From contig NC_014221.1 of NCBI RefSeq assembly GCF_000092425.1, forward strand, positions 935,001-999,000: a stretch of DNA of 64,000 nucleotides, read 5' to 3'. This document shows, piece by piece, positions 1-64,000 of the stretch (the stretch's first letter is position 1; every line of letters starts with the position of its first letter). Position numbers and translations under genes: made by a program. The DNA is from Truepera radiovictrix DSM 17093 (GTDB taxonomy: Bacteria > Deinococcota > Deinococci > Deinococcales > Trueperaceae). The notes under the pieces were generated by a model, which was given only the letters and a program-made list of their open reading frames with translations, made no database searches and was not told where the DNA came from.

Positions 1-176
1 AGGCGGCCGAGCGGGGCGACCTGGAGGCCGCCGCGAAGTTTCAGCGCGTGACGGTGAGCCTCATCGACCGCGCCGCGAAGGGCTCGACGCTGCACAAAAA
101 CGCCGCGGCGCGGCGCAAGTCGCGCCTCGCTAGGCGCCTCAACAAGCTCGCCGCTGAGCAGGCGCAAGCGGGCTAG
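1..176 (+). CDS. rpsT: 30S ribosomal protein S20, C-terminal part
   Basis: The open frame enters from the left edge (codons begin at base 3) and ends at TAG 174-176. The visible residues are rich in Arg, Lys and Ala and contain [20 protein letters not shown] followed by [11 protein letters not shown], which is the conserved second half of S20. S20 binds 16S rRNA and helps early assembly of the small subunit. The N-terminal part is outside the window. A strong intrinsic terminator follows directly, so this is the end of its transcript. Confidence 0.93.
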
Positions 177-192
177 CGCGCCCCAAAAACGA

Positions 193-218
193 CCCCGAGC
201 GCAGCGCTCGGGGTTTTT
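193..218 (+). terminator. Intrinsic terminator after rpsT
   Basis: A 9-bp perfect stem (CCCCGAGCG / CGCTCGGGG) with a 3-nt loop is followed by five T. It lies 17 nt after the rpsT stop codon. Confidence 0.9.
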
Positions 219-263
219 ACGTGGAGGTGTCCACGGTAGCGCCACGCGCCGCTGCGACCCGCG

Positions 264-599
264 CTAACCGTCGTCCTTACAGGGGTCGTGACCCCAATTC
301 ATGAGCGAGTAGCGCCAGTTGCTCTCCTTGGGGTCTCCCTCGGGCCGCTGCGCTAAGTGGCGTTTGATGTAACCGACCACGCGGCGCATGTGCGCTCGGT
401 CCTCGTCGGTGAGTTCAGCCTTCTTCTTGCGTTTGATGCTGAGGATGCGCCTGCCGGAGGCGTGTCCCTTGGACTCGCCGTTCCCATCTTTTTGACCGAC
501 CGACTTTGAAGCGTCGGTCTCGAGCCACCGCTCTAGCTCCTTGGGTTGCATGTTGACGAGTTCGGCGAACTCACGCTCGACATCCTCTTGTGCCATCAC
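264..599 (-). CDS. DUF3140 family protein
   Basis: This 111-residue soluble protein matches the DUF3140 pattern as I know it: a VNMQPKELERWLETDASKSV block near residues 15-35, a GHASGRRIL stretch, and a closing RHLAQRPEGD...WRYSLMNWGHDP. The family has no established function and is often annotated as a possible DNA-binding protein. The first of two adjacent ATG codons (599 or 596) is preceded by AGGAGGGG at good spacing. It is encoded just downstream of the sulfite-oxidase-like gene on the same strand, with 26 nt between them. No catalytic residues can be named. Confidence 0.8.
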   Translation of the reverse strand: MMAQEDVEREFAELVNMQPKELERWLETDASKSVGQKDGNGESKGHASGRRILSIKRKKKAELTDEDRAHMRRVVGYIKRHLAQRPEGDPKESNWRYSLMNWGHDPCKDDG

Positions 600-625
600 C
601 CCTCCTGTCGCGGCGGTAGCCCGCG

Positions 626-1210
626 TTAGCTGTAGCGCTCTTCGCGAAAGGGGTCGCCGCGCCTATGGTAGCCGTTGCGCTCCCAAAACCCCGGCCGGTC
701 CCCCCGCATGAACTCGATCCCGGAGAGCCACTTGGCGCTCTTCCAGGCGTAGAGGTGCGGGATCACCGCGCGCACCGGTCCGCCGTGGTCGACCGGGATG
801 GGCTGCCCTTCGAGCTTGTGCGCGATCAGGCAGCCGTCCGCCAAAAAGTCCTCGAGCGCGAGGTTGGTGGTATAACCGCCGTAGCAGTGCAGCATCACGT
901 GCGTCGCTTCGGGGTGGACCGCGAGGTGCCGTATCAGCTCGGTCGTCAGCACCCCCGTCCAGCTCACGCCCAGCTTCGACCAGTGCGTCACGCAGTGAAA
1001 GTCCCTGGTGATGCGCGTCTGCGGCAGGGCGAGGAGCGCCTCCCACGAGAGGGTCGTCTCTTCGGCGAGCCCGAAGATGCGCAGCTCAAAGGTCGCCTCG
1101 CTGACGCGCGGGGTAGGACCGTAGGTCATCACGGGAAAGCGCTCCGTCACGCTCTGTCCCGGGGGCACGTTGGAGCTGGCGGGCGCCTTGTGGAAGATCT
1201 TGCCGAGCAT
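626..1210 (-). CDS. Sulfite-oxidase-like molybdopterin-dependent oxidoreductase
   Basis: This is a 194-residue protein of the sulfite oxidase/MsrP fold, the short YuiH-like cytoplasmic type. The motif RDFHCVTHWSKLGVSW (about residues 69-84) contains the Cys that ligates molybdenum in the family; GGYTTNL and VDHGGPVRAVIPHLYAWKSAKW are the other conserved blocks that hold the pyranopterin. I see no signal peptide or Tat motif and no haem domain, so it is probably cytoplasmic. The substrate is unknown. The start ATG at 1210 lies 5 nt after a TAGCTT box, suggesting a leaderless message. Confidence 0.88.
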   Translation of the reverse strand: MLGKIFHKAPASSNVPPGQSVTERFPVMTYGPTPRVSEATFELRIFGLAEETTLSWEALLALPQTRITRDFHCVTHWSKLGVSWTGVLTTELIRHLAVHPEATHVMLHCYGGYTTNLALEDFLADGCLIAHKLEGQPIPVDHGGPVRAVIPHLYAWKSAKWLSGIEFMRGDRPGFWERNGYHRRGDPFREERYS

Positions 1211-1215
1211 GGTTC

Positions 1216-1304
1216 AAGCTAGCACGGCGCCCGGCGCGCAACCTTGCTCTAGTCGACGCTTTGAGCGGCCCCGCCGAAGGGTGCGCGGAACGGGGGCGTA
1301 TACT
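1216..1304. promoter_or_regulatory. Divergent leaderless promoters
   Basis: On the minus strand TAGCTT (1221-1216) stands 5 nt before the ATG at 1210. On the plus strand TATACT (1299-1304) stands 6 nt before the GTG at 1311. Neither start has a Shine-Dalgarno sequence. The spacing predicts transcription starting at or next to the start codons. I see no good -35 hexamer for either. Confidence 0.6.
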
Positions 1305-1310
1305 AGCGGC

Positions 1311-2027
1311 GTGGGTGCGCTGCGTATCGTGCTTGTTCGGCCCAAAGACCCCGCGAACGTCGGTGCGGCCGCGCGGGCGATGAAAAACTTTGGCCTCGGC
1401 GACCTCCACCTTGTCGCGCCACAGCGCCCCATCGGTCGGCGCGCCTACGCGCTCGCCTCGCACGCCCAGGACGTGCTGCAGCGTGCCGTGGAGCATGAGA
1501 GCGTCGCCGAAGCCCTAAAGGGTTGCACGCTGGTACTCGGGACGACTGCGAGGGAGCGCCGGGAGGGGCGGATGTACACGCCCCGAGAGGCCGCGCAGAC
1601 GCTCACACCGGAGGGGCTCGCGGTCCTTTTCGGCCCCGAGGACTTCGGCCTCAGCAACGACGACCTCAAGCACTGCCAGGGCTACATCCGCATCCCGACC
1701 GCCGCCTACGCTTCGCTCAACCTGGCTCAAGCGGTGCAGCTCGTCGCTTACGAGTGGTTTGTCACCTCGCAGGAGCAGCCCCCCCCGAGCCCCCCGGAGG
1801 AGCGTGCCGCGCGGGAGCTGCTCGAGGGGATGTACGACCACCTCCTCAAGACCCTGCACCTGATCGGTTACACCGACGCCCAACGCCAGGGGAGCGCCGA
1901 GCGGCTCTTTCGCGCCATCTTCGACCGCGCCGACCTGAGCGCGCGCGAGGTCGCCGCGCTCCGCGGCCTCTGGCGCCAGGTGGCGTGGGCCGTGACGCGG
2001 GGCAGCGCGAGGGAGCAGGGTTCGTAG
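1311..2027 (+). CDS. trmJ: TrmJ-like SPOUT RNA 2'-O-methyltransferase
   Basis: The 238-residue protein begins GALRIVLVRPKDPANVGAAA and has MKNFGL, then LFGPEDFGLSNDDL near residue 105 and PTAAYASLNLAQAVQ, the knotted SAM-binding motifs of the SpoU/TrmJ family. TrmJ methylates the ribose at position 32 of certain tRNAs; the exact target here is not shown by sequence. I chose GTG 1311 because homology starts there and a TATACT box ends 6 nt upstream; a longer upstream frame exists but would cover that promoter. Three tRNA genes follow downstream under their own promoter. Confidence 0.85.
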   Translation: MGALRIVLVRPKDPANVGAAARAMKNFGLGDLHLVAPQRPIGRRAYALASHAQDVLQRAVEHESVAEALKGCTLVLGTTARERREGRMYTPREAAQTLTPEGLAVLFGPEDFGLSNDDLKHCQGYIRIPTAAYASLNLAQAVQLVAYEWFVTSQEQPPPSPPEERAARELLEGMYDHLLKTLHLIGYTDAQRQGSAERLFRAIFDRADLSAREVAALRGLWRQVAWAVTRGSAREQGS

Positions 2028-2047
2028 AGACCGGGTTCGTCGAGGCG

Positions 2048-2077
2048 TTGACAGAGCTCAAGCCGGGTAGGTATACT
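2048..2077 (+). promoter_or_regulatory. Consensus promoter for the tRNA genes
   Basis: TTGACA (2048-2053) and TATACT (2072-2077) are separated by 18 nt, nearly perfect sigma-70-type elements. They stand 14 nt before the first tRNA-Ser. Confidence 0.88.
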
Positions 2078-2091
2078 CACGAACGCTGACC

Positions 2092-2180
2092 GGAGGGTTG
2101 GCCGAGTGGTTGAAGGCAGCAGTCTTGAAAACTGCAGTAGGGTCTCCCTACCGGGGGTTCGAATCCCTCACCCTCCGCCA
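2092..2180 (+). tRNA. tRNA-Ser (anticodon TGA)
   Basis: A GGAGGGT acceptor arm (2092-2098) pairs with ACCCTCC (2170-2176). The anticodon arm reads GCAGT CTTGAAA ACTGC, giving anticodon TGA (codon UCA). A long variable arm typical of class II tRNAs is present, and the T arm has GGTTCGAATCC. The 3' CCA (2178-2180) is encoded. Confidence 0.97.
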
Positions 2181-2210
2181 CCGCCAGAGCGCTTCGGCGG
2201 CTGCGAGTGT

Positions 2211-2302
<92 letters not shown>

Positions 2303-2313
2303 CTGCTTTAGGG

Positions 2314-2319
2314 TATACT
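2314..2319 (+). promoter_or_regulatory. -10 box before tRNA-Arg
   Basis: TATACT identical to the upstream tRNA promoter's -10 box lies 28 nt before tRNA-Arg. No convincing -35 is seen at 16-18 nt, so it may be a secondary promoter. Confidence 0.5.
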
Positions 2320-2347
2320 CTAGAGCGTAGGGCCGAGCCCCTAGCAT

Positions 2348-2424
<77 letters not shown>

Positions 2425-2446
2425 CAGAACAAGCGTCTAGGACGCG

Positions 2447-2483
2447 AAAAAAAGACCCCGCACCGCGCGGGGCTTCTTTTTTT
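2447..2483 (+). terminator. Intrinsic terminator after the tRNAs
   Basis: The stem CCCCGC (2456-2461) / GCGGGG (2467-2472) with a 5-nt loop is flanked by an A tract upstream and CTTCTTTTTTT downstream, so it could work on both strands. Confidence 0.9.
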
Positions 2484-2571
2484 GGTGGCGCTTTACACCT
2501 CATGTGACCCCTACTTGGCACCGACGCATTGACACCCCTGTGGGGGGTGCTCGAGGCCTTCCGGTGTCGCC

Positions 2572-3261
2572 CTAGCGCTCCCCCGAACCCCGCCGCCACA
2601 ACCACTCCCGCAGCGTCAGCCCGCTCTCGGTGACCGCCCGCGCGACCTCGCGGCCCACGTAGCGGTAGTGCCAGGGTTCGTAGATATAGCAGGTGAGTTC
2701 CTCTTGGCCCGCGGGGTAGCTCATCACGAAACCGAAGCGGTGGGCGTTCTCGGCGAGCCAGCGGCCCTCCGGGGTCTCGCCCCAGTCGCTCACGTCCCAG
2801 GGGTCGGGGCCGCCCGCGCTGCGAAAGTCGAGCGCCGTGCCGAGCTGGTGTTCGGAGTGGCCGGCTCGAGCGCTGCTCCTCAAAGCGGCCTCGAGCCCCT
2901 CGCGCGCCACCCAGTAGGCGAAGGTTCGCTCCTGGTAGCCGTACGAACGGTAGGCGGAGGTGAGCTCGAGCGCTAGCCCGTCGGCTTCGGCCGCTTCGCG
3001 CAGCGCCCGGAGGTCGTCAATCACGAGCTCGCGCACCAAAAAGCCACCCGCGAACCCCGCCAGCTCGGCGCTGACGAGGTCATTTGGGGCGTAGCTCTCG
3101 GGGAGCCGGTAGGTGGTGTCGAGCAGGGTGTAGGGCCAGTCGTCGAGGTCGCTGAGGGGCGTCCGGACGTCCCCGTAGGCGCACGGGGGCAGCGGCGCGG
3201 CGAGCGCGAACGCGCACGCGAAAAGGAGGAGCTGCGCGAGCTTTGCCAAGGGGGGGTGCAA
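2572..3261 (-). CDS. VanY-type D-alanyl-D-alanine carboxypeptidase (M15B)
   Basis: This 229-residue protein has an N-terminal hydrophobic signal segment (LLLFACAFALAAPLP). The M15 zinc-site motifs are clear: SAYRSYGYQ near residue 103, SEHQLGTALDF near 136 (His and Asp zinc ligands), and EPWHYRYVG near 195 (catalytic Glu and third zinc ligand His). It should act in the periplasm on peptidoglycan stem peptides, removing the terminal D-Ala. The start is uncertain: the longest frame opens with TTG at 3261, only 4 nt after the copC stop, and I see no clear ribosome-binding site. It is the last gene of the minus-strand run. Confidence 0.85.
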   Translation of the reverse strand: MHPPLAKLAQLLLFACAFALAAPLPPCAYGDVRTPLSDLDDWPYTLLDTTYRLPESYAPNDLVSAELAGFAGGFLVRELVIDDLRALREAAEADGLALELTSAYRSYGYQERTFAYWVAREGLEAALRSSARAGHSEHQLGTALDFRSAGGPDPWDVSDWGETPEGRWLAENAHRFGFVMSYPAGQEELTCYIYEPWHYRYVGREVARAVTESGLTLREWLWRRGSGER

Positions 3262-3265
3262 CGCG

Positions 3266-3790
3266 CTACTCGCTCCCTTCGGGGTCGTAGGTGAAGGTAA
3301 AAAAGTCTTGGATCAGACGCCCGTCTTCGGCGAGCGCGCGCCACATCACCACGTACGCCCCCGCTGGTAGCGCCTCCTGGAGGCTGAGCGTGACCGTGGG
3401 GCCGTCGGCTTGCACCCCCGTATCGACGCGCGCGTCCTCGTCGTCTTGGAGTGGGAGCACCTGGGCGGCGAGGGTGGTGGCAGCCTCATCGAGGGTGTCG
3501 GGGTCGTCTGGGTCTGGGGTGGGTGCCGGGGGGAGCGCCCCGCCCGTCTCGGTAGCGCCCGCATGCGCCGCACCCACCTCGAGCGACGCCTGCGCCGCCT
3601 CGACGGGGAGCGGGTAGACTTTGAAGAGGCTGAAGTCGAGCGTGACGCTCTCGCTAAACGTCAGCACCACCTCGGCGGGGGGCTCGGTGAGGGTGGCGCC
3701 GGCCGCGGGGCTCGAGGAGATGAGTTCGGCGTGCGCGTGTGCGGCGCCAAGAGCGCTACAGGTCAAGAGAGCAAGGGCGCGTACGATCAT
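3266..3790 (-). CDS. CopC-domain copper protein (copy 1)
   Basis: The 174-residue protein has a signal peptide ending in AAHAHAEL, so a His sits at or near the mature N-terminus, as in CopC copper sites. The CopC fold follows ([22 protein letters not shown], then [14 protein letters not shown]). The middle (about residues 75-130) is an Ala/Pro/Asp-rich insert containing [12 protein letters not shown], a block shared with the second CopC at 6971. The C-terminal stretch reads [10 protein letters not shown]: CopC proteins usually have a copper-binding His here (DGH), and it is replaced by Arg. Its ATG overlaps the TGA of the diheme gene (ATGA), so the two are translationally linked. Periplasmic copper binding is likely but may be altered. 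Confidence 0.85.
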
Positions 3791-5100
3791 CTCGTTAGCT
3801 TAACGCGCCGCGCTCGCTGCGGCTCGGTCCAGGGGTTGCTGAAACGGGGGTCGGTGAGGAAGGTTTCGTCGGTTAGGCTCTCTAAAAAGGCGATGAGGTC
3901 GGCGCGCTCGTCGTCGGTCAGGGAAAACCCCATGACGAAGCCGCTCTTGAAGGGGTTCGTCCGCCCGTCGCCCGCATTGGGTCCCGAGGCGATCACCCGC
4001 CCGCCGGCTTCATAAAAGCGCACGACCTCCTCGAGGGTCTGGGCGCTGCCGTCGTGAAAGTAGGGTGCGGTGACGGCGACGTTGCGGAGGCTCGGCGCGC
4101 GAAACCGGCCCATGTCGGCGGGGTCACCGGTGATCTCGTAGAGGCCGGTGTTGGGGTGCGGGTAGCGGCCCTTGCCGCCGAGGTTGTAGAGCCCGGTGTT
4201 GTGAAAGGCGCTCTCTCTAAAGGTCGTGTTCTCGTGGACCGTAGGGCCGGCGAAGTTGAACCCGCCGTGGCAGTGGTGGCACTCGAGGCGTTCGGACAAA
4301 AAGAGTTCGAGCCCGCGCTGCGCCGAGTCGGAGAGCGCGTCCCAGGCGCCGCCGTAGACGAAGCGGTCGTAGGGCGAATCGCCCGAAAGAAGCGTGCGCA
4401 CAAAGGCTGCGAGCGCCTGCACGGTGGTGCGCACCGAGAAGGGGTCGTCGAGCTCGGGGTAGGCGGCGTGAAAGAGCTCTTGGTAGCGCCTGTCGGCGCG
4501 CAGCCGTGCTAGCAGCTCGTCTTCGCGCCCCGCGAGGCCGAGCTCGACGGGGTTTTCGCCGAACATGGGGACGAGGATGTGCCGCTCGAGCTCGGTGAGC
4601 GTCGGGTTGGCCCAGTTGAGCGTCGGCATGTAGACGACGTTGGCGAGCGAGGGGGCGTTGCGCGGCCCCCGCTCGCCGGTCGAACCGACGCTGCGCTCCC
4701 GCCCGTCCGTAAAGGCGCGCGCTTGGACGTGGCACGAGGCGCACGCCTGCGTCTGGTTGCCGGAGAGCCGCACGTCGTAAAAGAGGTGCCGCCCGAGCGC
4801 CACCTTGGCGTGCGACATGGGGTTGTCGTCGGGGACGAGGGGTTGCGGGAAGCCCGGGGGAAGCTCCCAGGTAAAGGGCGCGGCGGGGGCGGGCGCCGAG
4901 ACGCTGCTGGCCGAGGTGCTGCTGCGGCCCGCGTGGGTCGTCTGCACGAGGGTGTGACCGAAAACGACCGCAACGGGAAGAAAGAGCGCGCTGAGCACCC
5001 CTCCCAGAAGCCAGAGGTCCAGACGGCGACCGGTGACGCCCTTGGCGCCGCGCCGGTCTGCCCGCGCGTACCGTGGCGTTAGCTGCGTGTGTCTACGCAT
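3787..5100 (-). CDS. mbnH: MbnH-like diheme cytochrome c peroxidase family protein
   Basis: The 437-residue protein has one N-terminal membrane segment (about residues 29-49), a Ser/Ala/Pro linker, and two c-type haem sites: CASCH at 120-124 and CHHCH at 274-278. This is the CcpA/MauG superfamily. The neighbour upstream encodes an MbnP-type four-Cys protein, so this is best read as MbnH of the MbnP/MbnH (metallo-mystery) pair. In characterised pairs MbnH is a MauG-like enzyme that oxidises a Trp of MbnP to kynurenine, completing a copper site. ATG 5100 is preceded by AAGGAGG. Its membrane anchor and its position between CopC and MbnP fit a periplasmic role in copper handling. A plain cytochrome c peroxidase is the alternative. 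Confidence 0.87.
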
Positions 5101-5113
5101 CCTTGCCTCCTTG

Positions 5114-5143
5114 AAGCTGGAGGCGGGTGTCCGCCTCCAGCTT
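5114..5143 (-). other. Intercistronic hairpin between mbnP and mbnH
   Basis: A 13-bp perfect inverted repeat (AAGCTGGAGGCGG / CCGCCTCCAGCTT) with a 4-nt loop lies between the mbnP stop and the mbnH Shine-Dalgarno, with no T tract after it on either strand. It looks like an RNA stem that protects or sets the ratio of the upstream message rather than a terminator. Confidence 0.7.
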
Positions 5144-5154
5144 GTGCCAAAGCG

Positions 5155-6081
5155 CTACTGCGCGCGCGCTACGCGGAAAAAGCTCGCTCCCGGCTCGCTG
5201 CTGCCACTCTGGAGGTCGAGTCCGAGGTTGGTGAACACGACCTCGCAGTCGGGGTCGTCGTGGCCCGACATGCACCCCGGAGGGGCGAGCTCGAGCGACT
5301 GGCTGAGGTCGACGCCCTCATAAAGCCGTGCGAGGTCGGCGACGATGGTGTCGCGCATGGGGTCGAGCTCGAGCCGCACCTCGACGCGGTTGGGGCGCTC
5401 ACACTCGGCGTTGGGGGGGACGACGCTCGAGGGCGAAGCGCAGCCGGTGCTGCCCAGGTGAAGGGGCCAGAACCCCTCGCGCGGCGCGGCATGCCCCTCG
5501 GTGTCCTCGGGGTCGCTCTCCGGCGTCGCAGCGTGCTCGCCCCCGCCGGTCGCTTCGGGGCTGCTAGCGGTCTGCAGGTCGATGCGGGCGAACTTGTACC
5601 CCGCCTGCCAGTTCCACCAGAGGGCGCTCAGGTTGAGCGGGCTAGGGGCGGTGGTGACGTCGAGGTGATTGAGCGTAAAGGGCACCCCGAGGGTAAAGGC
5701 GACGCCGATGTAGTCGCCCGCCGGGGCGCGCCCCATCACCTGGGTGTTGGTCTCCGCCGTTCCCCCCTCGCAGCTGCCGCTGCCGTCCTCAAAGTCGAGG
5801 AGCGCGACGGGCCCGTGCTGCCAAGCGTTCTGCTCGAGCTCGAGGGGTACCTCATCGCCGGTGGCGCTCAGCAAGCGGACGTTAGAGACGTAAAAGCGCA
5901 GGTCGAGAAGTTCGGTTTCAGTCGCCTCGCTGCCCAGGGGTGGCAGCGGCGCGCCGCACGAGACGCGCTCGTCACCAGCGCGAACATCGAAGGTGAGGGT
6001 CACGGGGGAAACGTCATCCTGCGCGCTCGCGAGCGGCAGGGCGAAAGCAGCGAGCGCGGCGAGGACGGCGGTCGTTTTCAT
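5155..6081 (-). CDS. mbnP: MbnP family copper-binding protein (four-Cys motif)
   Basis: The 308-residue protein has a signal peptide (MKTTAVLAALAAFALPLASA). It shows the MbnP family landmarks: LDLRFYVSNVRLL, LGVPFTLNHLD, SALWWNWQAGYKFARIDL, HLGSTGC, and a C-terminal PPGCMSGHDDPDC with paired Cys. In studied MbnP proteins a Trp converted to kynurenine contributes to copper binding; Trp residues in the WWNWQAGYKF block are candidates for comparison. A Glu/Pro/Asp/His-rich insert lies at about residues 170-195. ATG 6081 was chosen over an in-frame ATG at 6117 because AAGGAGG precedes it directly and the signal peptide begins there. mbnH follows after a 54-nt gap holding a hairpin. Exported copper chaperone or store is the likely role. 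Confidence 0.9.
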   Translation of the reverse strand: MKTTAVLAALAAFALPLASAQDDVSPVTLTFDVRAGDERVSCGAPLPPLGSEATETELLDLRFYVSNVRLLSATGDEVPLELEQNAWQHGPVALLDFEDGSGSCEGGTAETNTQVMGRAPAGDYIGVAFTLGVPFTLNHLDVTTAPSPLNLSALWWNWQAGYKFARIDLQTASSPEATGGGEHAATPESDPEDTEGHAAPREGFWPLHLGSTGCASPSSVVPPNAECERPNRVEVRLELDPMRDTIVADLARLYEGVDLSQSLELAPPGCMSGHDDPDCEVVFTNLGLDLQSGSSEPGASFFRVARAQ

Positions 6082-6120
6082 ACGGCCTCCTTGGCGTTGG
6101 GTGTTCGTGGTGTTCACGGT

Positions 6121-6150
6121 GCGTCCCTAAGCGTCCTTAATCGCTAATCG
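6121..6150. repeat. Short direct repeats before mbnP
   Basis: Two 10-bp units (GCGTCCCTAA, GCGTCCTTAA) run head to tail at 6121-6140, followed by TCGCTAATCG. On the minus strand this reads as CGATTAG-CGATTAA then GGACGCTTAGGGACGC. The block straddles the copD stop and lies 40-70 nt upstream of the mbnP start, where an operator or promoter would be expected. Confidence 0.4.
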
Positions 6151-6965
6151 TGAGGTAAAGGGCTCGTGGTGAGCACGCCGGTCACGGCGAAGATCGCCAG
6201 CAACAGCCCCGCTTCGGCGAGCAAAACGGCGCCGAAACGGTGGGTAAGCGTGGCCGAGTTCCCCCGACGCAGCCGCGGCAGAAAGTGCCAGCGGTTAAGC
6301 GCTGCGAGCGCGAGGGTAAGGCCGACGAGGGCGACCTTACCGAGGAGCGACCAGCCGTAGCGGGTAGTGACGAGGACCTCGGGGCGCTCGATGTGGAGCG
6401 CGCTGGCGTAGACGCCGGTGGCGACGAGCAAGAGCACGCTCCACAAGCCGATGCGGGAGACGCGTCCGAGCACCCCTAGGCGCGCCTCCCCGAGGCCGCG
6501 CCAGCCAAGGGCGGCAAAGAGCACCGCGCCGCCCCAGAGCATCGCGGCAGCGAGGTGCCCCAGGTCGGCGACCAGCGCGGGGGGGCCGTGCATCACGGCG
6601 CCGTGGCTAAGGGCGCTAAACGAGAGGAGCACCCCGGCGCCCGCTAGCCCAAAGGGCCACGGGCGCGAAACGCGCAAAAGCCCGACGAGCGCGCCGGCGA
6701 GCGCGACGCGCGCGAGCACCCAGCGCCCGTGACGGGTCGTGGCGGCGTACTCGAGCGTGAGCCCCGCGTCGAAGCGGCCGGTGAGCCGAACGAGCGTCCA
6801 GACGAGGTCGCCCAAGCTGCCGAGGACGAGCAGTGCGGCCCCGAGGAGGGCGAGCGCGCGCAGGGAGCGCTCCGGCGCGCCGGGGCGGAGCGCGAAGCGG
6901 TAGAGCCCGGCGCCCAGGAGCAGCAGCGCGCCGAGGTACGCCGAGGCCTTTAGAAGGGCGTCCAC
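6144..6965 (-). CDS. copD: CopD family copper resistance membrane protein
   Basis: This 273-residue protein consists mostly of membrane segments (about eight). It has the CopD features RHGRWVLARVAL, FSALSHGA, DLGHLAAAMLWGGAVLFA and YGWSLLGKVALVG, with His residues placed near membrane boundaries. CopD proteins are thought to move copper across the inner membrane together with periplasmic CopC. It starts with GTG at 6965, 5 nt after the stop of the second copC gene, in one operon with copC and mbnP. Direction of transport cannot be told from sequence. Confidence 0.87.
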   Translation of the reverse strand: MDALLKASAYLGALLLLGAGLYRFALRPGAPERSLRALALLGAALLVLGSLGDLVWTLVRLTGRFDAGLTLEYAATTRHGRWVLARVALAGALVGLLRVSRPWPFGLAGAGVLLSFSALSHGAVMHGPPALVADLGHLAAAMLWGGAVLFAALGWRGLGEARLGVLGRVSRIGLWSVLLLVATGVYASALHIERPEVLVTTRYGWSLLGKVALVGLTLALAALNRWHFLPRLRRGNSATLTHRFGAVLLAEAGLLLAIFAVTGVLTTSPLPHD

Positions 6966-6970
6966 GGGCC

Positions 6971-7441
6971 CTAGGGAAGCACGCTAAAGGTAAAAAACCC
7001 CTGCGTGGTGTGGGTGTCTATCGACAGCACGCGCCACATCACGACGTAGTGCGGCGCCTGCAAGCCCTCCTTGAGCGGCAGCGTGACCTCGGCGCTGACG
7101 CGTCCGTCGGCTTGCACGCCGGTGTCGGCGCGCGCCTCGTCGTCGTCCCTGGCCTCTAAGACCTCCGAGACGAGCTGCCCGGCGAGGGCACTCAGCCGCT
7201 GCTGCGCGTTCTCGGCCGACAGGTCGATCTCCGCCTCGAGGGGGTAGACCTTGTAGAGGCTGAAATTGACCTCGGTCGGCTCGGTAAAGCGCAGCGTCAC
7301 CGCCTCGGGGAGTTCGCTCAAGACCTCCCCTTCGGCCGGCGTCGACGCCTCGAGGTAGGCGTGGGCGTGCGCCGCCCCCCCCAAGAGGGCGGCGCACGCC
7401 AGGAGCACGCGGAACAAGGTGGTAGCGGTGAGCGGCGTCAT
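6971..7441 (-). CDS. copC: CopC-domain copper protein (copy 2)
   Basis: The 156-residue exported protein has a signal peptide ending in GGAAHAHAYLEA, leaving His near the mature N-terminus. The CopC fold is present: STPAEGEVLSELPEAVTLRF, NFSLYKVYPLEAE, YVVMWRVLSIDTH. Unlike copy 1 it keeps a His near the C-terminus (IDTHTTQGFFTF), where the family has a copper ligand. It shares with copy 1 the insert [11 protein letters not shown], so the two arose from one ancestor. It lies 5 nt before copD, the usual CopC-CopD partnership. Copper(II) binding and delivery to CopD is the likely role. Confidence 0.88.
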   Translation of the reverse strand: MTPLTATTLFRVLLACAALLGGAAHAHAYLEASTPAEGEVLSELPEAVTLRFTEPTEVNFSLYKVYPLEAEIDLSAENAQQRLSALAGQLVSEVLEARDDDEARADTGVQADGRVSAEVTLPLKEGLQAPHYVVMWRVLSIDTHTTQGFFTFSVLP

Positions 7442-7442
7442 C

Positions 7443-8078
7443 TCAGGGGATGCTGATCGCCTCGAGCGGCAGCACGCCCGGTTCGCTGTGGGTGTACGCC
7501 TCGAAGGTCTCGTCGACCTCGAGCTCGCCGATAAAGCCGAAGATGCGGATCGGGTAGTCGCCGCTCTCGGTCGGGACGAAGGCGGCGGTGTAACGCCCCC
7601 CGCCGAGGTCGATGAGTTCGAGTTCGAGGGTGCTCTGGCCGTCCGGGCTGATGATCTGCGCGCTCAGCCCGGGTGCGAGGTTTTCAACCCCGGCGCCGCC
7701 GTGGCTGTGGCCGTGCTCGTCGGCGTGATCGTGCGCGTCGGCGTGCTCGTGCCCGTGGTCGTGGCCGTGGTCGTGCTCATGGTCGTGGGTGTGCTCATGA
7801 TCGTGGCCGTGCTCACCCTCGTGCGCTGCGGCGGCGTGGTCGTGAGCGTGACCGTCCCCGTGGCCGTGTTCACCGGCGGCCTCGAGGTCTTCGGGGCGCG
7901 CTTCGGTGATGATGAGGTCGAGGCCGTTGAGGATGCCCGCATAGGCGGGGTTGACGGTGAACCCGACGGTGATCATGTAGGGGGTACCCGCGCTCTCACC
8001 GACGATGCGCGACTCGTGGGCGAAGGCGGCACTGAGCAGGGCGAGGGCGCACGCGGCGCCGAAAAGGCGTTGCAGCAT
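7443..8078 (-). CDS. Exported histidine-rich protein, putative metal binder
   Basis: This 211-residue protein has a signal peptide ending AAFAHES, followed by a beta-rich domain (PYMITVGFTVNPAYAGILNG) and a low-complexity segment at residues 71-126 with 23 His, mostly in HxH or HD repeats. A second beta domain (TLELELIDLGGGRYTAAFVP) closes the protein. I do not recognise a named family. The position one base before copC and the His tract point to binding of copper, zinc or nickel in the periplasm. The ATG at 8078 is preceded by AAAGGAAAG. The nucleotide repeat encoding the His tract could vary in length. Confidence 0.8.
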   Translation of the reverse strand: MLQRLFGAACALALLSAAFAHESRIVGESAGTPYMITVGFTVNPAYAGILNGLDLIITEARPEDLEAAGEHGHGDGHAHDHAAAAHEGEHGHDHEHTHDHEHDHGHDHGHEHADAHDHADEHGHSHGGAGVENLAPGLSAQIISPDGQSTLELELIDLGGGRYTAAFVPTESGDYPIRIFGFIGELEVDETFEAYTHSEPGVLPLEAISIP

Positions 8079-8110
8079 AGCTTTCCTTTCATAAACGTGT
8101 CGGTCAACGA

Positions 8111-8131
8111 CGGCCCAAGCTGTCTGGGCCG
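8111..8131. other. Inverted repeat before the His-rich gene
   Basis: CGGCCCA (8111-8117) and TGGGCCG (8125-8131) form a 7-bp stem with a 7-nt loop, 33-53 nt upstream of the start at 8078. It could be an operator or a weak terminator of the upstream gene; there is no T tract. Confidence 0.4.
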
Positions 8132-8198
8132 CCCTTGGTAGGGGGGAGGGTGTAGATGATGTCAGCAGGGGTGCGGCGAGGCGCGTGCCCAGATGCCG

Positions 8199-8585
8199 CT
8201 ACGCTGCGCGGGGTGGCGCGCGGCTCCGGTAGTGCGCGACGGTGCGGTGAGAGGGCGCTCGGGTCGCGGCGCGAGCGGTTCTAAAGCGGCGCAGCGAGGC
8301 GACGGTCGGGTTGACTTCGGGGGCGAGGAGCCCCGCGCCGACGACGCAGAGCGCGCAGTGCGGCTCGCCGCGGTCGTGATGGCTTTTGTGCTCGCCGTGT
8401 GAGCGCTCCGGGGTGGGGTGATGGGGGTGCGCGGCGCATGTCGCTCCGTGGCCGAGCTGACCGAACGCGGCCACCTTGTGCGGTGCGTAGGGGGCCAGAG
8501 AGACCCCGAGCCCCACGGCCAGGGCCAGAGCGGCCCGCGCTACCCAGCGGAGCGCGTTATGGTTGCAGACGCGCCGGTGCCTCAT
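8199..8585 (-). CDS. DUF2946-like small exported protein
   Basis: The 128-residue protein has an N-terminal hydrophobic segment (VARAALALAVGLGVSLAP), then a His-rich stretch (AAHPHHPTPERSHGEHKSHHD) and EPHCALCVVGAGLL. The HCxxC arrangement after a His-rich linker resembles DUF2946, a family often found in copper gene clusters. The second half is basic and low in sequence signal. An upstream in-frame GTG (8597) is an alternative start. Metal binding is inferred from the Cys/His content and context only. Confidence 0.6.
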   Translation of the reverse strand: MRHRRVCNHNALRWVARAALALAVGLGVSLAPYAPHKVAAFGQLGHGATCAAHPHHPTPERSHGEHKSHHDRGEPHCALCVVGAGLLAPEVNPTVASLRRFRTARAATRAPSHRTVAHYRSRAPPRAA

Positions 8586-8633
8586 GGCTCGCACCACTCA
8601 CCAGCCTCATACCCCAGGGCCACGCCAAAGGCC

Positions 8634-10190
8634 CTAAAAGGTCGGACCAAACACGGTGCCGCGCATCTCCATGGGCTGGGCGAGCACCCACACGGAAAAC
8701 GCGGCGAACACGAGGATGAAGATGAGGGGTGGCCAGAGCGCCAGGGCGCCGCGCCGTCCAAAGTCGCGCAGGGCGATCCTAAAGGCAACCCAGAGGGCGA
8801 GGAGCGAGTAGAAGCTCACCAGGGTCGCGCCGATGGGGAAAAGCCAGCGCGTCGGGATCAGCCGGGAGAGCCGCCAGTTGGGATCTACGGGCAGCCCGCG
8901 GAGGGCGAAAAAGTGCTCGAACACGGGGACGATGCTGAGCGCGCCGGTTAAAAAGTGAAAGAGGTAGTGCGCCGCCCAGAAGCCGAACGCCAGCGGCAGG
9001 AGCACGTAGCCCCAACGTAAGAGCGCTGCCTGGAGCCCCTGCCGGACCCCGCCCAAACGGTCGGCGTAGAGCGCCATCGCGGCGGTGATGCCGAAGCCAA
9101 AGGCGCTCACGAGCCCGAAGATGAAAGCGAGCAAGAGCGGTTCGTTGCGCGTCCCCAAGGTGTCGGACAACCACTGCGCAAAGCTGAAGTAGGGCCCGAT
9201 CATGGCAACAGCGTTGAGCAGTCCCCAGAAGGCGAGAAAAACCCCGAGCAGCACCACGCTCAGCTTGCCGCGGCGCGCCCACACCTCGCGGGTCCACTCC
9301 CACCCCGGAGCGCGCGTGACGAGCGCGACGTTGTCGTAGGGGCAGGCGCGCACGCAGTTAAAGCAGTTCGTGCAGTCCATGTTCGACTGGATGGTGGGAA
9401 CGAAGAGGTCCGTTTCGCACCCCGGGAAGAAGCCCTCGCCGTTGGGGCGCGTAATCTCGCTCAAGGGGATAAAGGCGGCTTCGCCCTTCGCGTCGGCGCG
9501 GTCGGCGTAGCTCTCGCGGCCGTGCAAGCACGGTTTATGCTCGCACCGGCGGCAGATGTCGGCGTCTTTGGCGGCGATCTGCGTCGGCGAGGCGGTCGCG
9601 AGGGCGAAGTTGAAGTTGCCCAGCGGGCACACGTAGCGGCAGAAGGTGCCCGCCGGAAAGAGGGTGTCGATAATGAGCGCGCCCGCGAAGTAGGCGAGCA
9701 CCAGCCACGCGGTCAGCCAGGGGCTCGCCCAGAGGTTGAACGCTTCGTACGAAAAGAAAAAGAGCAGCAGCAACAGGAGGACGACAACCTTGTTTTTGAG
9801 CACGCCGGGCCAGCGGAGTTTGCCCGGCAGCAGGCGCTCGAGGCGCCGGGTCGCGCCGCGCGTCAGCATGAGCGGGCACGCGGCGCAAAAGGCGTTGCCC
9901 AACAGGGCGAGCGCGACCACCACGAGCCCGCGGTAGTGGAGCCAGACGCTGGTGGTGGCGACGTTGCGCGGGGCGAGCTGCCGACCGGTAAAACCGTCAA
10001 CGAGGACGAAGAGGGCGAGCACCAAAAGTGGCAGCTGAAGGGCCAAGCGGGCGTAGCGCCAGCGCACGAACGCGCGCAGGCCCGGCAGAGCGAAGAGGTC
10101 GAAGCCTCGAGGTTGCGCGACGAGGGGCCCCGAACGCGGGGTGTGGGCGGGGGTCGCGCGCTCGGTAGGGTACATCGGCAGCTCGGTCAT
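8634..10190 (-). CDS. Membrane polyferredoxin (NapH/CcoG-like 4Fe-4S protein)
   Basis: The 518-residue protein has about eight membrane segments and several cysteine clusters: C102/C105, FCRYVCPLG (C184, C188), CRRCEHKPC (C213, C216, C221) and CTNCFNCVRACP (C273, C276, C279, C283). The last two fit 4Fe-4S clusters on the cytoplasmic side. The architecture is that of NapH, NosR C-terminus and CcoG-type electron carriers. CcoG reduces copper(II) for cytochrome oxidase assembly; with a FixH/YtkA-like gene two genes upstream in this copper block, a copper-reductase role is a reasonable inference. It is preceded by a 12-codon ORF whose stop overlaps its start (ATGA). Quinol oxidation in another pathway is possible. 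Confidence 0.8.
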   Translation of the reverse strand: MTELPMYPTERATPAHTPRSGPLVAQPRGFDLFALPGLRAFVRWRYARLALQLPLLVLALFVLVDGFTGRQLAPRNVATTSVWLHYRGLVVVALALLGNAFCAACPLMLTRGATRRLERLLPGKLRWPGVLKNKVVVLLLLLLFFFSYEAFNLWASPWLTAWLVLAYFAGALIIDTLFPAGTFCRYVCPLGNFNFALATASPTQIAAKDADICRRCEHKPCLHGRESYADRADAKGEAAFIPLSEITRPNGEGFFPGCETDLFVPTIQSNMDCTNCFNCVRACPYDNVALVTRAPGWEWTREVWARRGKLSVVLLGVFLAFWGLLNAVAMIGPYFSFAQWLSDTLGTRNEPLLLAFIFGLVSAFGFGITAAMALYADRLGGVRQGLQAALLRWGYVLLPLAFGFWAAHYLFHFLTGALSIVPVFEHFFALRGLPVDPNWRLSRLIPTRWLFPIGATLVSFYSLLALWVAFRIALRDFGRRGALALWPPLIFILVFAAFSVWVLAQPMEMRGTVFGPTF

Positions 10191-10225
10191 CTGGTGAGCT
10201 GCTCCGGCGAGAGGTGAACGGTCAT
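10187..10225 (-). CDS. 12-codon leader ORF coupled to the polyferredoxin gene
   Basis: ATG at 10225 follows a strong AGGAGGGG and encodes MTVHLSPEQLTR, ending at TGA 10189-10187, which overlaps the ATG at 10190. The downstream gene has a poorer site of its own, so ribosomes may reach it by reinitiation. The peptide itself need not have a function. Confidence 0.55.
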   Translation of the reverse strand: MTVHLSPEQLTR

Positions 10226-10305
10226 CGGTCCCCTCCTAGGGTGTGATGGGTGGGCGCCGAGGGGGACGCCTCGGCGCGCGGCTTCGGTAACGGCGCGTGC
10301 TTAGG

Positions 10306-10620
10306 TTACGGAAGCTGCCCGGGAGGGGCGCGGCTACAGGAGCGGAGGCGCAGCGGCGCCGCGGCGCGCGGTGTGAGGTGCGTAGGGGGCGCGTCGCTTT
10401 GGTAGAGCACGAAGGGCACCACCGCGGGTGCGCAGAGGGTGGCGACGCCCAGAACCGCGTCGACCGTATGCACGTGCGGCGGGGTCCCCTCGGGGTGGGT
10501 GTGGCCGAAGTCGTGTTCAGCGGCGAGGACGGGAGTGGCAAAAAGCGCCGAGGTCAGCAGAAACGCGAGCAGGGCCCTGAGCCCCGCCGAGAGGGCGCGC
10601 TGAAGCCGCGGCGCGTGCAC
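10306..10620 (-). CDS. Small exported protein of unknown function
   Basis: The 104-residue product has a signal peptide (LLAFLLTSALFATPVLA) followed by EHDFGHTHPEGTPPHVHTVD, a short His-rich segment, then a second hydrophobic stretch (VLGVATLCAPAVVPFVLY). The C-terminal 35 residues are basic and may be poorly conserved. GTG at 10620 has GGAGG at good spacing, and the gene starts one base after the stop of the FixH-like gene. The His pattern and context suggest a metal-associated envelope protein; I do not recognise the family. Confidence 0.6.
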   Translation of the reverse strand: MHAPRLQRALSAGLRALLAFLLTSALFATPVLAAEHDFGHTHPEGTPPHVHTVDAVLGVATLCAPAVVPFVLYQSDAPPTHLTPRAAAPLRLRSCSRAPPGQLP

Positions 10621-10621
10621 C

Positions 10622-11020
10622 TTAGCCTCCGGGAACGGAGATCGGCCGGTCGGCGCTCGCGCGGGCGCCGTCGGGCAGGGTCACCTCGGCGGTGAGCAGC
10701 CAGTCGCCCGCCATGTTGAGGTCGAAGTCGGGGACGCTGTAGAGGCCGGGCTCGAGCTCCTGCGCCTCGGCGATGACCGGCTCCATGCCGGCGTGCGTCA
10801 TGTTGCCCGTCACCGTGACCTGCGCCTCGGAGACGCCCTCGCTACCGTCGAGGACGTAGACGAGCACCTCGGCGGGGCCGACGGCGGGGGGGTTGGGCAG
10901 CTCGAGGCTCACGCGCACCCCCGGCGGGTTCTGCACGCTCCCCGCACCGCTGGCCGCTTCGGGCGGCCGGCAGGCGCTAAGGGGCGCGCACAAAAGGAGC
11001 ATCAGGACAAGTCGCTTCAC
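10622..11020 (-). CDS. FixH/YtkA-like lipoprotein
   Basis: The 132-residue protein has a lipoprotein signal (MKRLVLMLLLCAPLSAC, lipobox LSAC). The mature part is an Ig-like beta domain: VSLELPNPPAVGPAEVLVYV, GNMTHAGMEPVIAEAQELEPG, LYSVPDFDLNMAGDW, which follows the YtkA/FixH pattern. Such domains accompany copper or cytochrome oxidase assembly genes. It starts with GTG 11020, 7 nt after TACACT (11033-11028 on the minus strand), so this is probably the first gene of the transcript reaching into the copper block, with a leaderless start. Confidence 0.75.
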   Translation of the reverse strand: MKRLVLMLLLCAPLSACRPPEAASGAGSVQNPPGVRVSLELPNPPAVGPAEVLVYVLDGSEGVSEAQVTVTGNMTHAGMEPVIAEAQELEPGLYSVPDFDLNMAGDWLLTAEVTLPDGARASADRPISVPGG

Positions 11021-11092
11021 TCCGCCTAGTGTACTCCGCGCGGGCGCTTGGGGGGGTGGTACGAATGTCCTCAGCTGTTTGCCAGAGGCGGG

Positions 11093-11764
11093 CTAGGGGT
11101 TCAGGACTGCGAAACGCTCGCCAGTAAGCCAGTAGAGGGTGTGTTCGTTGACGTTCTCGAGGTGGTCGCCGATGCGCTCTAGGTGGCGGGCGACGCTCAG
11201 CAGCTTCGTCGCTTGGCCGATCAGCTTGGGGTTTTCCATCATGTAGGTTAGCAGTTCGCGCTGGATCTGCTCGTAGAGGTCGTCGATCTCGTCGTCCATG
11301 GCGTGCGCCTCACGGGCCGCGTTCGCGTCGGACTCGGCGATCGCTTTGATGGTGCGCTCGTTCATCAAGCTCAGGATCTCAAAGATGCGCACCGTGTCGA
11401 CGTACTTTTTGATGGGCGGTTTTTCGGCCAGCTCGGCGCCCGCCCGCGCGATGTGTTTGGCGTTGTCGCCGGCGCGCTCGATGTCGGCTAAGGCGCGGTG
11501 CATGGCGCCCAAAAAGCGCAGGTCCGAAGCGGCGGGTTGGCGCCGCGCGATGACCGTCAAGATGGTCTGCTCGAGGCTCGCCTCGAGCGTGTCGACCTGC
11601 CGGTCGTTCTCCGCGCAGCGCTCGGCCGCCGCGACGTCGCCGTCAATAAGCGCGCGTTTGGCGAGTTCGCACGACTCGCGCACAAACGAGAGCATCCGCA
11701 CGACCGAAGCGGTGATCTCCTGGAGGTTTTGGTCCAAGGGGTTCATGATGTCAGAGCGTAGCAT
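11093..11764 (-). CDS. phoU: Phosphate signalling protein PhoU
   Basis: The 223-residue helical protein contains two PhoU repeats with the characteristic E/D-rich metal-binding helices (LADIERAGDNAKHIA near residue 96, and ARHLERIGDHLENVNE near 196). PhoU binds the Pst phosphate transporter and the PhoR kinase and damps the phosphate-starvation response. ATG 11764 lies 6 nt after a CATACT box; an internal ATG at 11746 (MNPLDQ) is an alternative. Two CTGACA repeats 11 bp apart stand just upstream. No pst genes are in the window; a PhoB/PhoR-like pair is encoded divergently 0.95 kb away. Confidence 0.93.
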   Translation of the reverse strand: MLRSDIMNPLDQNLQEITASVVRMLSFVRESCELAKRALIDGDVAAAERCAENDRQVDTLEASLEQTILTVIARRQPAASDLRFLGAMHRALADIERAGDNAKHIARAGAELAEKPPIKKYVDTVRIFEILSLMNERTIKAIAESDANAAREAHAMDDEIDDLYEQIQRELLTYMMENPKLIGQATKLLSVARHLERIGDHLENVNEHTLYWLTGERFAVLNP

Positions 11765-11770
11765 CTTACG

Positions 11771-11802
11771 AGTATGACCGCGCGCTGTCAGGGGGGTGTC
11801 AG
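11771..11802 (-). promoter_or_regulatory. Candidate Pho box and promoter of phoU
   Basis: On the minus strand CTGACA (11802-11797) and CTGACA (11791-11786) repeat with an 11-bp period, followed 9 nt later by the -10 box CATACT (11776-11771). The repeat spacing is that of PhoB/PhoP binding sites. The same arrangement precedes the response regulator gene at 12716. Confidence 0.6.
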
Positions 11803-11990
11803 GAGAGCGGTTAAGGTAGTTACGCAGCCTTTACAAGGGGGCGGTGCTCCACCGCCACCGACGTTCGCGAAAGAAGGCGCACGGGGGCTTGGACCGCGGG
11901 CTTCTGCCGGGAGGGGAATAGAGGCTTGGGTCGAGAGCGGTTGCGCTGGACGCCCCACGTTTCTGAGGTGCTGTGCAAGGAGATGCTCAC

Positions 11991-12412
11991 ATGAAGAGCC
12001 AGGGAGAGCTACCAGCCAGAGGGGCCCTGATAGCGTACGAGCCCCCACCCCCGCAGCCCCCTGCCGTTCAGATGCTAGTTGTAACTTCTGGTAGAGCTGT
12101 TCTCGGTCAGGAGGTGGTCCGCCGCTGGTGGTAGATGGAGAACTGGTTGAAGTGTCCTTGGACGACGCTGCGGCACGTCAGCTCGAGTGGCCTTTCCCGC
12201 TCATAACCCCTAGTACGGGAGACTTGCGGTGGACGTTCCACACCGCTGTGGCGCCCAGAAAGGTGGAGCTACAGATCATAGACGCTGCCACGTTTGACCC
12301 GCTCAAGCTCCCTCACGAGCACGACAACCTCGCCTCGTGTACGGTCAACGGCGACGACTTCGGCGGACAGCTACCCCGCTGCCTCTCGTCAAAAGATGAC
12401 AGCGGACAGTGA
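11991..12412 (+). pseudogene. Frameshifted small gene or overlapping gene pair
   Basis: An ORF opens at ATG 11991 after AAGGAG and runs 47 codons to TAG 12134 (MKSQGELPARGALIAYEPPP, then QMLVVTSGRAVLGQEVVRRWW). A second frame from GTG 12128 continues for 94 codons (MVDGELVEVSLDDAAARQ...) to TGA 12412. Both have protein-like composition, and together they read as one polypeptide of about 140 residues broken by a one-base shift near 12120-12131. The overlap GTGGTAG would also permit coupled translation of two small proteins. I recognise no family. The stretch is less G+C-rich than its surroundings (12241-12300 has 36 G+C of 60). Confidence 0.45.
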
Positions 12413-12614
12413 TTGCTATCCACCCCGGTCGACCGCAAGGTGGACACTCCCATGAAGGTTATCTTGACAGCCTGGTGGCACTACCTCTCTCCCTCGTCCT
12501 GACGGCTACCTCGCTTGATGAAGCGTTTGATTCAACAACCTTGTGGGCGACTTGGGTGTTTACGCTGTCTGGTGAGTCAAAGTAGGCGGTCGTCGGCTTA
12601 CGTCGTCCCGTTCC

Positions 12615-12647
12615 CTGACGGCGCCCTGACAAAGGGGGGGCTACAAT
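12615..12647 (+). promoter_or_regulatory. Candidate Pho box and promoter of the response regulator
   Basis: CTGACG (12615-12620) and CTGACA (12626-12631) repeat with an 11-bp period; TACAAT (12642-12647) follows after 10 nt. The layout mirrors that before phoU and suggests autoregulation. The first codon downstream is an ATG at 12654, 6 nt after the -10 box. Confidence 0.6.
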
Positions 12648-12653
12648 GCTCCT

Positions 12654-12719
12654 ATGCAGGCCCTCGGGACCCCGGATAGCACGCGAGGCACGCCCAAACG
12701 CGGCATCCCCAAACGATGA
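12654..12719 (+). CDS. Leaderless 21-codon ORF coupled to the response regulator
   Basis: ATG 12654 stands 6 nt after TACAAT, so the transcript probably begins at or near this codon. The frame (starting MQALGTPD) ends at TGA 12717-12719, overlapping the ATG at 12716 (ATGA). The response regulator start has no Shine-Dalgarno, so its translation may depend on this small ORF. Confidence 0.55.
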   Translation: MQALGTPDSTRGTPKRGIPKR

Positions 12720-13387
12720 GCGCGCGCGTCTTGGTCGTTGAAGATGAGTTCGTGGTGCGCGAACTCATCGCGTTTCACCTCACGCAAGCGGGCTTTACCG
12801 TCGAGGAGGTCGGCACGCTCGAGGAGGCGTGGCGTTCGCTCACCGGCGTCGACGCGGTGGTGCTCGACTGGATGCTCCCCGACGGTTCGGGGGTGGAGTG
12901 GCTGCGGCGGCTCCGGGCGACCGTGCGGGGGGAGCGGCTGCCGGTGTTGATGCTGACCGCCCGCGCGAGCGAGCGCGACAAGGTCTTCGGGCTCGACGCG
13001 GGGGCGGACGACTACCTCGCCAAACCGTTCTCGTCAGCCGAGCTGACCGCCCGGCTGCGGGCGCTGCTGCGCCGCACCGAGCCGCAGCGGGTGCACAAGG
13101 TGGGCCCTTTGGAGCTCGACGAGCGCCTCGGGGTGGTGACCTTAAACGGCCGCGAGCTCTCCTTGACCCGCCGCGAGTTCGAGCTGCTGGCCTTTCTCTG
13201 CGCGAGCCCCGGGCGCGTCTTTTCGCGCACCGAGCTGCTCGACCGGGTGTGGGGGGAGGACTTTCTGGGCACCGAGCGCACCGTCGACCAGCACATCGCG
13301 CAGCTCCGGGCGCTCGTCGGCGCGGAGCTCATCGAGACGGTGCGCGGGCGCGGCTACCGCCTCCGCGCGCCCGAAGGGTCCGCTTAG
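12716..13387 (+). CDS. phoB: OmpR/PhoB-family response regulator
   Basis: The 223-residue protein has a receiver domain (residues 4-118) with acidic pocket VEDE, phosphoacceptor Asp51 in VVLDWMLPDGSG, Thr81 and Lys103 in AKPF. A winged-helix DNA-binding domain follows (about 128-220: LSLTRREFELLAFLCASPG, TVDQHIAQLR, RGRGYRL). The downstream kinase and nearby phoU make PhoB the best assignment, regulating phosphate-starvation genes. Candidate 11-bp-spaced repeats lie upstream of both this gene and phoU. The start ATG overlaps the stop of a short ORF. The kinase gene begins 9 nt after its stop. Confidence 0.85.
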   Translation: MSARVLVVEDEFVVRELIAFHLTQAGFTVEEVGTLEEAWRSLTGVDAVVLDWMLPDGSGVEWLRRLRATVRGERLPVLMLTARASERDKVFGLDAGADDYLAKPFSSAELTARLRALLRRTEPQRVHKVGPLELDERLGVVTLNGRELSLTRREFELLAFLCASPGRVFSRTELLDRVWGEDFLGTERTVDQHIAQLRALVGAELIETVRGRGYRLRAPEGSA

Positions 13388-13395
13388 GCTCGAGG

Positions 13396-14382
13396 ATGGA
13401 GGGGCGCGTGGACGCGAGCGGGTTGGGCGCCGAGGCCTTCGGCGACTGGTTCGACGCGCTCGACGACGGCCTGATCCTCGTGCGCGGCGGCCGCGTGGTG
13501 CGGCTCAACGCTGCGGCGGGGCGGTTGTTGGAGGTCGACCCCGAAGCGGCGGTCGGTGTGCCTCTGATCGGCGTGCTGCGCGACCACCGCCTCGAGACGG
13601 TCTTCTGCGAGGGGGGCGAGGTCGAGCTCGAGACGCGCGGCCGGGTGCTGCGCGCCAAAGCGACCCCCACGAGCCTGTTGCTGCGCGACATCACCGAGGC
13701 GCGCCGCGCCCAGGAGAGCGCCCGCGAGCTCCTGGCGGTGTTGTCGCACGAGCTGCGCACCCCCGCGACGGCGATCCGCTCGAGCCTAGAGGCGCTCCGC
13801 TACCCCTTACCCGAAGAGCAGCGCGAGCGCTTTTTGGCCCACGCCGAGGCCGAGACGGAGCGCTTGGTGCGGCTGCTCGACGACCTCACCGTGGACGTCA
13901 AACCGCCGCGGCTGCGCTCGCTGGCGCTGCGCGAGGTGTTGGCGCGCGCCGAGGCGCTCCTGGAGGACACCTTCGAGGCCCACCGCGTGCGGCTTAAGAC
14001 CGACGTGCCGCCGCTGATGGTGTGGGCGGACGCCGACAAGCTTCTGCAGGTGCTGATCAACCTCCTTGAAAACGCCGCCATCCACGGTCCCGACGGCGCT
14101 ACCGTACACCTCAGCGCGCGACCGGTCGGCAGCATGGTGCAGGTCGTGGTGCGCGACGAGGGGACGCCGCTGCCGCAAGGGGGTATCGAGCGCCTTTTTG
14201 AACCGCACGCGCGCGGGCGGCGCGTCAAGGTCAAGGGGACGGGGCTAGGGCTCTACATCGTCCGCAGCATCGCGCAGCGCTGGGGCGGCCAAGCGTGGGG
14301 GCGGCCGCTCCCTAGCGGCAACGAGTTCGGCTTCAGCGTGCCGTTAAAGGGGAGCGCGCAGGCCTCAGAACCTCCCCGGTAG
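13396..14382 (+). CDS. PhoR-like sensor histidine kinase without membrane segments
   Basis: The 328-residue kinase has a PAS-like N-terminal domain (about 15-100: WFDALDDGLILVRGGRVVRL, NAAAGRLLEVDPEAAVG), a HisKA domain with His118 in AVLSHELRTPATAIRSS, and an ATPase domain with N box LINLLENAAIHG and G box KGTGLGLYIVRSIA. There is no hydrophobic segment, so it is soluble; PhoR proteins usually have a membrane anchor but receive the phosphate signal through PstSCAB-PhoU and the PAS domain. ATG 13396 follows the regulator closely, and its end overlaps the convergent phosphoesterase gene by 18 bp. Assignment to phosphate sensing rests on context. Confidence 0.82.
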   Translation: MEGRVDASGLGAEAFGDWFDALDDGLILVRGGRVVRLNAAAGRLLEVDPEAAVGVPLIGVLRDHRLETVFCEGGEVELETRGRVLRAKATPTSLLLRDITEARRAQESARELLAVLSHELRTPATAIRSSLEALRYPLPEEQRERFLAHAEAETERLVRLLDDLTVDVKPPRLRSLALREVLARAEALLEDTFEAHRVRLKTDVPPLMVWADADKLLQVLINLLENAAIHGPDGATVHLSARPVGSMVQVVVRDEGTPLPQGGIERLFEPHARGRRVKVKGTGLGLYIVRSIAQRWGGQAWGRPLPSGNEFGFSVPLKGSAQASEPPR

Positions 14383-15090
14383 CTTCTCCGTCATCTTGCC
14401 GCGCTGCACCGCCTCGGCGACGGCTTTGGGCAGCCCCCACGCGACGATGTCAAACGCGACCGCGGCGACGTCGTAGTCGACTTTGTCCATGACGACCTCG
14501 AGCCCCCGCTCCGAAAAGCTCAGCAGGGCGTAGTCGGCGCCCGGTTCGCCGTTTAACGAGAGCCCGACCGACCCCGGGTTGATCACCCAGCCCGCTTGCA
14601 GGGCGTGATAGAAGGGCACGTGCGAGTTGCCGACGGCGAGGAGCTGGCAGCGCTGCGCCGCCAGCAGTCGGGTGAGCGCGGCGGCGTCTTGGTGGAGGCT
14701 GATGCGCTCACCCTGGCCCAGGGTGCCGTGGCACGCGCGCAGGCGTCCCAGAGGGGTCTGGAGGCGGAGCTGGACGGGGAGCTGCCTCAAAAAGGCGACG
14801 TGCTCGGGGTGGATCACGCTGCGCGTCCACTCGAGCGTCTCGTCGGCGACGCCGGCGCGCGGGCGTCGCGGGCGGGCGAACGCGAAGGCGACCTGTTCGT
14901 CGGCGGCGCCGAGCAGACACATCACCCGTTCGCGGCGCAGCAGCTCGAGCGTCTCGTTGGGCGAGGGGCCGTAGCCGACGACGTCACCCAAGCAGAGGAT
15001 CGTCTCGGCGCCCCGCCTTTTGAGCTCCCGCAAGACCGCCTCGAGCGCGAGCACGTTGGCGTGAACGTCGCTGATGAGCCCTAACCGCAC
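14365..15090 (-). CDS. Calcineurin-like metallophosphoesterase (YfcE/PrpE-like)
   Basis: The 241-residue protein has the dinuclear-metal phosphoesterase motifs LISDVHANVLALEAV, CLGDVVGYGPSP, ACHGT and GNSHVPFYH. The third motif, normally GNHD/E, reads LLGAADEQV, a common variant in this subfamily. Members act on phosphoproteins, cyclic nucleotides or diadenosine tetraphosphate, so the substrate is open. GTG 15090 was chosen because homology starts there and TAGACT (15102-15097) ends 6 nt upstream. The 3' end overlaps the kinase gene convergently, so opposing transcripts could interfere. Confidence 0.85.
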   Translation of the reverse strand: MRLGLISDVHANVLALEAVLRELKRRGAETILCLGDVVGYGPSPNETLELLRRERVMCLLGAADEQVAFAFARPRRPRAGVADETLEWTRSVIHPEHVAFLRQLPVQLRLQTPLGRLRACHGTLGQGERISLHQDAAALTRLLAAQRCQLLAVGNSHVPFYHALQAGWVINPGSVGLSLNGEPGADYALLSFSERGLEVVMDKVDYDVAAVAFDIVAWGLPKAVAEAVQRGKMTEKLPGRF

Positions 15091-15244
15091 ACGCGGAGTC
15101 TAGCACCGCGCGCGCACGCGCCGTGTCGGAGATTTCTCGTCGTGGCGCCCGCCGCCGCGGTGAGCGGTGGGCCTGCGCGAAGGCGGCGAGACCCGGTCCG
15201 GGTGTCCGAGCCGCCCGACGACCCAGCAAAAAGCCCAACAAAAA

Positions 15245-15273
15245 GCAAAAAAGGTGGGCCTAAAGCCCACCTT
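15245..15273 (-). terminator. Intrinsic terminator of the PRC-barrel gene
   Basis: AAGGTGGGC (15251-15259) and GCCCACCTT (15265-15273) form a 9-bp stem with a 5-nt loop. On the minus strand it is followed by TTTTGCTTTTTG, 20 nt after the stop codon of the gene. Confidence 0.88.
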
Positions 15274-15293
15274 CACCTTTCGCTGGCCGCGCG

Positions 15294-15671
15294 TTAGACG
15301 CGCTCGTCCCAGTAGGGGCGGGTGCCGTAGTGCTGGTGCACGCGCTGGCCCCAGTCGCGGTCGGCGACGTTGGGCCAGTTGTTCTTGTCGAAGCCCTCGG
15401 CGTTTTTGAGCACCTCTTGGTCGACGTCGAGGATGAAGTTGTGGTTTTCGGCGTCGAGCCTAAAGGCGTTCCACGGTACGGCAAACAGCTTGTCACCCAT
15501 GCCCAAGAAACCGCCGTAGCTCACCACCACGTAGGCGATCTTGCCGCCCTCGAGGTCGATCATGAGGTCCTGGACGTTACCCAGGTTTTCCCCTTGGCTG
15601 TTACGGATGTTGTCGCCGATCAGGGTTTTGGCGGTCAGGTTGCGGCCTTCTGGGGTGCGCATTTGGCTCAT
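15294..15671 (-). CDS. PRC-barrel domain protein
   Basis: The 125-residue protein shows a PRC-barrel domain in residues 12-75 (LIGDNIRNSQGENLGNVQDL, then IAYVVVSYGGFLGMGDKLFA, VPWNAFRL). The C-terminal 45 residues are polar and end in HYGTRPYWDERV. PRC-barrel proteins of this kind are small soluble proteins, often stress-induced, with no enzymatic role established. ATG 15671 was chosen over upstream frames because GGGAGGG precedes it by 8 nt and the domain starts soon after. It is monocistronic, with its own terminator. Confidence 0.88.
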   Translation of the reverse strand: MSQMRTPEGRNLTAKTLIGDNIRNSQGENLGNVQDLMIDLEGGKIAYVVVSYGGFLGMGDKLFAVPWNAFRLDAENHNFILDVDQEVLKNAEGFDKNNWPNVADRDWGQRVHQHYGTRPYWDERV

Positions 15672-15816
15672 GTGTTCTGCCCTCCCTCGTAAAGTGAGCG
15701 CCCTTGACGCGGCCGACCGGAAGGGTCGGCACAACCGGATCGTCAGGCGCTGGCGTCCCGTCTACCCTAGGCGGGCGCGGAGCGCGCGACAGTAAGCGCG
15801 TCTACGAACCCGGTAT

Positions 15817-15834
15817 GGCGGTACTAGTATCGCC
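15817..15834. promoter_or_regulatory. Near-perfect palindrome upstream of the SDR gene
   Basis: GGCGGTACTAGTATCGCC is an 18-bp palindrome with one mismatched pair, about 55 bp before the SDR start. It covers TAGTAT, a possible -10 box. Size and symmetry fit a TetR-type operator. Confidence 0.4.
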
Positions 15835-15888
15835 CTCGGGACGGCGAGGCGAAGCGGCCATGCTAGGGTGAGCCTCGAGGAGGACACC

Positions 15889-16644
15889 ATGACCTACAGC
15901 TTTACGGACAAAGTGGCGCTCGTCACGGGGGCCGGGTCGGGGATCGGCGAGGCGTGCGCCGTGACCCTCGCTGCGGGAGGCGCCAAGGTCATCGTCAGCG
16001 ACCTCGACGAAGCGGGGGGGCGGCGCGTCGCCGAGGCGATCGGCGCGGACGGGGGGGAGGCGGTCTTCGTCAAAGCCGACGTCTCCGACCCGCAGGAGAA
16101 CGAGGCGCTGGTGCGCGCGGCGACGGAGCGCTACGGCGGCCTCGACCTGGCTGTTAACAACGCCGGGATCGGCGGCGAGTCGAAGCCGACCGGCGAGTAC
16201 AGCGTCGAGGCGTGGCGCCAGGTGATCGACGTCAACTTGAGCGGGGTGTTTTACGGGCTGCGCTACCAGATCCCGGCGATGCTCGCGCGCGGGGGCGGGG
16301 CGGTGGTCAACATGGCGTCGATTTTGGGGGTGGTCGGTTTCGCCAACGCGCCCGCTTACGTCGCGGCCAAGCACGGCGTCGTGGGGCTCACCAAAAACGC
16401 GGCGCTCGAGTACGCCGCCAAGGGGGTGCGCGTCAACGCGGTCGGGCCGGGGTTTATCAAAACCCCGCTCATCGACCGCAACCTCGACGACGCGACCCAA
16501 GAGATGCTCGTCGGCCGCCACCCCATCGGGCGCCTCGGGCGTTCGCAAGAGGTCGCGAACCTCGTCGCTTTTCTCCTCAGTGACGACGCCTCGTTCATCA
16601 CGGGGGGCTACTACACGGTGGACGGGGGGTACACGGCGCAGTAG
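15889..16644 (+). CDS. Short-chain dehydrogenase/reductase
   Basis: The 251-residue classical SDR has TGAGSGIG (13-20, NAD(P) binding), LAVNNAG (88-93), catalytic Ser144 in NMASILG, and Tyr157/Lys161 in APAYVAAKHG. The C-terminus SFITGGYYTVDGGYTAQ is typical of the glucose-1-dehydrogenase/FabG-like group. Asp in VSDLDEAGG after strand 2 suggests NAD preference. ATG 15889 follows GAGGAG; an in-frame GTG at 15868 would place that sequence inside the gene. The substrate cannot be deduced. Confidence 0.9.
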   Translation: MTYSFTDKVALVTGAGSGIGEACAVTLAAGGAKVIVSDLDEAGGRRVAEAIGADGGEAVFVKADVSDPQENEALVRAATERYGGLDLAVNNAGIGGESKPTGEYSVEAWRQVIDVNLSGVFYGLRYQIPAMLARGGGAVVNMASILGVVGFANAPAYVAAKHGVVGLTKNAALEYAAKGVRVNAVGPGFIKTPLIDRNLDDATQEMLVGRHPIGRLGRSQEVANLVAFLLSDDASFITGGYYTVDGGYTAQ

Positions 16645-16701
16645 GCGACCTTCTGGCCCGGCGCGCGTTGCCCTCGCGGCGCGCTCGCGTTAAGCTGCGC
16701 T

Positions 16702-17337
16702 GTGCTGCTCTCCGTGTCCCCCAACCTGCTCGAGCTGCTCAGCTGGCTCGGCACGCTCACCTTCGCCGCGACCGGTGCGCTCGTCGGGGTGCAGCGGCGC
16801 TTCGACCTCTTGGGGGTGCTCGTGCTGGCGGCGGTCACGGCCATCGGCGGCGGTTCGATCCGCGACGTGATCGTCGGCATCTTGCCACCGACGTCGCTCC
16901 AAAATGAGCCGCTCCTCTGGGGCATCGCCCTGAGCGGCCTGGTGGTCTTTTACCTGCACCGGTTTTTGCGCGCCGAGGGGCGGCTCATCTACGGTCTCGA
17001 CACGCTCGGGTTGGCGGTATTCGCCTCCCTCGGCGCCGAGCGGGGTCTTAGCGGCGGCCTCGGTATGTGGGGGACGGTCTTCGCGGGGGCCGTGTCGGGC
17101 GTCGGCGGCGGGGTGCTGCGCGACCTGCTGACCGGACAGGTGCCCGGCATCCTCTACCGCAACGGCGACCTCTACGCCTCGGCGGCGGCCGCGGGGGCGC
17201 TCGTGGTCTTCTGGAGCTACCCCTTCTCGCCCGAGTGGGCGGTCGTCGCGGGGCTCGTGACGACGCTCGCCCTGCGCCTCGGCAGCCGCGCGCTCGGCCT
17301 CAAGCTGCCGGTGCCGCGGCACCCGGGGGGGGTCTAG
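16702..17337 (+). CDS. TRIC/UPF0126 family membrane protein (YicG-like)
   Basis: The 211-residue protein has about seven membrane helices in two similar halves. Each half carries a glycine-rich motif followed by Arg-Asp: GGGSIRDVIVG (about 50-60) and GGGVLRDLLTG (about 138-148). These are the hallmarks of the UPF0126/TRIC family, whose prokaryotic members form trimeric cation channels. GTG 16702 lies 5 nt after TAAGCT. The next gene begins 1 nt after its stop. Confidence 0.88.
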   Translation: MLLSVSPNLLELLSWLGTLTFAATGALVGVQRRFDLLGVLVLAAVTAIGGGSIRDVIVGILPPTSLQNEPLLWGIALSGLVVFYLHRFLRAEGRLIYGLDTLGLAVFASLGAERGLSGGLGMWGTVFAGAVSGVGGGVLRDLLTGQVPGILYRNGDLYASAAAAGALVVFWSYPFSPEWAVVAGLVTTLALRLGSRALGLKLPVPRHPGGV

Positions 17338-17338
17338 C

Positions 17339-18313
17339 GTGCTCACGCCGCCCACGCTCGAGGACGTCCGGGCCGCCGCGGCGCGCCTAGCGGGTACGGT
17401 GCACCGCACCCCGCTGCTGCGGCTGCCGCTGGCAGGGGAGGTCTACGCGAAAGCCGAGAGCTTGCAGCGGACCGGTTCGTTCAAGCTGCGCGGCGCGCTG
17501 AACTTTCTTGCCTCGCTCCCCGAAGCGGTGCGCGCGCGGGGGGTCGTGGCGCACTCGAGCGGCAACCACGCCCAAGGGGTCGCCTGCGCGGCCGCGCTCC
17601 TCGGCGTCCCGGCGACCATCGTGATCCCCGAAGGGGCCGCTGAGGTCAAGGTGGCGCGCACCGAAGCCTACGGCGCCCGCGTCGTGCGCTGCGCCCTCGG
17701 CGAGCGCGAGAGGGTGGCGCAGGGGCTCGCCGAGGCGCACGGCTGGACGCTCGTCCCCCCCTTCGACCACCCGTGGATCATCGCGGGGCAGGCAACCGCC
17801 GGGCTCGAGCTCGTCGAGGCGCTGCCCACCGTCGCGGACGTGCTCGTCCCCTTGGGGGGCGGTGGCCTGCTCGCCGGGGTGGCGCTCGCCGTGCGGGCGC
17901 TCGCCCCGCAAGCCAGGGTCTGGGGGGTCGAGCCGGAAAGTGCGGCGGACGGCAAGGCGTCGCTAGCGGCGGGGCGCGTGCAGCGCTGGCCCCCCGAGCG
18001 CACCGCCCGCACGGTCGCCGACGGGGTGCGCACCCCCGCCGTGGGGGAGTGCAACTTCCGGATCATCCGGGAGCGCGTCACCGACATCGTGACGGTCTCC
18101 GAAGCGGCTATTTTGGAGGCGACGCGCTGGTACGCGCGCGAGGCCAAGCTGGTCGTCGAACCGACGGGCGCGCTGAGCTTGGCGGGGCTGCACGCGCTCC
18201 GGGCGCGCGGCGCGCTCGGGGGGGGACCGACGGCGCTCCTGATTAGCGGTGGGAACATCGGTCTTCAGGCGCTCGCCGAGCTCCTGGCGGGGACGTCGCC
18301 AACGGACGCTTGA
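17339..18313 (+). CDS. Threonine/serine dehydratase family PLP enzyme
   Basis: The 324-residue fold-type II PLP enzyme has Lys49 in RTGSFKLRGALNF as the Schiff-base lysine, SSGNHAQGVA for substrate carboxylate binding, GGGGLLAGVALA for the PLP phosphate, and LISGGNIGL near the C-terminus. There is no ACT regulatory domain, so it resembles catabolic threonine dehydratase or serine racemase rather than biosynthetic IlvA. It probably converts L-threonine/serine to 2-oxo acids plus ammonia. GTG start immediately after the TRIC gene stop; the two are probably cotranscribed, though with no obvious functional link. Confidence 0.87.
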   Translation: MLTPPTLEDVRAAAARLAGTVHRTPLLRLPLAGEVYAKAESLQRTGSFKLRGALNFLASLPEAVRARGVVAHSSGNHAQGVACAAALLGVPATIVIPEGAAEVKVARTEAYGARVVRCALGERERVAQGLAEAHGWTLVPPFDHPWIIAGQATAGLELVEALPTVADVLVPLGGGGLLAGVALAVRALAPQARVWGVEPESAADGKASLAAGRVQRWPPERTARTVADGVRTPAVGECNFRIIRERVTDIVTVSEAAILEATRWYAREAKLVVEPTGALSLAGLHALRARGALGGGPTALLISGGNIGLQALAELLAGTSPTDA

Positions 18314-18383
18314 GCCCGCGCCCGGGTGTGCGCCCGCCGCGGGGTTTTGCGAGGTGAGTTGTGTACAATACTGCTGTACCGTG

Positions 18384-18755
18384 ATGACACCTTTCGCCGC
18401 GCTTCTCCTCCTCGCTTTTCTCTGGCTCGTCCTCTTTGTGCTGCTCCTCTGGGGGCTTTTGGCGCCGCGGCGGCGGGACCAAGCGCCGACCGTGCGGGCT
18501 CGCCGACACGAGCCGCCGACGCCCGTCGTCCGCACGGTGCGCGCTGCAGAGCCGCCCGCAGAACGCCCCGTGCGCCGCGCGACAGAACCGACGGTCTACC
18601 GCACCTCGGTGCACCGCGGCGCGGCGCGCCCCGAGCCGAGCCGCGACGCGCCGCGCTACGACGCCGAAACCGATGAGGCGACCGAGCGCCCGCGCAGCCG
18701 CGACGACGAGGCGTTCGAGCGCTTCTGGAGACCCCGTGACGACCTCGAGTTCTAG
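18384..18755 (+). CDS. Small single-pass membrane protein of unknown function
   Basis: The 123-residue protein has one membrane helix at the N-terminus (PFAALLLLAFLWLVLFVLLLW) followed by a basic, then mixed-charge tail rich in Arg, Pro and Glu, probably disordered and cytoplasmic. An AATACT box lies at 18367-18372; GTG 18381 is an alternative start one codon earlier. It is 34 nt upstream of the DUF697-like gene, suggesting a linked envelope role. No family recognised. Confidence 0.65.
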   Translation: MTPFAALLLLAFLWLVLFVLLLWGLLAPRRRDQAPTVRARRHEPPTPVVRTVRAAEPPAERPVRRATEPTVYRTSVHRGAARPEPSRDAPRYDAETDEATERPRSRDDEAFERFWRPRDDLEF

Positions 18756-18789
18756 GCGCGTGAACCCGTTGCGCCCCGCGTAGGCCGCT

Positions 18790-19827
18790 GTGGCGAACCC
18801 CCTACACGTCCCCAAGATGCTCGAGCTCGTCCGCGAGCTCGACCTCAGCGCGCTGCAGCGCCTCGCCGAGGGGCGCTTTCACCTCCTCGTGCTGGGCGAG
18901 GCGGCGCAACGCCTCGCCGAGCGGCTGAGCGAGACGCCGGGGCGCACCGGCGTTCACCCGTGGCTGAGCGTCCTGGAGGGAACCATGGGGGAGGGGCTCC
19001 CGTTCGCGCCGCCCGACGGGGTGCTCTTCGTGAGCGCCGACACGGGGGCGCCGCCGCGCGCGGTGAGCGAGGCGGCGGCCCGCGGCGGGGTGCCGCTGCT
19101 ACGCGTCTGCGTCGCTGCGCCGGCGGAGGTGGGCGCCGACTTGCCCCGCCCCGGTGAGACGGGGCGCGCGCTCCTGCCCGAGCTCACGCCCGAAGCGGTG
19201 CGCCACGCGCTCGCGCCAGCGCTCCTGCGCGCCCTGCCCGAGCGGCTCCACCTCGCGCTGGCGCGGCAGCTCCCCGCGCTGCGCCCCGCGCTCTTTCGCG
19301 GGCTCATCGAGGAGACGGCGCGGGCGAACGCGCTCTACGCCGCCTCGAGCAGCGTGGTCGGGCTCGTCCCCGTCCTTAACCTTCCCGTGGCGCTCGCCGA
19401 CACCGTCGTGCTCAGCAAAAACCAGCTGGTGATGACCTACAAGCTCGCGCTCGCGGCGGGCAAGACGGGCGGCGCGCAGGAGGTCTTGACCGAGGCGCTC
19501 GGGGTGTTGGGCGGCGGCCTCCTGTTTCGGCAGGTCGCGCGCGGCCTCGTCGGGCTCGTACCGGTGTGGGGCGCCGTGCCGAAGGTCGCCGTTGCCTACG
19601 CGGGAACGTGGGTCATCGGACAAGCGGCCGAGCGCTGGGCGACGCAGGGGCGCGCCCCGAGCGCCGCCGAGCTGAGGCCGCTCTACCAAGAGGCGCTGGC
19701 GCGCGGCCAACGGCTCGCCCGCAGCCTCGTTCCGCGGCGCCGGGCGCAGAAAGCCTTGCCCGCGCCCGAAGCGCAGCCCGACGACAGGGCGGGCGAAGAG
19801 GCGCAGCCGACTGACCCTCCACCCTAG
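18790..19827 (+). CDS. DUF697/YcjF-like membrane protein
   Basis: This 345-residue protein has an N-terminal alpha/beta part (about 1-120; FHLLVLGEAAQRLAERL, DGVLFVSADTG) that resembles a degenerate nucleotide-binding fold but lacks a P-loop. The second half has hydrophobic helices (SSSVVGLVPVLNLPVALADT, LSKNQLVMTYKLALAAGK, GLVGLVPVWGAVPKVAVAYA) in the pattern of DUF697, where a GLVPV..LPVALADT segment precedes a helix that begins near the membrane. The C-terminal 50 residues are charged. DUF697 often occurs with GTPase domains; the exact role is unknown. GTG start at 18790. Confidence 0.7.
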   Translation: MANPLHVPKMLELVRELDLSALQRLAEGRFHLLVLGEAAQRLAERLSETPGRTGVHPWLSVLEGTMGEGLPFAPPDGVLFVSADTGAPPRAVSEAAARGGVPLLRVCVAAPAEVGADLPRPGETGRALLPELTPEAVRHALAPALLRALPERLHLALARQLPALRPALFRGLIEETARANALYAASSSVVGLVPVLNLPVALADTVVLSKNQLVMTYKLALAAGKTGGAQEVLTEALGVLGGGLLFRQVARGLVGLVPVWGAVPKVAVAYAGTWVIGQAAERWATQGRAPSAAELRPLYQEALARGQRLARSLVPRRRAQKALPAPEAQPDDRAGEEAQPTDPPP

Positions 19828-20216
19828 AGGCGCCCTGAGCGGCTACCCATGCCCTCTGTGACACCATGAGCAGGCTGGTTAGCTGCGTTGTCACATCGAT
19901 AAGAATGATAAAAAGTCGCTCGGCACGCACGTTCTGAGGTGATACCGGTAGGGACGCCCCGTGGCGCGGCTACATCCCTAGGCTACAGTCGTGAACGTGG
20001 GTGCAGCGTGGTTTCGGTGCGAGAGCCTCTCCGACCCATCGCGGCTACCTAAGCAAAGCTTCATCTGCGCGTCATCTCGGCGCTCGGGGCGCTCTCTAGA
20101 CTAGAGCGTAGGCGCGGTACACCCTCCCTCGATCCCCGCTACCGCGCCGTCTTTTCGCCCCCGACCCGTGCCGCTTAAGACACCTTGGCAGGCTGCAGCG
20201 GCTCAAGGAGTGCACG
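19828..20216. other. Intergenic stretch, possible promoters only
   Basis: About 390 nt without a convincing gene. It is poorer in G+C than the flanks around 19890-19930 (GATAAGAATGATAAAAAG). TGTGACA (19857) and TGTCACA (about 19888) form widely spaced inverted arms. CTCTAGACTAGAG near 20092-20104 is a palindrome covering a TAGACT -10-like box. Nothing else is supported. Confidence 0.4.
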
Positions 20217-20738
20217 ATGAAACGTTCTGCCCTACTGCTAAGTCTCCTGACGCTGCTCCTCGCGGGCTGCGAGGTGATCATCACCGGTCCCCCCGCCGTG
20301 CGCGAGCCGCTGCGCGTTCTCGAGGCGACCTATAGAAGCAACTTCCAGGATCAAAACGGCCGCTACCTCATCTGCGACAACCGCACCACCACCCTTATCT
20401 ACCGCTTTCGCTACCAGGGCGAGCTGCGCTCGTGGCGCTCCTACCTAAGGGGCCAGACGCTCGGTGAGGTGCGGGGCGACCGCACCTTCTACCCGAGGAG
20501 CCCCGGGGTTAGGGGATTTGACTCGGGCTACGAGGTGACGTATCAGATGGCCCCCTTTTTCGCACCCTACGCGGGCGGCGACCCCGCCGGGGCCGTCACC
20601 CCCCAAGCCATCGACGTCGTACCGGTGCCGCAACCCGAGGTCATCGGCAACACCCGGCTCCACCTGACGCTGCGCGGCGTCGGCGACGACGCCACGTTCG
20701 TGTCGCAAAACATCCCCGTCGTGGCCAACTGCCCCTAA
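20217..20738 (+). CDS. Lipoprotein of unknown function
   Basis: The 173-residue protein has a clear lipoprotein signal (MKRSALLLSLLTLLLAGC, lipobox LLAGC at residues 15-19). The mature part is beta-rich, with Cys in YLICDNRTTTLIYRF and a second near the C-terminus (VVANCP), which could form a disulfide. There are no residues suggesting catalysis. AAGGAG stands 8 nt before the ATG. It is flanked by long noncoding stretches and is probably monocistronic. Family not recognised. Confidence 0.8.
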   Translation: MKRSALLLSLLTLLLAGCEVIITGPPAVREPLRVLEATYRSNFQDQNGRYLICDNRTTTLIYRFRYQGELRSWRSYLRGQTLGEVRGDRTFYPRSPGVRGFDSGYEVTYQMAPFFAPYAGGDPAGAVTPQAIDVVPVPQPEVIGNTRLHLTLRGVGDDATFVSQNIPVVANCP

Positions 20739-21074
20739 GAGCGGTCCACGCCCTTACCCGCTCACCCCGCCGACGCCCCTGCTCGGGGCGCTCCGGTGGG
20801 GTGCCTTGGCTAAGGGGCGCGCCGGATGGCACGGGGTGCGCTGCCGCGGGGCGCGGCTTTGGGGCCGCCCCAAAGGACCGATCAGCGGGTATAGTCGGGG
20901 TTGCGACGCGCTCGCCGGAGCGCCGTTTTGCTTCGCCGGTGAGCCGAGCGACCCCTCGTTCGCGCCTAGCGAGCCCTTCCGTGAGGTCGCTACCGGTTCC
21001 CGAAACGTGCGTGCTCTAGAGCGCTTTTACCTGTGAGAGCGTAGGTAACCGCTAGCTGCCAAAAGGAGACGAAC
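20739..21074. other. Intergenic stretch with a GC hairpin and a TATAGT box
   Basis: A long hairpin with arms CACCCCGCCG (20763-20772) and CGGTGGGGTG (20794-20803) closes an inner GCCCC/GGGGC stem. It follows the lipoprotein gene and may end its transcript, though there is no T tract. TATAGT (20890-20895) is a possible -10 box for the next gene, which would give a 5' leader of about 175 nt. No gene is convincing here. Confidence 0.45.
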
Positions 21075-21968
21075 GTGACCTCGACGCCTCATCAGCCTTC
21101 GCGCGCGCGCGCGCACCTTGCGCTCGCGCGCCTCTCCAACAGCCCGACGGTCGTGAGCAACGCCCTAGCCGGTGCGGCCTTGGCGGGCGCCTTGAGCGCC
21201 GCGAGGGCGCCCACGGCGCTCGGCGCCCTCGTGATCCTGAGCGCCGCGATGGTCCTCTTTTACACGGCGGGGATGTACTTAAACGACCTCTTCGACCTCG
21301 AGCACGACCGCCGCGAACGCCCCGAGCGCCCGCTCCCCGCCGGCGCCGTCTCGCGGCGCGAAGCGCTGACTGCCACCGTGCTGCTCTTTGCCGCCGGCAC
21401 CTTTTTGCTCTCGCTGCTGGGCGCCGCGCCGCTCGCAAGCGGCCTCGTCTTGCTGGCCCTCATCGTCCTTTATGACGCGTGGCACAAGACCAACCCGCTA
21501 AGCCCCCTTTTGATGGCCGCGACGCGCGCGATGGTCTACGTCACGGCGTTTCTGGCGCTCCGCCCCACCGTGCCGCCCGACGGGATGGTCGCCCGGATGG
21601 TCCTCTGGGCGCTGCTGTTGGGGCTCTACATCGTCGGCCTCACCACGATCGCCAAAACGGAGACGCGCACCCTGACGGGTTACTGGCCCGCGGCGCTGCT
21701 CTTTTTGCCCATCTTGTTCGCCGCCCCGCTGCTCCCCTGGACGCTCCTGTGGTTGCCGCTCGCGTTCGCGCTCTGGCTCGCCTACAGCCTCTCGTTCGTC
21801 TACGCGCCCGCGCGGCAGGTCGGGCGGGCGACCGCGCAGCTGATCGCCGGGGTGTCGCTCCTAGACGCGCTCGTGCTGGGGCTTTTCGGCACGCTCGGCG
21901 GGGTCTGGGCGGCGCTGGTCGCCTTCGGCGCGACGCTCGCGTTGCAGCGCTACATCCGGGGCACCTGA
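21075..21968 (+). CDS. UbiA-family prenyltransferase (EboC-like)
   Basis: The 297-residue protein has eight or nine membrane helices. The first Asp-rich motif NDLFDLEHDRRERPERPLPAG (about 73-93) is the Mg-diphosphate site of UbiA enzymes; the usual second Asp motif is weak (KTETRTLTGY). It should transfer a prenyl or similar group to an acceptor in the membrane. The next gene encodes an alkaline-phosphatase-superfamily hydrolase, a pairing seen in ebo-type clusters (EboC with EboF), which export or process indole-alkaloid-like metabolites in cyanobacteria. GTG 21075 follows AAAAGGAG. Confidence 0.8.
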   Translation: MTSTPHQPSRARAHLALARLSNSPTVVSNALAGAALAGALSAARAPTALGALVILSAAMVLFYTAGMYLNDLFDLEHDRRERPERPLPAGAVSRREALTATVLLFAAGTFLLSLLGAAPLASGLVLLALIVLYDAWHKTNPLSPLLMAATRAMVYVTAFLALRPTVPPDGMVARMVLWALLLGLYIVGLTTIAKTETRTLTGYWPAALLFLPILFAAPLLPWTLLWLPLAFALWLAYSLSFVYAPARQVGRATAQLIAGVSLLDALVLGLFGTLGGVWAALVAFGATLALQRYIRGT

Positions 21969-21991
21969 TGGCGCCCTAGGAGGGGACTACC

Positions 21992-23413
21992 ATGCACCGA
22001 ACCGCCCACAAAACCGCCGTGCTCAACGTCGTCGGGTTGACGCCCGAACTCATCCCCCACATGCCGCGCGTCAAAGCGTTTGCGGACGCGGGCGCGCTCG
22101 CGACCCTCGCCGAGGTCGTGCCGGCCGTGACCTGCAGCGCGCACGCGACCTTTCTGACCGGCACCCTGCCGCGCGAGCACGGCATCGTCGGCAACGGTTG
22201 GTACTTTCGCGACGAGTGCGAGGTGCGCTTCTGGCACCGCTCGGATCGGCTAGTCGCCGGGGCGCGCCTCTGGGACGTCGCGCGCTCACAAGACCCCACC
22301 TTCACGGTCGCCAACCTCCACTGGCGCTACGCCACCTACTCGTCGGCGGACGTCGTGGTGATCGAGCGCCCCACCTACCCCGCCGACGGGCGCAAGCTGC
22401 CCGACATCTACACCTGGCCGCACGACCTGCGCCCCGCCCTGACGGCGGAACTCGGCACCTTTCCGCTCTTTCACTTTTGGGGCCCAAACAGCAGCATCAA
22501 GGGCAGCCGCTGGATCGCCGAGGCGGCCAAAGCCGTCGAGACCCGCTTCGACCCGACGCTGTCGCTCGTCTACCTGCCGCACCTCGACTACGCGCTGCAG
22601 CGCTTCGGGCCCGATCTCGCCAAAGTCGCGCGGGACCTGCGCGACATCGACGCGGTCGTCGGCGACCTGATCGACTTTTTCGCCGCGCGCGGCGCGCGGG
22701 TCGTGCTGCTCTCCGAGTACGGCATCGATTTCGTCTCCAAACCCGTGCACCTCAACCGCGTGCTGCGGGAGCGGGGATTTTTGAGCCTGCGCGAGGAGCT
22801 GGGTTTGGAGGTGCTGAACTTCGGCATGAGCGAGGCGTTTGCCGTCGCCGACCACCAGATCGCGCACGTCTACGTGCAGAACCCCGCGCGCTTGGGTGAG
22901 GTTCGGAGCCTTTTAGAGGCCACCGAGGGGGTCGGCGAGGTGTTAGACCGCGAGGGGCAGCGGCGCTACGGACTCGATCACCCCCGCTCCGGCGACCTGG
23001 TGGTGCTCGCGGAGCCGGGCGCCTGGTTTACCTACTACTACTGGTTCGACGACCGCAAAGCGCCCGACTTCGCGCGCACCGTAGACATCCACCGCAAACC
23101 CGGTTACGACCCGGTCGAGCTCTTTTTCGACCCCGCGATCAAACAGCCTAAGCTCAAAGCGGCCCGCATCCTCGCCTGCAAAAAGCTCGGCTTCCGCTAC
23201 CTGATGGACGTCATCGGCCTCGACGCGACGCTCGTGAAAGGGTCGCACGGGTTGCGGAGCCGCAGCGAGGCGCGCGCGCCCGTGCTGATCACCCGAGAGC
23301 CCCTTAGGGGTCGGGTGCTCGACGCCACCGAGGTCTTCGGGGTGATCTTGGAGCACTTGGGGTTAGAGGCTCCCGCTTCGGCCCCGCGCCGTGGGGAGAA
23401 TCTGTTAAGGTGA
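21992..23413 (+). CDS. Alkaline phosphatase superfamily hydrolase (EboF-like)
   Basis: The 473-residue protein belongs to the type I phosphodiesterase/nucleotide pyrophosphatase group. The nucleophile motif VPAVTCSAHATFLTGTLP has Thr44 as the likely nucleophile; metal ligands appear in YLPHLDYALQRFGPD and LLSEYGID, and a late His in KGSHGLRS. No signal peptide is seen, so it is cytoplasmic. Similar proteins sit beside UbiA prenyltransferases in ebo-type clusters. The start ATG is preceded by TAGGAGGGG, 23 nt after the UbiA stop. Substrate unknown. Confidence 0.82.
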   Translation: MHRTAHKTAVLNVVGLTPELIPHMPRVKAFADAGALATLAEVVPAVTCSAHATFLTGTLPREHGIVGNGWYFRDECEVRFWHRSDRLVAGARLWDVARSQDPTFTVANLHWRYATYSSADVVVIERPTYPADGRKLPDIYTWPHDLRPALTAELGTFPLFHFWGPNSSIKGSRWIAEAAKAVETRFDPTLSLVYLPHLDYALQRFGPDLAKVARDLRDIDAVVGDLIDFFAARGARVVLLSEYGIDFVSKPVHLNRVLRERGFLSLREELGLEVLNFGMSEAFAVADHQIAHVYVQNPARLGEVRSLLEATEGVGEVLDREGQRRYGLDHPRSGDLVVLAEPGAWFTYYYWFDDRKAPDFARTVDIHRKPGYDPVELFFDPAIKQPKLKAARILACKKLGFRYLMDVIGLDATLVKGSHGLRSRSEARAPVLITREPLRGRVLDATEVFGVILEHLGLEAPASAPRRGENLLR

Positions 23414-23437
23414 GCCTCGAGCCCATTGGAGGAGCGC

Positions 23438-24556
23438 TTGGTCAACGCCACCTTAAACCCCCTTCGCGTCGGTATCATCGGCGCGGGTAACGTCAGCAAC
23501 CAGTACCTCAGAGCGGCGCGCTTTTTCCGCGCCTTTACCGTGGTGGCCATTGCCGACCTCGACGCGGCGCGGGCCCGCGCGCAGGCCGAGACCTACGGCG
23601 TGCCACGGGCCTGCACCGTCGGTGAGCTGCTCGCCGACCCCGAGATCGAGCTCATTATCAACCTCACCATCCCGAGCGCCCACGCCGCGGTGAGCACCCA
23701 GATCATCGAGGCGGGCAAATCGGTCTACAGCGAAAAACCCCTCGCGACGGCGCGCGACGACGCGCGGGCGCTGCTCGCGCTCGCTGCGGAGAAGGGGGTG
23801 CGGGTCGGCTGCGCCCCCGACACCTTTTTAGGGGGCGGTCTGCAGACCTGCTGCAAGCTCATCGACGACGGTTGGATCGGTCGGCCGATTGCGGTGACCG
23901 CCTTTATGCTCAGCCGCGGGATGGAGATGTGGCACCCCGACCCGGCCTTTTTCTACCAGCCGGGCGCGGGGCCGCTCTTCGACCTGGGGCCTTACTACCT
24001 CACGGCGCTCGTCAACCTCATGGGGCCTATGGCCAAGGTCGCCGGGTCGGCGGTGGCGAGCTTTCCGGAGCGCGTCGTCACCAGCCAGCCGAACTTCGGC
24101 GCGCGCATCCCCGTGGGCACCCCGACGCACGTCACGGCCCTTTTGACCTTCGCCTCCGGGGCGGTCGGCACCCTCCTCACGTCGTTTGACGTGTGGGCCT
24201 CGGAGCTGCCGCGCATCGAGGTCTACGGTACCGAGGGGACCCTATCGGTGCCCGACCCCAACACCTTCGGCGGCCCCGTGCGGCTCAAGCGGGGGGGCGC
24301 GGAGGTCTGGAGCGAGCTGCCCCTCACGCACGGCTACACCGACAACAGCCGCGGTCTGGGCGTCGCCGACATGGCGCACGCGCTCCGCTCCGGCCGCGAC
24401 CACCGGGCGAGCGGCGAGCTGGCCTTTCACGTGCTCGACGCGATGCAGGCGGTTTTGGAGGCCGCCGAAGCCGAGCGCACCCTCGAGCTCACGAGCTGCG
24501 CCGAACGCCCCGCGCCCTTGCCGCTAGGTTTACTCGAAGGGATTCTCGATGACTGA
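23438..24556 (+). CDS. Gfo/Idh/MocA family oxidoreductase
   Basis: The 372-residue protein has an N-terminal Rossmann domain (RVGIIGAGNVSNQYL, AIADLDAARARAQ) and the family motif SEKPLAT at about residue 100, whose Lys takes part in catalysis. The C-terminal alpha/beta domain carries GPLFDLGPYYLTALVNLMG. These NAD(P)-dependent enzymes oxidise or reduce sugars or inositol-like compounds. TTG 23438 was chosen because GGAGG lies 5 nt upstream; a TTG at 23426 would include that site. It overlaps the downstream isomerase gene by 8 nt, so the pair act in one pathway. Confidence 0.88.
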   Translation: MVNATLNPLRVGIIGAGNVSNQYLRAARFFRAFTVVAIADLDAARARAQAETYGVPRACTVGELLADPEIELIINLTIPSAHAAVSTQIIEAGKSVYSEKPLATARDDARALLALAAEKGVRVGCAPDTFLGGGLQTCCKLIDDGWIGRPIAVTAFMLSRGMEMWHPDPAFFYQPGAGPLFDLGPYYLTALVNLMGPMAKVAGSAVASFPERVVTSQPNFGARIPVGTPTHVTALLTFASGAVGTLLTSFDVWASELPRIEVYGTEGTLSVPDPNTFGGPVRLKRGGAEVWSELPLTHGYTDNSRGLGVADMAHALRSGRDHRASGELAFHVLDAMQAVLEAAEAERTLELTSCAERPAPLPLGLLEGILDD

Positions 24557-25325
24557 CGCTAAGCCCTACCGCGCCCGACTCGCCGTGCAGCTCTACACCC
24601 TCAGAAACCTCGAGCTGCCCCTTGAGGAGGTGCTCAAAGAGGTCGCGGCCGCCGGGTACGCGGGCGTCGAGACCGTCGGGACGCAGGGCGCCGACGCCGA
24701 GACGCTGCGGCGCGCGCTCGAGGCGAGCGGCTTGGTGGTCGCCTCGAGCCACGTCGCGTTGGCTGAGCTCGAGCGCGACCTTAAGGGCGTGCTGGCCTTT
24801 CAAAAAGCGGTGGGCAACGACACCGTCGTCGTGCCCTACGTGGGTCCCGGCGAGCGCGCCGAGGACGCTGGGGCGTGGCGCGCTTTCGGCGCGCGCCTCG
24901 GCGCGTTGGGGGAGCGTTGCCGGGACAAAGGGGTAACGCTCCTTTACCACAACCACGACTTCGAGATGGCTCTCTTGGACGGTAAGACGGCCCTAGAGCA
25001 CCTGCTGGACGGCGCTCCTGAGGGCACCTTGGGCATCGAGCTCGACCTCGCTTGGGTGGTGCGCGGCGGCCGCGACCCGCTGCAGCTGCTTGAGACCTTC
25101 TCGGGCAAGCTCACCCGCGTGCACGTCAAGGACGTCGCGCCGGCGGGCGAGAACGAGGACGAAGACGGTTGGGCCGACGTGGGGTACGGCACGCTCGACT
25201 GGCAGAGCCTGCTGAGCGCCGCCGAAGCGGCTGGAGCGGCGTGGTTCGTGGTCGAGCACGACGCCCCCAAAGACCCCCTGGGGAGCATCCGGCGCTCGGC
25301 GGCGTACCTCAAGGGCCGGTGGTGA
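24549..25325 (+). CDS. Sugar phosphate isomerase/epimerase (xylose-isomerase-like TIM barrel)
   Basis: The 258-residue TIM-barrel protein has the AP-endonuclease-2 fold features YAGVETVG, LLYHNHDFEM (metal His), GIELDLAWVVRGG (Glu and Asp ligands) and VHVKDVAP, ending in WFVVEHDAP. Such enzymes interconvert ketoses or inositol derivatives. The 8-nt overlap with the preceding Gfo/Idh/MocA gene implies coupled expression and joint catabolism of a sugar or inositol. The real substrate is not evident. Confidence 0.88.
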   Translation: MTDAKPYRARLAVQLYTLRNLELPLEEVLKEVAAAGYAGVETVGTQGADAETLRRALEASGLVVASSHVALAELERDLKGVLAFQKAVGNDTVVVPYVGPGERAEDAGAWRAFGARLGALGERCRDKGVTLLYHNHDFEMALLDGKTALEHLLDGAPEGTLGIELDLAWVVRGGRDPLQLLETFSGKLTRVHVKDVAPAGENEDEDGWADVGYGTLDWQSLLSAAEAAGAAWFVVEHDAPKDPLGSIRRSAAYLKGRW

Positions 25326-25367
25326 GCCGTGCGTGATGAGCGATGAGGCGTGAGGGTGGCAAGGCAC

Positions 25368-26435
25368 ATGGTGGACAACATGGTGGACAGTATGGACAGT
25401 AGCGTGGCGCTCGACATGGAGCTTTTAAAGCAGCTCTCCGAGGTCGGCGGCGTGCCGGGGCGTGAGGAGCGGGTGCGCGCGCTTTTGCGGGGGGCCCTGG
25501 AGGGGCACGTAGACAGCCTCGAGGAGGACGCCTTGGGCAACCTCGTGGCGGTCAAAACGTCCAAAAAGAAAAAGGCCAAGCGGGTGATGCTGAGTGCGCA
25601 CATGGACGAGATCGGCTTCTACGTGCGCTTTGTGGACGACGCGGGTTTTTTGCGCGTGCACAACGTCGGCGGTTTCGACACCCGCAACCTCTTCGCGCGG
25701 GCTGTGACGGTCCACGCGAAGGAGGGCGACCTCATCGGGGTGCTCAACCCGGCGGTGAAACCGGTGCACCTCTCCACCCCCGAGGAGCGCAAAAAGGTGC
25801 CGGAGCTCGCCGAGTTCGCCGTGGACCTAGGCCTCAGCGCGGAGGAGGTGCGCGCGCGTGTGCGCCTGGGCGATCCCGTGACGCTGCGGCAACCGTTCGT
25901 TGACCTCGGCGCGGTCGTCACCGGCAAGGCGCTCGACGACCGCGTCAACTGCTTTATCCTGGCGCAGCTGCTACGGCAGCTCGACAAACCCAGCCATCAC
26001 GTTTGCGCCGTCTTTAGCGTGCAGGAGGAGGTGGGGTTGCGCGGCGCCACGACGAGCGCCTACGCGCTCGAGCCCGACATCGGGATCGCGCTCGACACCA
26101 CGCTCGCCGTGGACACCCCCGGCGCGCCCCCCGAGGGGCGGGTGACGCAGCTGGGCGGCGGCGTGGCGCTCAAGGTCATGGACTCAGCCAGCATCAGCAC
26201 CCGCTGGCTGTTAGACGCCTTCGCGGCGCTCGCGGAGGAGCGCGGCGTGCCCTATCAGCTCGAGGTCCTGCCCCTAGGCGGCACCGACGCGGGGGCGATC
26301 CAGCGCTCGCGCAAAGGCGTCGCCACGCTCACCCTGTCGATCCCCTCGCGCTACGTCCACACCGTGACGGAGATGGTCGCCAAGCGCGACGTCGAGGCGT
26401 CGCTCGCGCTGCTTAAGGCGTACCTGCAGGGGTAG
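25368..26435 (+). CDS. M42 family metallopeptidase
   Basis: The protein (355 residues from this start) has M42 aminopeptidase landmarks: SAHMDEIGFYVRFVDD (zinc His and Asp), LDDRVNCFILAQLL, FSVQEEVGLRGA (catalytic Glu pair), LDTTLAVDTPG and GGTDAGAIQ...SRYVHT. Family members are large dodecameric cytosolic aminopeptidases acting on peptides. The N-terminus is uncertain: GTG 25350, ATG 25368, ATG 25392 and others are in frame, and homology begins only around MELLKQLSEVGG. A short repetitive stretch (ATGGTGGACA twice) lies under these candidate starts. Confidence 0.88.
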   Translation: MVDNMVDSMDSSVALDMELLKQLSEVGGVPGREERVRALLRGALEGHVDSLEEDALGNLVAVKTSKKKKAKRVMLSAHMDEIGFYVRFVDDAGFLRVHNVGGFDTRNLFARAVTVHAKEGDLIGVLNPAVKPVHLSTPEERKKVPELAEFAVDLGLSAEEVRARVRLGDPVTLRQPFVDLGAVVTGKALDDRVNCFILAQLLRQLDKPSHHVCAVFSVQEEVGLRGATTSAYALEPDIGIALDTTLAVDTPGAPPEGRVTQLGGGVALKVMDSASISTRWLLDAFAALAEERGVPYQLEVLPLGGTDAGAIQRSRKGVATLTLSIPSRYVHTVTEMVAKRDVEASLALLKAYLQG

Positions 26436-26461
26436 CGCGCGGCGAGACGGGCCCCGAGCGG

Positions 26462-27451
26462 CTATCTAAAGCGCCCCATCCAGGTGGTCGCCTGCGGTCC
26501 GCCGCGCATCCCCGTGGTGACGTAGAGGTGGCCGCCGATAGCACCCGCGACCGGCGACGAGCGCCCTTCGGGGAGCGGAGTGAGGTGGCTCCAACGGTCG
26601 CGCGCGGGGTCGTAAGCGACGACGCTCGCGACCCGCCTGCGCCCCTGCGTGGTGCCCCCCACGACGATAAGGCGCCCTTTATGCGCGAAGCTCGAGGCGC
26701 CGATGTGCCCGACTGGATACGGCAGATCGGCGACGCGGCGCCAGCGGTCACGCGCGGGGTCGTACGCGTGGACGAGGCGCAGGTTGCGGTTCACCTCATC
26801 GCCGAGGCGCTGCCCACCGACGGCGTAGAGCTTGCCCCCCAGCGCCACCCCGGCGAGGTGGTTGCGCGCCCGCGGCAGGGGCGCGGCGCGGCGCCAGGTT
26901 GTGCTCCCCCCCTTGACGTCGAGCGTCCAGTGATCGGGGCTGTCGTAGCGGTAGCGGTGTCCCTCGCGCACGGCCCCCCCGAAAAAGTGGAGGGTGCCGC
27001 CGAGGGCGACGAGCGCCCCCCCGCCGCGCGCTTGGGGCAACGGGGGCCCCCGGCGCCAGCGGTCGCGTTTGGTGTCGTAGATCCACACGCGGTTGCTAGG
27101 TGGGCCCGGGTGATCGCCGAGAAAGCCCCCCGCCAGATAGATGTCGTCGCCGTAGGCGGCTTGTCCGGCGTGCGTCACCGCCTCCGGCAGCGGTCTGAGG
27201 GCGCGCCACCGTTTGGTGGGGGCGTGAAAGGCGTAGCTCTTGGTGGTCGCTTGGATCCGGGAGTTGTAAAACCCCCCGAAGACGTAGAGCGTGTCGCCCA
27301 CCGCGAGCCCCTGCGATTCGTACAGGGCGGTCGGCGAGGCGGCGCGCCGCGCCCAACTGAGCCCCTCGGCGAGCGGCTCGAGCGTTAGCGGCTCCGAGCA
27401 GGCGCTAAGGAGCGCTAAGACGACGAGCGGGGCAAACAACCGGACAGTCAT
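26462..27451 (-). CDS. Kelch-repeat lipoprotein
   Basis: The 329-residue protein starts with a lipoprotein signal (MTVRLFAPLVVLALLSAC). Six Kelch-like repeats follow, each with a GG pair and a spaced Tyr/Trp, for example GDTLYVFGGFYNSRIQ, DDIYLAGGFLGD, GGTLHFFGGAVREGHR, GGKLYAVGGQRLGDE, KGRLIVVGGTTQG and GGHLYVTTGMRGG. This predicts a six-bladed beta-propeller tethered to the membrane surface. Such propellers bind proteins or sugars or act as lyases or epimerases; no catalytic residue can be named. AAAGGA precedes the ATG. Confidence 0.88.
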   Translation of the reverse strand: MTVRLFAPLVVLALLSACSEPLTLEPLAEGLSWARRAASPTALYESQGLAVGDTLYVFGGFYNSRIQATTKSYAFHAPTKRWRALRPLPEAVTHAGQAAYGDDIYLAGGFLGDHPGPPSNRVWIYDTKRDRWRRGPPLPQARGGGALVALGGTLHFFGGAVREGHRYRYDSPDHWTLDVKGGSTTWRRAAPLPRARNHLAGVALGGKLYAVGGQRLGDEVNRNLRLVHAYDPARDRWRRVADLPYPVGHIGASSFAHKGRLIVVGGTTQGRRRVASVVAYDPARDRWSHLTPLPEGRSSPVAGAIGGHLYVTTGMRGGPQATTWMGRFR

Positions 27452-28147
27452 CGCACGTCCTTTCTCGAGCCGCGCACCTCGGCGCCTAGCGAGGCCGCCG
27501 AGCGTGCACCGTCGGGGGCCTTGACTTGGCTAGCGGGCGCTCGCCTTCGGTCATCCGGCTAACGGCTCACGTCAGCCCCAACCTAAAGGAAGTGCGGAGC
27601 GCGCACCCGTAAAAAGTTCACGCGAGCAAGGTCACGCGCAGACGCCGCGCGTCGCCCCTCGGCGCTGGGTTCGCTCGGCGGTAACAGGCCTCTGCCACCG
27701 AAAGAGGCCGACGTTACAGCGACGTGCAGCGAAGCCGTCTCAAACACCCTTGGCGAGCCGGGGGCGTAAAAGACGACGCGACCCATCCAGAAGGCCGTTT
27801 TCGAGGGGGGCAACGCTGATGGCGAATCCGGCGGCTGTCTAAGAGCGGTGGCGTGTGCGCGCCGGCCAGCTTTCGCCGTGACCTCCTCTGCCATCTTCTG
27901 CCACGTGCAAACCAGTACCTGCGATTGCGGCGCTGCGGGAGCGCCTCTAGGGGCGCGTCGCGGGCGTGTCGTGTAACCGAGCGCCGCGCACCCTTGAAGG
28001 CCCAGATATCTTGCTAAGATGCTCTTTACGACGCCCGTGCATAACGGGTTGGAGGCGACAGGGGGTGCTCGGCGCCGTTTGGGGTGGCGCGGGGCCCGCT
28101 TCGGGGGAAAGGTCCGCAAACGGAAAGGATGGCAGCGTACAACGTCC
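27452..28147. other. Long leader region upstream of sucA
   Basis: About 700 nt with no convincing gene. Open frames on both strands cross it but have the composition of shadow frames. TAAGAT at 28015-28020 with TTGAAG at 27994-27999 (15-nt spacing) is a weak promoter candidate, and TACAAC (28138-28143) stands 4 nt before the sucA ATG. The length of the gap is unusual for this window and may hold regulatory sites for the TCA-cycle genes. Confidence 0.4.
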
Positions 28148-30985
28148 ATGAGTACAGTTGAACGTGCAGTTGACGAAAAACCGGGCGAAAGCCAAAGTGA
28201 GGTTGCGCATTTGCTGCTCAACCCGTCGAGCCTCGCGTTTGTCGAGGCGCTCTACGAGAGCTTTTTGGAGGACCCCAGCTCAGTAAGCGACGCGTGGCGG
28301 CGCTACTTTGAACACAACGGCCGCAACGGCCTCGGTGGGGCGTACCGCAGACCCACCTTCGCGCCGCGGAGCCTTTTTAACCCCGCGCCGAGCGTCGCCG
28401 CCGCGCCCGCGCGGGGTGAGGCGAGCGACGCGGCGTTGCAGCAGCGTGTCGGACGGCTTGTGCGCAACTACCGCGTGCGCGGCCACATCATGGCGCAGCT
28501 CGACCCCTTGGGGATGCCCAAGGCCGAAAGGCCGCCCGAACTCGACCCGGCCTACTACGGGTTAGAGGGGGACCTAGAGCGCAAGGTCGCCCCCGACACC
28601 ATCCCCGGCACCGGCGAGCTGAGCGTGCGCGAGGTGATCGAGCGGTTGCAAAACACCTACTGCCGCTCGATCGGCGCGCAGTTTATGCACATCGACGACC
28701 TCGCGGTGCGCAAGTGGTTGCAGCGCCGGATGGAGACGACCGAAAACCGTTTGGAGCTCTCCCGTGAGGAGCAGATCCGCATCCTTACCAAGCTCACCGA
28801 CGCGGTCATCTTCGAGGAATTCATCCAGAAAAAGTACGTGGGCGTCAAGAGCTTTTCGCTCGAGGGGGGCGAGAGCCTGATTCCGCTGCTCGACCTCGCG
28901 ATCGAAAAGGCGGGCGCTCAGGGGATCAAAGAGATCGTCTTCGGGATGGCGCACCGCGGCCGCCTCAACGTCTTGGCCAACATCATGGGCAAGAGCCCCA
29001 AGCAGATCTTTCGCGAGTTCGACGACCGCGACGCCGAGAGCTACCGTGGCCGCGGCGACGTGAAGTATCACCTGGGGTACTCGAGCGATTGGGAAACGGC
29101 CGAGAAGGGGAGCGTGCACCTCTCGCTCTGCTTTAACCCCTCGCACCTGGAGTTCGTCAACCCGGTCGCCATGGGTCGCTTGCGCGCCAAACAAGACCGC
29201 GTCGGCGACCGCGCGCGCGAGCAGGGGCTCACCATCTTGATCCACGGCGACGCCGCCTTTATCGGCGAGGGGGTGGTGCAAGAGAGCCTCAACTTGAGCG
29301 AGCTCCCCGGCTACCGCGTCGGCGGCACCCTGCACGTGATCGTCAACAACCAGATCGGTTTTACCACCGGTCCCAGCGACGCGCGCAGCAGCGTCTACGC
29401 TTCGGACGTCGCCAAGATGCTGCAGGTGCCTATCTTTCACGTCAACGGCGAGGACCCCGAGGCGGTCGCGCAGGTCGTCAACTTGGCGCTCGACTTCCGC
29501 CGCGAGTTCAAGCGGGACGTGGTCATCGACCTCTACTGCTACCGCAAGTACGGCCACAACGAGGGCGACGAACCCGCCTTTACCCAGCCGCTGCTCTACA
29601 GCGCCATCCGCAAACGCAAAGGGGTGCGCGAGGGGTACATGGAGCGCCTCCTAAAGCTCGGCAAGATCACCCAAGAGGACGCCGACAAGATCGCCGACGC
29701 GCGGCGCGACCTCCTCGAGCGGGAGCTCTCGGCCGCCCGCGCCGAGGACTTTAAACCCTCGTACCAAGCCTTCGAGGGGCTCTGGGCGAACTACCGGGGG
29801 GGGTGCGACGCCGAGGTGCCCGAGGTCGACACGGGGTTCCCCGAAGCGCGCCTCGGCGAGCTCTTGCGGGCGCAAAACAGGTTTCCCGAAGGCTTTACGC
29901 CCCACCCCAAGCTCAAACGGATGCTGGACGGACGCCTGCAGATGGCCTCCGGCGAGCGCCCCCTCGACTGGGCGGCCGGCGAGCTGCTCGCCTACGCCAG
30001 CCTCGTGACGAGCGGCACGCCCGTACGCCTGACGGGCCAGGACTCGCTGCGCGGCACCTTTAGCCACCGCCACGCGGCGCTCTTTGACGTCAAGACGGGG
30101 CAGCCCTACCTGCCGCTGCAGCACCTCGCGCCCGACCAAGCGCCTTTAGAGATCTACAACTCGCCCCTCTCGGAGGCGGGCGTGTTGGGTTTCGAGTACG
30201 GCTACTCGCTCGACTACCCCGACGGCCTCGTGATCTGGGAGGCGCAGTTCGGCGACTTCGCGAACGCCGCTCAGGTGATCATCGACCAGTTCATCGCCTC
30301 CGGCGAGGAGAAGTGGCGCCGCCTGTCGGGGCTCGTGATGCTCTTGCCGCACGGTTTCGAGGGTCAGGGGCCGGAGCACTCCTCGGCGCGTCTGGAGCGC
30401 TTTTTGCAGCTCTGCGCCTCGGACAACATGCAGGTCGTCTACCCGACGACGCCCGCGCAGATCTTTCACCTGCTGCGGCGCCAGGTCCTGCGCCCGTGGC
30501 GCAAACCGCTGGTGGTGATGTCGCCCAAGAGCCTCCTGCGTCACCCCAAAGCGGTGTCACCCCTTAGCGACCTCGCCGAAGGCGCTTTTCAGCGCGTTAT
30601 CGGCGACCCCGAGGTGGACCCCGCCGAGGTGAGGCGCGTTTTGCTCTGCTCGGGCAAGGTGTTTTACGACTTAGCGGCGCAGCGCGAAGCGGCGGGGCGT
30701 CAAGACGTCGCGATCATCCGGCTCGAGCAGCTCTACCCGCTCTCCGAGGAGGTGCTCGAGCGGGCGCTCGCCCCCTTCGACAGAGCGGCGAGCGTGCGGT
30801 GGGTGCAAGAGGAGCCCGCCAACATGGGCGCTTGGAGCTACCTGCGCGTCAGGTTTGGCGACACGCTCTTGGGGCGCCCGTTCTCCGGTCTCTCTCGGCC
30901 CGCCGCCGCGAGCCCCGCGACGGGTTCGGGGGGCGCGCACAAGCTCGAGCAGCAGGAACTTCTAAACGCCGCGTTCGCCGACTAG
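28148..30985 (+). CDS. sucA: 2-oxoglutarate dehydrogenase E1 component
   Basis: The 945-residue thiamine-diphosphate enzyme decarboxylates 2-oxoglutarate in the TCA cycle and passes the succinyl group to the E2 lipoyl arm. The N-terminal helix [20 protein letters not shown] is the E2-binding segment of the family. [37 protein letters not shown] and [13 protein letters not shown] are active-site and cofactor motifs; the C-terminal part has [23 protein letters not shown] 28148 was chosen because homology starts there; the frame remains open upstream across a likely promoter. sucB follows after 125 nt. Confidence 0.95.
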
Positions 30986-31110
30986 CACGCCCGCTTACCC
31001 TTAGGCCGCCCTACCAGCTGCCCTGTCACGAGTGCCCCTCCGTAACGGCTGACGGGGGCGGTGGCGGCGGCTGACTGGTTTAAGCTACGACATGTGTTCA
31101 AAGGAGAGAG

Positions 31111-32469
31111 ATGGCGATTGAACTGAAAGTCCCCGAGGTCGGCGAATCGATCACCGAGGTCTTTATCGGTACCTGGCTTAAAGAGGAGGGGGAGACGGTA
31201 GAGAAGGACGAGGCGTTGGTCGAGGTCGAGACCGACAAAGCGACCCTCGAGGTCCCCGCGCCGAGCGCCGGCACCTTGAGCAAGGTCCTTAAAAAGCAGG
31301 GCGAGAGCGCGACGGTCGGTGAGGTGATCGCGCATATCAGCGCCGCTGGGGAGGCTGAGGCGCCCGCCCCGACCCCCGCCGAGGCCGAGGCGGCGCCGGA
31401 CGACGAGGCCGCCCCCGCCGCCGACGCCGCCCCGAGGGCGACGGACGCCAAAGAGGCCCCCGAGATGGCCTTCGATCCCAAACCGAGCGAGGCGATCGAC
31501 GCGCAGGCGGGCGCGCAAGCCGCAGGTGACCGCGCGGCCGAGCCGCTGGGCGGCCACGTGATGCCCGCCGCGCAGCGCCTTCTCGACGAGCACGGCGTCA
31601 AGGCCCGCGACGTGCGCGCCACGGGTCCCGGCGGGCGGCTCCTCAAAGAGGACGTGCAGCGCTACCTCGAGGCGCGCCAAGCTGCGCCGCTCACCCAAGC
31701 GCCGACCAAAGAGGCGCCCGCCAGGGAGGCGCCGCCCAAGCGCGAGGCGCCCGCGCCGGAGGGCGACCGCCAAGAGGAAGCCGTACCGATGAGCCCCCTT
31801 CGCCGCCGCATCGCCGAGCGCCTCGTCGAGGCGCAGCGGACGGCGGCGCTCCTAACCACCTTTAACGAGGTCGACATGAGCGCGGTGATGGCTCTGCGCA
31901 GCGAGTTCAAGGAGGCGTTTCAGGAGCGCTACGAGGGGACGCGCCTAGGCTTTATGTCGTTTTTCGTCAAGGCGACCATCGACGCGCTTAAGCTTATCCC
32001 CGAGCTCAACGCCGAAATCCGCGGGACCGACATCGTCTACAAGAACTACTTCGATATCGGCGTGGCGGTGAGCTCCAAAAAGGGCCTTATCGTCCCCGTG
32101 ATTCGCAACGCCGAGCGCCTCAGCTTCGCCGAGATCGAGCGCACCATCGCCGACTTCGCCAAGCGTTCGCAGAGCAACAAGATCGCCCCCGAGGAGCTGC
32201 AGGGCGGCACCTTTACGATTACCAACGGCGGGGTGTTCGGCTCCTTGATGTCGACCCCCATCGTCAACCCGCCGCAGTCGGGGGTGTTGGGAATGCACGG
32301 CATCTTCGAGCGGCCCATAGCCCTCAAAGGCGAGGTGGTGATCCGCCCGATGATGTACATCGCGCTGACCTACGACCACCGCATCGTCGACGGGCGCGAA
32401 GCGGTGACCTTCCTTAAACGCATCAAAGAGGCCATCGAGAACCCCGCGCGGATGCTTCTAGAGGTCTAG
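31111..32469 (+). CDS. sucB: Dihydrolipoyl succinyltransferase E2 of 2-oxoglutarate dehydrogenase
   Basis: The 452-residue protein has a lipoyl domain (1-76) with the modified Lys43 in [15 protein letters not shown], an Ala/Pro/Glu-rich flexible linker, a peripheral subunit-binding domain ([20 protein letters not shown]), a second linker, and a C-terminal catalytic domain with [15 protein letters not shown] near the end (catalytic His). It carries succinyl from E1 to CoA and binds E3. AAAGGAGAG precedes the ATG. Linkers are somewhat longer than in E. coli SucB. Confidence 0.95.
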
Positions 32470-32481
32470 ACTGCTAGACCA

Positions 32482-32532
32482 CGGCCCGAAACGGGCCGCT
32501 CGAGCGGCGCTCATCTGCAAAGATGGGCGCCG
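32482..32532 (+). terminator. Tandem hairpins after sucB
   Basis: A 7-bp stem CGGCCCG/CGGGCCG with an AAA loop (32482-32498) is followed by a 12-bp stem CGGCGCTCATCT/AGATGGGCGCCG with a GCAA tetraloop (32505-32532). There is no real T tract, so they may stabilise the mRNA end rather than terminate. Confidence 0.5.
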
Positions 32533-32699
32533 TTGTCGTGGGTTAAGGGCGCCGAGTGTAGGCGTGCTAGGGGCGACGAGCGATGTCGGGGTGACGTCGC
32601 CCGTAAAGAGGCTTAAGGGTGCCGCCGTCACCCGTTTCAAGGCGTGCACGGGCTTTTGGGCATGAGGCCGCCGCGACACACGTTCTCAAGGTGGACGCT

Positions 32700-32729
32700 C
32701 CTATGGTGTTGGCGCCTATAGTGTTGGCG
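32700..32729. repeat. 15-bp tandem repeat
   Basis: CCTATGGTGTTGGCG (32700-32714) is followed directly by CCTATAGTGTTGGCG (32715-32729), one base different. It sits beside the inverted-repeat element at 32734. Confidence 0.7.
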
Positions 32730-32733
32730 TCCG

Positions 32734-32844
32734 AGCGCCACCAGGGATAGCGAGACCCTAGAACCTGTCGACGCGTACCGCCCCGATCCGCCGACGCCGC
32801 TAACGTCGCCTGTTAGGCGCTTGGCGACGGGTCCTGGTGGCGCT
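32734..32844. repeat. Inverted-repeat-bounded element upstream of lpd
   Basis: AGCGCCACCAGG (32734-32745) and CCTGGTGGCGCT (32833-32844) are perfect 12-bp inverted arms, enclosing 87 nt that contains nested pairs (CGTCGCC/GGCGACG, CTAAC/GTTAG). It could be a structured RNA, a miniature repeat element or chance pairing in GC-rich DNA. No target-site duplication is evident. Confidence 0.4.
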
Positions 32845-32931
32845 GAGAGCGTCTGTACACCGCGCGGCGTGGCGCGCCGGCGCCGCGCGTAGCCGCCGCG
32901 GGCAGGTAAGATGACCCGAGTGGAGGTACGT

Positions 32932-34317
32932 GTGGCTCAACATGATCTGATCGTCATCGGCGCGGGGCCTGGGGGTTACGTGGCGGCGATCCGCGCCGCG
33001 CAGCTCGGCTTCGACGTCGCCTGCGTCGAGAAAGAGGCCGACCTCGGCGGCACCTGCTTGCGGGTCGGCTGCATCCCGAGCAAGGCGCTTTTGGAGTCCT
33101 CCGAGAAGTTTCTCGAGACCCAGGGGGCGCTTAAAGAGCACGGCATCGAGGTCGCCGAGGCGTCACTAAACCTAGCGGCCATGCACGCGCGCAAGGACAA
33201 GGTCGTGAAGTCGTTGACGAGCGGCATTGCGGGGCTTTTCAAAAAGAACAAGGTGACGCGCTACGAGGGCGCCGCGCGCTTCGAGGGGCCGAACAAGCTT
33301 GTCGTAGCGGGGAAAAATGGGGAAGAGACGCTCGGAGCCGAGCGCATCATCATCGCGACGGGCTCTAAAAGCGTCGTGCTGCCCGGCATCGAGCTCGACG
33401 GCGAGCGCGTGGGGACCTCGACGGACGCACTGGCCTACCCCGAGGTGCCAGAGCACCTGGTCGTCATCGGGGCGGGGTATATCGGGCTCGAGCTCGGCTC
33501 CGTCTGGAAGCGCTTGGGCGCCAAGGTCACGGTGGTCGAGTACTTAGACCGTATCCTGCCGGGGATGGACGGCGAGATCGCCAAGGAGGCGCTCAAGGTC
33601 TTTAAAAAGCAGGGGCTCGAGTTCCGACTCGGCGCGCGCGTGACCTCCGCTAGGGCTCAGGGGGAAGGCGCGGTGGTCGAGATCGACGGCCAAGAGCCCC
33701 TGCACGCTGAGCGCGTGCTCGTCGCGGTCGGGCGCCAACCCAACACCGACGGGCTCAACGTGGAGGCGATCGGTTTGGAGCTCGACGCGCGCGGGTTTAT
33801 CCCCGTCGACGCGCACTACCGCACCAAGATCCCCGGCATCTACGCGATCGGCGACGTGATCGGCGGCGCCATGCTCGCGCACAAGGCCGAGGAGGAGGGG
33901 GTCGCCTGCGTCGAGGGGATCGCCACGGGGGTGGGCCACGTCAACTACGGCGCTATCCCCGGCGTCGCCTACACGGAGCCCGAGATCGCCTCGGTGGGCA
34001 AGACCGAGGAGCAGCTCAAGGAAGAAGGGATCAAGTACAAAAAGGGCGTCTTCCCCTTTTTGGCCAACGGCCGCGCGCGGGCTCTGGGCCACACCGAGGG
34101 CAAGGTCAAGATCCTGGCCGACGCCGAGACCGACCGCGTGTTGGGCGTGCACATCATCGGCTCGCGCGCGGGCGACCTCATCGCCGAAGCGGTGGCCGCC
34201 CTCGAGTTCGGCGCCTCCGCCGAGGACTTAGCCCGCACCAGCCACGCCCACCCGACCTTGGCCGAGGCCCTCAAAGAGGCGGCCCTGGCGGTTGACGGGC
34301 GGGCGCTGCACATCTAA
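32932..34317 (+). CDS. lpd: Dihydrolipoyl dehydrogenase (E3)
   Basis: The 461-residue flavoprotein has FAD motif VIGAGPGGYVAA, redox-active disulfide GGTCLRVGCIPSK (Cys42, Cys47), NAD motif VVIGAGYIGLELGSVW, the second FAD motif IPGIYAIGDV, and the C-terminal dimer-interface HAHPTLAEA with the catalytic His-Glu pair. It reoxidises dihydrolipoamide on E2 and makes NADH. GTG 32932 was chosen because GGAGG precedes it by 5 nt and TAAGAT (32907-32912) is a likely -10 box; ATG 32911 overlaps that box. With sucA and sucB it completes the 2-oxoglutarate dehydrogenase complex. Confidence 0.95.
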   Translation: MAQHDLIVIGAGPGGYVAAIRAAQLGFDVACVEKEADLGGTCLRVGCIPSKALLESSEKFLETQGALKEHGIEVAEASLNLAAMHARKDKVVKSLTSGIAGLFKKNKVTRYEGAARFEGPNKLVVAGKNGEETLGAERIIIATGSKSVVLPGIELDGERVGTSTDALAYPEVPEHLVVIGAGYIGLELGSVWKRLGAKVTVVEYLDRILPGMDGEIAKEALKVFKKQGLEFRLGARVTSARAQGEGAVVEIDGQEPLHAERVLVAVGRQPNTDGLNVEAIGLELDARGFIPVDAHYRTKIPGIYAIGDVIGGAMLAHKAEEEGVACVEGIATGVGHVNYGAIPGVAYTEPEIASVGKTEEQLKEEGIKYKKGVFPFLANGRARALGHTEGKVKILADAETDRVLGVHIIGSRAGDLIAEAVAALEFGASAEDLARTSHAHPTLAEALKEAALAVDGRALHI

Positions 34318-34330
34318 GCTGCACATCTAG

Positions 34331-34368
34331 AGCGTGTGGCAAGTGGCTCGTGGCGTGTGGCTTGTGGT
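34331..34368. repeat. Degenerate GTGGC repeat
   Basis: The stretch repeats GTGTGGC/GTGGCTC units about five times in 38 nt between the convergent lpd and PAP2 genes. A comparable simple-sequence junction (GTGATGAGCGATGAGGCGTGAG) lies before the M42 gene. Confidence 0.5.
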
Positions 34369-34383
34369 GACGACGCTTTAGCG

Positions 34384-35223
34384 TCAGGGACTTTTAAACA
34401 CGTCGACGCGCGCGGAGGGGGCCCGGTGGGGCGCCTCTTCGCCGCGTGTGAGCGCGTAGTGCGCCGCCAACACCGCGCCGACGACCTCGTCGTCGCTGAG
34501 ACCGCGCGCCGCGGCGTCTTGCCGGTACGCCGCCACGACCTCGTGCGGCAGCGTGAGCCGCACGCTCCGCCTCGAGCGGTCGCGGCTGGCGTAGCGGTAG
34601 AGGGCGTTGACGCCCAAGACCCAGGCGCACCCCAGCGCGAGCCCGGCGAGGACGTCCGAAGGGTAGTGCACCTGCAGGTAGAGCCGCGAGGCCGACACCG
34701 AGAGCGCGAAGGCGAGCCCCAAAACGGCCGCGAGCGCGCGCCAGCGCGGGGCGAGCCGAGACACCACCAGGTAGAGCGTGAGCGCGAGCGCCGCGCTGCC
34801 GGTCGCGTGCCCGCTCGGAAACGACGATGAGCCGGTCTGCCAGAGGTCCACGTCGGGGAAGAGCTCGGGGCGCGGGCGCGCCAGGAGCACCTTGGTGAGC
34901 CCCATGATCGCCGACGCGCCGACCATGCTGGCGGCGAAGAAGACGGCCTCCCGGCGGCTCCGGAACCAGAGGAGGAGGGTGATGAGGGCGGTGAGGCCGA
35001 CCATGACCTCGACCCCGCCGACGGTGCTCAGCGCGAGCGCGACGCGGGTCCGCAGCGGGGTGATGAGCCCGTAAAACCACCCGAGCACCGGCTCGTCGAA
35101 GAAAAAGCCCTCCTGCTCGTAGACCTCGTCGGTGAGTTCGGCAAAGGCCCACACGCTGCCCAAAAGCACCGCCCAGTAGAGCAGCAGGCGCCAGGAGAGG
35201 CGCGGCCAAAGGGTGCGATCCAT
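34384..35223 (-). CDS. PAP2 phosphatase with a C-terminal ribbon-helix-helix-like tail
   Basis: The 279-residue protein has about six membrane helices and the three PAP2 motifs: KVLLARPRP (about 111-119), SSFPSGHATGSAAL, and SRLYLQVHYPSDVLAG, the catalytic His and Asp being in the last two. It likely dephosphorylates undecaprenyl diphosphate or phosphatidic acid at the outer face of the membrane. After the last helix about 70 extra residues follow, including SVRLTLPHEVVAAYRQDAAA then RGLSDDEVVGAVLAAH, which follow the CopG/Arc ribbon-helix-helix pattern (strand, helix, turn, helix). That extension is not normal for the family. Confidence 0.85.
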   Translation of the reverse strand: MDRTLWPRLSWRLLLYWAVLLGSVWAFAELTDEVYEQEGFFFDEPVLGWFYGLITPLRTRVALALSTVGGVEVMVGLTALITLLLWFRSRREAVFFAASMVGASAIMGLTKVLLARPRPELFPDVDLWQTGSSSFPSGHATGSAALALTLYLVVSRLAPRWRALAAVLGLAFALSVSASRLYLQVHYPSDVLAGLALGCAWVLGVNALYRYASRDRSRRSVRLTLPHEVVAAYRQDAAARGLSDDEVVGAVLAAHYALTRGEEAPHRAPSARVDVFKSP

Positions 35224-35255
35224 AGACGCTACGCTACCGCGTCGCCGCTCTTTGG

Positions 35256-35999
35256 TTACGCGGCGCGCTCTGGGGCCGGCTGTGACGCCCTCAGCCGGTC
35301 GCGCACGACCGCTAGGAGCAGCGGGTCGTAGGCCAGGTACTCGGCTAAGGTAAAGCGCACCTGCGGGTGCTCGCGCTGCGCTCGTTGCACCGCTTCCGGT
35401 AGGTCGGCCGCGACGTGCTCGCCGAGCTGCAAAAAGTAGGGGACGGCGACGACGCGGCGAGCGCCCGCCCGAGCGAGGCTCGAGGCCGCTTCGGCAATCG
35501 TGGGCGCGTTACACTCCATAAACCCAAGCTGAACGTGCGCGTAGTGCGCGCGCAGCGCCGCGGCTACCCGGAGGATGGGGCCGTTCGCCGCTTCAAAGGG
35601 GGTGCCGTGGGCCATCAGCAGGAGCGCGTCGGCCTCGGGGTCGGCCCCCTGCGCGCGCTTATGGCTCAAGGTGACCAAGGCGGGGTGGTCATCGAACGCT
35701 TCGGCTAGGTGAAAGCGCACCGCCGGAAACGCCGCCTGGGCCTCCGCGAGAAGCTTGGGTACGCCGGTCTTGACGTAGTAGCCCGAGATCAAAAAGTAGG
35801 GTTGGACAAAGATCTCTGTAGCGCCCTTGCGGACGCACCGTGAAGCGGCGTCTGAGAACGTAGGGCGACTGAAGTTGAGGAATCCGGCGGTCGCGACCGG
35901 AAAGTCCCCCGCCTGGCGCAAGAGCGCCGCGAGGCGGATCATCGCGGCCCCCGACGCCTTGCGGAGGCTGCCGTGACCGACGAGGATGGCGGCTTTCAC
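35256..35999 (-). CDS. cbiX: Sirohydrochlorin chelatase, two-domain CbiX/SirB type
   Basis: The 247-residue protein is two CbiX-like halves. The first begins AAILVGHGSLRKASGAAM with the metal-binding His; the second has LLLMAHGTPFEAANGP. Each half contains the VVPYFL-type motif (FVQPYFLISGYYV, VAVPYFLQLGEHV). It inserts Fe or Co into sirohydrochlorin; beside cobA and a sirohaem reductase, ferrochelation for sirohaem is the likely job. GTG 35999 overlaps the TGA of cobA (GTGA). Confidence 0.88.
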   Translation of the reverse strand: MKAAILVGHGSLRKASGAAMIRLAALLRQAGDFPVATAGFLNFSRPTFSDAASRCVRKGATEIFVQPYFLISGYYVKTGVPKLLAEAQAAFPAVRFHLAEAFDDHPALVTLSHKRAQGADPEADALLLMAHGTPFEAANGPILRVAAALRAHYAHVQLGFMECNAPTIAEAASSLARAGARRVVAVPYFLQLGEHVAADLPEAVQRAQREHPQVRFTLAEYLAYDPLLLAVVRDRLRASQPAPERAA

Positions 36000-36820
36000 G
36001 GGGTGAGCGGCCCGGCGGCTCGCCCGGCTCCCACGGCCTCCGCCACCTCGGGGTGAAAGGGCAGGTCGAACCAGCGCAGCTCATCGCGCAGCTGCACGAC
36101 CTCGCCGACGATCACCGTGGCGGGGGCGGTTAGGCCAGCGCGGCGCACCTCGGCGGCGATGGTCGCGAGCGTCCCCGTCACGGTGCGCTGCTCTGCGGTG
36201 GTGCCCCAACGCACGGCGGCTGCGGGCGTGTGGGGGGCGCGGCCGCCCGCGAGGAGCGCCGCGGTGATCGCCTCGAGGCGCCCCATACCCATCAGCACGA
36301 CGAGGGTGTCGACCCGTGCGAGCGCCCCCCAGTCGTGCGACGACCCTCCCTTGAGGGGGTCCTCGTGGCCCGCCACGATGGCGACCGACGCCGAGAGGCG
36401 CCGGTGGGTGACCGGGATGCCCGCGTAGGCGGGGGCCGCGACCGCCGAGGAGACGCCGGGGACGACCTCGAAGGGGACGCCCGCACGGACGAGCTCCAGA
36501 GCCTCCTCGCCCCCCCGCCCGAAGACGAAGGGATCGCCGCCCTTAAGCCGCACGACCTGTTTGCCCGCTCTGGCCTTGGCGATGAGAAGGGCGTTGATGG
36601 CCTCCTGGGGGACGGAGGGGTGCAGGGGGTTGTCGCCGTGCTTGCCGACGAACACGAGCTCGGCGTCTAGGCGGCACTCTTTAAGCAGCACGGGGTTGGC
36701 GAGGCGGTCGTAGGCCACGACATCGGCCCGCTGCAACCGGCGCAGCCCCTTGACGGTCAAGAGCTCGGGGTCGCCGGGGCCGGCGCCGACGAGGGAGACG
36801 AAGCCTGGAGGGTTGGGCAT
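35996..36820 (-). CDS. cobA: Uroporphyrinogen-III C-methyltransferase
   Basis: The 274-residue SAM-dependent methylase has [20 protein letters not shown] at the N-terminus, [33 protein letters not shown], and GIPVTHR with a later VLMGMGRL. It methylates C2 and C7 of uroporphyrinogen III to precorrin-2, the first step to sirohaem. ATG 36820 was chosen because AGGAG lies just upstream; the frame stays open to 36889 over the promoter. There is no fused dehydrogenase/ferrochelatase; the chelatase is the next gene and a precorrin-2 dehydrogenase is not in the window. Confidence 0.93.
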
Positions 36821-36869
36821 GGGGACTCCTGGAGGGGGCCGCGCGGGGGCGCGGGCTCGCGATGCTTCG

Positions 36870-36899
36870 GTTATACGTTTAGTTGACAAAACTCGTCAA
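36870..36899 (-). promoter_or_regulatory. cobA promoter overlapped by an inverted-repeat operator
   Basis: On the minus strand TTGACG (36899-36894) and TATAAC (36875-36870) are 18 nt apart. The -35 region lies in the inverted repeat TTGACAAAACTCGTCAA (36883-36899 on the plus strand), arms TTGAC/GTCAA around 7 nt. The same repeat occurs before the sulfite reductase gene. Confidence 0.7.
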
Positions 36900-36943
36900 G
36901 TACTCGGCTGACATGAAGGCGGGCGAAGGCAGGAGGTTGCTGC

Positions 36944-37084
36944 CTAGGGGCGCTCTAAGCGGTAGTGTTCGGCCAACGCGACGATCATCGCGCCCATCCG
37001 TTCGTGCGCACTCTGGACGACGCGCGTCACCTTCGCTGCGCGGAGCGCCGCGCCGGTCATGTTTCCGACCGAGGCGGCCAGCAC
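36944..37084 (-). CDS. Possible 46-residue small protein
   Basis: Between the two sulfur promoters a minus-strand frame from GTG 37084 (AGGGG just upstream) to TAG 36944 reads MLAASVGNMTGAALRAAKVT..., an amphipathic helical composition unlike the usual Arg/Pro-rich shadow frames. The frame stays open upstream without a better start. It could be a small protein, a decayed gene tail or chance. Confidence 0.25.
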   Translation of the reverse strand: MLAASVGNMTGAALRAAKVTRVVQSAHERMGAMIVALAEHYRLERP

Positions 37085-37254
37085 GTCCCCTGCGAAAGCG
37101 CCCCTCAGGGCGTCCGCTTTAAAAGCTGAAGGCGCGGCTCTTTGGGTAGCGTTTCGTGCGACGTTTCGCGGCGGCGCGGCCGTCGTGGACTGCGCGCCGT
37201 TTCGGTTCGGTCACCCTACGTGGCGCGGCCACGCCCCAATGTCCCACAGACTAC

Positions 37255-37281
37255 TTGATAGAACTTGTCAACTACTATAGA
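37255..37281 (+). promoter_or_regulatory. Sulfite/nitrite reductase promoter with the shared operator
   Basis: TTGATAGAACTTGTCAA (37255-37271) matches the cobA operator at 14 of 17 positions. TTGATA could serve as -35 with TATAGA (37276-37281) as -10, 15 nt apart. The predicted leader to the GTG at 37472 is about 185 nt; I recognise no riboswitch in it. Confidence 0.65.
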
Positions 37282-37471
37282 GTAGGGGCGTGAACGCGAC
37301 GCCACGCCCCCCCACGGCTTGTGTAACGCGACCCCGTTGGCGCGGCGCGCGATGTCGGTGAGGCGACGCTGAAGCCGTCCCTCTGGCCCTATGGGCCGCT
37401 CCAACGCCCAACGAAACCCTGAGGTGCTGCGGACACCCGTCCGCAGGCTGCCCGTTAATAGGAGGCGCGCC

Positions 37472-39235
37472 GTGGCCGCACCCGAAACCCCCGCTCCCAA
37501 CCGCCCCGCCAGAGCCAAAAAACGCAGCGTCGAGGAGATCAAGTCGGACTCGCATTACCTCTCGCAAGGGATAGCCGAGGAGATGTTCGACGCCTCTTCT
37601 GACCACGTGAGCGACGGGGTCTACCAGCTCCTCAAGTTCTCCGGCATGTACCAGCAAGACGACCGCGACCAGCGCAAAGCGCGCCGTCAGGCGGGGCTCG
37701 ACAAGGCGTACTCGTTCATGCTCCGCTCGCGCGCGCCGGGCGGTCGGCTGACGGCGGCGCAGTACCTCGTCCACGACCGCTTGGCGGATGAGGTCGGCAA
37801 CGGCACCCTGCGCCTCACCACGCGCCAAGGGATTCAACTGCACGGCATTTTGAAGGGCGACGTCAAGGAGACGATCCGGGCGCTGCACCGCGAGATGGTC
37901 AACACGCTCGCCGCCTGCGGCGACGTCAACCGCAACGTGATGGCCTGCCCCGCACCCGAGCGCTCGCGCCAACACGCGCTCTTAGAGGAGGTCGCTCGGG
38001 AGATCGACGCGCACCTCCTGCCCCGGAGCGAGGCGTACTACCAGCTCTGGCTGGACGGCGAGCGCCAACCCCTGCCCGCAGAAGCGACGCCGAGCGCGGC
38101 CTTCGTCGCACCCACCGACGCCGTTGAACCCATCTACGGCCGCACCTACTTGCCGCGCAAGTTCAAGATCGGGATCGCTTTCCCGCACGACAACTGCGTG
38201 GACGTCTTTACCCAGGACATCGGTATCGTGCCGGTGATGGACGGCGAGGCCTTGCGGGGCTTTAACCTCCTCATCGGGGGCGGCATGGGGATGAGCCACA
38301 CGGACGCCGACACGCACCCGGTGTTAGGCAAAGAGCTCGGCTTCGTCACGCGCGAGCAGCTTTTGCGCACGGTCGAGGGGATCGTCACGGTGCAGCGCGA
38401 CTTCGGCAACCGCGAGGAGCGCAAGTTCGCCCGCATGAAGTACCTCGTCGAGGCGCGCGGCGTCGCCTGGTTCCGGGGCGAGTTGGAGCGCCGCCTCGGC
38501 TTTGCGTTGGGGGACTGGGTCCCCGTGGGGCCGTTTGCCGTGGACGACCACCTGGGGTGGCGCGAGCAGGGGGACGGGCGCTTCTACCTGGGTATCCCCA
38601 TCGAGAACGGGCGCATCAAGGACGCCGGGCCCATGCGCCTGCGCACCGCGCTGCGCGAGCTTTTGACGCGCTACCCCAACGAGGTGCGCATCACGCCGCA
38701 GCACAACCTGCTCGTGACGAACCTGAGCGCGCAGGACAGGGAGCCCATCGAGGCGCTGCTACGCGAGCACGGGGTGCGGACGGTTGGTGAGATCACCCAG
38801 GCGCGACGCTACGCCATGGCCTGCCCCGCGCTGCCGACCTGCGGGTTGGCGGTCGCCGAGTCCGAGAGGATGCTGCCGGGGGTTATCGGCGCGCTCGAGC
38901 GCGAGCTCGAGGCGCTCGGCCTAGGGGGTGAGGAGATCGCCATCCGCATGACCGGCTGCCCGAACGGCTGCGCGCGCCCCTACACCGCCGAGTTGGCGTT
39001 TGTCGGCAGGTCGCTCGACAAGTACAACATCTACGTGGGCGGCGCTTTTGAGGGTACGCGCCTGGTGAGCGAGTACGCGCAGATGGTCGCGGGCGGCGAC
39101 CTCGCGGCGACCGTGGCGCCCTTGCTGCGCTTGTGGCGCGATCAGCGAGATCCCGGGGAGCGCTTCGGCGACTTTTGCCACCGCGTCGGCGTAGAGCGGC
39201 TGCGCGAGGCCGCGCAGGGCGTGGTGGCGGCGTGA
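37472..39235 (+). CDS. Sirohaem sulfite/nitrite reductase
   Basis: The 587-residue protein has the sirohaem-4Fe4S reductase repeats: [17 protein letters not shown] and [13 protein letters not shown], and the cluster motif [11 protein letters not shown]...ESER with [11 protein letters not shown] holding the four Cys that bind the coupled sirohaem/4Fe-4S centre. It reduces sulfite to sulfide or nitrite to ammonia. Overlap with cysH argues for assimilatory sulfite reductase. GTG 37472 was preferred over ATG 37391 because TAGGAGG precedes it by 7 nt and homology begins after it. Its cofactor is supplied by the divergent cobA-cbiX genes. Confidence 0.92.
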
Positions 39236-39906
39236 GCGGACCGGCGCTAGGGGTGCTCGAGGGGCGCGACCTGGAGACCAAGACCCTGGAGACGATCCGC
39301 TGGGCGCTCGCGACCTACCCCGACCTCTTGATGACGAGCGGCTTCAACTTAAACGGTACGGTCTTGATCGACCTCGCCGTGCGCGCGGGCTTTCGGGGCG
39401 AGCTGGTCTTTGTCGACACGCTGTCGCACTTTCCTGAAACGCTTTCGACGCGTGACGAGATCGCCGCGCGCTACCCCGAGGTCACGCTGACGACCCTGAG
39501 GCCCGAAGCGCGAGGGGGGGAGCTGCCCGCGTGCGGTGCGGCCGAGTGCTGCACCGTCCGCAAGGTGTTGCCGCTGCGGCGCTTTTTAGAAGCGAGGCGG
39601 CCGAGCGCGCTCTTAAGCGCCCGCAGCCGCTTTCAGAGCGAGACGCGCGCGCTTCTCAACACCGTCGAAGACGCGGGTGACTACGTCAAGGTCAACCCCT
39701 TGGTGGACTGGTCGCAGGAGGACCTCGAGCGCTACGCGCGCGAGCACGAGCTGCCCGTTAACCCGCTCTACTGGCAGGGCTTTTTGAGCATCGGCTGCGC
39801 CCCGACGACGCGCGCGGTGCGCGCGGGCGAGGGCGTGCGCGCGGGCCGCTGGGCGGGGCAGGAGAAGACCGAGTGCGGGCTCTGGTGGGGGGATAAGGCG
39901 CTCTAA
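39232..39906 (+). CDS. cysH: Adenylylsulfate/phosphoadenylylsulfate reductase with an altered Fe-S motif
   Basis: The 224-residue protein has the PP-loop-type fold ([19 protein letters not shown]), [11 protein letters not shown] with Cys106-Cys107, RAGRWAG and the C-terminal catalytic Cys215 in KTECGLW. APS reductases coordinate a 4Fe-4S cluster with CC-x80-CxxC; here the second half reads GCAPTTRAV, so Cys189 is present but the fourth ligand position (192) is Thr. It reduces APS or PAPS to sulfite, which the preceding enzyme reduces on to sulfide. GTG 39232 overlaps the TGA of the reductase gene (GTGA). Confidence 0.9.
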
Positions 39907-39937
39907 ACGGTGCTCATAACATTAGGTTAGACAGTAG

Positions 39938-39974
39938 AAGCCCTTCGGTGGAAAAGCCCACCGGGGGCTTTTTC
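39938..39974 (+). terminator. Intrinsic terminator after cysH
   Basis: AAGCCCTTCGGTGG (39938-39951) pairs with CCCACCGGGGGCTT (39957-39970), nearly perfect, with a 5-nt loop and TTTTT run, 31 nt after the cysH stop. Confidence 0.88.
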
Positions 39975-40261
39975 AAGGAACGGTGCAGGCGCTTTGGGGC
40001 ACGATGGGCCGTTCGCTAAGGCACCAGTTGGGTGGTGCGTCCCCGAGCGGCGCCAAGACACCGCCGACGGTGGGCTCTTGAGCTGACCCTTCAAGACCCC
40101 GACCGTGGGGAGGTCTACGGTCGAACCACGGGGGAGCCGATAGGGTGAGACAGTTAACGCCAGAGGCTGACGCCAACAAGGGCTGGCGCGTCGCGCGGGG
40201 TGATCAGCGAGTGCGAAGACGAAGGTGACGCGGCGCGCGGCCAACTACCAAAGGAGCTACT
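39975..40261. other. Noncoding stretch before the sugar dehydrogenase gene
   Basis: About 290 nt without a supported gene. GACCGT (about 40099) and ACGGTC (about 40115) form a short palindrome inside CCGTGG/CCACGG arms. AAAGGAG just before 40262 is the ribosome-binding site of the next gene. No clear promoter is seen. Confidence 0.35.
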
Positions 40262-41404
40262 ATGCAACCATCCATAAGACCGCGACGCGCAGTCCTCACC
40301 GTACCCGCGGCGCTCGCCGCCCTCTTCGGTGCGGCGCACGCGCAGGACATCGAGCAGCACCTTACCGAAGCGGGCCCCATCGCGATCGAGAGCCTTGCCG
40401 AGTTTTCGCACCCCTGGGGGATCGCCTTCTTGCCCGACGGCCGCATGCTCGTCACCGAGCGCGACGAGGCGATCTTGCACATCGTGACCATGGACGGTGA
40501 GAAGACGCACGTCGAGGGCGTGCCGCCGGTGTTTACGGGGGGGCAGGGCGGCCTGCTCGACGTCGCGCTCGACCCGAACTTCGAGGAGAGCGGCTACGTG
40601 TACCTCTCCTACGCCGAGCAGGGGGGCGAAGGCGCCTCGACGGCGCTCGGCCGCGGCGTGTTGGAGGGGAACGAGCTCCGCGACTTCGAGGTGATCTTCC
40701 GGCAGGAGCCCAAGACCGAAGGCGACATGCACTTCGGTAGCCGCATCGTCTTCGCGCCCGACGGGACGCTCTACCTCACGCTCGCCGACCGCTTTCTGTT
40801 CGACCCGGCGCAAGACCTCTCCAACCACCTCGGGACGATCGTCCGCATCAACCCCGACGGCAGCGTTCCGGAGGACAACCCCTTCGTGGGCCAGGAGGAC
40901 GCTCTAGACGAGATCTTCTCCTACGGGCACCGCAACATCCAGGCGGCGGCGCTGCACCCCGAGACGGACGTCTTGTGGGTCGCCGAGATGGGGCCCTTGG
41001 GCGGCGACGAACTCAACGTCATCGCCGCGGGTGAGAACTACGGCTGGCCCGAGGTGAGCTGGGGGATCCACTACGACGGTCGCGACATCCCGGACCCCGA
41101 CACGCGCCCCGAGTTTACCCCGCCGGTGACCTACTGGACGCCCGCCATCGCACCCTCGGGGATGATCTTCTATACCGGCGACGCCTTCCCCGCGTGGCAG
41201 GGGAGCGCCTTTATCGGTGGGCTCGTCTCCGAAGGTTTGGTGCGCGTCGAGCTCGATGGCGAGAGCGTCGTGCACGAGGAGCGCATCCCCTTGGGCGCCC
41301 GCGTCCGCGACGTCGAGCAGGGGCCCGACGGGTTTCTCTACGTCATCACGGACGAAGAGGACGGCGACCTCTTGCGGCTGATGCCGATGGAAGAAGACGA
41401 GTAG
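40262..41404 (+). CDS. Secreted PQQ-dependent sugar (aldose) dehydrogenase family protein
   Basis: The 380-residue protein has a signal peptide (VLTVPAALAALFGAAHAQ) and the six-bladed propeller of soluble glucose dehydrogenase: LAEFSHPWGIAFLPDGRMLV, GGQGGLLDVALDPNF, HFGSRIVFAPDGTLYL, SYGHRNIQAAALHP, GGDELNVIAAGENYGWPEVS and WTPAIAPSGMIFYTGD. The active-site His is replaced by the variant GGQGGLLD and the GHRNIQ motif is kept. It probably oxidises sugars in the periplasm using PQQ; no PQQ synthesis genes are nearby. AAAGGAG precedes the ATG. Confidence 0.88.
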   Translation: MQPSIRPRRAVLTVPAALAALFGAAHAQDIEQHLTEAGPIAIESLAEFSHPWGIAFLPDGRMLVTERDEAILHIVTMDGEKTHVEGVPPVFTGGQGGLLDVALDPNFEESGYVYLSYAEQGGEGASTALGRGVLEGNELRDFEVIFRQEPKTEGDMHFGSRIVFAPDGTLYLTLADRFLFDPAQDLSNHLGTIVRINPDGSVPEDNPFVGQEDALDEIFSYGHRNIQAAALHPETDVLWVAEMGPLGGDELNVIAAGENYGWPEVSWGIHYDGRDIPDPDTRPEFTPPVTYWTPAIAPSGMIFYTGDAFPAWQGSAFIGGLVSEGLVRVELDGESVVHEERIPLGARVRDVEQGPDGFLYVITDEEDGDLLRLMPMEEDE

Positions 41405-41435
41405 CGAGTAGTCCAGACCTATACACCGCACCGTT

Positions 41436-41475
41436 AAATAGGGGCGAGGCCGATGAACGGGCCTCGCCCCTATTT
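41436..41475. terminator. Bidirectional intrinsic terminator
   Basis: AAATAGGGGCGAGGC (41436-41450) and GCCTCGCCCCTATTT (41461-41475) form a 15-bp perfect stem between convergent genes, with A/T-rich ends on both sides. Confidence 0.88.
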
Positions 41476-41512
41476 GGATGCGGGGCCTTGTCGGCCACGC
41501 GAGGTGGTAGCG

Positions 41513-42952
41513 CTACAGCAGCAGCGTCTGGCCCCGCGCGACCTCTTGGGGCAGGTCGCGCTGCGCGAGCTCCTCGGCTGAAAGGGCGGTGAGGGGGGAG
41601 ATCTCGATCACCGCATCGACCGCGCCCGTTTCGGTGCGGGGCACCCGCACCCCCTGGCGCTCGAGCCACCTCGCCGCGCGCTCGATCTGCAGCTTCTGGC
41701 TCGTCTCGGGGGAGTCGGGCCCCTCGGCGTTTTTGATGGGGGCGAACTCCTCGACCCGGTCGGTCTCCAAGATGATGCTGTGACGCGCGAGCGGCAAGGC
41801 GTCGAAGATAAAGCGCTCGAGCTTGACCGCGTTGGGCGCCTCCGGGTAGACGTACTCCCCCGTGTAGGGGTCGATGTGCGGTACCGCCTTCTCGGCGCGG
41901 TGAAAGGGGAGCTCGAGCCGGTCGCCCTTGCCTTCGGTAAGGCGCCGCACGAAGTCGACGGCGATCACGTGGATGGCGATCGAACCGGCGCCAAACTTGA
42001 GGTGGCCCGCTTCGTCGCGCGCGTGGGCGAGCGCGTCGGGCATGTCCGAGTACTCGATGACGCAGAGTTTGCCCCCCGCTTTGCAGAAGTTGCCGACCCG
42101 CTCCTTGGGGCTCGCTTTGCGCAGCATCTTTGAGGAGATCTCCGAGCCCTCGAGGTCGTGCAGGCCGATAAACAGGGGGTCGATACAGCGCACGTTGGGG
42201 TTGTCGACCTGAAAGTACGAGATGTGCCGAACCCCGCGCGCGACCATCTCGGCGAGCGCGCCGCTCGCCTCGAGGGCGCTCAGGGCGCCGCCGTGACCGT
42301 TGGGGTTAAGCGCCAACTCGCCCTTGTCGGCCAGCAGGAGCTTGCCGTCAAAGCCGATGCTCGGCATCATCCCCTGCGAGAAGAGCTTGACGTTCTCCCG
42401 CCCCAGGCCGAAGTAGTCGTGCGCTTCGAAAAAGTCCTGCGTCACGGCGTGGTTGGTGGTGCTCGTCATCACGTACCAGGGGAGCACCTGGCCAAAGAGG
42501 TCGGCGGTGCGCAGCAGCTGCTCGGCGAAAAGCTGAAAGAGCGGTTTGCGGGAGACCGGGGTAGCCGGAAAGGTCCCTTTGGGGTCGTCCCAGCCGAGGC
42601 GCGTCCCCTGCCCCCCGGCGACGGTAAAAGCGGCTACCGCCCCCTCACGAATGAGCTGCGCCCCGCGCTCGCGCGCGCGGGCGTAGCGCGCCACGAGTTC
42701 GCCTTTGGGCGTAACGGGGTAGTACGGCGCCGGTTCAATCGGCTCGGGGGCGCTCAGGTTGGGTTTGTTGCGGACGTAGGCCTCGATGAGTTCATCCAGG
42801 TACGCCCAGTCGAGCTGCTGCAGCTGCGCCACGAGGCGCTCGCGCTGCGGCGCGGACAGTTGGTCGTAAAAGCGCAGAAGGTGGGCCTGCCCGTGCGCTT
42901 CCAACGTCTGTAGTAGCTGCGCGTGCCCGACGATCGGAACGGTTTCACTCAT
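41513..42952 (-). CDS. UDP-sugar (UDP-N-acetylglucosamine-type) pyrophosphorylase
   Basis: The 479-residue protein belongs to the UDPGP type 1 family. VAGGQGTRLGWDDPKGTFPA (about 110-130) is the nucleotide-binding loop; SIGFDGKLLLADKGELALNP, NPNGHGG, VDNPNVRCIDP and FGAGSIAIHVI are further conserved blocks. It resembles eukaryotic UAP enzymes rather than bacterial GlmU, and makes UDP-sugars from sugar-1-phosphate and UTP. ATG 42952 is preceded by GAGGAAGAG; an upstream in-frame start at 43105 lacks homology. TAAACT on the minus strand near 43143-43138 is a possible -10 box. Confidence 0.88.
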   Translation of the reverse strand: MSETVPIVGHAQLLQTLEAHGQAHLLRFYDQLSAPQRERLVAQLQQLDWAYLDELIEAYVRNKPNLSAPEPIEPAPYYPVTPKGELVARYARARERGAQLIREGAVAAFTVAGGQGTRLGWDDPKGTFPATPVSRKPLFQLFAEQLLRTADLFGQVLPWYVMTSTTNHAVTQDFFEAHDYFGLGRENVKLFSQGMMPSIGFDGKLLLADKGELALNPNGHGGALSALEASGALAEMVARGVRHISYFQVDNPNVRCIDPLFIGLHDLEGSEISSKMLRKASPKERVGNFCKAGGKLCVIEYSDMPDALAHARDEAGHLKFGAGSIAIHVIAVDFVRRLTEGKGDRLELPFHRAEKAVPHIDPYTGEYVYPEAPNAVKLERFIFDALPLARHSIILETDRVEEFAPIKNAEGPDSPETSQKLQIERAARWLERQGVRVPRTETGAVDAVIEISPLTALSAEELAQRDLPQEVARGQTLLL

Positions 42953-43175
42953 ACTCTTCCTCGGTTTCTGCGGGTTGCGACGCCCCTGGGTGCGCCCCGC
43001 GTGGCCCTCGTTACGCCTCATGGGCGCGCTCATCGGTGCGCGTCCGGCGAGGTGGCTGCGCGCGCTTTGAGGCTGCGGTGACGCCCATCGCCGCGAGCTG
43101 CACACCGCCCGTGAAGGCCGCGCAGCCTTAGTCGGGGTAGTTTAACGCATCGCACCGCCCTAACGATGTGCGTTT

Positions 43176-43260
43176 AGCGGCCCCTGGGGTACACGGACGC
43201 GTGTTGAGGCTGGCGATCTCGGCCACGGGCGTCATGAGCGGCCCCTGGGGTACACGGACG
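43176..43260. repeat. Pair of 24-bp direct repeats with internal palindromes
   Basis: The 24-bp unit beginning AGCGGCCCCTGGGGTACACG occurs identically at 43176-43199 and 43237-43260, 61 bp apart. Each copy is followed by bases that complete an inverted ACACG...CGTGT. It lies in the 525-nt gap between the pyrophosphorylase gene and mqnE. An operator pair or a repeat family is possible. Confidence 0.7.
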
Positions 43261-43466
43261 TGTGACGTGCGGTTGGCGGGTGCTGCGCCCCAACCTGAGC
43301 GCGCCGGCTGAGGCGGTCCTTGGTGAGGTCGCTAGGGCAGGTACCGGTGAGGTGGGCGCGATCACGGTTGGTTTTGGTCAAGCGGTAGCAAGACGACGCG
43401 CAAAAGGTCGGAGGAGACGCCTTGTGAAGGGTTTTGCAAGCTTCGGCCGCGCGTCCCGCGGGGCGC

Positions 43467-43472
43467 TACAAT
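43467..43472 (+). promoter_or_regulatory. -10 box for leaderless mqnE
   Basis: TACAAT ends 5 nt before the ATG at 43478; there is no Shine-Dalgarno, so the transcript likely starts at the initiation codon. Confidence 0.6.
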
Positions 43473-43477
43473 AGGGC

Positions 43478-44614
43478 ATGACGACCGTTCTCGTAGCTCC
43501 CGAGCGTCCGCTACACGTCCGCGACCCCGCGCTCGTCGCGGTCGCCGACAAGGTTCTAAGCGGCCAGCGGCTGTCGTTCGATGAGGGGATGCTGCTCTAC
43601 CGTACCCCCGACTTGCCGACCGTCGCCCGCCTGGCCGACCTCGTGCGGGAGCGCTTGGTCGGTAACAAAGCCTACTTCGTCCACTCGCTGCGGCTCTCGC
43701 AGACCAACATCTGCTACGTCGGTTGCACCTTCTGCGGCTTTCAGCGCCGCTTCGGCGAGGAGGGCGTGTGGGACATGGAGCTCCCCGACGTCTGGGCGTA
43801 CGTCGAGAAGCACCACCACCCCGACTTGACCGAGATCCACATCGCCTCGGGGCACCACCCGAAACGCCCCTTTTCGTACTACCTCGAGCTGGTGCGCGGC
43901 CTCACCGAACGCGGCTACCAGGTCAAAGCCTGGACGGCGGCCGAGATCCACCACTTCACCAAGATCACCCGGCCGCGCCTCAGCTACCGCGAGGTTTTAA
44001 GCGAGCTCCAGGCGGCGGGGCTCGTCGCGCTGCCGGGGGGCGGCGCGGAGATCTTCGCCGAACGGGTGCGTCGGCGGATCGCCCGCGCCAAAGTCACCGC
44101 CGAGGGGTGGCTCGAGGTCCACCGCACCGCGCACGAGTTGGGCCTGCCGACAAACGCCACCATGCTCTACGGACACATCGAGACCCTTGAGGAGCGGCTC
44201 GACCACATGCTGCGGCTGCGCGCCCTGCAGGACGCGACGGGTGGGTTCAAGTCGTTTATCCCGCTCGCCTTTCAACCCGACAACAACGCGCTCGCGCGCG
44301 AACTCAACAAGTCGGAGTTTACGACTGGCCTCGACGACCTGCGCAACTTGGCCGTCGCGCGGCTGATGCTCGACAACGTGCCCCACATCAAGGGCTACTG
44401 GATCATGATCACCCCCGAGCTCACCCAGGTGACGCTCTCGGCGGGCGTCTCGGACGTCGACGGGACCATTAAAGACGAGCGCATCGCCCACGCTTCGGGG
44501 GCGGTGACCGACAAGGGGATGAGCGAGGTGCAGCTCGTGCGGCTGATTCGCGACGCGGGCCGCGTGCCGGTGCGGCGCGACGCGCTCTACAACGAGCTCA
44601 AGGTGTTCGCGTGA
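43478..44614 (+). CDS. mqnE: Aminofutalosine synthase
   Basis: The 378-residue radical SAM enzyme has the CxxxCxxC cluster motif at Cys79, Cys83, Cys86 (NICYVGCTFCGFQRRFGEE). TEIHIASGHHP, GGGAEIF, TNATMLYGHIET and KSFIPLAFQPDNN are MqnE-type blocks. It joins the enolpyruvyl benzoate made by MqnA with SAM to give aminofutalosine in the alternative menaquinone pathway typical of Thermus and Deinococcus. mqnA overlaps its stop (GTGA), so the first two pathway steps are encoded together. Confidence 0.94.
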   Translation: MTTVLVAPERPLHVRDPALVAVADKVLSGQRLSFDEGMLLYRTPDLPTVARLADLVRERLVGNKAYFVHSLRLSQTNICYVGCTFCGFQRRFGEEGVWDMELPDVWAYVEKHHHPDLTEIHIASGHHPKRPFSYYLELVRGLTERGYQVKAWTAAEIHHFTKITRPRLSYREVLSELQAAGLVALPGGGAEIFAERVRRRIARAKVTAEGWLEVHRTAHELGLPTNATMLYGHIETLEERLDHMLRLRALQDATGGFKSFIPLAFQPDNNALARELNKSEFTTGLDDLRNLAVARLMLDNVPHIKGYWIMITPELTQVTLSAGVSDVDGTIKDERIAHASGAVTDKGMSEVQLVRLIRDAGRVPVRRDALYNELKVFA

Positions 44615-45459
44615 GGCCTACCCCCGTCGGCGCGCCCGCCCGGTGCGGCGCGCGCCGCACCGAACGCTTGGGCGTCGTCGCCTACACGAACGTCGCGCCG
44701 CTACACTGGGGGCTGGCGCCCGGGCCGGGGCTGCGCTTCGTGCGCGGCGTACCCACCGAGCTCAACCGCCAGCTCCTCGCGGGTGAGATCGACCTGACGC
44801 TTATCTCGTCGGTCGAGTTCGTGCGCCACCGCGACCGCCTGCGGGCGCTGCCCGACTTTTCCGTCGCCACCTTGGGGCCGGTTTACAGCGTGACGCTCTT
44901 TCACTGGCGGCCGTGGGAGGCGCTCTCGGGGGCGCGCGTCGCGCTCTCCACCGATTCGGCGACCAGCGTCGCGCTCCTTAAGGTGCTGCTGCGCGCCGCG
45001 GGGCTCCGCGCGACCTTCGTCCCCATGGCGCCCGACCTGGACGTCATGCTGGGGCGCTGCGACGCGGCCCTGCTGATCGGCGACGTCGCGCTCCGCGAGG
45101 CCGTCGCCCGCCGCCCCTTGGGCGGCAAAACGCCCCTGATGACCGACCTGGGCGCGGCCTGGTACGCGCTCACCAAGCTGCCCTTTACCTTCGCCGTGTG
45201 GGCGTCCCTCGAGAACCGCCCCCCCTCGGAGCGGCTGGTCGCCGAGCTGCGCGCGGCGCGCGAGGCGGGGCTCGGCCAGCTCGGCGCGGTCGCGCGCGCC
45301 GAGGCCGAGAAGCTGGGGCTCTCGCCCAGCGTGGTGCAGCGCTACCTCGGCAACTTCCGCTACTACTTAGAGACGCCCGACCGCGACGGGCTCTTGGCCT
45401 TCGCCGAACGGGTGGCGCCGGGGATTCGCGCGAGCGAGCTGAAGTTTTGGGCGCTGTAG
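44611..45459 (+). CDS. mqnA: Chorismate dehydratase
   Basis: The 282-residue protein has the MqnA periplasmic-binding-protein-like fold: LGVVAYTNVAPLHWGL near the N-terminus, PTELNRQLLAGEIDLTLISS, VYSVTLFHWRP, VALSTDSATSVALLKVLL and LIGDVALRE. It converts chorismate to 3-[(1-carboxyvinyl)oxy]benzoate. There are about 18 extra residues before the homologous start, rich in Arg, so initiation could be later, although GTG 44611 overlapping the mqnE stop is persuasive. Confidence 0.92.
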   Translation: MRPTPVGAPARCGARRTERLGVVAYTNVAPLHWGLAPGPGLRFVRGVPTELNRQLLAGEIDLTLISSVEFVRHRDRLRALPDFSVATLGPVYSVTLFHWRPWEALSGARVALSTDSATSVALLKVLLRAAGLRATFVPMAPDLDVMLGRCDAALLIGDVALREAVARRPLGGKTPLMTDLGAAWYALTKLPFTFAVWASLENRPPSERLVAELRAAREAGLGQLGAVARAEAEKLGLSPSVVQRYLGNFRYYLETPDRDGLLAFAERVAPGIRASELKFWAL

Positions 45460-46154
45460 CGTCCCTCGGGGAGCTGCGGGGGTTTCTCGACGAGTTGCTC
45501 CTGGCAGACCGCTTCGCGGGCGATCAGAACGGCCCTTTCGCGCACTACCGCGCGGACGCGCCCGTGGCGCGGCTCGGCGTGGCGCTCGAGCCCAAGGGTG
45601 AGCTCGCGGCGTGGGCGCATCGGGAGCGCCTAGACGCCCTCGTGCTGCACCGCCCATGGGGTTTCGCGGGTGACCTCCCCGTGCTGGCCTACCACGGTGC
45701 CTTCGACGAGCGCCTGACGACGGGCTTTAACCCGAACCTAGCGGCGGCGCTCGCGCTTTGTGAGCCCGCGGTGCTCGGTTACAAGGAGGGCCGACCCTTG
45801 GGGATGATTGGCGACGTGCCGAGCGTGACCTGGGAGGCGTTTCGCGCGCGGGTCGCGGCGCTCTTTGGTGGCCTGGAGGGGGTCTACGGCGCCCCTGCGG
45901 GGGACGTCTCCAGGGTCTGCGTCGTCGGGGCGATGCGGCCGCCGCTCGTGTACGAGGCCGCCGAGCGGGGGGCGCAGGTCTACCTCACGGGGCAGTACCG
46001 ACGCGGGGCGGCGCGCGCGGTTCTCGAGACGGGGCTCGCGGTCCTTGAGCTCGGCCACGCGCGGAGCGAGCGGTGGGGGCTCGGGGTGTTGGCGGCACTC
46101 CTGCGGGAGGCATTTCCCGACCTGAGCGTCTCCCTGTACGCGGCCGAGCGTTAG
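45447..46154 (+). CDS. Nif3-like dinuclear metal centre protein
   Basis: The frame gives about 235 residues from TTG 45447, overlapping the mqnA end. Nif3 features seen are LGVALEPKGELAAWA, DALVLHRPWGFAGDLPV, TGFNPNLAAALAL, VYLTGQYRRGAARAVLETG and AVLELGHARSERWGLGVLA (late His and Glu metal ligands). Nif3/YbgI proteins bind two metals in a hexamer; their reaction is unsettled. The start is uncertain, with no clear ribosome-binding site, and coupling to mqnA is likely. Confidence 0.78.
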   Translation: MGAVASLGELRGFLDELLLADRFAGDQNGPFAHYRADAPVARLGVALEPKGELAAWAHRERLDALVLHRPWGFAGDLPVLAYHGAFDERLTTGFNPNLAAALALCEPAVLGYKEGRPLGMIGDVPSVTWEAFRARVAALFGGLEGVYGAPAGDVSRVCVVGAMRPPLVYEAAERGAQVYLTGQYRRGAARAVLETGLAVLELGHARSERWGLGVLAALLREAFPDLSVSLYAAER

Positions 46155-46213
46155 CGGCGGCGCTTGAAGCGGGTGCGACGGGGCGGGGGGCCACGCGGGC
46201 GTAGACTCGCCCT

Positions 46214-46765
46214 ATGACCCACGTCCCTCACCGCGACACTGCCACCCTAGCGGGCGGCTGCTTCTGGTGCCTCGAGGCCGTCTATCAGCTCCTGCCCGGC
46301 GTCGAGCGCGTCGTCTCCGGCTACATGGGCGGCCACACCGAAAACCCCAGCTACGAAGAGGTCTGCACCGGCCGCACCGGCCACGCCGAGGTCGTGCAGC
46401 TGACCTTCGACCCACAGCGGGTCTCCTACGAGGACCTCTTGGGCGTCTTTTTCAGCATCCACGACCCCACGACCCTCAACCGCCAGGGGGCGGACGTCGG
46501 CACGCAGTACCGCTCGGCGATCTTCTACCACTCACAGGCGCAGCGCGAGGCGGCCGAAAAGCTCATCGCCGAGCTCGAGCGCGAGGGCGTCTGGAGGGGC
46601 ATCGTCACCGAAGTCGTACCCGCGGGGACCTTTTACGAAGCCGAGCCCTACCACCAGAACTACTACCGCAACCACCCCTACCAGCCCTACTGCGTGGCGG
46701 TGGTGGCGCCCAAGGTGGCGAAGTTTCGCAAGTCCTACCTGAGCAAGCTGCAAAACGCTTCCTAA
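46214..46765 (+). CDS. msrA: Peptide methionine-(S)-S-oxide reductase
   Basis: The 183-residue enzyme has the catalytic motif [17 protein letters not shown] (catalytic Cys at about residue 16), [51 protein letters not shown] and the C-terminal [10 protein letters not shown]. It repairs oxidised methionine in proteins. ATG 46214 is 6 nt after TAGACT, suggesting a leaderless transcript. No msrB is adjacent. Confidence 0.95.
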
Positions 46766-46787
46766 CGCTTCGGCGGTGGGTACCCCT

Positions 46788-48356
46788 TTAGTGCTGGCTC
46801 TGCGTCGCGCTCTCGGGTGGCAGCGTCGGTTCGCCCCCCTCGCGCGCGTCCCCCTCCTCCGTAAAGCTCAGCCCCTTAAGGAGCGCGCCGGAGCGCACGC
46901 GCTCGCGGAGCCGCTCGAGCTCGGGTCTAAAGTAGCGGTCCCCCAGGAGCGGCGGCGCGACCTCGCGGATGCGTGCCCTCGCCGCCTGCACCCCCGCGCC
47001 CGGCTCGAGGGGCTGGAACTCGAGCGCCTGCGCCGCGCAGAGCAGCTCAATCGTGAGGACCGTAAAGGCGTTCTCGAGGACCGTGCGAAGCTTGCGCGCG
47101 GCGTGCGCCCCCATCGACACGTGGTCCTCCTGGTTGGCGCTCGTGGGGATCGAGTCGACCGAAGCGGGGTGCGCGAGCACCTTGTTCTCGCTCACCAGGG
47201 CGGCGGCGGTGTACTGGGCGATCATCAGGCCGCTGTTTAGTCCCCCCTCCGGCGTGAGAAAGGCCGGCAGCCCCGAGAGCGCCGGGTTGAGGAGCTGCTC
47301 GCAGCGCCGTTCGCTCACCGAGGCGAGTTCGGCGACCGCGACCGCGAGCGCGTCGGCGGTCAAGGCCAAGGGTTGGCCGTGAAAGTTGCCGCCCGAGACG
47401 ACCTCGCCGGTCTCGGGCAGTAGGAGCGGGTTGTCGGTCACCGAGGCGAACTCGGTCGCGAGCACGCGCTCGGCGTGCGCCAGCACGTCCGCCGAGGCGC
47501 CGTGGATCTGCGGCACCGCGCGCAGGCTGTAGGCGTCCTGGACGCGGCCGCAGTGGGCGTGCGAGGGGGCGATCTGGCTGCCCCGCAGGTGCGCGCGCAC
47601 CTCCGCTGCCACGCTGAGCGCGCCCGGGTGCGGGCGCAGCCGCACGAGGTCGTCGCGGAAGGGCCGGTGACTGCCGCGCATCGCCTCGACCGTCATGGCG
47701 GCCGCTAGGTTGGCGGTTTTGAGCAGGAGGCGGGCGTCGAGCACGCTGAGAGCGAGCAGGCTCCCCATAAGCTGGGTGCCGTTAATCAGCGCCAGACCCT
47801 CTTTGGCCGCCAACGTGAGCGGCTCATGCCCGAGTGCGCGCAGCACCTCGGCGGCGGGCTGCACGCGGCCCTCGTGTTCGATCTCGCCGAGGCCAATAAG
47901 CGCGAGCGCGAGGTGCGCCAAAGGGGCGAGGTCGCCCGAGGCGCCCACCGAACCCCCTTCGGGGATCACCGGGTGCGCGCCCGCGTTGAGCAGCTCGAGC
48001 AGGCGCTCGACGACGGTGACGCGCACGCCGGAGTGCCCGAGCGCGAGCGACTGCGCGCGCAGGAGCATGATGCCGCGCACCACCTCGGTGGGCAGGGGCG
48101 CGCCCACCCCGACCGCGTGCGAGACGATAAGGTTGTGCTGCAGCTGCGTAAGCTGCGCTTGGTCCACGCGGACGGTGGCGAACTTGCCGAAACCGGTGTT
48201 GATGCCGTAGACCGCCTCCTGCCCCGCTATGATGCGCTCGACGAGGCTGCGGGCGCGCGCCAGCCGTGCGCGCGCGGCGTCCGCGAGGGTGACGCGTTCA
48301 CGGCCGCGCACGACGGCGGCGAAGCTTTCCAAGTCCAAGGTGGTGTCTAGTACCAC
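46788..48356 (-). CDS. hutH: Histidine ammonia-lyase
   Basis: The 522-residue enzyme contains the MIO-forming triad Ala-Ser-Gly at 139-141 in [16 protein letters not shown], the N-terminal [11 protein letters not shown] and the later [18 protein letters not shown]-like stretch ([20 protein letters not shown]). It deaminates L-histidine to urocanate, the first step of histidine catabolism. GTG 48356 follows AAAGGA. It is the last gene of the hutU-hutG-hutI-yjiH-hutH run. Confidence 0.96.
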
Positions 48357-48380
48357 GGGGTTCCTTTGGGTGTTTAGCGT

Positions 48381-49709
48381 TTAGGCCAGCCAGCCGAGGG
48401 CGACGAGCGCGCGGTAGACGAGGCCCGTGAGGACGATGGTGAGAGCGGTGCGCAAAAGCCAGACGGTGAGCAATCTACCGACACCGATGGGGATTTTGGT
48501 GGCTAGGATGCACGGCACGCTCCCCGAGAAGAAGATAACGCTACTTACGCAGGTGACAGCAGCGAGGTAGCGAACGGGTAAAACTGCTTCCTGAAGCAGC
48601 GCTGCGGGCAGAAACATCTCGGCAAGCCCAGAAGCGAGCGCGCCACTATGCTCGGTTGCTTCCGGTATGCCTGAGAGAAGTAAAAAGGGCCAGAGAAGAA
48701 GCCCTACGACATCGAACACGGGGGTGTACTGCGACAGCACGAGTCCCAAAAACCCAATAGCCAGGATGGACGGTGCGACGACTGATGCCATGGCGAGCCC
48801 GTCGCGTAGGTTGCTGAGAAGCATCTGACCTAGCGAGGGCTGTGTCTGTATGGCACGTGTGCCTGCGACAAGGGCTTGTGCGAAACGGTTGCGTCGTTCA
48901 GGCGGTTCCTGAAAGACAGGCTTACGGTTGTCGAGCCCAGCGATAGGAGGTAGGTGAGCCGTGATGGCCGTGACGGCGAAGGTAATCAACATGGTAGACC
49001 AGAAGTAGACGTTCCAGCTCTCCATAAGCCCTAGCGTGCGCGCTACAACCACCATAAAGGTGGCTGAAACGGTCGAGAAACCCGTAGCGATAATGACCGC
49101 CTCGCGCAGCGAGTACTTACCCTCTAGAAAGACGCGGTTGGTGATCAACAGGCCTATCGAGTAGCTTCCGACAAAAGAGGCGACCGCATCGACTGCTGAA
49201 CCACCAGGAGTCCGGAAGAGAGGCCGCATAACTGGCTCCATCAAAACGCCTACGGTTTCCAAAAGTCCAAAGCCGAGGAGGAAGGTCAGTGCAAGCGCCC
49301 CGATGGGGATGAGGATACCCACGACGAGCGCAAGCCGTTCGAAAAGAAAAGGGAGCATGTCGGGTTCTGCTGCCCACCCCGGCGCCAAATCTAGCAAGTA
49401 GAGCACAGCCAGCAGAAGCCCGAACCCTTTAAGGACAGTGAAAATCTTGTCGCTTACGCTCGCCTGGAAGCGGCCATCTCGTAGCGGCGCCGCGACACCC
49501 CACAGCATAAGCAGGACTAGGGCGGTGACGGCGAGCGGCCGCGCTTGCGTGATGAGCAGGGTCGTGAGATGGTCCGGCACGATGGTGTTGCGCCCGTTGA
49601 AGGTGACGGGGACGAAGAAGAGGAAGATTCCGAGAGCGCTGAAGCCAATGAGCTTGGCGAGACTCGTGAGGTCAGGGCGCGTTGGGTCGTGAACGCTGCG
49701 GTCAGACAC
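48381..49709 (-). CDS. YjiH family membrane protein, candidate histidine transporter
   Basis: The 442-residue protein has about ten membrane helices and the nucleoside-recognition/Gate-like pattern of the YjiH family (SFVGSYSIGLLITNRVFLEG, SGIPEATEHSGALASGLAEM). YjiH genes often lie in hut operons, where uptake of histidine or urocanate is proposed. GTG 49709 follows GAGGAGG. Its base composition differs from neighbours: 48661-48720 has 31 G+C of 60, while a hutH stretch (47461-47520) has 47 of 60. This suggests later acquisition of this gene within the operon. Confidence 0.82.
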   Translation of the reverse strand: MSDRSVHDPTRPDLTSLAKLIGFSALGIFLFFVPVTFNGRNTIVPDHLTTLLITQARPLAVTALVLLMLWGVAAPLRDGRFQASVSDKIFTVLKGFGLLLAVLYLLDLAPGWAAEPDMLPFLFERLALVVGILIPIGALALTFLLGFGLLETVGVLMEPVMRPLFRTPGGSAVDAVASFVGSYSIGLLITNRVFLEGKYSLREAVIIATGFSTVSATFMVVVARTLGLMESWNVYFWSTMLITFAVTAITAHLPPIAGLDNRKPVFQEPPERRNRFAQALVAGTRAIQTQPSLGQMLLSNLRDGLAMASVVAPSILAIGFLGLVLSQYTPVFDVVGLLLWPFLLLSGIPEATEHSGALASGLAEMFLPAALLQEAVLPVRYLAAVTCVSSVIFFSGSVPCILATKIPIGVGRLLTVWLLRTALTIVLTGLVYRALVALGWLA

Positions 49710-49733
49710 GAAAACCTCCTCGAAACAAAATCC

Positions 49734-50930
49734 TTAAGGGGTTAGCGCGGTATAGACCTCGCGCACCGGGTTCCTGCCGAGCGTGTAGGGGAGCTCGAGC
49801 CACGCTGGGCCCTCTAGCACCAACAGGTCGGCCCGCTGCCCCGGGGCGAGCGCCCCCCGGTCCGCAAGCCCCAGCGCGTGGGCCGCGTTGACGGTGCACG
49901 CGGTGAGCGCTTCGGCGGGGGTGAGGCGGTTGAGGCGCACGGCCAGAGCCAGCGCGAGCTGCGCGCTAAAGAGCGGGGAGGAGCCGGGGTTGAGGTCGGT
50001 GCCGACGGCGACGCACGCGCCCGCGTCGATGAGCTCTCGGCCGGGGGCGGCGGGGAGCCCTAAGTGCAGCGTCACGCCGGGCAAGAGGGTGGCGACGGTC
50101 TCGGAGGCGGCGAGCGCCGCGATCTGCGCTGGCCCGCTCGCCTCGAGGTGGTCGACGCTTAAAGCCCCGAGTTCGCACGCCAGCTCGACGCCGCCCAGGG
50201 CGTGAAACTGGTCGGCGTGCAGCTTGACCTTGAGCCCCGCGCGCTGCGCCGCTGTGAGGAGCGCGCGCGACTCCTCGACGCTAAAGGCCTCGCGCTCGCA
50301 AAAGACGTCGACCGCCTCGGCGAGCCCCTCGCGGGCGACCTCCGGGATGAGCACCTCGCACACCCCCTGCAGGTACGCCTCGCGCCCCTCGGTGGGGGGG
50401 ACGTGAACGAGGAGCGTCGGGCGCAGCTCGAACGCGGCCCGGAGAGCTCGGATGGCCCGCAGGCTGCGCAGCTCCGCCTCGGGGGTGAGGCCGTAGCCGC
50501 TCTTGACCTCGACCGTCGCCGCGCCGGAGCCCCGCAGCGCTCGCAGCCGCGGCCTGGCGAGCGTGACGAGCGCCTCCACGCGCGCCTCGGCGGTCGCCCG
50601 CACGGTGCTGCGGATGCCGCCGCCGCGCGCGAGCAGCGTCTCGTAGCCCACCCCGGCGGCTCTGGCCTCGAAGTCCGCCAACCGGTCGCCGGCCCAGACC
50701 GCGTGCGTGTGCGGGTCGACGAGCGCGGGCGTCACCGCGCGGCCCCCGAGGTCGCGCACCCGCGCCGCCGCGGGGGCGTCCCGCTCGGGGCCGACCCAGG
50801 CGATGCGCCCGTCGCGGATGAGGAGGGCGGCCCCCTTGAGCACCGTGATCTCGCGCATCGCCGCGCCGCGCTGCGGCCCCGCGCGCGGGGTGGCGAGCTG
50901 CGCGATACCGATCAGGAGCAGTTCAGCCAT
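49734..50930 (-). CDS. hutI: Imidazolonepropionase
   Basis: The 398-residue amidohydrolase has the metal motif PHTHAVWAGDR, GYETLLARGGGIRST, VEVKSGYGLTPEAELRSL and KLHADQFHALGGVELA, with ATGTDLNPGSSP-type (VGTDLNPGSSPLFS) late metal Asp. It opens imidazolonepropionate to formiminoglutamate. ATG 50930 was chosen; the longer frame starts with TTG at 50939. It overlaps the end of hutG by 8 nt. Confidence 0.95.
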   Translation of the reverse strand: MAELLLIGIAQLATPRAGPQRGAAMREITVLKGAALLIRDGRIAWVGPERDAPAAARVRDLGGRAVTPALVDPHTHAVWAGDRLADFEARAAGVGYETLLARGGGIRSTVRATAEARVEALVTLARPRLRALRGSGAATVEVKSGYGLTPEAELRSLRAIRALRAAFELRPTLLVHVPPTEGREAYLQGVCEVLIPEVAREGLAEAVDVFCEREAFSVEESRALLTAAQRAGLKVKLHADQFHALGGVELACELGALSVDHLEASGPAQIAALAASETVATLLPGVTLHLGLPAAPGRELIDAGACVAVGTDLNPGSSPLFSAQLALALAVRLNRLTPAEALTACTVNAAHALGLADRGALAPGQRADLLVLEGPAWLELPYTLGRNPVREVYTALTP

Positions 50931-51843
50931 CGCGCTCAAAGGCCGCGCAGAGCGTCTCCATGATAAGCCGCGCCCCCAAGAGGGCGCTGCGCCCGGTCGG
51001 GTCGAGGTTGGGGGCGAGCTCGACGAAGTCGAGGCCGACGAGGGGGTTGCGCCGCGCCGTCTCGGCCGCGAGCTGCGCGGCGAGCGCGTAAGGGAGGCCG
51101 TCGGGTTCGGGGGAGCTGGTACCGGGCAAGTCGGCGGGGTCGAGGGCGTCGGCGTCGATGCTCAAGTACACGGGTTTGCCGCTCGGCAGCCGCGCCAGCA
51201 CCCCCGCGAGGTCCCCTAGAAGCGCGCGCATCGGCACCAGGGTGTGCCCGCGCGCGCGCGCAGCCCGCACCGCCTCGGCGTCCGCGCGCAGGCCGCGCAG
51301 CCCCAGGGTGGTGATGTGCACGAGGTTGGGGAGCGCCTCGACCGCGCGCCGGAAGGGGCTGCTGTTGGAGTAGCGCGTGCCGTTGCGTTCGTCCGTAAAG
51401 TCGAGGTGCGCGTCGAGCTGCACCACGTGCAGCTCCGGCACGTCGTCAAAGGCTTGCAGCAGGGGGAACGAGACGGCGTGGTCGCCCCCCAGAAAGACCG
51501 GCAGGCGCACCCGCGCGCGCACGCGCCGCGCCGCTTCGGTCGTGCGCGCGCGCATGAGTTCGGGCTCGAGCGCCGGCAAGTCCACGTCGCCCGCGTCGGC
51601 AAACGTCACCCCGGCGAGGTGGTAGCGGTCCCCTTCGAGGTCGTAAAACCCTTCGGGCGGGGGGGCGTAGCGCAAGCTCGCCTCGCGCAGCGCCCGCGGT
51701 GCGAAGCGCGCCCCCGGCCGAAAACCGACGGCCAGGTCGAAGGGGACGCCCAGCACGCCCACGTCGGCCCGCCAGTCGCCCTCTGTGGGGACGAGGGGCG
51801 CCCGCGCGAAGGTGGCGACGCCGCCGTAGGGGAGGGGACTCAC
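50923..51843 (-). CDS. hutG: Formimidoylglutamase, arginase family
   Basis: The 306-residue protein has the arginase-family Mn sites [23 protein letters not shown] and [20 protein letters not shown]. In a hut operon this is the enzyme that cleaves formiminoglutamate to glutamate and formamide. GTG 51843 overlaps the hutU stop (GTGA), and hutI overlaps its end, so the three are translated as a unit. Confidence 0.93.
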
Positions 51844-53504
51844 CGGATCCCCAGGGCGGGGAGGTCGAGGCCGCGCTCCCGGGCGACCCGCAGCGCCTTC
51901 TCATACCCCGCGTCGGCGTGCCGGATGACGCCCATCGCGGGGTCGTTGACGAGGCAGCGCGAGAGCCGCAGCGCCGCCTCCGGCGAGCCGTCGGCCACCG
52001 CGACGAGCCCCGCGTGTTGGCTAAAGCCCATCCCGACCCCGCCGCCGTGGTGAAAGCTCACCCAGGCCGCGCCGCTCGCGGCGCCCACGGCAAAGTTCAA
52101 CAGGGGCCAGTCGGAGACCGCGTCGGAGCCGTCGCGCATGGCCTCGGTCTCGCGGTAGGGGCTCGCCACCGACCCCGCGTCGAGGTGGTCGCGCCCGATG
52201 ACGATGGGGGCTTTTAGGCGCCCGTCGGCGACCATCTCGTTAAAGAGCCGCCCGGCGCGGTCGCGTTCGCGCAGGCCGAGCCAGCAGATGCGCGCCGGCA
52301 ACCCCTGAAAGGCGATCTCCTTGGCCGCGTAGGTCAGCCAAGCTTGCAGGCGCTCGTCGTCGGGGAAGAGCTCTAGAAGCGCCCGGTCGGTCGCGTAGAT
52401 GTCCTCGGGGTCGCCGGAGAGCGCCACCCAGCGAAAGGGGCCGCGCCCCTCGCAGAACGAGTCGCGGATAAAGGCGGGGACGAAGCCGGGGTATGAAAAG
52501 GCGTCCGTGACGCCCGCCTCGAAGGCCCGCTGGCGCAGGTTGTTGCCGTAGTCGAAGGCGACGGCGCCGCGCCGCTGCAGCTCGAGGATCGCCCGCACGT
52601 GCGCCGCCATCGCCTCGTAGGCGCGCTCGCGGTACCTCTCCGGCTGCTCGGCGCGGAGCCTGTCGGGGTCCTCGTCGGGGCGCATCACGGGGATGTAGCC
52701 CCACATGGGGTCGTGGGCGCTCGTCTGGTCGGTCACCAGCTCGGGGGTAAAGCCGCGCGCCACGAGCTGCGGAAGCACCTCGGCGGCGTTGCCGAGCAGA
52801 CCGATCGAGCGCGCGGTGCCCTCCTGTTTGTAGCGTTCGGCGCGCTTAAGGGCGTCGCCTAAGCTGCTCGCGACCTCGTCGAGGTAGCGCGTTGCCAGGC
52901 GCTTGTCGATGCGCGTCGGGTCGACCTCGACCGTCACGCTCACCCCGCCCGCGAGCTTGACCGCCAGGGGCTGCGCCCCGCCCATCCCGCCGAGCCCGGC
53001 GGTGACGGTGATGGTCCCTTTAAGCGTGCCGCCGAAGTGCTTGGCCGCCGCCCCCGCGAAGGTCTCGTAGGTCCCCTGGAGGATGCCCTGGGTACCGATG
53101 TAGATCCAGCTGCCGGCGGTCATCTGGCCGTACATCATCAGCCCGGCGCGCTCGAGCGCGTCGAAGGTCTCCCACGTGGCCCAGTGCGGTACCAGGTTCG
53201 AGTTGGCCAGGATCACGCGCGGGGCGAAGGGGTGCGTCTGGAGGACCGCGACGGGTTTGCCCGACTGCACGAGCAGCGTCTCGTCGTCCTCCAAGCGGTC
53301 GAGGGTCTCAATGAGCGCAAAGAGGCTCGGCCAGTCGCGCGCCGCTTTGCCGCGCCCGCCGTAGACGATAAGCGCCTCCGGGTGCTCGGCGACCTCGGGG
53401 TCTAAGTTGTTCAGGAGCATCCGCTTGGCGGCCTCCTGGATCCAACCCTTGGCGGTCTTTTGCGGCCCCCGGGGGGCGCGGAGGGTGGGAGGGGGGTGTG
53501 CCAT
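51840..53504 (-). CDS. hutU: Urocanate hydratase
   Basis: The 554-residue enzyme shows the NAD-binding [10 protein letters not shown] (in [20 protein letters not shown]), the N-terminal [30 protein letters not shown] and [13 protein letters not shown], and near the end [14 protein letters not shown]. It hydrates urocanate to imidazolonepropionate. First gene of the operon; ATG 53504 lies directly after an AT-rich box (ACAATAGCTT on the minus strand), probably leaderless. The divergent IclR-type gene is 82 nt away. Confidence 0.96.
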
Positions 53505-53568
53505 AAGCTATTGTCGGCCGCCCGCCGAGGGCGCTCAAGGGGCAAATCCAGCGATGCGGGACACACGA

Positions 53569-53586
53569 GGGGCCTAAACTGGCCCC
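53569..53586 (+). promoter_or_regulatory. Palindromic operator over the iclR promoter
   Basis: GGGGCC-TAAACT-GGCCCC is a perfect 6-bp inverted repeat centred on the -10 box TAAACT (53575-53580), and its last base abuts the ATG at 53587. Binding here would block iclR transcription directly; the divergent hutU start is 65 nt away. Confidence 0.65.
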
Positions 53587-54330
53587 ATGCGTTCGCTCGC
53601 CAAAGCCAGCGCCGTTTTGGCCGCCTTTCGCGCCGACCGGCCCGAGTGGGGGCCGCGCGCGCTCGCCCTGCACCTCGGGTTGCCGCGCGCGACGGTGCAC
53701 GCGCACCTCGCCGCGCTCACCGAGGTGGGGCTCTTGCGCCGCGTCGCGCGGGGGCGCTACCGGCTCTCGTGGCGCCTCGCCGAGCTCGCCGCGCAGCTCA
53801 CCGACGCGCTCCCCTTTCTCCCCCGCGCGCGCCTCGCGCTCGCCGAGCTCGCGGCGCGTGAGCGCGCCCTCGCCTACGTGTGCGTGCTCGAGGACCGCCG
53901 CGTGGTGTGCGTGGCCCGCACCCTCGGCGACCCCGCCGCGGGGGACGCGCTGCAGACCGACGTCGTGCTGCCCACTCACGCGACCGCCGCGGGCAAGCTC
54001 CTCTACGCCTTTGCCGGGCTCACGCCGCCGGCCTTGACCCCCTACACCGCGAGCACCATCACGACGCCCGACGAGTGGGCGAGCGAGCTCGCGCGCGTCC
54101 TCGAGCTCGGGTACGCGCGCGCGGTCGAGGAGTGGCTGCCGGGGCAGTGCGCGCTCGCCGCACCGCTCCTCTGGGAGGGCGGGGTGGCCGCCGCGCTCGG
54201 GCTGCAGCTGCCTCTAAAGCGCTTTCTCGCTCGCGAAAAGCGCCTCGTCACGGCCCTCCGGGCGGCCGCCGAGAGCGTGTCGCTACCACCCTCGGTGGGG
54301 GAGGCGGGCGCGGCCGCGGGGGCGCTGTGA
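53587..54330 (+). CDS. IclR family transcriptional regulator of the hut genes
   Basis: The 247-residue protein has an N-terminal winged helix-turn-helix (RALALHLGLPRATVHAHLAA, LTEVGLLRRVARGRYRLSW) and a C-terminal effector domain of the GAF-like IclR fold (ALQTDVVLPTHATAAGKLLY, WLPGQCALAAPLLW). Its divergent position next to hutU suggests it controls the hut operon, with a histidine-pathway compound as effector. ATG 53587 is 6 nt after the TAAACT box. Repressor or activator cannot be told. Confidence 0.88.
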   Translation: MRSLAKASAVLAAFRADRPEWGPRALALHLGLPRATVHAHLAALTEVGLLRRVARGRYRLSWRLAELAAQLTDALPFLPRARLALAELAARERALAYVCVLEDRRVVCVARTLGDPAAGDALQTDVVLPTHATAAGKLLYAFAGLTPPALTPYTASTITTPDEWASELARVLELGYARAVEEWLPGQCALAAPLLWEGGVAAALGLQLPLKRFLAREKRLVTALRAAAESVSLPPSVGEAGAAAGAL

Positions 54331-54446
54331 TGAAGCCCGTGCGCCTTGGTCTTGTCAAACGGTAGCTCTCCGATGTACGGAGCTCGCAAAAGTAGGGAGC
54401 TTACTGCCTCCGGCTGCACCCTTTTTGCAGAGCGTTCGTCTTTCGT

Positions 54447-54475
54447 TTGACACCTTGCACCCGAGCTGGTATATC
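54447..54475 (+). promoter_or_regulatory. Promoter of the pyrimidine catabolism operon
   Basis: TTGACA (54447-54452) and TATATC (54470-54475) are 17 nt apart. The predicted leader to preT is about 130 nt and holds a short ORF at 54574. Confidence 0.8.
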
Positions 54476-54573
54476 CTGCAGCTAGGGGCGCTTTACAGGC
54501 TCTTGGGGCGCGCTTATGATGGTGCCTTCAACCCCCACAGGGAGCGTTCTCGCGACCCTTGCAAGGAGCCCAG

Positions 54574-54627
54574 ATGCGTGGACGTCGTTTCGGCTGGTCG
54601 GCGGAGGTGGGCGATGGTGCAGCCTAG
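54574..54627 (+). CDS. 17-codon ORF overlapping the preT start
   Basis: ATG 54574 has AAGGAG 5 nt upstream; the frame (starting MRGRRFGW) ends at TAG 54625-54627, 14 nt inside preT. preT has its own GGAGGTGG, which lies within this ORF. It may tune preT initiation. Confidence 0.4.
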   Translation: MRGRRFGWSAEVGDGAA

Positions 54628-55978
54628 TTTGGAGGCGTTAGAGGCGCGCTTTCGCGAGCTTAAACCCCCCATGACGGCGCGGGAGGCCAAAGTGGAGGCG
54701 AACCGGTGCCTCTACTGCTTCGACGCCCCCTGCATCCGGGCGTGCCCGACGCACATCGACGTGCCGACGTTTATCCGCAAGATCGCGACCGACAACGTCA
54801 CGGGCGCCGCCGTGACTATCTTGGAGGCCAACCTCATGGCGGCGACCTGTGCGCGCGTCTGCCCCGTCGAGGAGCTGTGCGAGGGGGCGTGCGTGTTGGG
54901 GGCCGACCACAAACCCATCGAGATCGGACGGCTGCAGCGCTACGCCATGGACCACCTCTACAGCCGCCGGAAGCTCCCCTTTACCCCCGCGCCCCCGACG
55001 GGCAAGCGCGTGGCGGTCGTCGGGGCGGGGCCGGCGGGCCTCTCCTGCGCAGGCGAGCTCGCGAGGCGCGGTTACGAGGTCACGGTCTTCGAGAAAAACC
55101 CCCTACCGGGCGGGCTCTCGACGTACGGCATCGTGGTCTTGCGCGAACCCATCCGGGTCGCGTTGGAGGAGGTCGCCATGATTGAGGCGCTCGGGGTGGA
55201 GATCCGCACGGGCGTCGAGGTCGGGCGCGACGTGCAAGCCCCCGAGCTGCTGCGGGACTTTGACGCGGTGTTTCTGGGGGTCGGGATGGGGGCGGTGCCG
55301 CACCTAGGCATCCCCGGTGAGGACCTCGAGGGCGTCACCGAGGCGCTCTCCTTTATCGCCGAGACCAAGCTCGCCGAGCGCGAGGGGCTGGAGCGGTTGC
55401 GGGCGCTCCCCGTGGGGCGGCACGTGGCGGTGATCGGCGCGGGCAACACCGCGGTCGACGCGGCGACGGTCGCTAGGCGCCTGGGCGCCGAGCGCGTGAC
55501 GATGGTGTACCGGCGCGGCGAGACCGAGATGACCGCGTACGACTTCGAGGTCGCCTTCGTCCGCAACGAGGGGGTGGAGCTGCGCTTTTTTAGCCAGCCC
55601 GTGCGCATCCTGGGCGAAGGGGGGCGGGTGACGGGCCTCGAGTGCCTCCGCGTGGAGCTCGGCCCGCCGGGGCCCGACGGGCGGGCGCTGCCGCGGCCCG
55701 TCCCGGGGAGCGAATGGGTGCTCCCCTGCGACCAGGTGATTAAAGCCATCGGGCAGGAGAAGCGCGTCGACCTCTTCGCGCACTTCGGGCTCGAGCAGGA
55801 GCGCGGTTACGTCAACGTCGACGCGGCGCTGCGCACAAGCCACCCGAAGGTCTTCGCGGGCGGCGACTGCATCCGCGCGACCGGCGAGGCGATGACGGTG
55901 ACCGCGACCGAGGACGGCAAGCGGGCGGCTAGAGCCATTCACGCGCTTCTCGGGGCCGCCGCCCTGGCCGCCGACTAG
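54614..55978 (+). CDS. preT: Dihydropyrimidine dehydrogenase subunit PreT (GltD-like)
   Basis: The 454-residue protein has two N-terminal 4Fe-4S motifs (CLYCFDAPCIRACP and CARVCPVEELCEGAC), the FAD-binding VVGAGPAGLSCAGELARRGY and the NAD(P)-binding VIGAGNTAVDAATVARRLGA, with VFAGGDCIRATGEAMTVTAT at the end. It feeds electrons from NAD(P)H to PreA for reduction of uracil or thymine. ATG 54614 follows GGAGGTGG; upstream in-frame sequence crosses the promoter. A stand-alone glutamate synthase small chain is excluded by the preA partner. Confidence 0.92.
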   Translation: MVQPSLEALEARFRELKPPMTAREAKVEANRCLYCFDAPCIRACPTHIDVPTFIRKIATDNVTGAAVTILEANLMAATCARVCPVEELCEGACVLGADHKPIEIGRLQRYAMDHLYSRRKLPFTPAPPTGKRVAVVGAGPAGLSCAGELARRGYEVTVFEKNPLPGGLSTYGIVVLREPIRVALEEVAMIEALGVEIRTGVEVGRDVQAPELLRDFDAVFLGVGMGAVPHLGIPGEDLEGVTEALSFIAETKLAEREGLERLRALPVGRHVAVIGAGNTAVDAATVARRLGAERVTMVYRRGETEMTAYDFEVAFVRNEGVELRFFSQPVRILGEGGRVTGLECLRVELGPPGPDGRALPRPVPGSEWVLPCDQVIKAIGQEKRVDLFAHFGLEQERGYVNVDAALRTSHPKVFAGGDCIRATGEAMTVTATEDGKRAARAIHALLGAAALAAD

Positions 55979-56001
55979 GCAACAGGAGGCGGACCGCGAC
56001 C

Positions 56002-56160
56002 GTGGACACCCTAGACCGCAAGAAGCCGGAGCGCGCGGTGGACGTCGTGCGGCGCCGGCTTGTAGCGCTGCAAGAGAGAACCGACGCGCCAAGCACGCGC
56101 GCTTTGTCCCCAGTCCCCTACAGCCTCGAGCAGCGCCTCGACGGCTCCCCGGAGGGTTAG
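56002..56160 (+). CDS. 52-residue protein between preT and preA
   Basis: GTG 56002, 12 nt after AGGAGG, opens a frame (MDTLDRKKPERAVDVVRRRL...) that ends at TAG 56158-56160, directly before the ATG of preA. Its last codons supply the GGAGGG used by preA. The 159-nt space has exactly this open frame and no other function visible. The product is charged and mostly helical. Expressed small protein or coupling device are both possible; I recognise no family. Confidence 0.6.
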   Translation: MDTLDRKKPERAVDVVRRRLVALQERTDAPSTRALSPVPYSLEQRLDGSPEG

Positions 56161-57516
56161 ATGGCCGACCTCAGCACCGACTTCTGCGGGGTGAAAAGCC
56201 CCAACCCCTTCTGGCTCGCCTCCGCGCCGCCGACCAACACGGCCTATCAGGTCTGCAAGGCCTTCGACTACGGCTGGGGTGGGGCGGTCTGGAAAACCAT
56301 CGGCACCCCCGTCCTCAACGTCTCGTCGCGCTACGGCGGTTGGGAGTACGGCGGCAACAAGCTCGCGGCGATCAACAACATCGAGCTGATTTCGGACCGT
56401 CCCCTAGAGGTCAACCTGCGCGAGATCGCCGAGGTCAAGCGGCTTTTTCCCGACCGCGCGGTGATCGTCTCGGCGATGTTCGAGTCCGACCCGCAGGTGT
56501 GGGCGGACGCGGTGCGGCGCATCGAGGACACCGGCGCCGACGCCATCGAACTTAACTACGGCTGCCCGCACGGTATGAGCGAGCGCGGGATGGGTTCGGC
56601 GGTCGGTCAGGTGCCCGAGTACTGCAGCATGATCACCGAGTGGGTGACGAGCGTCGCGAGCGTGCCGGTGATCGTCAAGCTGACCCCGAACATCACCGAC
56701 ATCAAGGCGCCCGCGCGGGCCGCCATCGAGGGCCGCGCAGCCGCGCTCAGCCTGATCAACACCATCAACTCGGTGATCGGCGTGGACTTAGACGCGTTTA
56801 CGCTCAAACCGAACGTCGGCGGCAAGGGGGGCCACGGCGGCTACGCGGGGCCGGCGGTCAAACCCATCGCGCTCTCCATGCTCAGCGAGGTCATGCAGCT
56901 CCCCGAGACGCGTGACTTCCGCATTCCCATCTCCGGCATGGGCGGTATCCAGACCTGGCGCGACGCCGCCGAGTTTCTCCTCCTGGGGGCGACCAGCTTG
57001 CAGGTGTGCACCGCCGTGATGCACTACGGTTTTCGCATCATCGAAGAGCTCACCGACGGGCTCTCGAACTGGCTCGACGACAAGGGGGCGGCGAGCGTGC
57101 GCGACGTGATCGGCGCCGCCGCCCCCCGCTACTCGCCCTTTAACCAGCTCGACTTGTCCTACAAGGTCGTCGCGCGCATCGACCCCGCCAAGTGCATCCA
57201 CTGCAACCTCTGCTTTGTCGCCTGCGACGAGGGCGCGCACCAGTGCATCGACCTGACCGTCGACGGCGTCAAGATCGACCCAGCGACCTACGCGGGGCCG
57301 GCGAAGACGCAACCCGTGGTGCGCGAGGACGACTGCGTGGGGTGCAACCTCTGCTCGCTGGTGTGCCCGGTGGATGGTTGCATCACCATGCTCGAGGTCG
57401 ACTCGGGGCGCGAGAGCGTCACCTGGGCCGAGATCACCGAGCGGTACCCGGAGGTGACGCTGCAGTGGGAGGCGATGGGGCGCTACCGGGCGGAGAAGGG
57501 CATCGAGATTCACTGA
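56161..57516 (+). CDS. preA: Dihydropyrimidine dehydrogenase subunit PreA
   Basis: The 451-residue protein is a dihydroorotate-dehydrogenase-like FMN barrel (PNPFWLASAPPTNTAYQV, AIELNYGCPHGMSERGMGSA, VKLTPNITDIKAPARAA, ISGMGGIQTWRDAAEFL) followed by two 4Fe-4S motifs, CIHCNLCFVACDEGAHQC and CVGCNLCSLVCPVDGC. With PreT it forms the bacterial enzyme that reduces uracil and thymine to dihydro forms. GGAGGG lies just before the ATG. The next catabolic enzyme, HydA, is encoded 140 nt downstream. Confidence 0.94.
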   Translation: MADLSTDFCGVKSPNPFWLASAPPTNTAYQVCKAFDYGWGGAVWKTIGTPVLNVSSRYGGWEYGGNKLAAINNIELISDRPLEVNLREIAEVKRLFPDRAVIVSAMFESDPQVWADAVRRIEDTGADAIELNYGCPHGMSERGMGSAVGQVPEYCSMITEWVTSVASVPVIVKLTPNITDIKAPARAAIEGRAAALSLINTINSVIGVDLDAFTLKPNVGGKGGHGGYAGPAVKPIALSMLSEVMQLPETRDFRIPISGMGGIQTWRDAAEFLLLGATSLQVCTAVMHYGFRIIEELTDGLSNWLDDKGAASVRDVIGAAAPRYSPFNQLDLSYKVVARIDPAKCIHCNLCFVACDEGAHQCIDLTVDGVKIDPATYAGPAKTQPVVREDDCVGCNLCSLVCPVDGCITMLEVDSGRESVTWAEITERYPEVTLQWEAMGRYRAEKGIEIH

Positions 57517-57518
57517 CG

Positions 57519-57542
57519 CGGGTGGCGCGGCCGCGCCACCCG
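57519..57542 (+). terminator. GC palindrome after preA
   Basis: The stem CGGGTGGCGCGG/CCGCGCCACCCG is fully palindromic (12 bp per arm), 3 nt after the preA stop, followed by TATAGGGTTTT. It may terminate or attenuate transcription between preA and hydA. Confidence 0.55.
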
Positions 57543-57550
57543 TATAGGGT

Positions 57551-57583
57551 TTTGACCGACTGGTTTGACCTGTTCGTTTGACC
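57551..57583 (+). promoter_or_regulatory. Three TTTGACC direct repeats at 13-bp period
   Basis: TTTGACC occurs at 57551-57557, 57564-57570 and 57577-57583, exactly 13 bp apart, just after the palindrome and 73 nt before the hydA start. A cooperative regulator site for hydA and the ABC importer genes is a fair reading; each copy also resembles a -35 hexamer. Confidence 0.65.
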
Positions 57584-57655
57584 GGGTCGCGTTGCATCCC
57601 CGCAGCGTCCCTATGGGAGCGGGGCGCGGTGAGCGGGCAGCCTTTGGGAGGACCG

Positions 57656-59032
57656 ATGGGCTTACTGATCCGACAGGGCGAGATCATCACCGCCGACACC
57701 CGACTAAGAGCCGACATCTACGCCGAGGGCGAGACTATTACCGAGATCGGCGAGAACCTGCGGGCGCCCGCGGGCACCGAGGTCATCGACGCCGCGGGCA
57801 AGCTCGTCTTCCCCGGGTTTATCGACCCGCACGTGCACATCTATCTGCCCTTTATGGGCACCTACGCCAAGGACACCCACGAGACGGGCTCCAAGGCGGC
57901 GCTCATGGGCGGGACGACGACCTTTATCGAGATGTGCTGCCCGGCAGGCAGCGAGGACGCGCTCGAGGGGTATAGGCTCTGGAAGCGCAAAGCCGAGGGC
58001 AGCGCCGCGTGCGACTACGCCTTTCACATGGGCGTGACCCGCTTTGGCGAGGAGACCGAAGGGCAGCTCCGGGAGATCGTCGCGGACGGCACAAGCTCGT
58101 TCAAGGTTTTCTTGGCCTACAAGGGCGCTTTCGGTATCGACGACGAGGCGCTCTTTAAAACGCTCCAGCTCGCTAAAGAGCTCGGGGTCATCGTCACGGC
58201 GCACACCGAAAACGCCGAGCTGGTCGCGCAGCTCCAGCGCAAGCTGCTTTCCGAAGGCAAGACCGGCCCCGAGTGGCACGAACCGAGCCGCCCCGAGTAC
58301 GTCGAGGCGGACGGGGTGCACCACTTCGCCACCTTTTTGGAGGCCACCGGGGCAAGGGGGTACGTCGTGCACCTCTCGTGTGAGCTGGCGCTGCAAGCGG
58401 CCCTGGCGGCGCGGGCGCGGGGCGTCGACCTCGCCGTCGAGTCGGTGATCCCGCACCTGCTGCTCGACAAGTCCTACGCCGAGCGCCCCGAGGTCGAGGG
58501 GGCCAAGTACGTCATGAGCCCGCCGTTGCGCGACAAGCGCAACCAACGGGTGCTCTGGGAGGCGCTTAAGCGCGGCGACATCCAGACCATCGGCACCGAC
58601 CACGCGCCCTTCGACACCGCGCAGAAGGCGATGGGATCGGGTGACTTTACAAAGATCCCCAACGGCATCCCCGCCATCGAGGACCGCGTGAAGCTGCTCT
58701 ACACCTACGGGGTGTCGCGCGGCGAGCTGGACGTGCACCGCTTCGTGGACGCGGCTTCGACCCAAGCGGCGAAGCTCTTCGGCCTCTTCCCGCGCAAGGG
58801 GACCATCGAGGTGGGCAGCGACGCCGACCTGGTGGTCTACGACCCCGACTACCGCGGCACGCTCTCCGCCAAAACCCAGCACATGAACGTCGACTACAGC
58901 GGCTTCGAGGGCTTCGAGATCGATGGGCGCCCGGAGGTCGTCACGCTGCGCGGCGAGGTGATGGTGCGAGAGGGCCGTTTCGTCGGCACCCCGGGGCGCG
59001 GCGTCTTTTTGCGGCGCGAGGGGGCGGTTTGA
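57656..59032 (+). CDS. hydA: Dihydropyrimidinase
   Basis: The 458-residue cyclic amidohydrolase has metal ligands His59 and His61 in DPHVHIYLPFMG, the carboxylated Lys156 in VFLAYKGAF, later ligands in VTAHTEN and VVHLSCE, and Asp in IGTDHAPF. It opens dihydrouracil/dihydrothymine made by PreTA to N-carbamoyl-beta-amino acids. The third enzyme (beta-ureidopropionase) is not in the window. ATG 57656 follows GGGAGGA. The ABC importer genes follow with overlapping ends. Confidence 0.94.
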   Translation: MGLLIRQGEIITADTRLRADIYAEGETITEIGENLRAPAGTEVIDAAGKLVFPGFIDPHVHIYLPFMGTYAKDTHETGSKAALMGGTTTFIEMCCPAGSEDALEGYRLWKRKAEGSAACDYAFHMGVTRFGEETEGQLREIVADGTSSFKVFLAYKGAFGIDDEALFKTLQLAKELGVIVTAHTENAELVAQLQRKLLSEGKTGPEWHEPSRPEYVEADGVHHFATFLEATGARGYVVHLSCELALQAALAARARGVDLAVESVIPHLLLDKSYAERPEVEGAKYVMSPPLRDKRNQRVLWEALKRGDIQTIGTDHAPFDTAQKAMGSGDFTKIPNGIPAIEDRVKLLYTYGVSRGELDVHRFVDAASTQAAKLFGLFPRKGTIEVGSDADLVVYDPDYRGTLSAKTQHMNVDYSGFEGFEIDGRPEVVTLRGEVMVREGRFVGTPGRGVFLRREGAV

Positions 59033-59850
59033 GCGTTTCGGTCCGCCCTACCGCCCGTGGAGCCTCGAGCCCCGCCCTCGGGGGCGAGCCCGTCATCGCC
59101 CTGGAGGGCCTCTCGATGGTCTACCGTTCGCGCGCGGGCGAGACGGTCGCGCTGCAAAACGCCACCTTGAGCGTCCAAGCGGGCGAGTTCGTCTCGCTCA
59201 TCGGCCCCTCGGGCTGCGGCAAGACCACCCTGCTGCGGCTTATCGCCGACCTCGTGCAACCGACCTCCGGCGAGCTGCGGGTCGCGGGCAAAACGCCCAG
59301 GGCGGCGCGCGAGGCGCGCGAGTACGGCTACGTCTTTCAGGCGCCGGTGCTCTACGACTGGCGGACGGTCCTCCAAAACGTGATGCTGCCCCTTGAGATC
59401 ATGGGGTTTCCCAGAGCCGAGCGGCAGGAGCGCGCGGCGCGCCTTCTTAAACTCGTCGGCCTGGAGGACTTTCACCACCGCTACCCCTACCAGCTCTCCG
59501 GCGGGATGCAGCAGCGCGTCTCCATCGCCCGCGCGCTCGCTTTCGACCCCAAGCTGCTACTCATGGACGAACCCTTCGGCGCCTTGGACGAGATCACCCG
59601 CGAAGCGCTCAACAACGAGCTCTTGCGCATCTGGGAGGAGACGCACAAGACGATCGTGTTCGTGACCCACTCGATCCCCGAGGCGGTCTTTTTGTCGTCG
59701 CGCATCGTGGTGATGACGCCGCGCCCCGGCAAGATCGAGCGGGTGATCGAAGTCGACCTGTCCTACCCCCGCACCGACGCGGTGCGCGAGTCGCGGCGCT
59801 TTTTCGAGCTCACCACGCAGGTGCGCGAGGCGCTTAAAGGGGCGCACTGA
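59029..59850 (+). CDS. ABC transporter ATP-binding protein (SsuB/TauB/ThiZ-like)
   Basis: The 273-residue ATPase has Walker A GPSGCGKTTLLRLIADL, Q-loop VFQAPVLYDWRTV, signature LSGGMQQRVSIARAL, Walker B LLLMDEPFGALDE and the switch His in VFVTHSIPEA. It powers the two permeases downstream. TTG 59029 overlaps the hydA stop (TTGA), coupling the importer to the catabolic enzyme. The NMT1-type binding protein and the neighbours suggest a pyrimidine or related heterocycle as substrate. Confidence 0.9.
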   Translation: MSVSVRPTARGASSPALGGEPVIALEGLSMVYRSRAGETVALQNATLSVQAGEFVSLIGPSGCGKTTLLRLIADLVQPTSGELRVAGKTPRAAREAREYGYVFQAPVLYDWRTVLQNVMLPLEIMGFPRAERQERAARLLKLVGLEDFHHRYPYQLSGGMQQRVSIARALAFDPKLLLMDEPFGALDEITREALNNELLRIWEETHKTIVFVTHSIPEAVFLSSRIVVMTPRPGKIERVIEVDLSYPRTDAVRESRRFFELTTQVREALKGAH

Positions 59851-61697
59851 TGGCGGGGCCGGTGCGGGCGCTTAGGGCGCGGCTGCCGCTGTTGGTGGTG
59901 CTCGGCGCGCTCACCCTGCTCGGCTACCCTTTGGCGCTCGCCTTCGGGTTGCCGCTGGCGCTGCGCGACCTGCGCGACCTGCGCAAGTGGCAGCGGGAGA
60001 CCGTCACGGCGAGCGCGCCGCAGCGCCTAGGGGACGGCCCGACGCTGACCTTTGCGGACGCCCCCGAGAGGGGGGTGCTCGTCCTGGCGGGGGCGCCGCT
60101 GGCGGCGGCGCACACCCAAACGGGGGAGACGGTGACGCTGGCGGCTGGCGTAAGGGCGCCGCTCGTCACCTGGGGGGCGCCTCCGACGCGGCTCTCGGAG
60201 ACGGTCTACCGCTTGGCGGAGCTCCCCGACCCCTTGACCCTCTACGTCGGCGACACGCTCGCCGTGGGGGGCGCGGTCAGCGCCGCGGCGCCCCCCGACG
60301 GCGTGCGCCAGGACTTCTCCTTCGGGGGCGCCGAGGGGCCGGTGCTGCTGGGCGCCGAGGTCTTGGCGGAGGGCGCCGACTACGCCGTGAACGGCGAACG
60401 GGTGACCTTTACCGAGCCGCCCCCCTTCGGCAGCGACCTGCGCCGCGTGTCGGGCGACTACGCCGTGCTGGACGCCAGCAAGGGCACGGTCGTGTTCGCC
60501 GCGCCGCCCGCCGGCGAGGTGCGCGTCGCATTGAGCGTGGTGCGGCTCGCCGAGGTCTTGGCGGGGGAGACCGACGGGGAGAACCGCCGCTTCTCGCTCG
60601 CTCGCCCCCGCGTCGTCGAGACCGACACCTACGCCATCTACGTGGGCGGCACGCGCCTCCCCAGCGATGCCGAGCGCCCCGAGGAGCGCGTGGACGGGGT
60701 GCGGGAGACCTTTACCTTCGCGAGCAGTGCGGGCGTCGTCACGGTCGACGGCGTGCCGCAGCCCGAGGACGCCTACACCCGCGACGGCAACCGCGTCACC
60801 TTCGCGCGCCCGCCCCCGCGCAACGCCCAGCTGCGGCAGTATGGCGGCGCGTTTTTGGCGGACGCCGCAGCGGGCGAGATCCTCCTGGCACAGGCGCCCC
60901 CGGCGGGCTCGGTCGTCTGGACGGACCGCTACACGGTCTACGCGCGGCCCGCGTGCGGCGAGGGGCTCTGGGCGTGTTTTCTCGCGCTGCCGCAGCACCC
61001 CGTGCCCTTCCCGCACTGGATCGCCGCCCGCGCGGTGCCCTTTTTCGAGAAGTTCCCCCTAAGCGACGAACGCAACGTCGTCCGCGCCACGCTCTACACC
61101 GCCTCGGGGACGCTCGCGGCGCTCGCCTTGGGTGCGGCGCTCGGCACGCTCCTGGCGGTGGTGTTCGTGCTCGTGCGGCCCCTTGAACGCGCCCTGATGC
61201 CCTGGGCGGTCGCCTCGCAGACGGTGCCGATCATCGCGCTCGTACCGGTGCTGCTCTTGGTGCTCGGCAACGCCGGCATCACCATCCAGACCTCGCTCCT
61301 GCCGACTGCCCTGATCGGCGCCTACATCGCCTTTTTTCCGGTCGTCGTCGGGACGGTGCAGGGCTTGCGCTCGGTGGACCCGCTGGCGCTCGACCTGATG
61401 CGCTCGTACGCCGCCTCCCCCTGGCAGGTCTTCACCAAGGTGCGTTTTCCGGCAGCGGTGCCCTCTTTGTTCGTCTCGCTCAAGCTGGCGACCGCCGCGG
61501 CGCTCGTGGGGGCGCTCGTGGCGGAGACCGAGTCGAACAACCGGCGCGGGCTCGGTTTTCAGATCCTGGGCCAGGTGCAGTCGGGCAACGTCGCGGACGT
61601 CTGGATCCTGCTGCTCATCTCGGCGCTTTTGGGCATCACGCTGGTAGCGTTCGTCGGGCTCGTGCAGCGCCTCGTCGCCCCCTGGGAGCGCCGGTGA
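59850..61697 (+). CDS. ABC permease with a large duplicated extracytoplasmic insertion
   Basis: At 615 residues this is about twice the normal length. After one N-terminal helix (about 13-38) come about 370 hydrophilic residues outside the membrane; the standard permease core starts near 412 (LYTASGTLAALALGAALGTL...) and holds the EAA-type coupling loop (LDLMRSYAASPWQVFTKVRF). The insertion contains two copies of a unit of about 130 residues: compare GVRQDFSF...DYAVNGERVTFTEPPP with GVRETFTF...DAYTRDGNRVTFARPPP, each ending in a KGTVVFAAPPAGEV / AGEILLAQAPPAGSV segment. The beta-rich repeat could bind substrate or another protein. Start ATG overlaps the ATPase stop. Confidence 0.88.
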   Translation: MAGPVRALRARLPLLVVLGALTLLGYPLALAFGLPLALRDLRDLRKWQRETVTASAPQRLGDGPTLTFADAPERGVLVLAGAPLAAAHTQTGETVTLAAGVRAPLVTWGAPPTRLSETVYRLAELPDPLTLYVGDTLAVGGAVSAAAPPDGVRQDFSFGGAEGPVLLGAEVLAEGADYAVNGERVTFTEPPPFGSDLRRVSGDYAVLDASKGTVVFAAPPAGEVRVALSVVRLAEVLAGETDGENRRFSLARPRVVETDTYAIYVGGTRLPSDAERPEERVDGVRETFTFASSAGVVTVDGVPQPEDAYTRDGNRVTFARPPPRNAQLRQYGGAFLADAAAGEILLAQAPPAGSVVWTDRYTVYARPACGEGLWACFLALPQHPVPFPHWIAARAVPFFEKFPLSDERNVVRATLYTASGTLAALALGAALGTLLAVVFVLVRPLERALMPWAVASQTVPIIALVPVLLLVLGNAGITIQTSLLPTALIGAYIAFFPVVVGTVQGLRSVDPLALDLMRSYAASPWQVFTKVRFPAAVPSLFVSLKLATAAALVGALVAETESNNRRGLGFQILGQVQSGNVADVWILLLISALLGITLVAFVGLVQRLVAPWERR

Positions 61698-62626
61698 GCG
61701 CGCTCGCCTCCCTTGTGGTGCTGCTCGGTCTGGGAGCGTCGCTCTGGGCGCTCCTGCCCGGCACCGTGCCGGTCGGCGCGGGCGTCTACTGGGCGCTCCT
61801 CTGGGGGGGGCTGGGGTTGGCGTGCGTCGGGGCCTGGTTGGGCGAGCGCTGGGGGGGGCGCTTCGGCCGCCTCTTGCTGCCCGGGGTGGTGCCCTTCGTG
61901 CTGCTGCTCCTCTGGCAGGGGTTGGTGGTCGGTCACGGGGTGCCCAAGGGGATCTTCCCGAGCGTCACGGACGTGTGCGCCGCCCTTTTGGCCACCTTCC
62001 CCGTCCTCTTGCGCGACGCCTACGTGACCTTTGTCAAGGAGGTCGCGCTGGGCTTCGCCCTGGGCCTGACGGCGGGCTTCGCCGCGGGGGTCGGGGTGGC
62101 CGGGAGCCGCTTTTTGCAGCGGGGCTTTCTCCCCTTAGCGGCGGCTTTCGGCGCGGTGCCCATCGTCGGTCTGGCGCCGGTGCTAGGCCGCGCGTTCGGG
62201 GTCGACTGGCAGTCGAAAGCGGCGGTGGTCGTCATCGTGACCTTTTTCCCGGTGCTCTTAAACACCGTGCAGGGGCTTACGGCGGTCGACCCCCTACAGC
62301 TCGAGCTCCTGCGCGCCTACGCCGCCCGCCCCCGCGAGGTCTTTTTCAAGCTGCGGCTGCCGAACGCCCTGCCCTACCTCTTTAACGCGCTCAAGCTCGC
62401 CGCCGTGGTGTCGGTCATCAGCGTGATCGTCGCGGAGTTTCTGATCCCGGGGCCGCCCGAAGGGTTGGGGCAGCGCATCTCCCTCTCCGCGCGGCGCGGC
62501 GCGTATGACGTGGTGTTCGCGGCGATCGTCGTCTCGAGCCTCGTCTCGCTCGCCCTCTACGGGGCGCTGTCGTGGCTCGCGCGCCGCGTGACGGGTTGGC
62601 ACCCCGCCTTTCGTGAGGGCGCGTGA
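61694..62626 (+). CDS. ABC transporter permease
   Basis: The 310-residue protein has about eight membrane helices, two or three more than the core, with the permease domain from about residue 95. The coupling loop is LELLRAYAARPREVFFKLRL, close to that of the upstream permease, so the two form a heterodimer. GTG 61694 overlaps the upstream stop (GTGA). It resembles the SsuC/TauC/ThiX type. Confidence 0.9.
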   Translation: MSALASLVVLLGLGASLWALLPGTVPVGAGVYWALLWGGLGLACVGAWLGERWGGRFGRLLLPGVVPFVLLLLWQGLVVGHGVPKGIFPSVTDVCAALLATFPVLLRDAYVTFVKEVALGFALGLTAGFAAGVGVAGSRFLQRGFLPLAAAFGAVPIVGLAPVLGRAFGVDWQSKAAVVVIVTFFPVLLNTVQGLTAVDPLQLELLRAYAARPREVFFKLRLPNALPYLFNALKLAAVVSVISVIVAEFLIPGPPEGLGQRISLSARRGAYDVVFAAIVVSSLVSLALYGALSWLARRVTGWHPAFREGA

Positions 62627-62751
62627 GGCCGGTGGCGTCAACCCGGACGCGCGCGGCTCGAGCCCTTCTGGCCGCGTCGCCCGCGCTCGGGCCGTAGTGC
62701 GGGCTGCAAGCTGCCCGAGGCCTACGCCAACCCCACGCTCAGGAGGAAACC

Positions 62752-63810
62752 GTGAACCGTCCGCTCGCCAAAGCCCTATGTCTCACCCTGCTGGCCGCCT
62801 CTCCCGCCGCGTTCGCCCAAGACCTCATCCCCGTGACCTTTCAGTCCAAGTGGTTTCCGCAGGCGCAGTTCGCCGGTTACTTCGTCGCCCAGGAAAAGGG
62901 TTTTTACGCCGAGGAGGGGTTGAGCGTCACCGTTTTAGACGGCGGCAACGTCAACCCGACGGTGCAGGTCGCGAGCGGCAACGCCGACTTCGGCACCGAC
63001 TGGATCGCCAACATGCTGGTGCAGCGCGAGCAGGGCCTAGAGGTCGTGCAGATCGCGCAGATCTTTCAAGACGCGGGCTACCGGATGGTGGCGCTCTCGG
63101 ACTCGGGTATCGAGACGTTCGCCGACCTCGCGGGGCGCACGGTGGGCGTCTGGGGCTTTGGCAACGAGTTCGTCTCGCAGGCGATCTTCGCCGCCGAGGA
63201 CCTCACCTCGGACCTGGACCCGACCGTCACGAACCCCGACGTGCGCGCGGTCGTCTACGCCTTCGACCCCTCGTTGGTCTTCCCCAACGAGGTCGAGGTG
63301 GCTAGCGCCATGACCTACAACGAGCTCAACCAGATCGTCGGCCTGGGGTACCCGCTCGAGTCGCTTAACGTCCTCGACCCCGCCGAGATCGACGCGGCGC
63401 TTTTAGAGGACCTCATCTTCACCACCCCGGCGCTGCTCGAGGCGGAAGACTTCAAGGGCTCCGGCGTCTCGGGGCGCGAGGTGGCCGAGCGCTTTTTGCG
63501 CGCCACCATCCGCGGTTGGGAGTACGCCGTCGAGAACCAAGCGGAAGCCGTCGAGATCGTCTTGGGCTTCTGCGGCGACACCTGCGCGGGTTCGGGCGCC
63601 ACGCAGAGCCCGCAGATCCACCAAACCTGGCAGATGGCGCGCGTCGCCGAGCTGGTGATGCCGGACGAGAACACGGCGGTCGGAGCCATCGACCGGGAGG
63701 CGTTTGGGCGCTCCGTCGAACTGCTTGTGCAAGTCGGCCTCATCGCCGAGCCGGTGAGCTTTGAGGAGGTCGTCGACACGAGCGTATACGAGGCGGTAGC
63801 GGGGCCGTAG
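62752..63810 (+). CDS. ABC transporter substrate-binding protein, NMT1/THI5-like
   Basis: The 352-residue protein has a signal peptide (MNRPLAKALCLTLLAASPAA, cleavage after AFA). The mature part follows the NMT1/THI5 pattern: VTFQSKWFPQAQFAGYFVAQ, EKGFYAEEGLSVTVLDGG, VQVASGNADFGTDWIANML and AGRTVGVWGFGNEF. A CGDTC pair near residue 278 may form a disulfide. Proteins of this type bind pyrimidines, riboflavin or aromatic rings; with PreTA-HydA, a pyrimidine is plausible. GTG 62752 follows AGGAGG; a 125-nt gap without other features precedes it. Confidence 0.9.
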   Translation: MNRPLAKALCLTLLAASPAAFAQDLIPVTFQSKWFPQAQFAGYFVAQEKGFYAEEGLSVTVLDGGNVNPTVQVASGNADFGTDWIANMLVQREQGLEVVQIAQIFQDAGYRMVALSDSGIETFADLAGRTVGVWGFGNEFVSQAIFAAEDLTSDLDPTVTNPDVRAVVYAFDPSLVFPNEVEVASAMTYNELNQIVGLGYPLESLNVLDPAEIDAALLEDLIFTTPALLEAEDFKGSGVSGREVAERFLRATIRGWEYAVENQAEAVEIVLGFCGDTCAGSGATQSPQIHQTWQMARVAELVMPDENTAVGAIDREAFGRSVELLVQVGLIAEPVSFEEVVDTSVYEAVAGP

Positions 63811-63831
63811 ATCCTGCCTAAACCGGACAAA

Positions 63832-63868
63832 GCAGAGGGGCCGGTACAGTGTCTACCGGCCCCTCTGC
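63832..63868. terminator. Hairpin between convergent genes
   Basis: GCAGAGGGGCCGGTA (63832-63846) and TACCGGCCCCTCTGC (63854-63868) form a 15-bp perfect stem with a 7-nt loop, 22 nt after the binding-protein stop. No T tract follows, but its place between converging genes fits a bidirectional terminator. Confidence 0.65.
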
Positions 63869-63929
63869 GCTGCTGCGCGGCGTCCCCGCTCGAGTCGTGA
63901 GAGCGACTACCTGCTCGGAGCGCTCGGCG

Positions 63930-64000
63930 CTACATCGTCGGTTTGCCGCCGGTGACGGGGATGACCGCGCCGGAGATGTACGAACCGTCTTGTGAGGCGA
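63930..64000 (-). CDS. Short-chain dehydrogenase/reductase, C-terminal end
   Basis: The minus-strand frame entering from the right edge reads ASQDGSYISGAVIPVTGGKP then TM and stops at TAG (63932-63930). The SYISGAVIPVTGG block is the usual C-terminus of SDR enzymes (compare SFITGGYYTVDGG in the SDR at 15889). Only 22 residues are visible, so no further assignment is possible. Confidence 0.75.
   Translation of the reverse strand, partial: ASQDGSYISGAVIPVTGGKPTM

Follow-up and report, generated by a model that had tools for sequence, protein, structure and literature searches.

A copper gene block in Truepera radiovictrix with an MbnP/MbnH pair and two candidate metal-sensing leader ORFs

Gene content of the block

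We analysed a 64-kb stretch of DNA from Truepera radiovictrix DSM 17093, here called the window, in which an initial annotation had placed an MbnP/MbnH pair within a single-strand block of copper genes at positions 3266-11020. The strand assignment is upheld, as all 10 ORFs in this interval lie on the minus strand, are intact and have a single stop (Table 1). The two longest gaps within the block come directly after two small ORFs, a DUF2946 ORF and one that we term HisSm; the latter was absent from the earlier list of genes.

Table 1. Features of the block, in window coordinates
Feature	Position	Strand	Basis
CopC2, with DGR in place of D-x-H and a long insertion within the protein	3266..3790	-	PF04234
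MbnH di-haem enzyme	3787..5100	-	TIGR04039, 6e1c
MbnP copper-binding protein	5155..6117	-	TIGR04052, 7l6g; translation may begin at a later Met
CopD membrane protein	6144..6965	-	PF05425
CopC1, D-x-H kept	6971..7441	-	PF04234, alignment
HisRich, 211-aa secreted protein with inserted His-rich stretch	7443..8078	-	
120-nt gap, rut-like C-rich, G-poor 45-nt tract and hairpin	8079..8198	-	composition, folding
DUF2946/CruR-type leader ORF, 132 aa	8199..8597	-	CALC, 41 aa, RAPP, 3 further residues
PFd, 518-aa membrane polyferredoxin	8634..10190	-	NapH/MauN-like, not CcoG
115-nt gap from HisSm stop to polyferredoxin start, candidate regulatory RNA	10191..10305	-	gap length, folding
HisSm, 104-aa ORF, candidate His-type metal-sensing arrest leader	10306..10620	-	HTHPEGTPPHVH, 45 aa, RAPP, 4 residues
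YtkA/FixH-like lipoprotein, 132 aa	10622..11020	-	PF13115

Both members of the proposed pair exceed their NCBIfam cut-offs, which bears out the earlier assignment: MbnP scores 274.2 bits against TIGR04052 (cut-off 140) and also passes the Pfam MbnP cut-off, and MbnH scores 517.3 bits against TIGR04039 (cut-off 362.85). By sequence, the solved structures closest to them are 7l6g (E 2.4e-45) and 6e1c (E 1.1e-131), respectively. In M. trichosporium, MbnH oxidises the first Trp of a WxW motif in MbnP to kynurenine, creating a Cu(I) site. The window proteins resemble known pairs in family scores, adjacency (MbnH lies 54 nt downstream) and motifs, with W168-N-W170 and six Cys in MbnP, both Trp residues being invariant in eight aligned rows, and two CxxCH haem motifs in MbnH at residues 120 and 274. 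The pair differs from its methanobactin-associated counterparts in being embedded in a CopC/CopD/polyferredoxin cassette and in belonging to a genome without MbnB. A TIGR04159 profile search of this one genome gave no match to MbnB, the protein by which we recognise a methanobactin operon, and to that extent the earlier claim that methanobactin genes are absent stands. A single-sequence search of a contig collection (genome_contigs) with MbnP returned zero matches. MbnP/MbnH pairs outside methanobactin operons and producers are already known from a 2013 paper that leaves their role open (PMC3621798).

The two CopC proteins, CopD, the FixH/YtkA lipoprotein and the DUF2946-like protein described previously all exceed their Pfam cut-offs. 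CopC1 and CopC2 score 63.7 and 66.4 bits against PF04234 (cut-off 23.3), CopD 67.3 bits against PF05425 (32.1), the lipoprotein 40.9 bits against PF13115 (25.9) and the DUF2946 ORF 29.4 bits against PF11162 (23.7). The more stringent NCBIfam equivalog models are not reached by the CopC proteins (65.6 and 61.7 bits against NF033814, cut-off 95) or by CopD (74.6 bits against NF033808, cut-off 195). CopC2 is the only one of 14 aligned CopC rows in which the D-x-H His is missing. HisRich contains 25 His on recount, not the 23 given before, and its Pfam matches to Zip and Filamin are below cut-off. The His stretch is an insertion missing in four aligned relatives (L083, L060, L061 (partial) and L112). 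HisRich is possibly YtkA-like; its relative in a genome of the same genus (G109) matches the YtkA model at 21.0 bits, below the cut-off of 25.9.

PFd stays under the cut-off of every family model; the highest-scoring is NapH/MauN TIGR02163, at 41.1 bits against 213.05. Of the earlier label “CcoG/NapH-like”, the NapH likeness therefore survives below cut-off, and CcoG is rejected because the CcoG model TIGR02745 has no match in the whole genome (E≤0.001), a model that among 14 controls matches six and exceeds its cut-off in one. PFd shares with both families the general layout of a membrane-bound polyferredoxin, in which ferredoxin motifs accompany two pairs of Cys at the N-terminus. It is set apart from them further by a C-terminal membrane part in which H408 and H412 are invariant in 12 aligned rows, as are 12 Cys residues of the protein. 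Because the CcoG assignment fails, a reductase role in copper(II) reduction is for PFd an analogy only. The AlphaFold model (mean pLDDT 61) was too weak for a fold search.

Conserved linkage of the copper genes

PFd is present in 52 of 111 Deinococcota genomes and shares a locus with YtkA in 17 of 22 clustered loci. When gene order is compared across Deinococcota, the cassette recurs in G097 as an operon of order YtkA-HisSm-HisRich-CopC-CopD-MbnP-MbnH-PFd. The same-genus locus in G109 reads YtkA-HisSm-PFd-DUF2946-HisRich-CopC-CopD-VanY and has no MbnP, MbnH or CopC2. Thus, the block is composite, joining a YtkA/polyferredoxin/CopC/CopD cassette to MbnP-MbnH-CopC2. Among 80 MbnP loci, PFd occurs in one (G097 itself) and CopC together with CopD in seven, and therefore the full gene set is rare. 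In an MbnH tree, the window and G097 proteins group with Chloroflexota, apart from 20 other Deinococcota rows.

Chloroflexota also encode CopC-MbnP, PCuAC-MbnH and CopC-CopD-YtkA-PCuAC fusions, in which every domain exceeds its own Pfam cut-off. The first two support a single pathway and provide gene evidence that would place the kynurenine-copper protein MbnP in a CopC/CopD/PCuAC route. The view of the initial annotation that the block forms one pathway therefore agrees with linkage, in the G097 cassette and in these fusions. As a whole, the model proposed there, a single pathway of copper reduction by a CcoG-type protein and import through CopD, without special regulation, appears unlikely: although its MbnP, MbnH, CopC and CopD are confirmed and tied together by fusions, it depends on a CcoG that is unmatched in the genome, it has to accommodate a same-genus block lacking MbnPH, and it leaves unexplained the leader signatures described below.

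Two small ORFs with arrest-peptide signatures

A layer of putative regulation, consisting of two arrest-peptide-like leader ORFs, had been overlooked previously, the DUF2946 ORF among them. We scanned the 64-kb window for ORFs in which CxxC or HxH-HxH precedes, at a set spacing, an R[AGD]PP motif at the C-terminus. Two of the 275 ORFs of 60-230 aa qualify, and both belong to the block; residue shuffles yielded 0.0075 Cys-type hits per window and 0 His-type hits in 400 rounds.

The Cys-type ORF belongs to the family of CruR (DUF2946), a copper-responsive upstream ORF of Bordetella pertussis whose control by copper involves both its CxxC and its RAPP (PMC9426467). CruR stalls the ribosome in vitro, and DUF2946 heads operons holding CopC, PCuAC and MbnPH-like genes. 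The window ORF shares with CruR the CxxC, a RAPP three residues from the C-terminus, a hydrophobic N-terminus, a long gap before the next gene and a copper operon. It differs in CxxC-RAPP distance, which is 41 residues versus the reported 45 within 1-2 (PMC9426467), and in being followed by HisRich, CopC, CopD and MbnPH rather than by a TonB-dependent transporter and a PepSY_TM protein. It also differs in its block-internal position, 36 nt after the polyferredoxin on the same strand, where an internal promoter is possible. CruR-type ORFs were found in six of eight Deinococcota loci read that have a divergent MbnP.

HisSm combines an HxH-6-HxH motif with RAPP 45 residues on. The window copy has no Pfam match (E≤0.1) and nothing over an NCBIfam cut-off. 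Membership in DUF2946 is not indicated by PF11162, which has no match in the window copy (E≤0.1) or in three others (E≤0.01); CxxC is missing, and hhalign gives 88% for the two families, confined to the N-terminal half. Matches were obtained in 23 genomes, of which 20 Deinococcota genomes were judged credible after G001, G045 and G054 (weak, E 0.004-0.09) were dropped, along with a second match in G094. Within the 20, the His motif of G101 is incomplete and the G089 member is truncated by its contig end. The members found in Deinococcota all come from Trueperaceae; in Chloroflexota, partial matches occur in 2 of 400 genomes (≤12 candidates scored in each), both at loci without a paired-HxH ORF.

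In the family alignment, H40, H42, H49, H51, R97, A98, P99 and P100 are invariant, and the codons show synonymous change. R[AGD]PP lies 45-47 residues past the His motif in 13 of 14 non-seed members (the remaining one is cut by the contig end), a count that is not fully independent because the six seeds were chosen for carrying RAPP and the family model holds RAPP columns. The set of 14 leaves out L208, L211, L213 and L214, without the full His motif, and L209 and L210, without the N-terminal match. The model match stops short of the RAPP columns in L198, L200, L204 and L205, each of which carries RDPP at a distance of 47. A RAPP-like motif at the C-terminus of a small ORF upstream of a functionally linked gene, the pattern that we use to define RAPP-type arrest peptides, is found in the window and in most members. 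The three long-tailed exceptions (G092, G094 and G095) have a HisSm-like ORF that overlaps the next gene and continues for 45-52 residues after R[AG]PP, which places the motif away from the C-terminus.

These long tails would suit ordinary secreted metal-binding proteins that serve this pathway as chaperones or buffers and carry RAPP incidentally, as would the hydrophobic N-terminal segments of both ORFs, their His or Cys motifs and their position among genes for secreted copper proteins. We nonetheless consider this origin unlikely. Bacterial proteomes avoid few tetrapeptides as strongly as RAPP and RGPP, the stretch between the His motif and R[AGD]PP is fixed in length and unconserved in sequence, R[AGD]PP falls ≤21 residues from the end in 10 of 13 non-seed members, and in Bordetella the DUF2946 family has been tested and acts as a regulator (PMC9426467). 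The two ORFs are most likely regulators rather than copper carriers.

In the gap after the DUF2946 ORF, the C-rich tract has a C minus G value of 0.489 (≥0.45 in 0.23% of background stretches) and is accompanied by a hairpin, with a z of just -0.61 for the whole stretch. A conserved rut site was rejected, as the tract is strong solely after the window DUF2946 ORF and is not kept elsewhere among the genomes tested. The corresponding gap in G109 measures only 22 nt. Folding of 10172-10332, after HisSm, gives a z of -2.48, with 1 of 200 shuffles equally good. Concealment of the ribosome-binding site by the RAPP codons of HisSm was hinted at by MFE and rejected on base-pair probabilities, which barely shift when these codons are masked (0.21 to 0.26). 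Masking the RAPP codons of DUF2946 moves the value from 0.42 to 0.38-0.66 depending on mask extent; in neither case is the ribosome-binding site clearly freed.

Proposed metal-dependent control of the block

CutF-like proteins, which include the His-only SSN clusters 14 and 17 (PMC9973294), resemble HisSm as small secreted leaders with a metal motif, some of them His-only, upstream of metal genes, and with a Pro-rich stalling-like motif at the C-terminus. Clusters 14 and 17 adjoin HupE/UreJ (PMC9973294), nickel/cobalt genes, whereas HisSm adjoins copper genes, a comparison made on gene neighbourhoods. These clusters, and a degenerate HisSm copy in the T. radiovictrix genome that lies upstream of Peripla_BP_2, FecCD, ABC and ABM genes (an uptake operon) and not of copper genes, would fit a sensor of nickel, cobalt, zinc or haem iron whose copper-gene neighbourhood reflects cross-regulation. 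This appears improbable given that the readable H-motif loci lead into the PFd cassette, His-rich and CopC/CopD genes, or NosL, several of these neighbours being named by eye only.

From the observed genes, their order, conserved linkage and conserved leader signatures, we infer that the block is probably a cassette for periplasmic copper trafficking, and probably for copper acquisition, under the control of two leader ORFs that would act as metal-sensing ribosome-arrest peptides. The CxxC of nascent DUF2946 would bind copper just beyond the ribosome, as in CruR, and thereby govern stalling at RAPP, switching the downstream HisRich-CopC-CopD-MbnP-MbnH-CopC2 genes. The HisSm site would likewise control the polyferredoxin and, with its four His, may respond to Cu(II) or to some other metal that prefers His.

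More tentatively, HisSm could represent an unrecognised His-type class of metal-sensing arrest peptide in Trueperaceae that, together with the CruR-type leader, reads two copper states or two metals apart and tunes in turn the redox protein and the genes for copper carriers and MbnPH. The His motif is unmatched in both family libraries searched and so may represent a novel mode of metal sensing. Studied copper-linked leaders of this kind come from a few Proteobacteria (CruR, CutF) and use Cys sites; if the proposal is true, a His family with fixed RAPP geometry would suggest that the same ribosome device can accept different metal sites.

Once expressed, MbnH would turn the first Trp of the MbnP WxW motif into kynurenine to form a Cu(I) site, copper would be handed on by CopC, HisRich and YtkA, and CopD would carry it across the membrane. 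Its destination would most likely be the haem-copper oxidases, three of which are encoded in this genome; three COX1 genes were found.

Gene content of the copper block

The more interesting content of this copper block is a pair of putative leader peptides, one of them of the His type, rather than its pathway genes. The gene list of the initial annotation is nevertheless sound. All ten open reading frames (ORFs) are intact, in a genome of 3,260,398 bases on a single contig. YtkA, DUF2946, CopC, CopD and MbnP pass Pfam cut-offs, and the proposed identities of MbnP and MbnH are borne out by scores above the NCBIfam cut-offs; CopC and CopD fall below the NCBIfam equivalog cut-offs. The membrane polyferredoxin (PFd) exceeds no family cut-off. 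By sequence it looks like NapH, and none of its 12 Cys varies among the 12 rows aligned. The suggestion that these genes form a single copper pathway is reasonable, except for its CcoG-type component, since the CcoG model has no match in the whole genome. The MbnB model likewise matches nothing there, in line with a pathway proposed to lack methanobactin genes. Three COX1 proteins encoded in the genome are a plausible copper sink.

Features of the block, listed from 11020 to 3266 of the window, and of loci read elsewhere
Feature	Coordinates	Strand	Remark
YtkA		-	
HisSm	10306-10620	-	104 residues
PFd	8634-10190	-	
DUF2946	8199-8597	-	
HisRich	7443-8078	-	
CopC1		-	
CopD		-	
MbnP		-	
MbnH		-	
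CopC2	3266-3790	-	
VanY-like gene			after CopC2; named by eye
HisSm-like ORF	L245:3720-4067 (genome 127720-128067)	+	same genome
RGPP ORF	L067:5424-5831		Methylocystis iwaonis; CxxC spacing 51
RAPP ORF	L067:8322-8687		Methylocystis iwaonis; spacing 43
Genes labelled MbnM	L065:10874-12025; L066:8780-9949; L068:6882-8042		
CopC-MbnP fusions	L123:9566-10819; L130:9590-10831		Chloroflexota
CruR-type ORF to CopD	L070:7439-11460		Deinococcus radiodurans

The conserved D-x-H His of CopC is a Cu(II) ligand. In CopC2 it is replaced by Arg (DGR), the sole such case among 14 aligned CopC rows, and Cu(II) binding by this copy may not be of the usual kind. One of two CopC copies at another locus (L059), outside that alignment, also lacks the His (DGD). 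HisRich contains 25 His. Its His-rich stretch is an insertion that four relatives in the alignment lack, one being a partial sequence.

Two candidate leader peptides

DUF2946 proteins are described as including an upstream ORF that responds to copper and has CxxC, with RAPP near its C-terminus; in CruR the last Cys lies 45 residues from RAPP (PMC9426467). A later paper reports that CruR stalls in vitro and that proteomes avoid RAPP/RGPP (PMC12992588). In the DUF2946 protein of the window, 41 residues separate CALC from RAPP, and three more follow RAPP. HisSm, which matches nothing in Pfam and nothing over cut-off in NCBIfam, has the CruR distance of 45 residues between its last His and RAPP. 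In a six-row alignment (29-41% identity to the window row), eight of the 11 invariant columns are the four His and RAPP. Searched for at E<=0.1 across the phylum, HisSm had matches in 23 of the 111 Deinococcota genomes; 20 are judged credible, and these all belong to one family.

The profile was also truncated before the C-terminal half. Fourteen non-seed members then showed HxH-6-HxH, and 13 carry R[AGD]PP 45-47 residues further on; the fourteenth is cut by a contig end. The motif is RAPP or RGPP in 7/13 and RDPP, described as partly permissive for arrest (PMC12992588), in 6/13. It lies <=21 residues from the C-terminus in 10/13; G092, G094 and G095 instead have a tail of 45-52 residues after it, and there the HisSm-like ORF overlaps the next gene. 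RAPP codons show synonymous differences. The next gene is PFd in genomes G000 and G109 (the latter of the window's genus), a His-rich or HisRich-family protein with CopC or PFd in G097, G098, G110, G092, G094 and G095 (partly by eye), CopD in G083 and, by eye, G091, and by Pfam NosL in G087 (two) and G086 (one tested). Because the window HisSm begins 1 nt after YtkA, it would be an internal leader.

The second HisSm-like ORF of this genome has a degenerate His motif and the C-terminus SRAPPVA. It precedes two Peripla_BP_2 proteins, a FecCD permease, an ABC ATPase and an ABM protein, and may be the leader of genes that take up iron, haem or cobalamin.

What is observed for the two candidate leaders of the window is their motifs, the spacing of these, their position and a long gap after each (just 22 nt after DUF2946 in G109); stalling, the metal sensed and the regulatory sign we infer. 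Copper turns the CruR operon off, with Rho (PMC9426467), and is described as turning the CutF target on. The tract after the window DUF2946 is C-rich and G-poor (C minus G 0.489; >=0.45 in 0.23% of background stretches), though not conserved. It fits the CruR sign, with which this leader would allow downstream expression when copper is short.

The Cys-type layout was sought in 2,528 short ORFs from 36 sequences, plus one stricter scan. Of the eight Deinococcota loci with a divergent MbnP that were read, six carry it (L056, L057, L060, L061, L063, L070), the ORF scan finding none in L058 and L059; it also lies upstream of MbnP in Ideonella. An ORF before MbnP in Paracoccus lacks CxxC. In Methylocystis iwaonis the layout is found in the RAPP ORF, which precedes a methanobactin precursor/sigma-factor gene, and the RGPP ORF with spacing 51 precedes MbnP, an arrangement suggesting that arrest peptides control methanobactin genes. 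The leader link to MbnPH is partial, since only four of 80 named MbnP loci have a Cys- or His-type ORF <=6 kb upstream (L103, which is G097 itself, L144, L177 and L182); L116 and L144 have further leader-type ORFs elsewhere.

DUF2946 alongside MbnPH-like genes, and in Deinococcus, is already described (PMC9426467). Published His-only CutF-like clusters adjoin HupE/UreJ (PMC9973294), whereas HisSm adjoins copper genes. The available literature text yielded no HxH-RAPP family next to copper genes in Deinococcota; supplementary data possibly catalogue one.

Distribution, history and linkage

Among 111 Deinococcota genomes, MbnP exceeds the model cut-off in two (G000 and G097) and matches more weakly in a further 21; MbnH exceeds its cut-off in the same two. 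PFd occurs in 52, and six of these contain MbnP too when matches of all strengths are counted. Strict clustering covered the window, G097 and 20 fetched PFd loci; in these 22 loci YtkA is found in 17, CopD in 6 and CopC in 5. G097 reads YtkA-HisSm-HisRich-CopC-CopD-MbnP-MbnH-PFd. G109 reads YtkA-HisSm-PFd-DUF2946-HisRich-CopC-CopD-VanY, the window order minus MbnP, MbnH and CopC2. In a 97-row MbnH tree, the window and G097 fall with 10 Chloroflexota in a 13-row set (99/93, with no resolution inside), distant from 20 other Deinococcota rows, at a place where the program flags a long-branch join. Lateral gain of the MbnP/MbnH pair is the simplest reading, the tree assigning neither donor nor direction; G109 may instead have lost the pair.

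Copper binding by MbnP of M. trichosporium is kynurenine-dependent. MbnPH pairs outside methanobactin producers have been described (PMC3621798). Local profiles found MbnH in at least 76 of the 80 named loci, PCuAC in at least 10, CopC in at least seven, CopD in the same seven, SCO in at least five, and PFd and YtkA in at least one, G097 itself; these are lower bounds because several loci end at contig ends and some profiles were built from one or two sequences. Fusions with domains above Pfam cut-offs join CopC to MbnP and PCuAC to a di-haem MbnH-type protein (two Chloroflexota loci each), and CopC-CopD-YtkA-PCuAC (one). In a sample of 400 genomes from the phylum to which L123 belongs, 3 encode the complete CopC-MbnP protein, the genome of the query being one of them, and G112 has it as well; the others are 85-89% identical, so this fusion is probably a single event. 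N-terminal extensions of MbnH (L105, L106, L118, L138) and MbnP (L110, L116, L117) contain no Pfam domain besides haem-protein ones.

A PLSDB table labels the gene after MbnP in L065, L066 and L068 'methanobactin export MATE transporter MbnM'. These genes match MbnH (TIGR04039, 441-559 bits), not MbnM, and the label is an annotation error; it also appears on L067 and L069. The Deinococcus radiodurans locus has in a row a CruR-type ORF, divergent MbnP, a MauG-like peroxidase (TIGR04039, 263.5 bits, under cut-off), a hypothetical gene, CopC and CopD, and is a handy experimental model.
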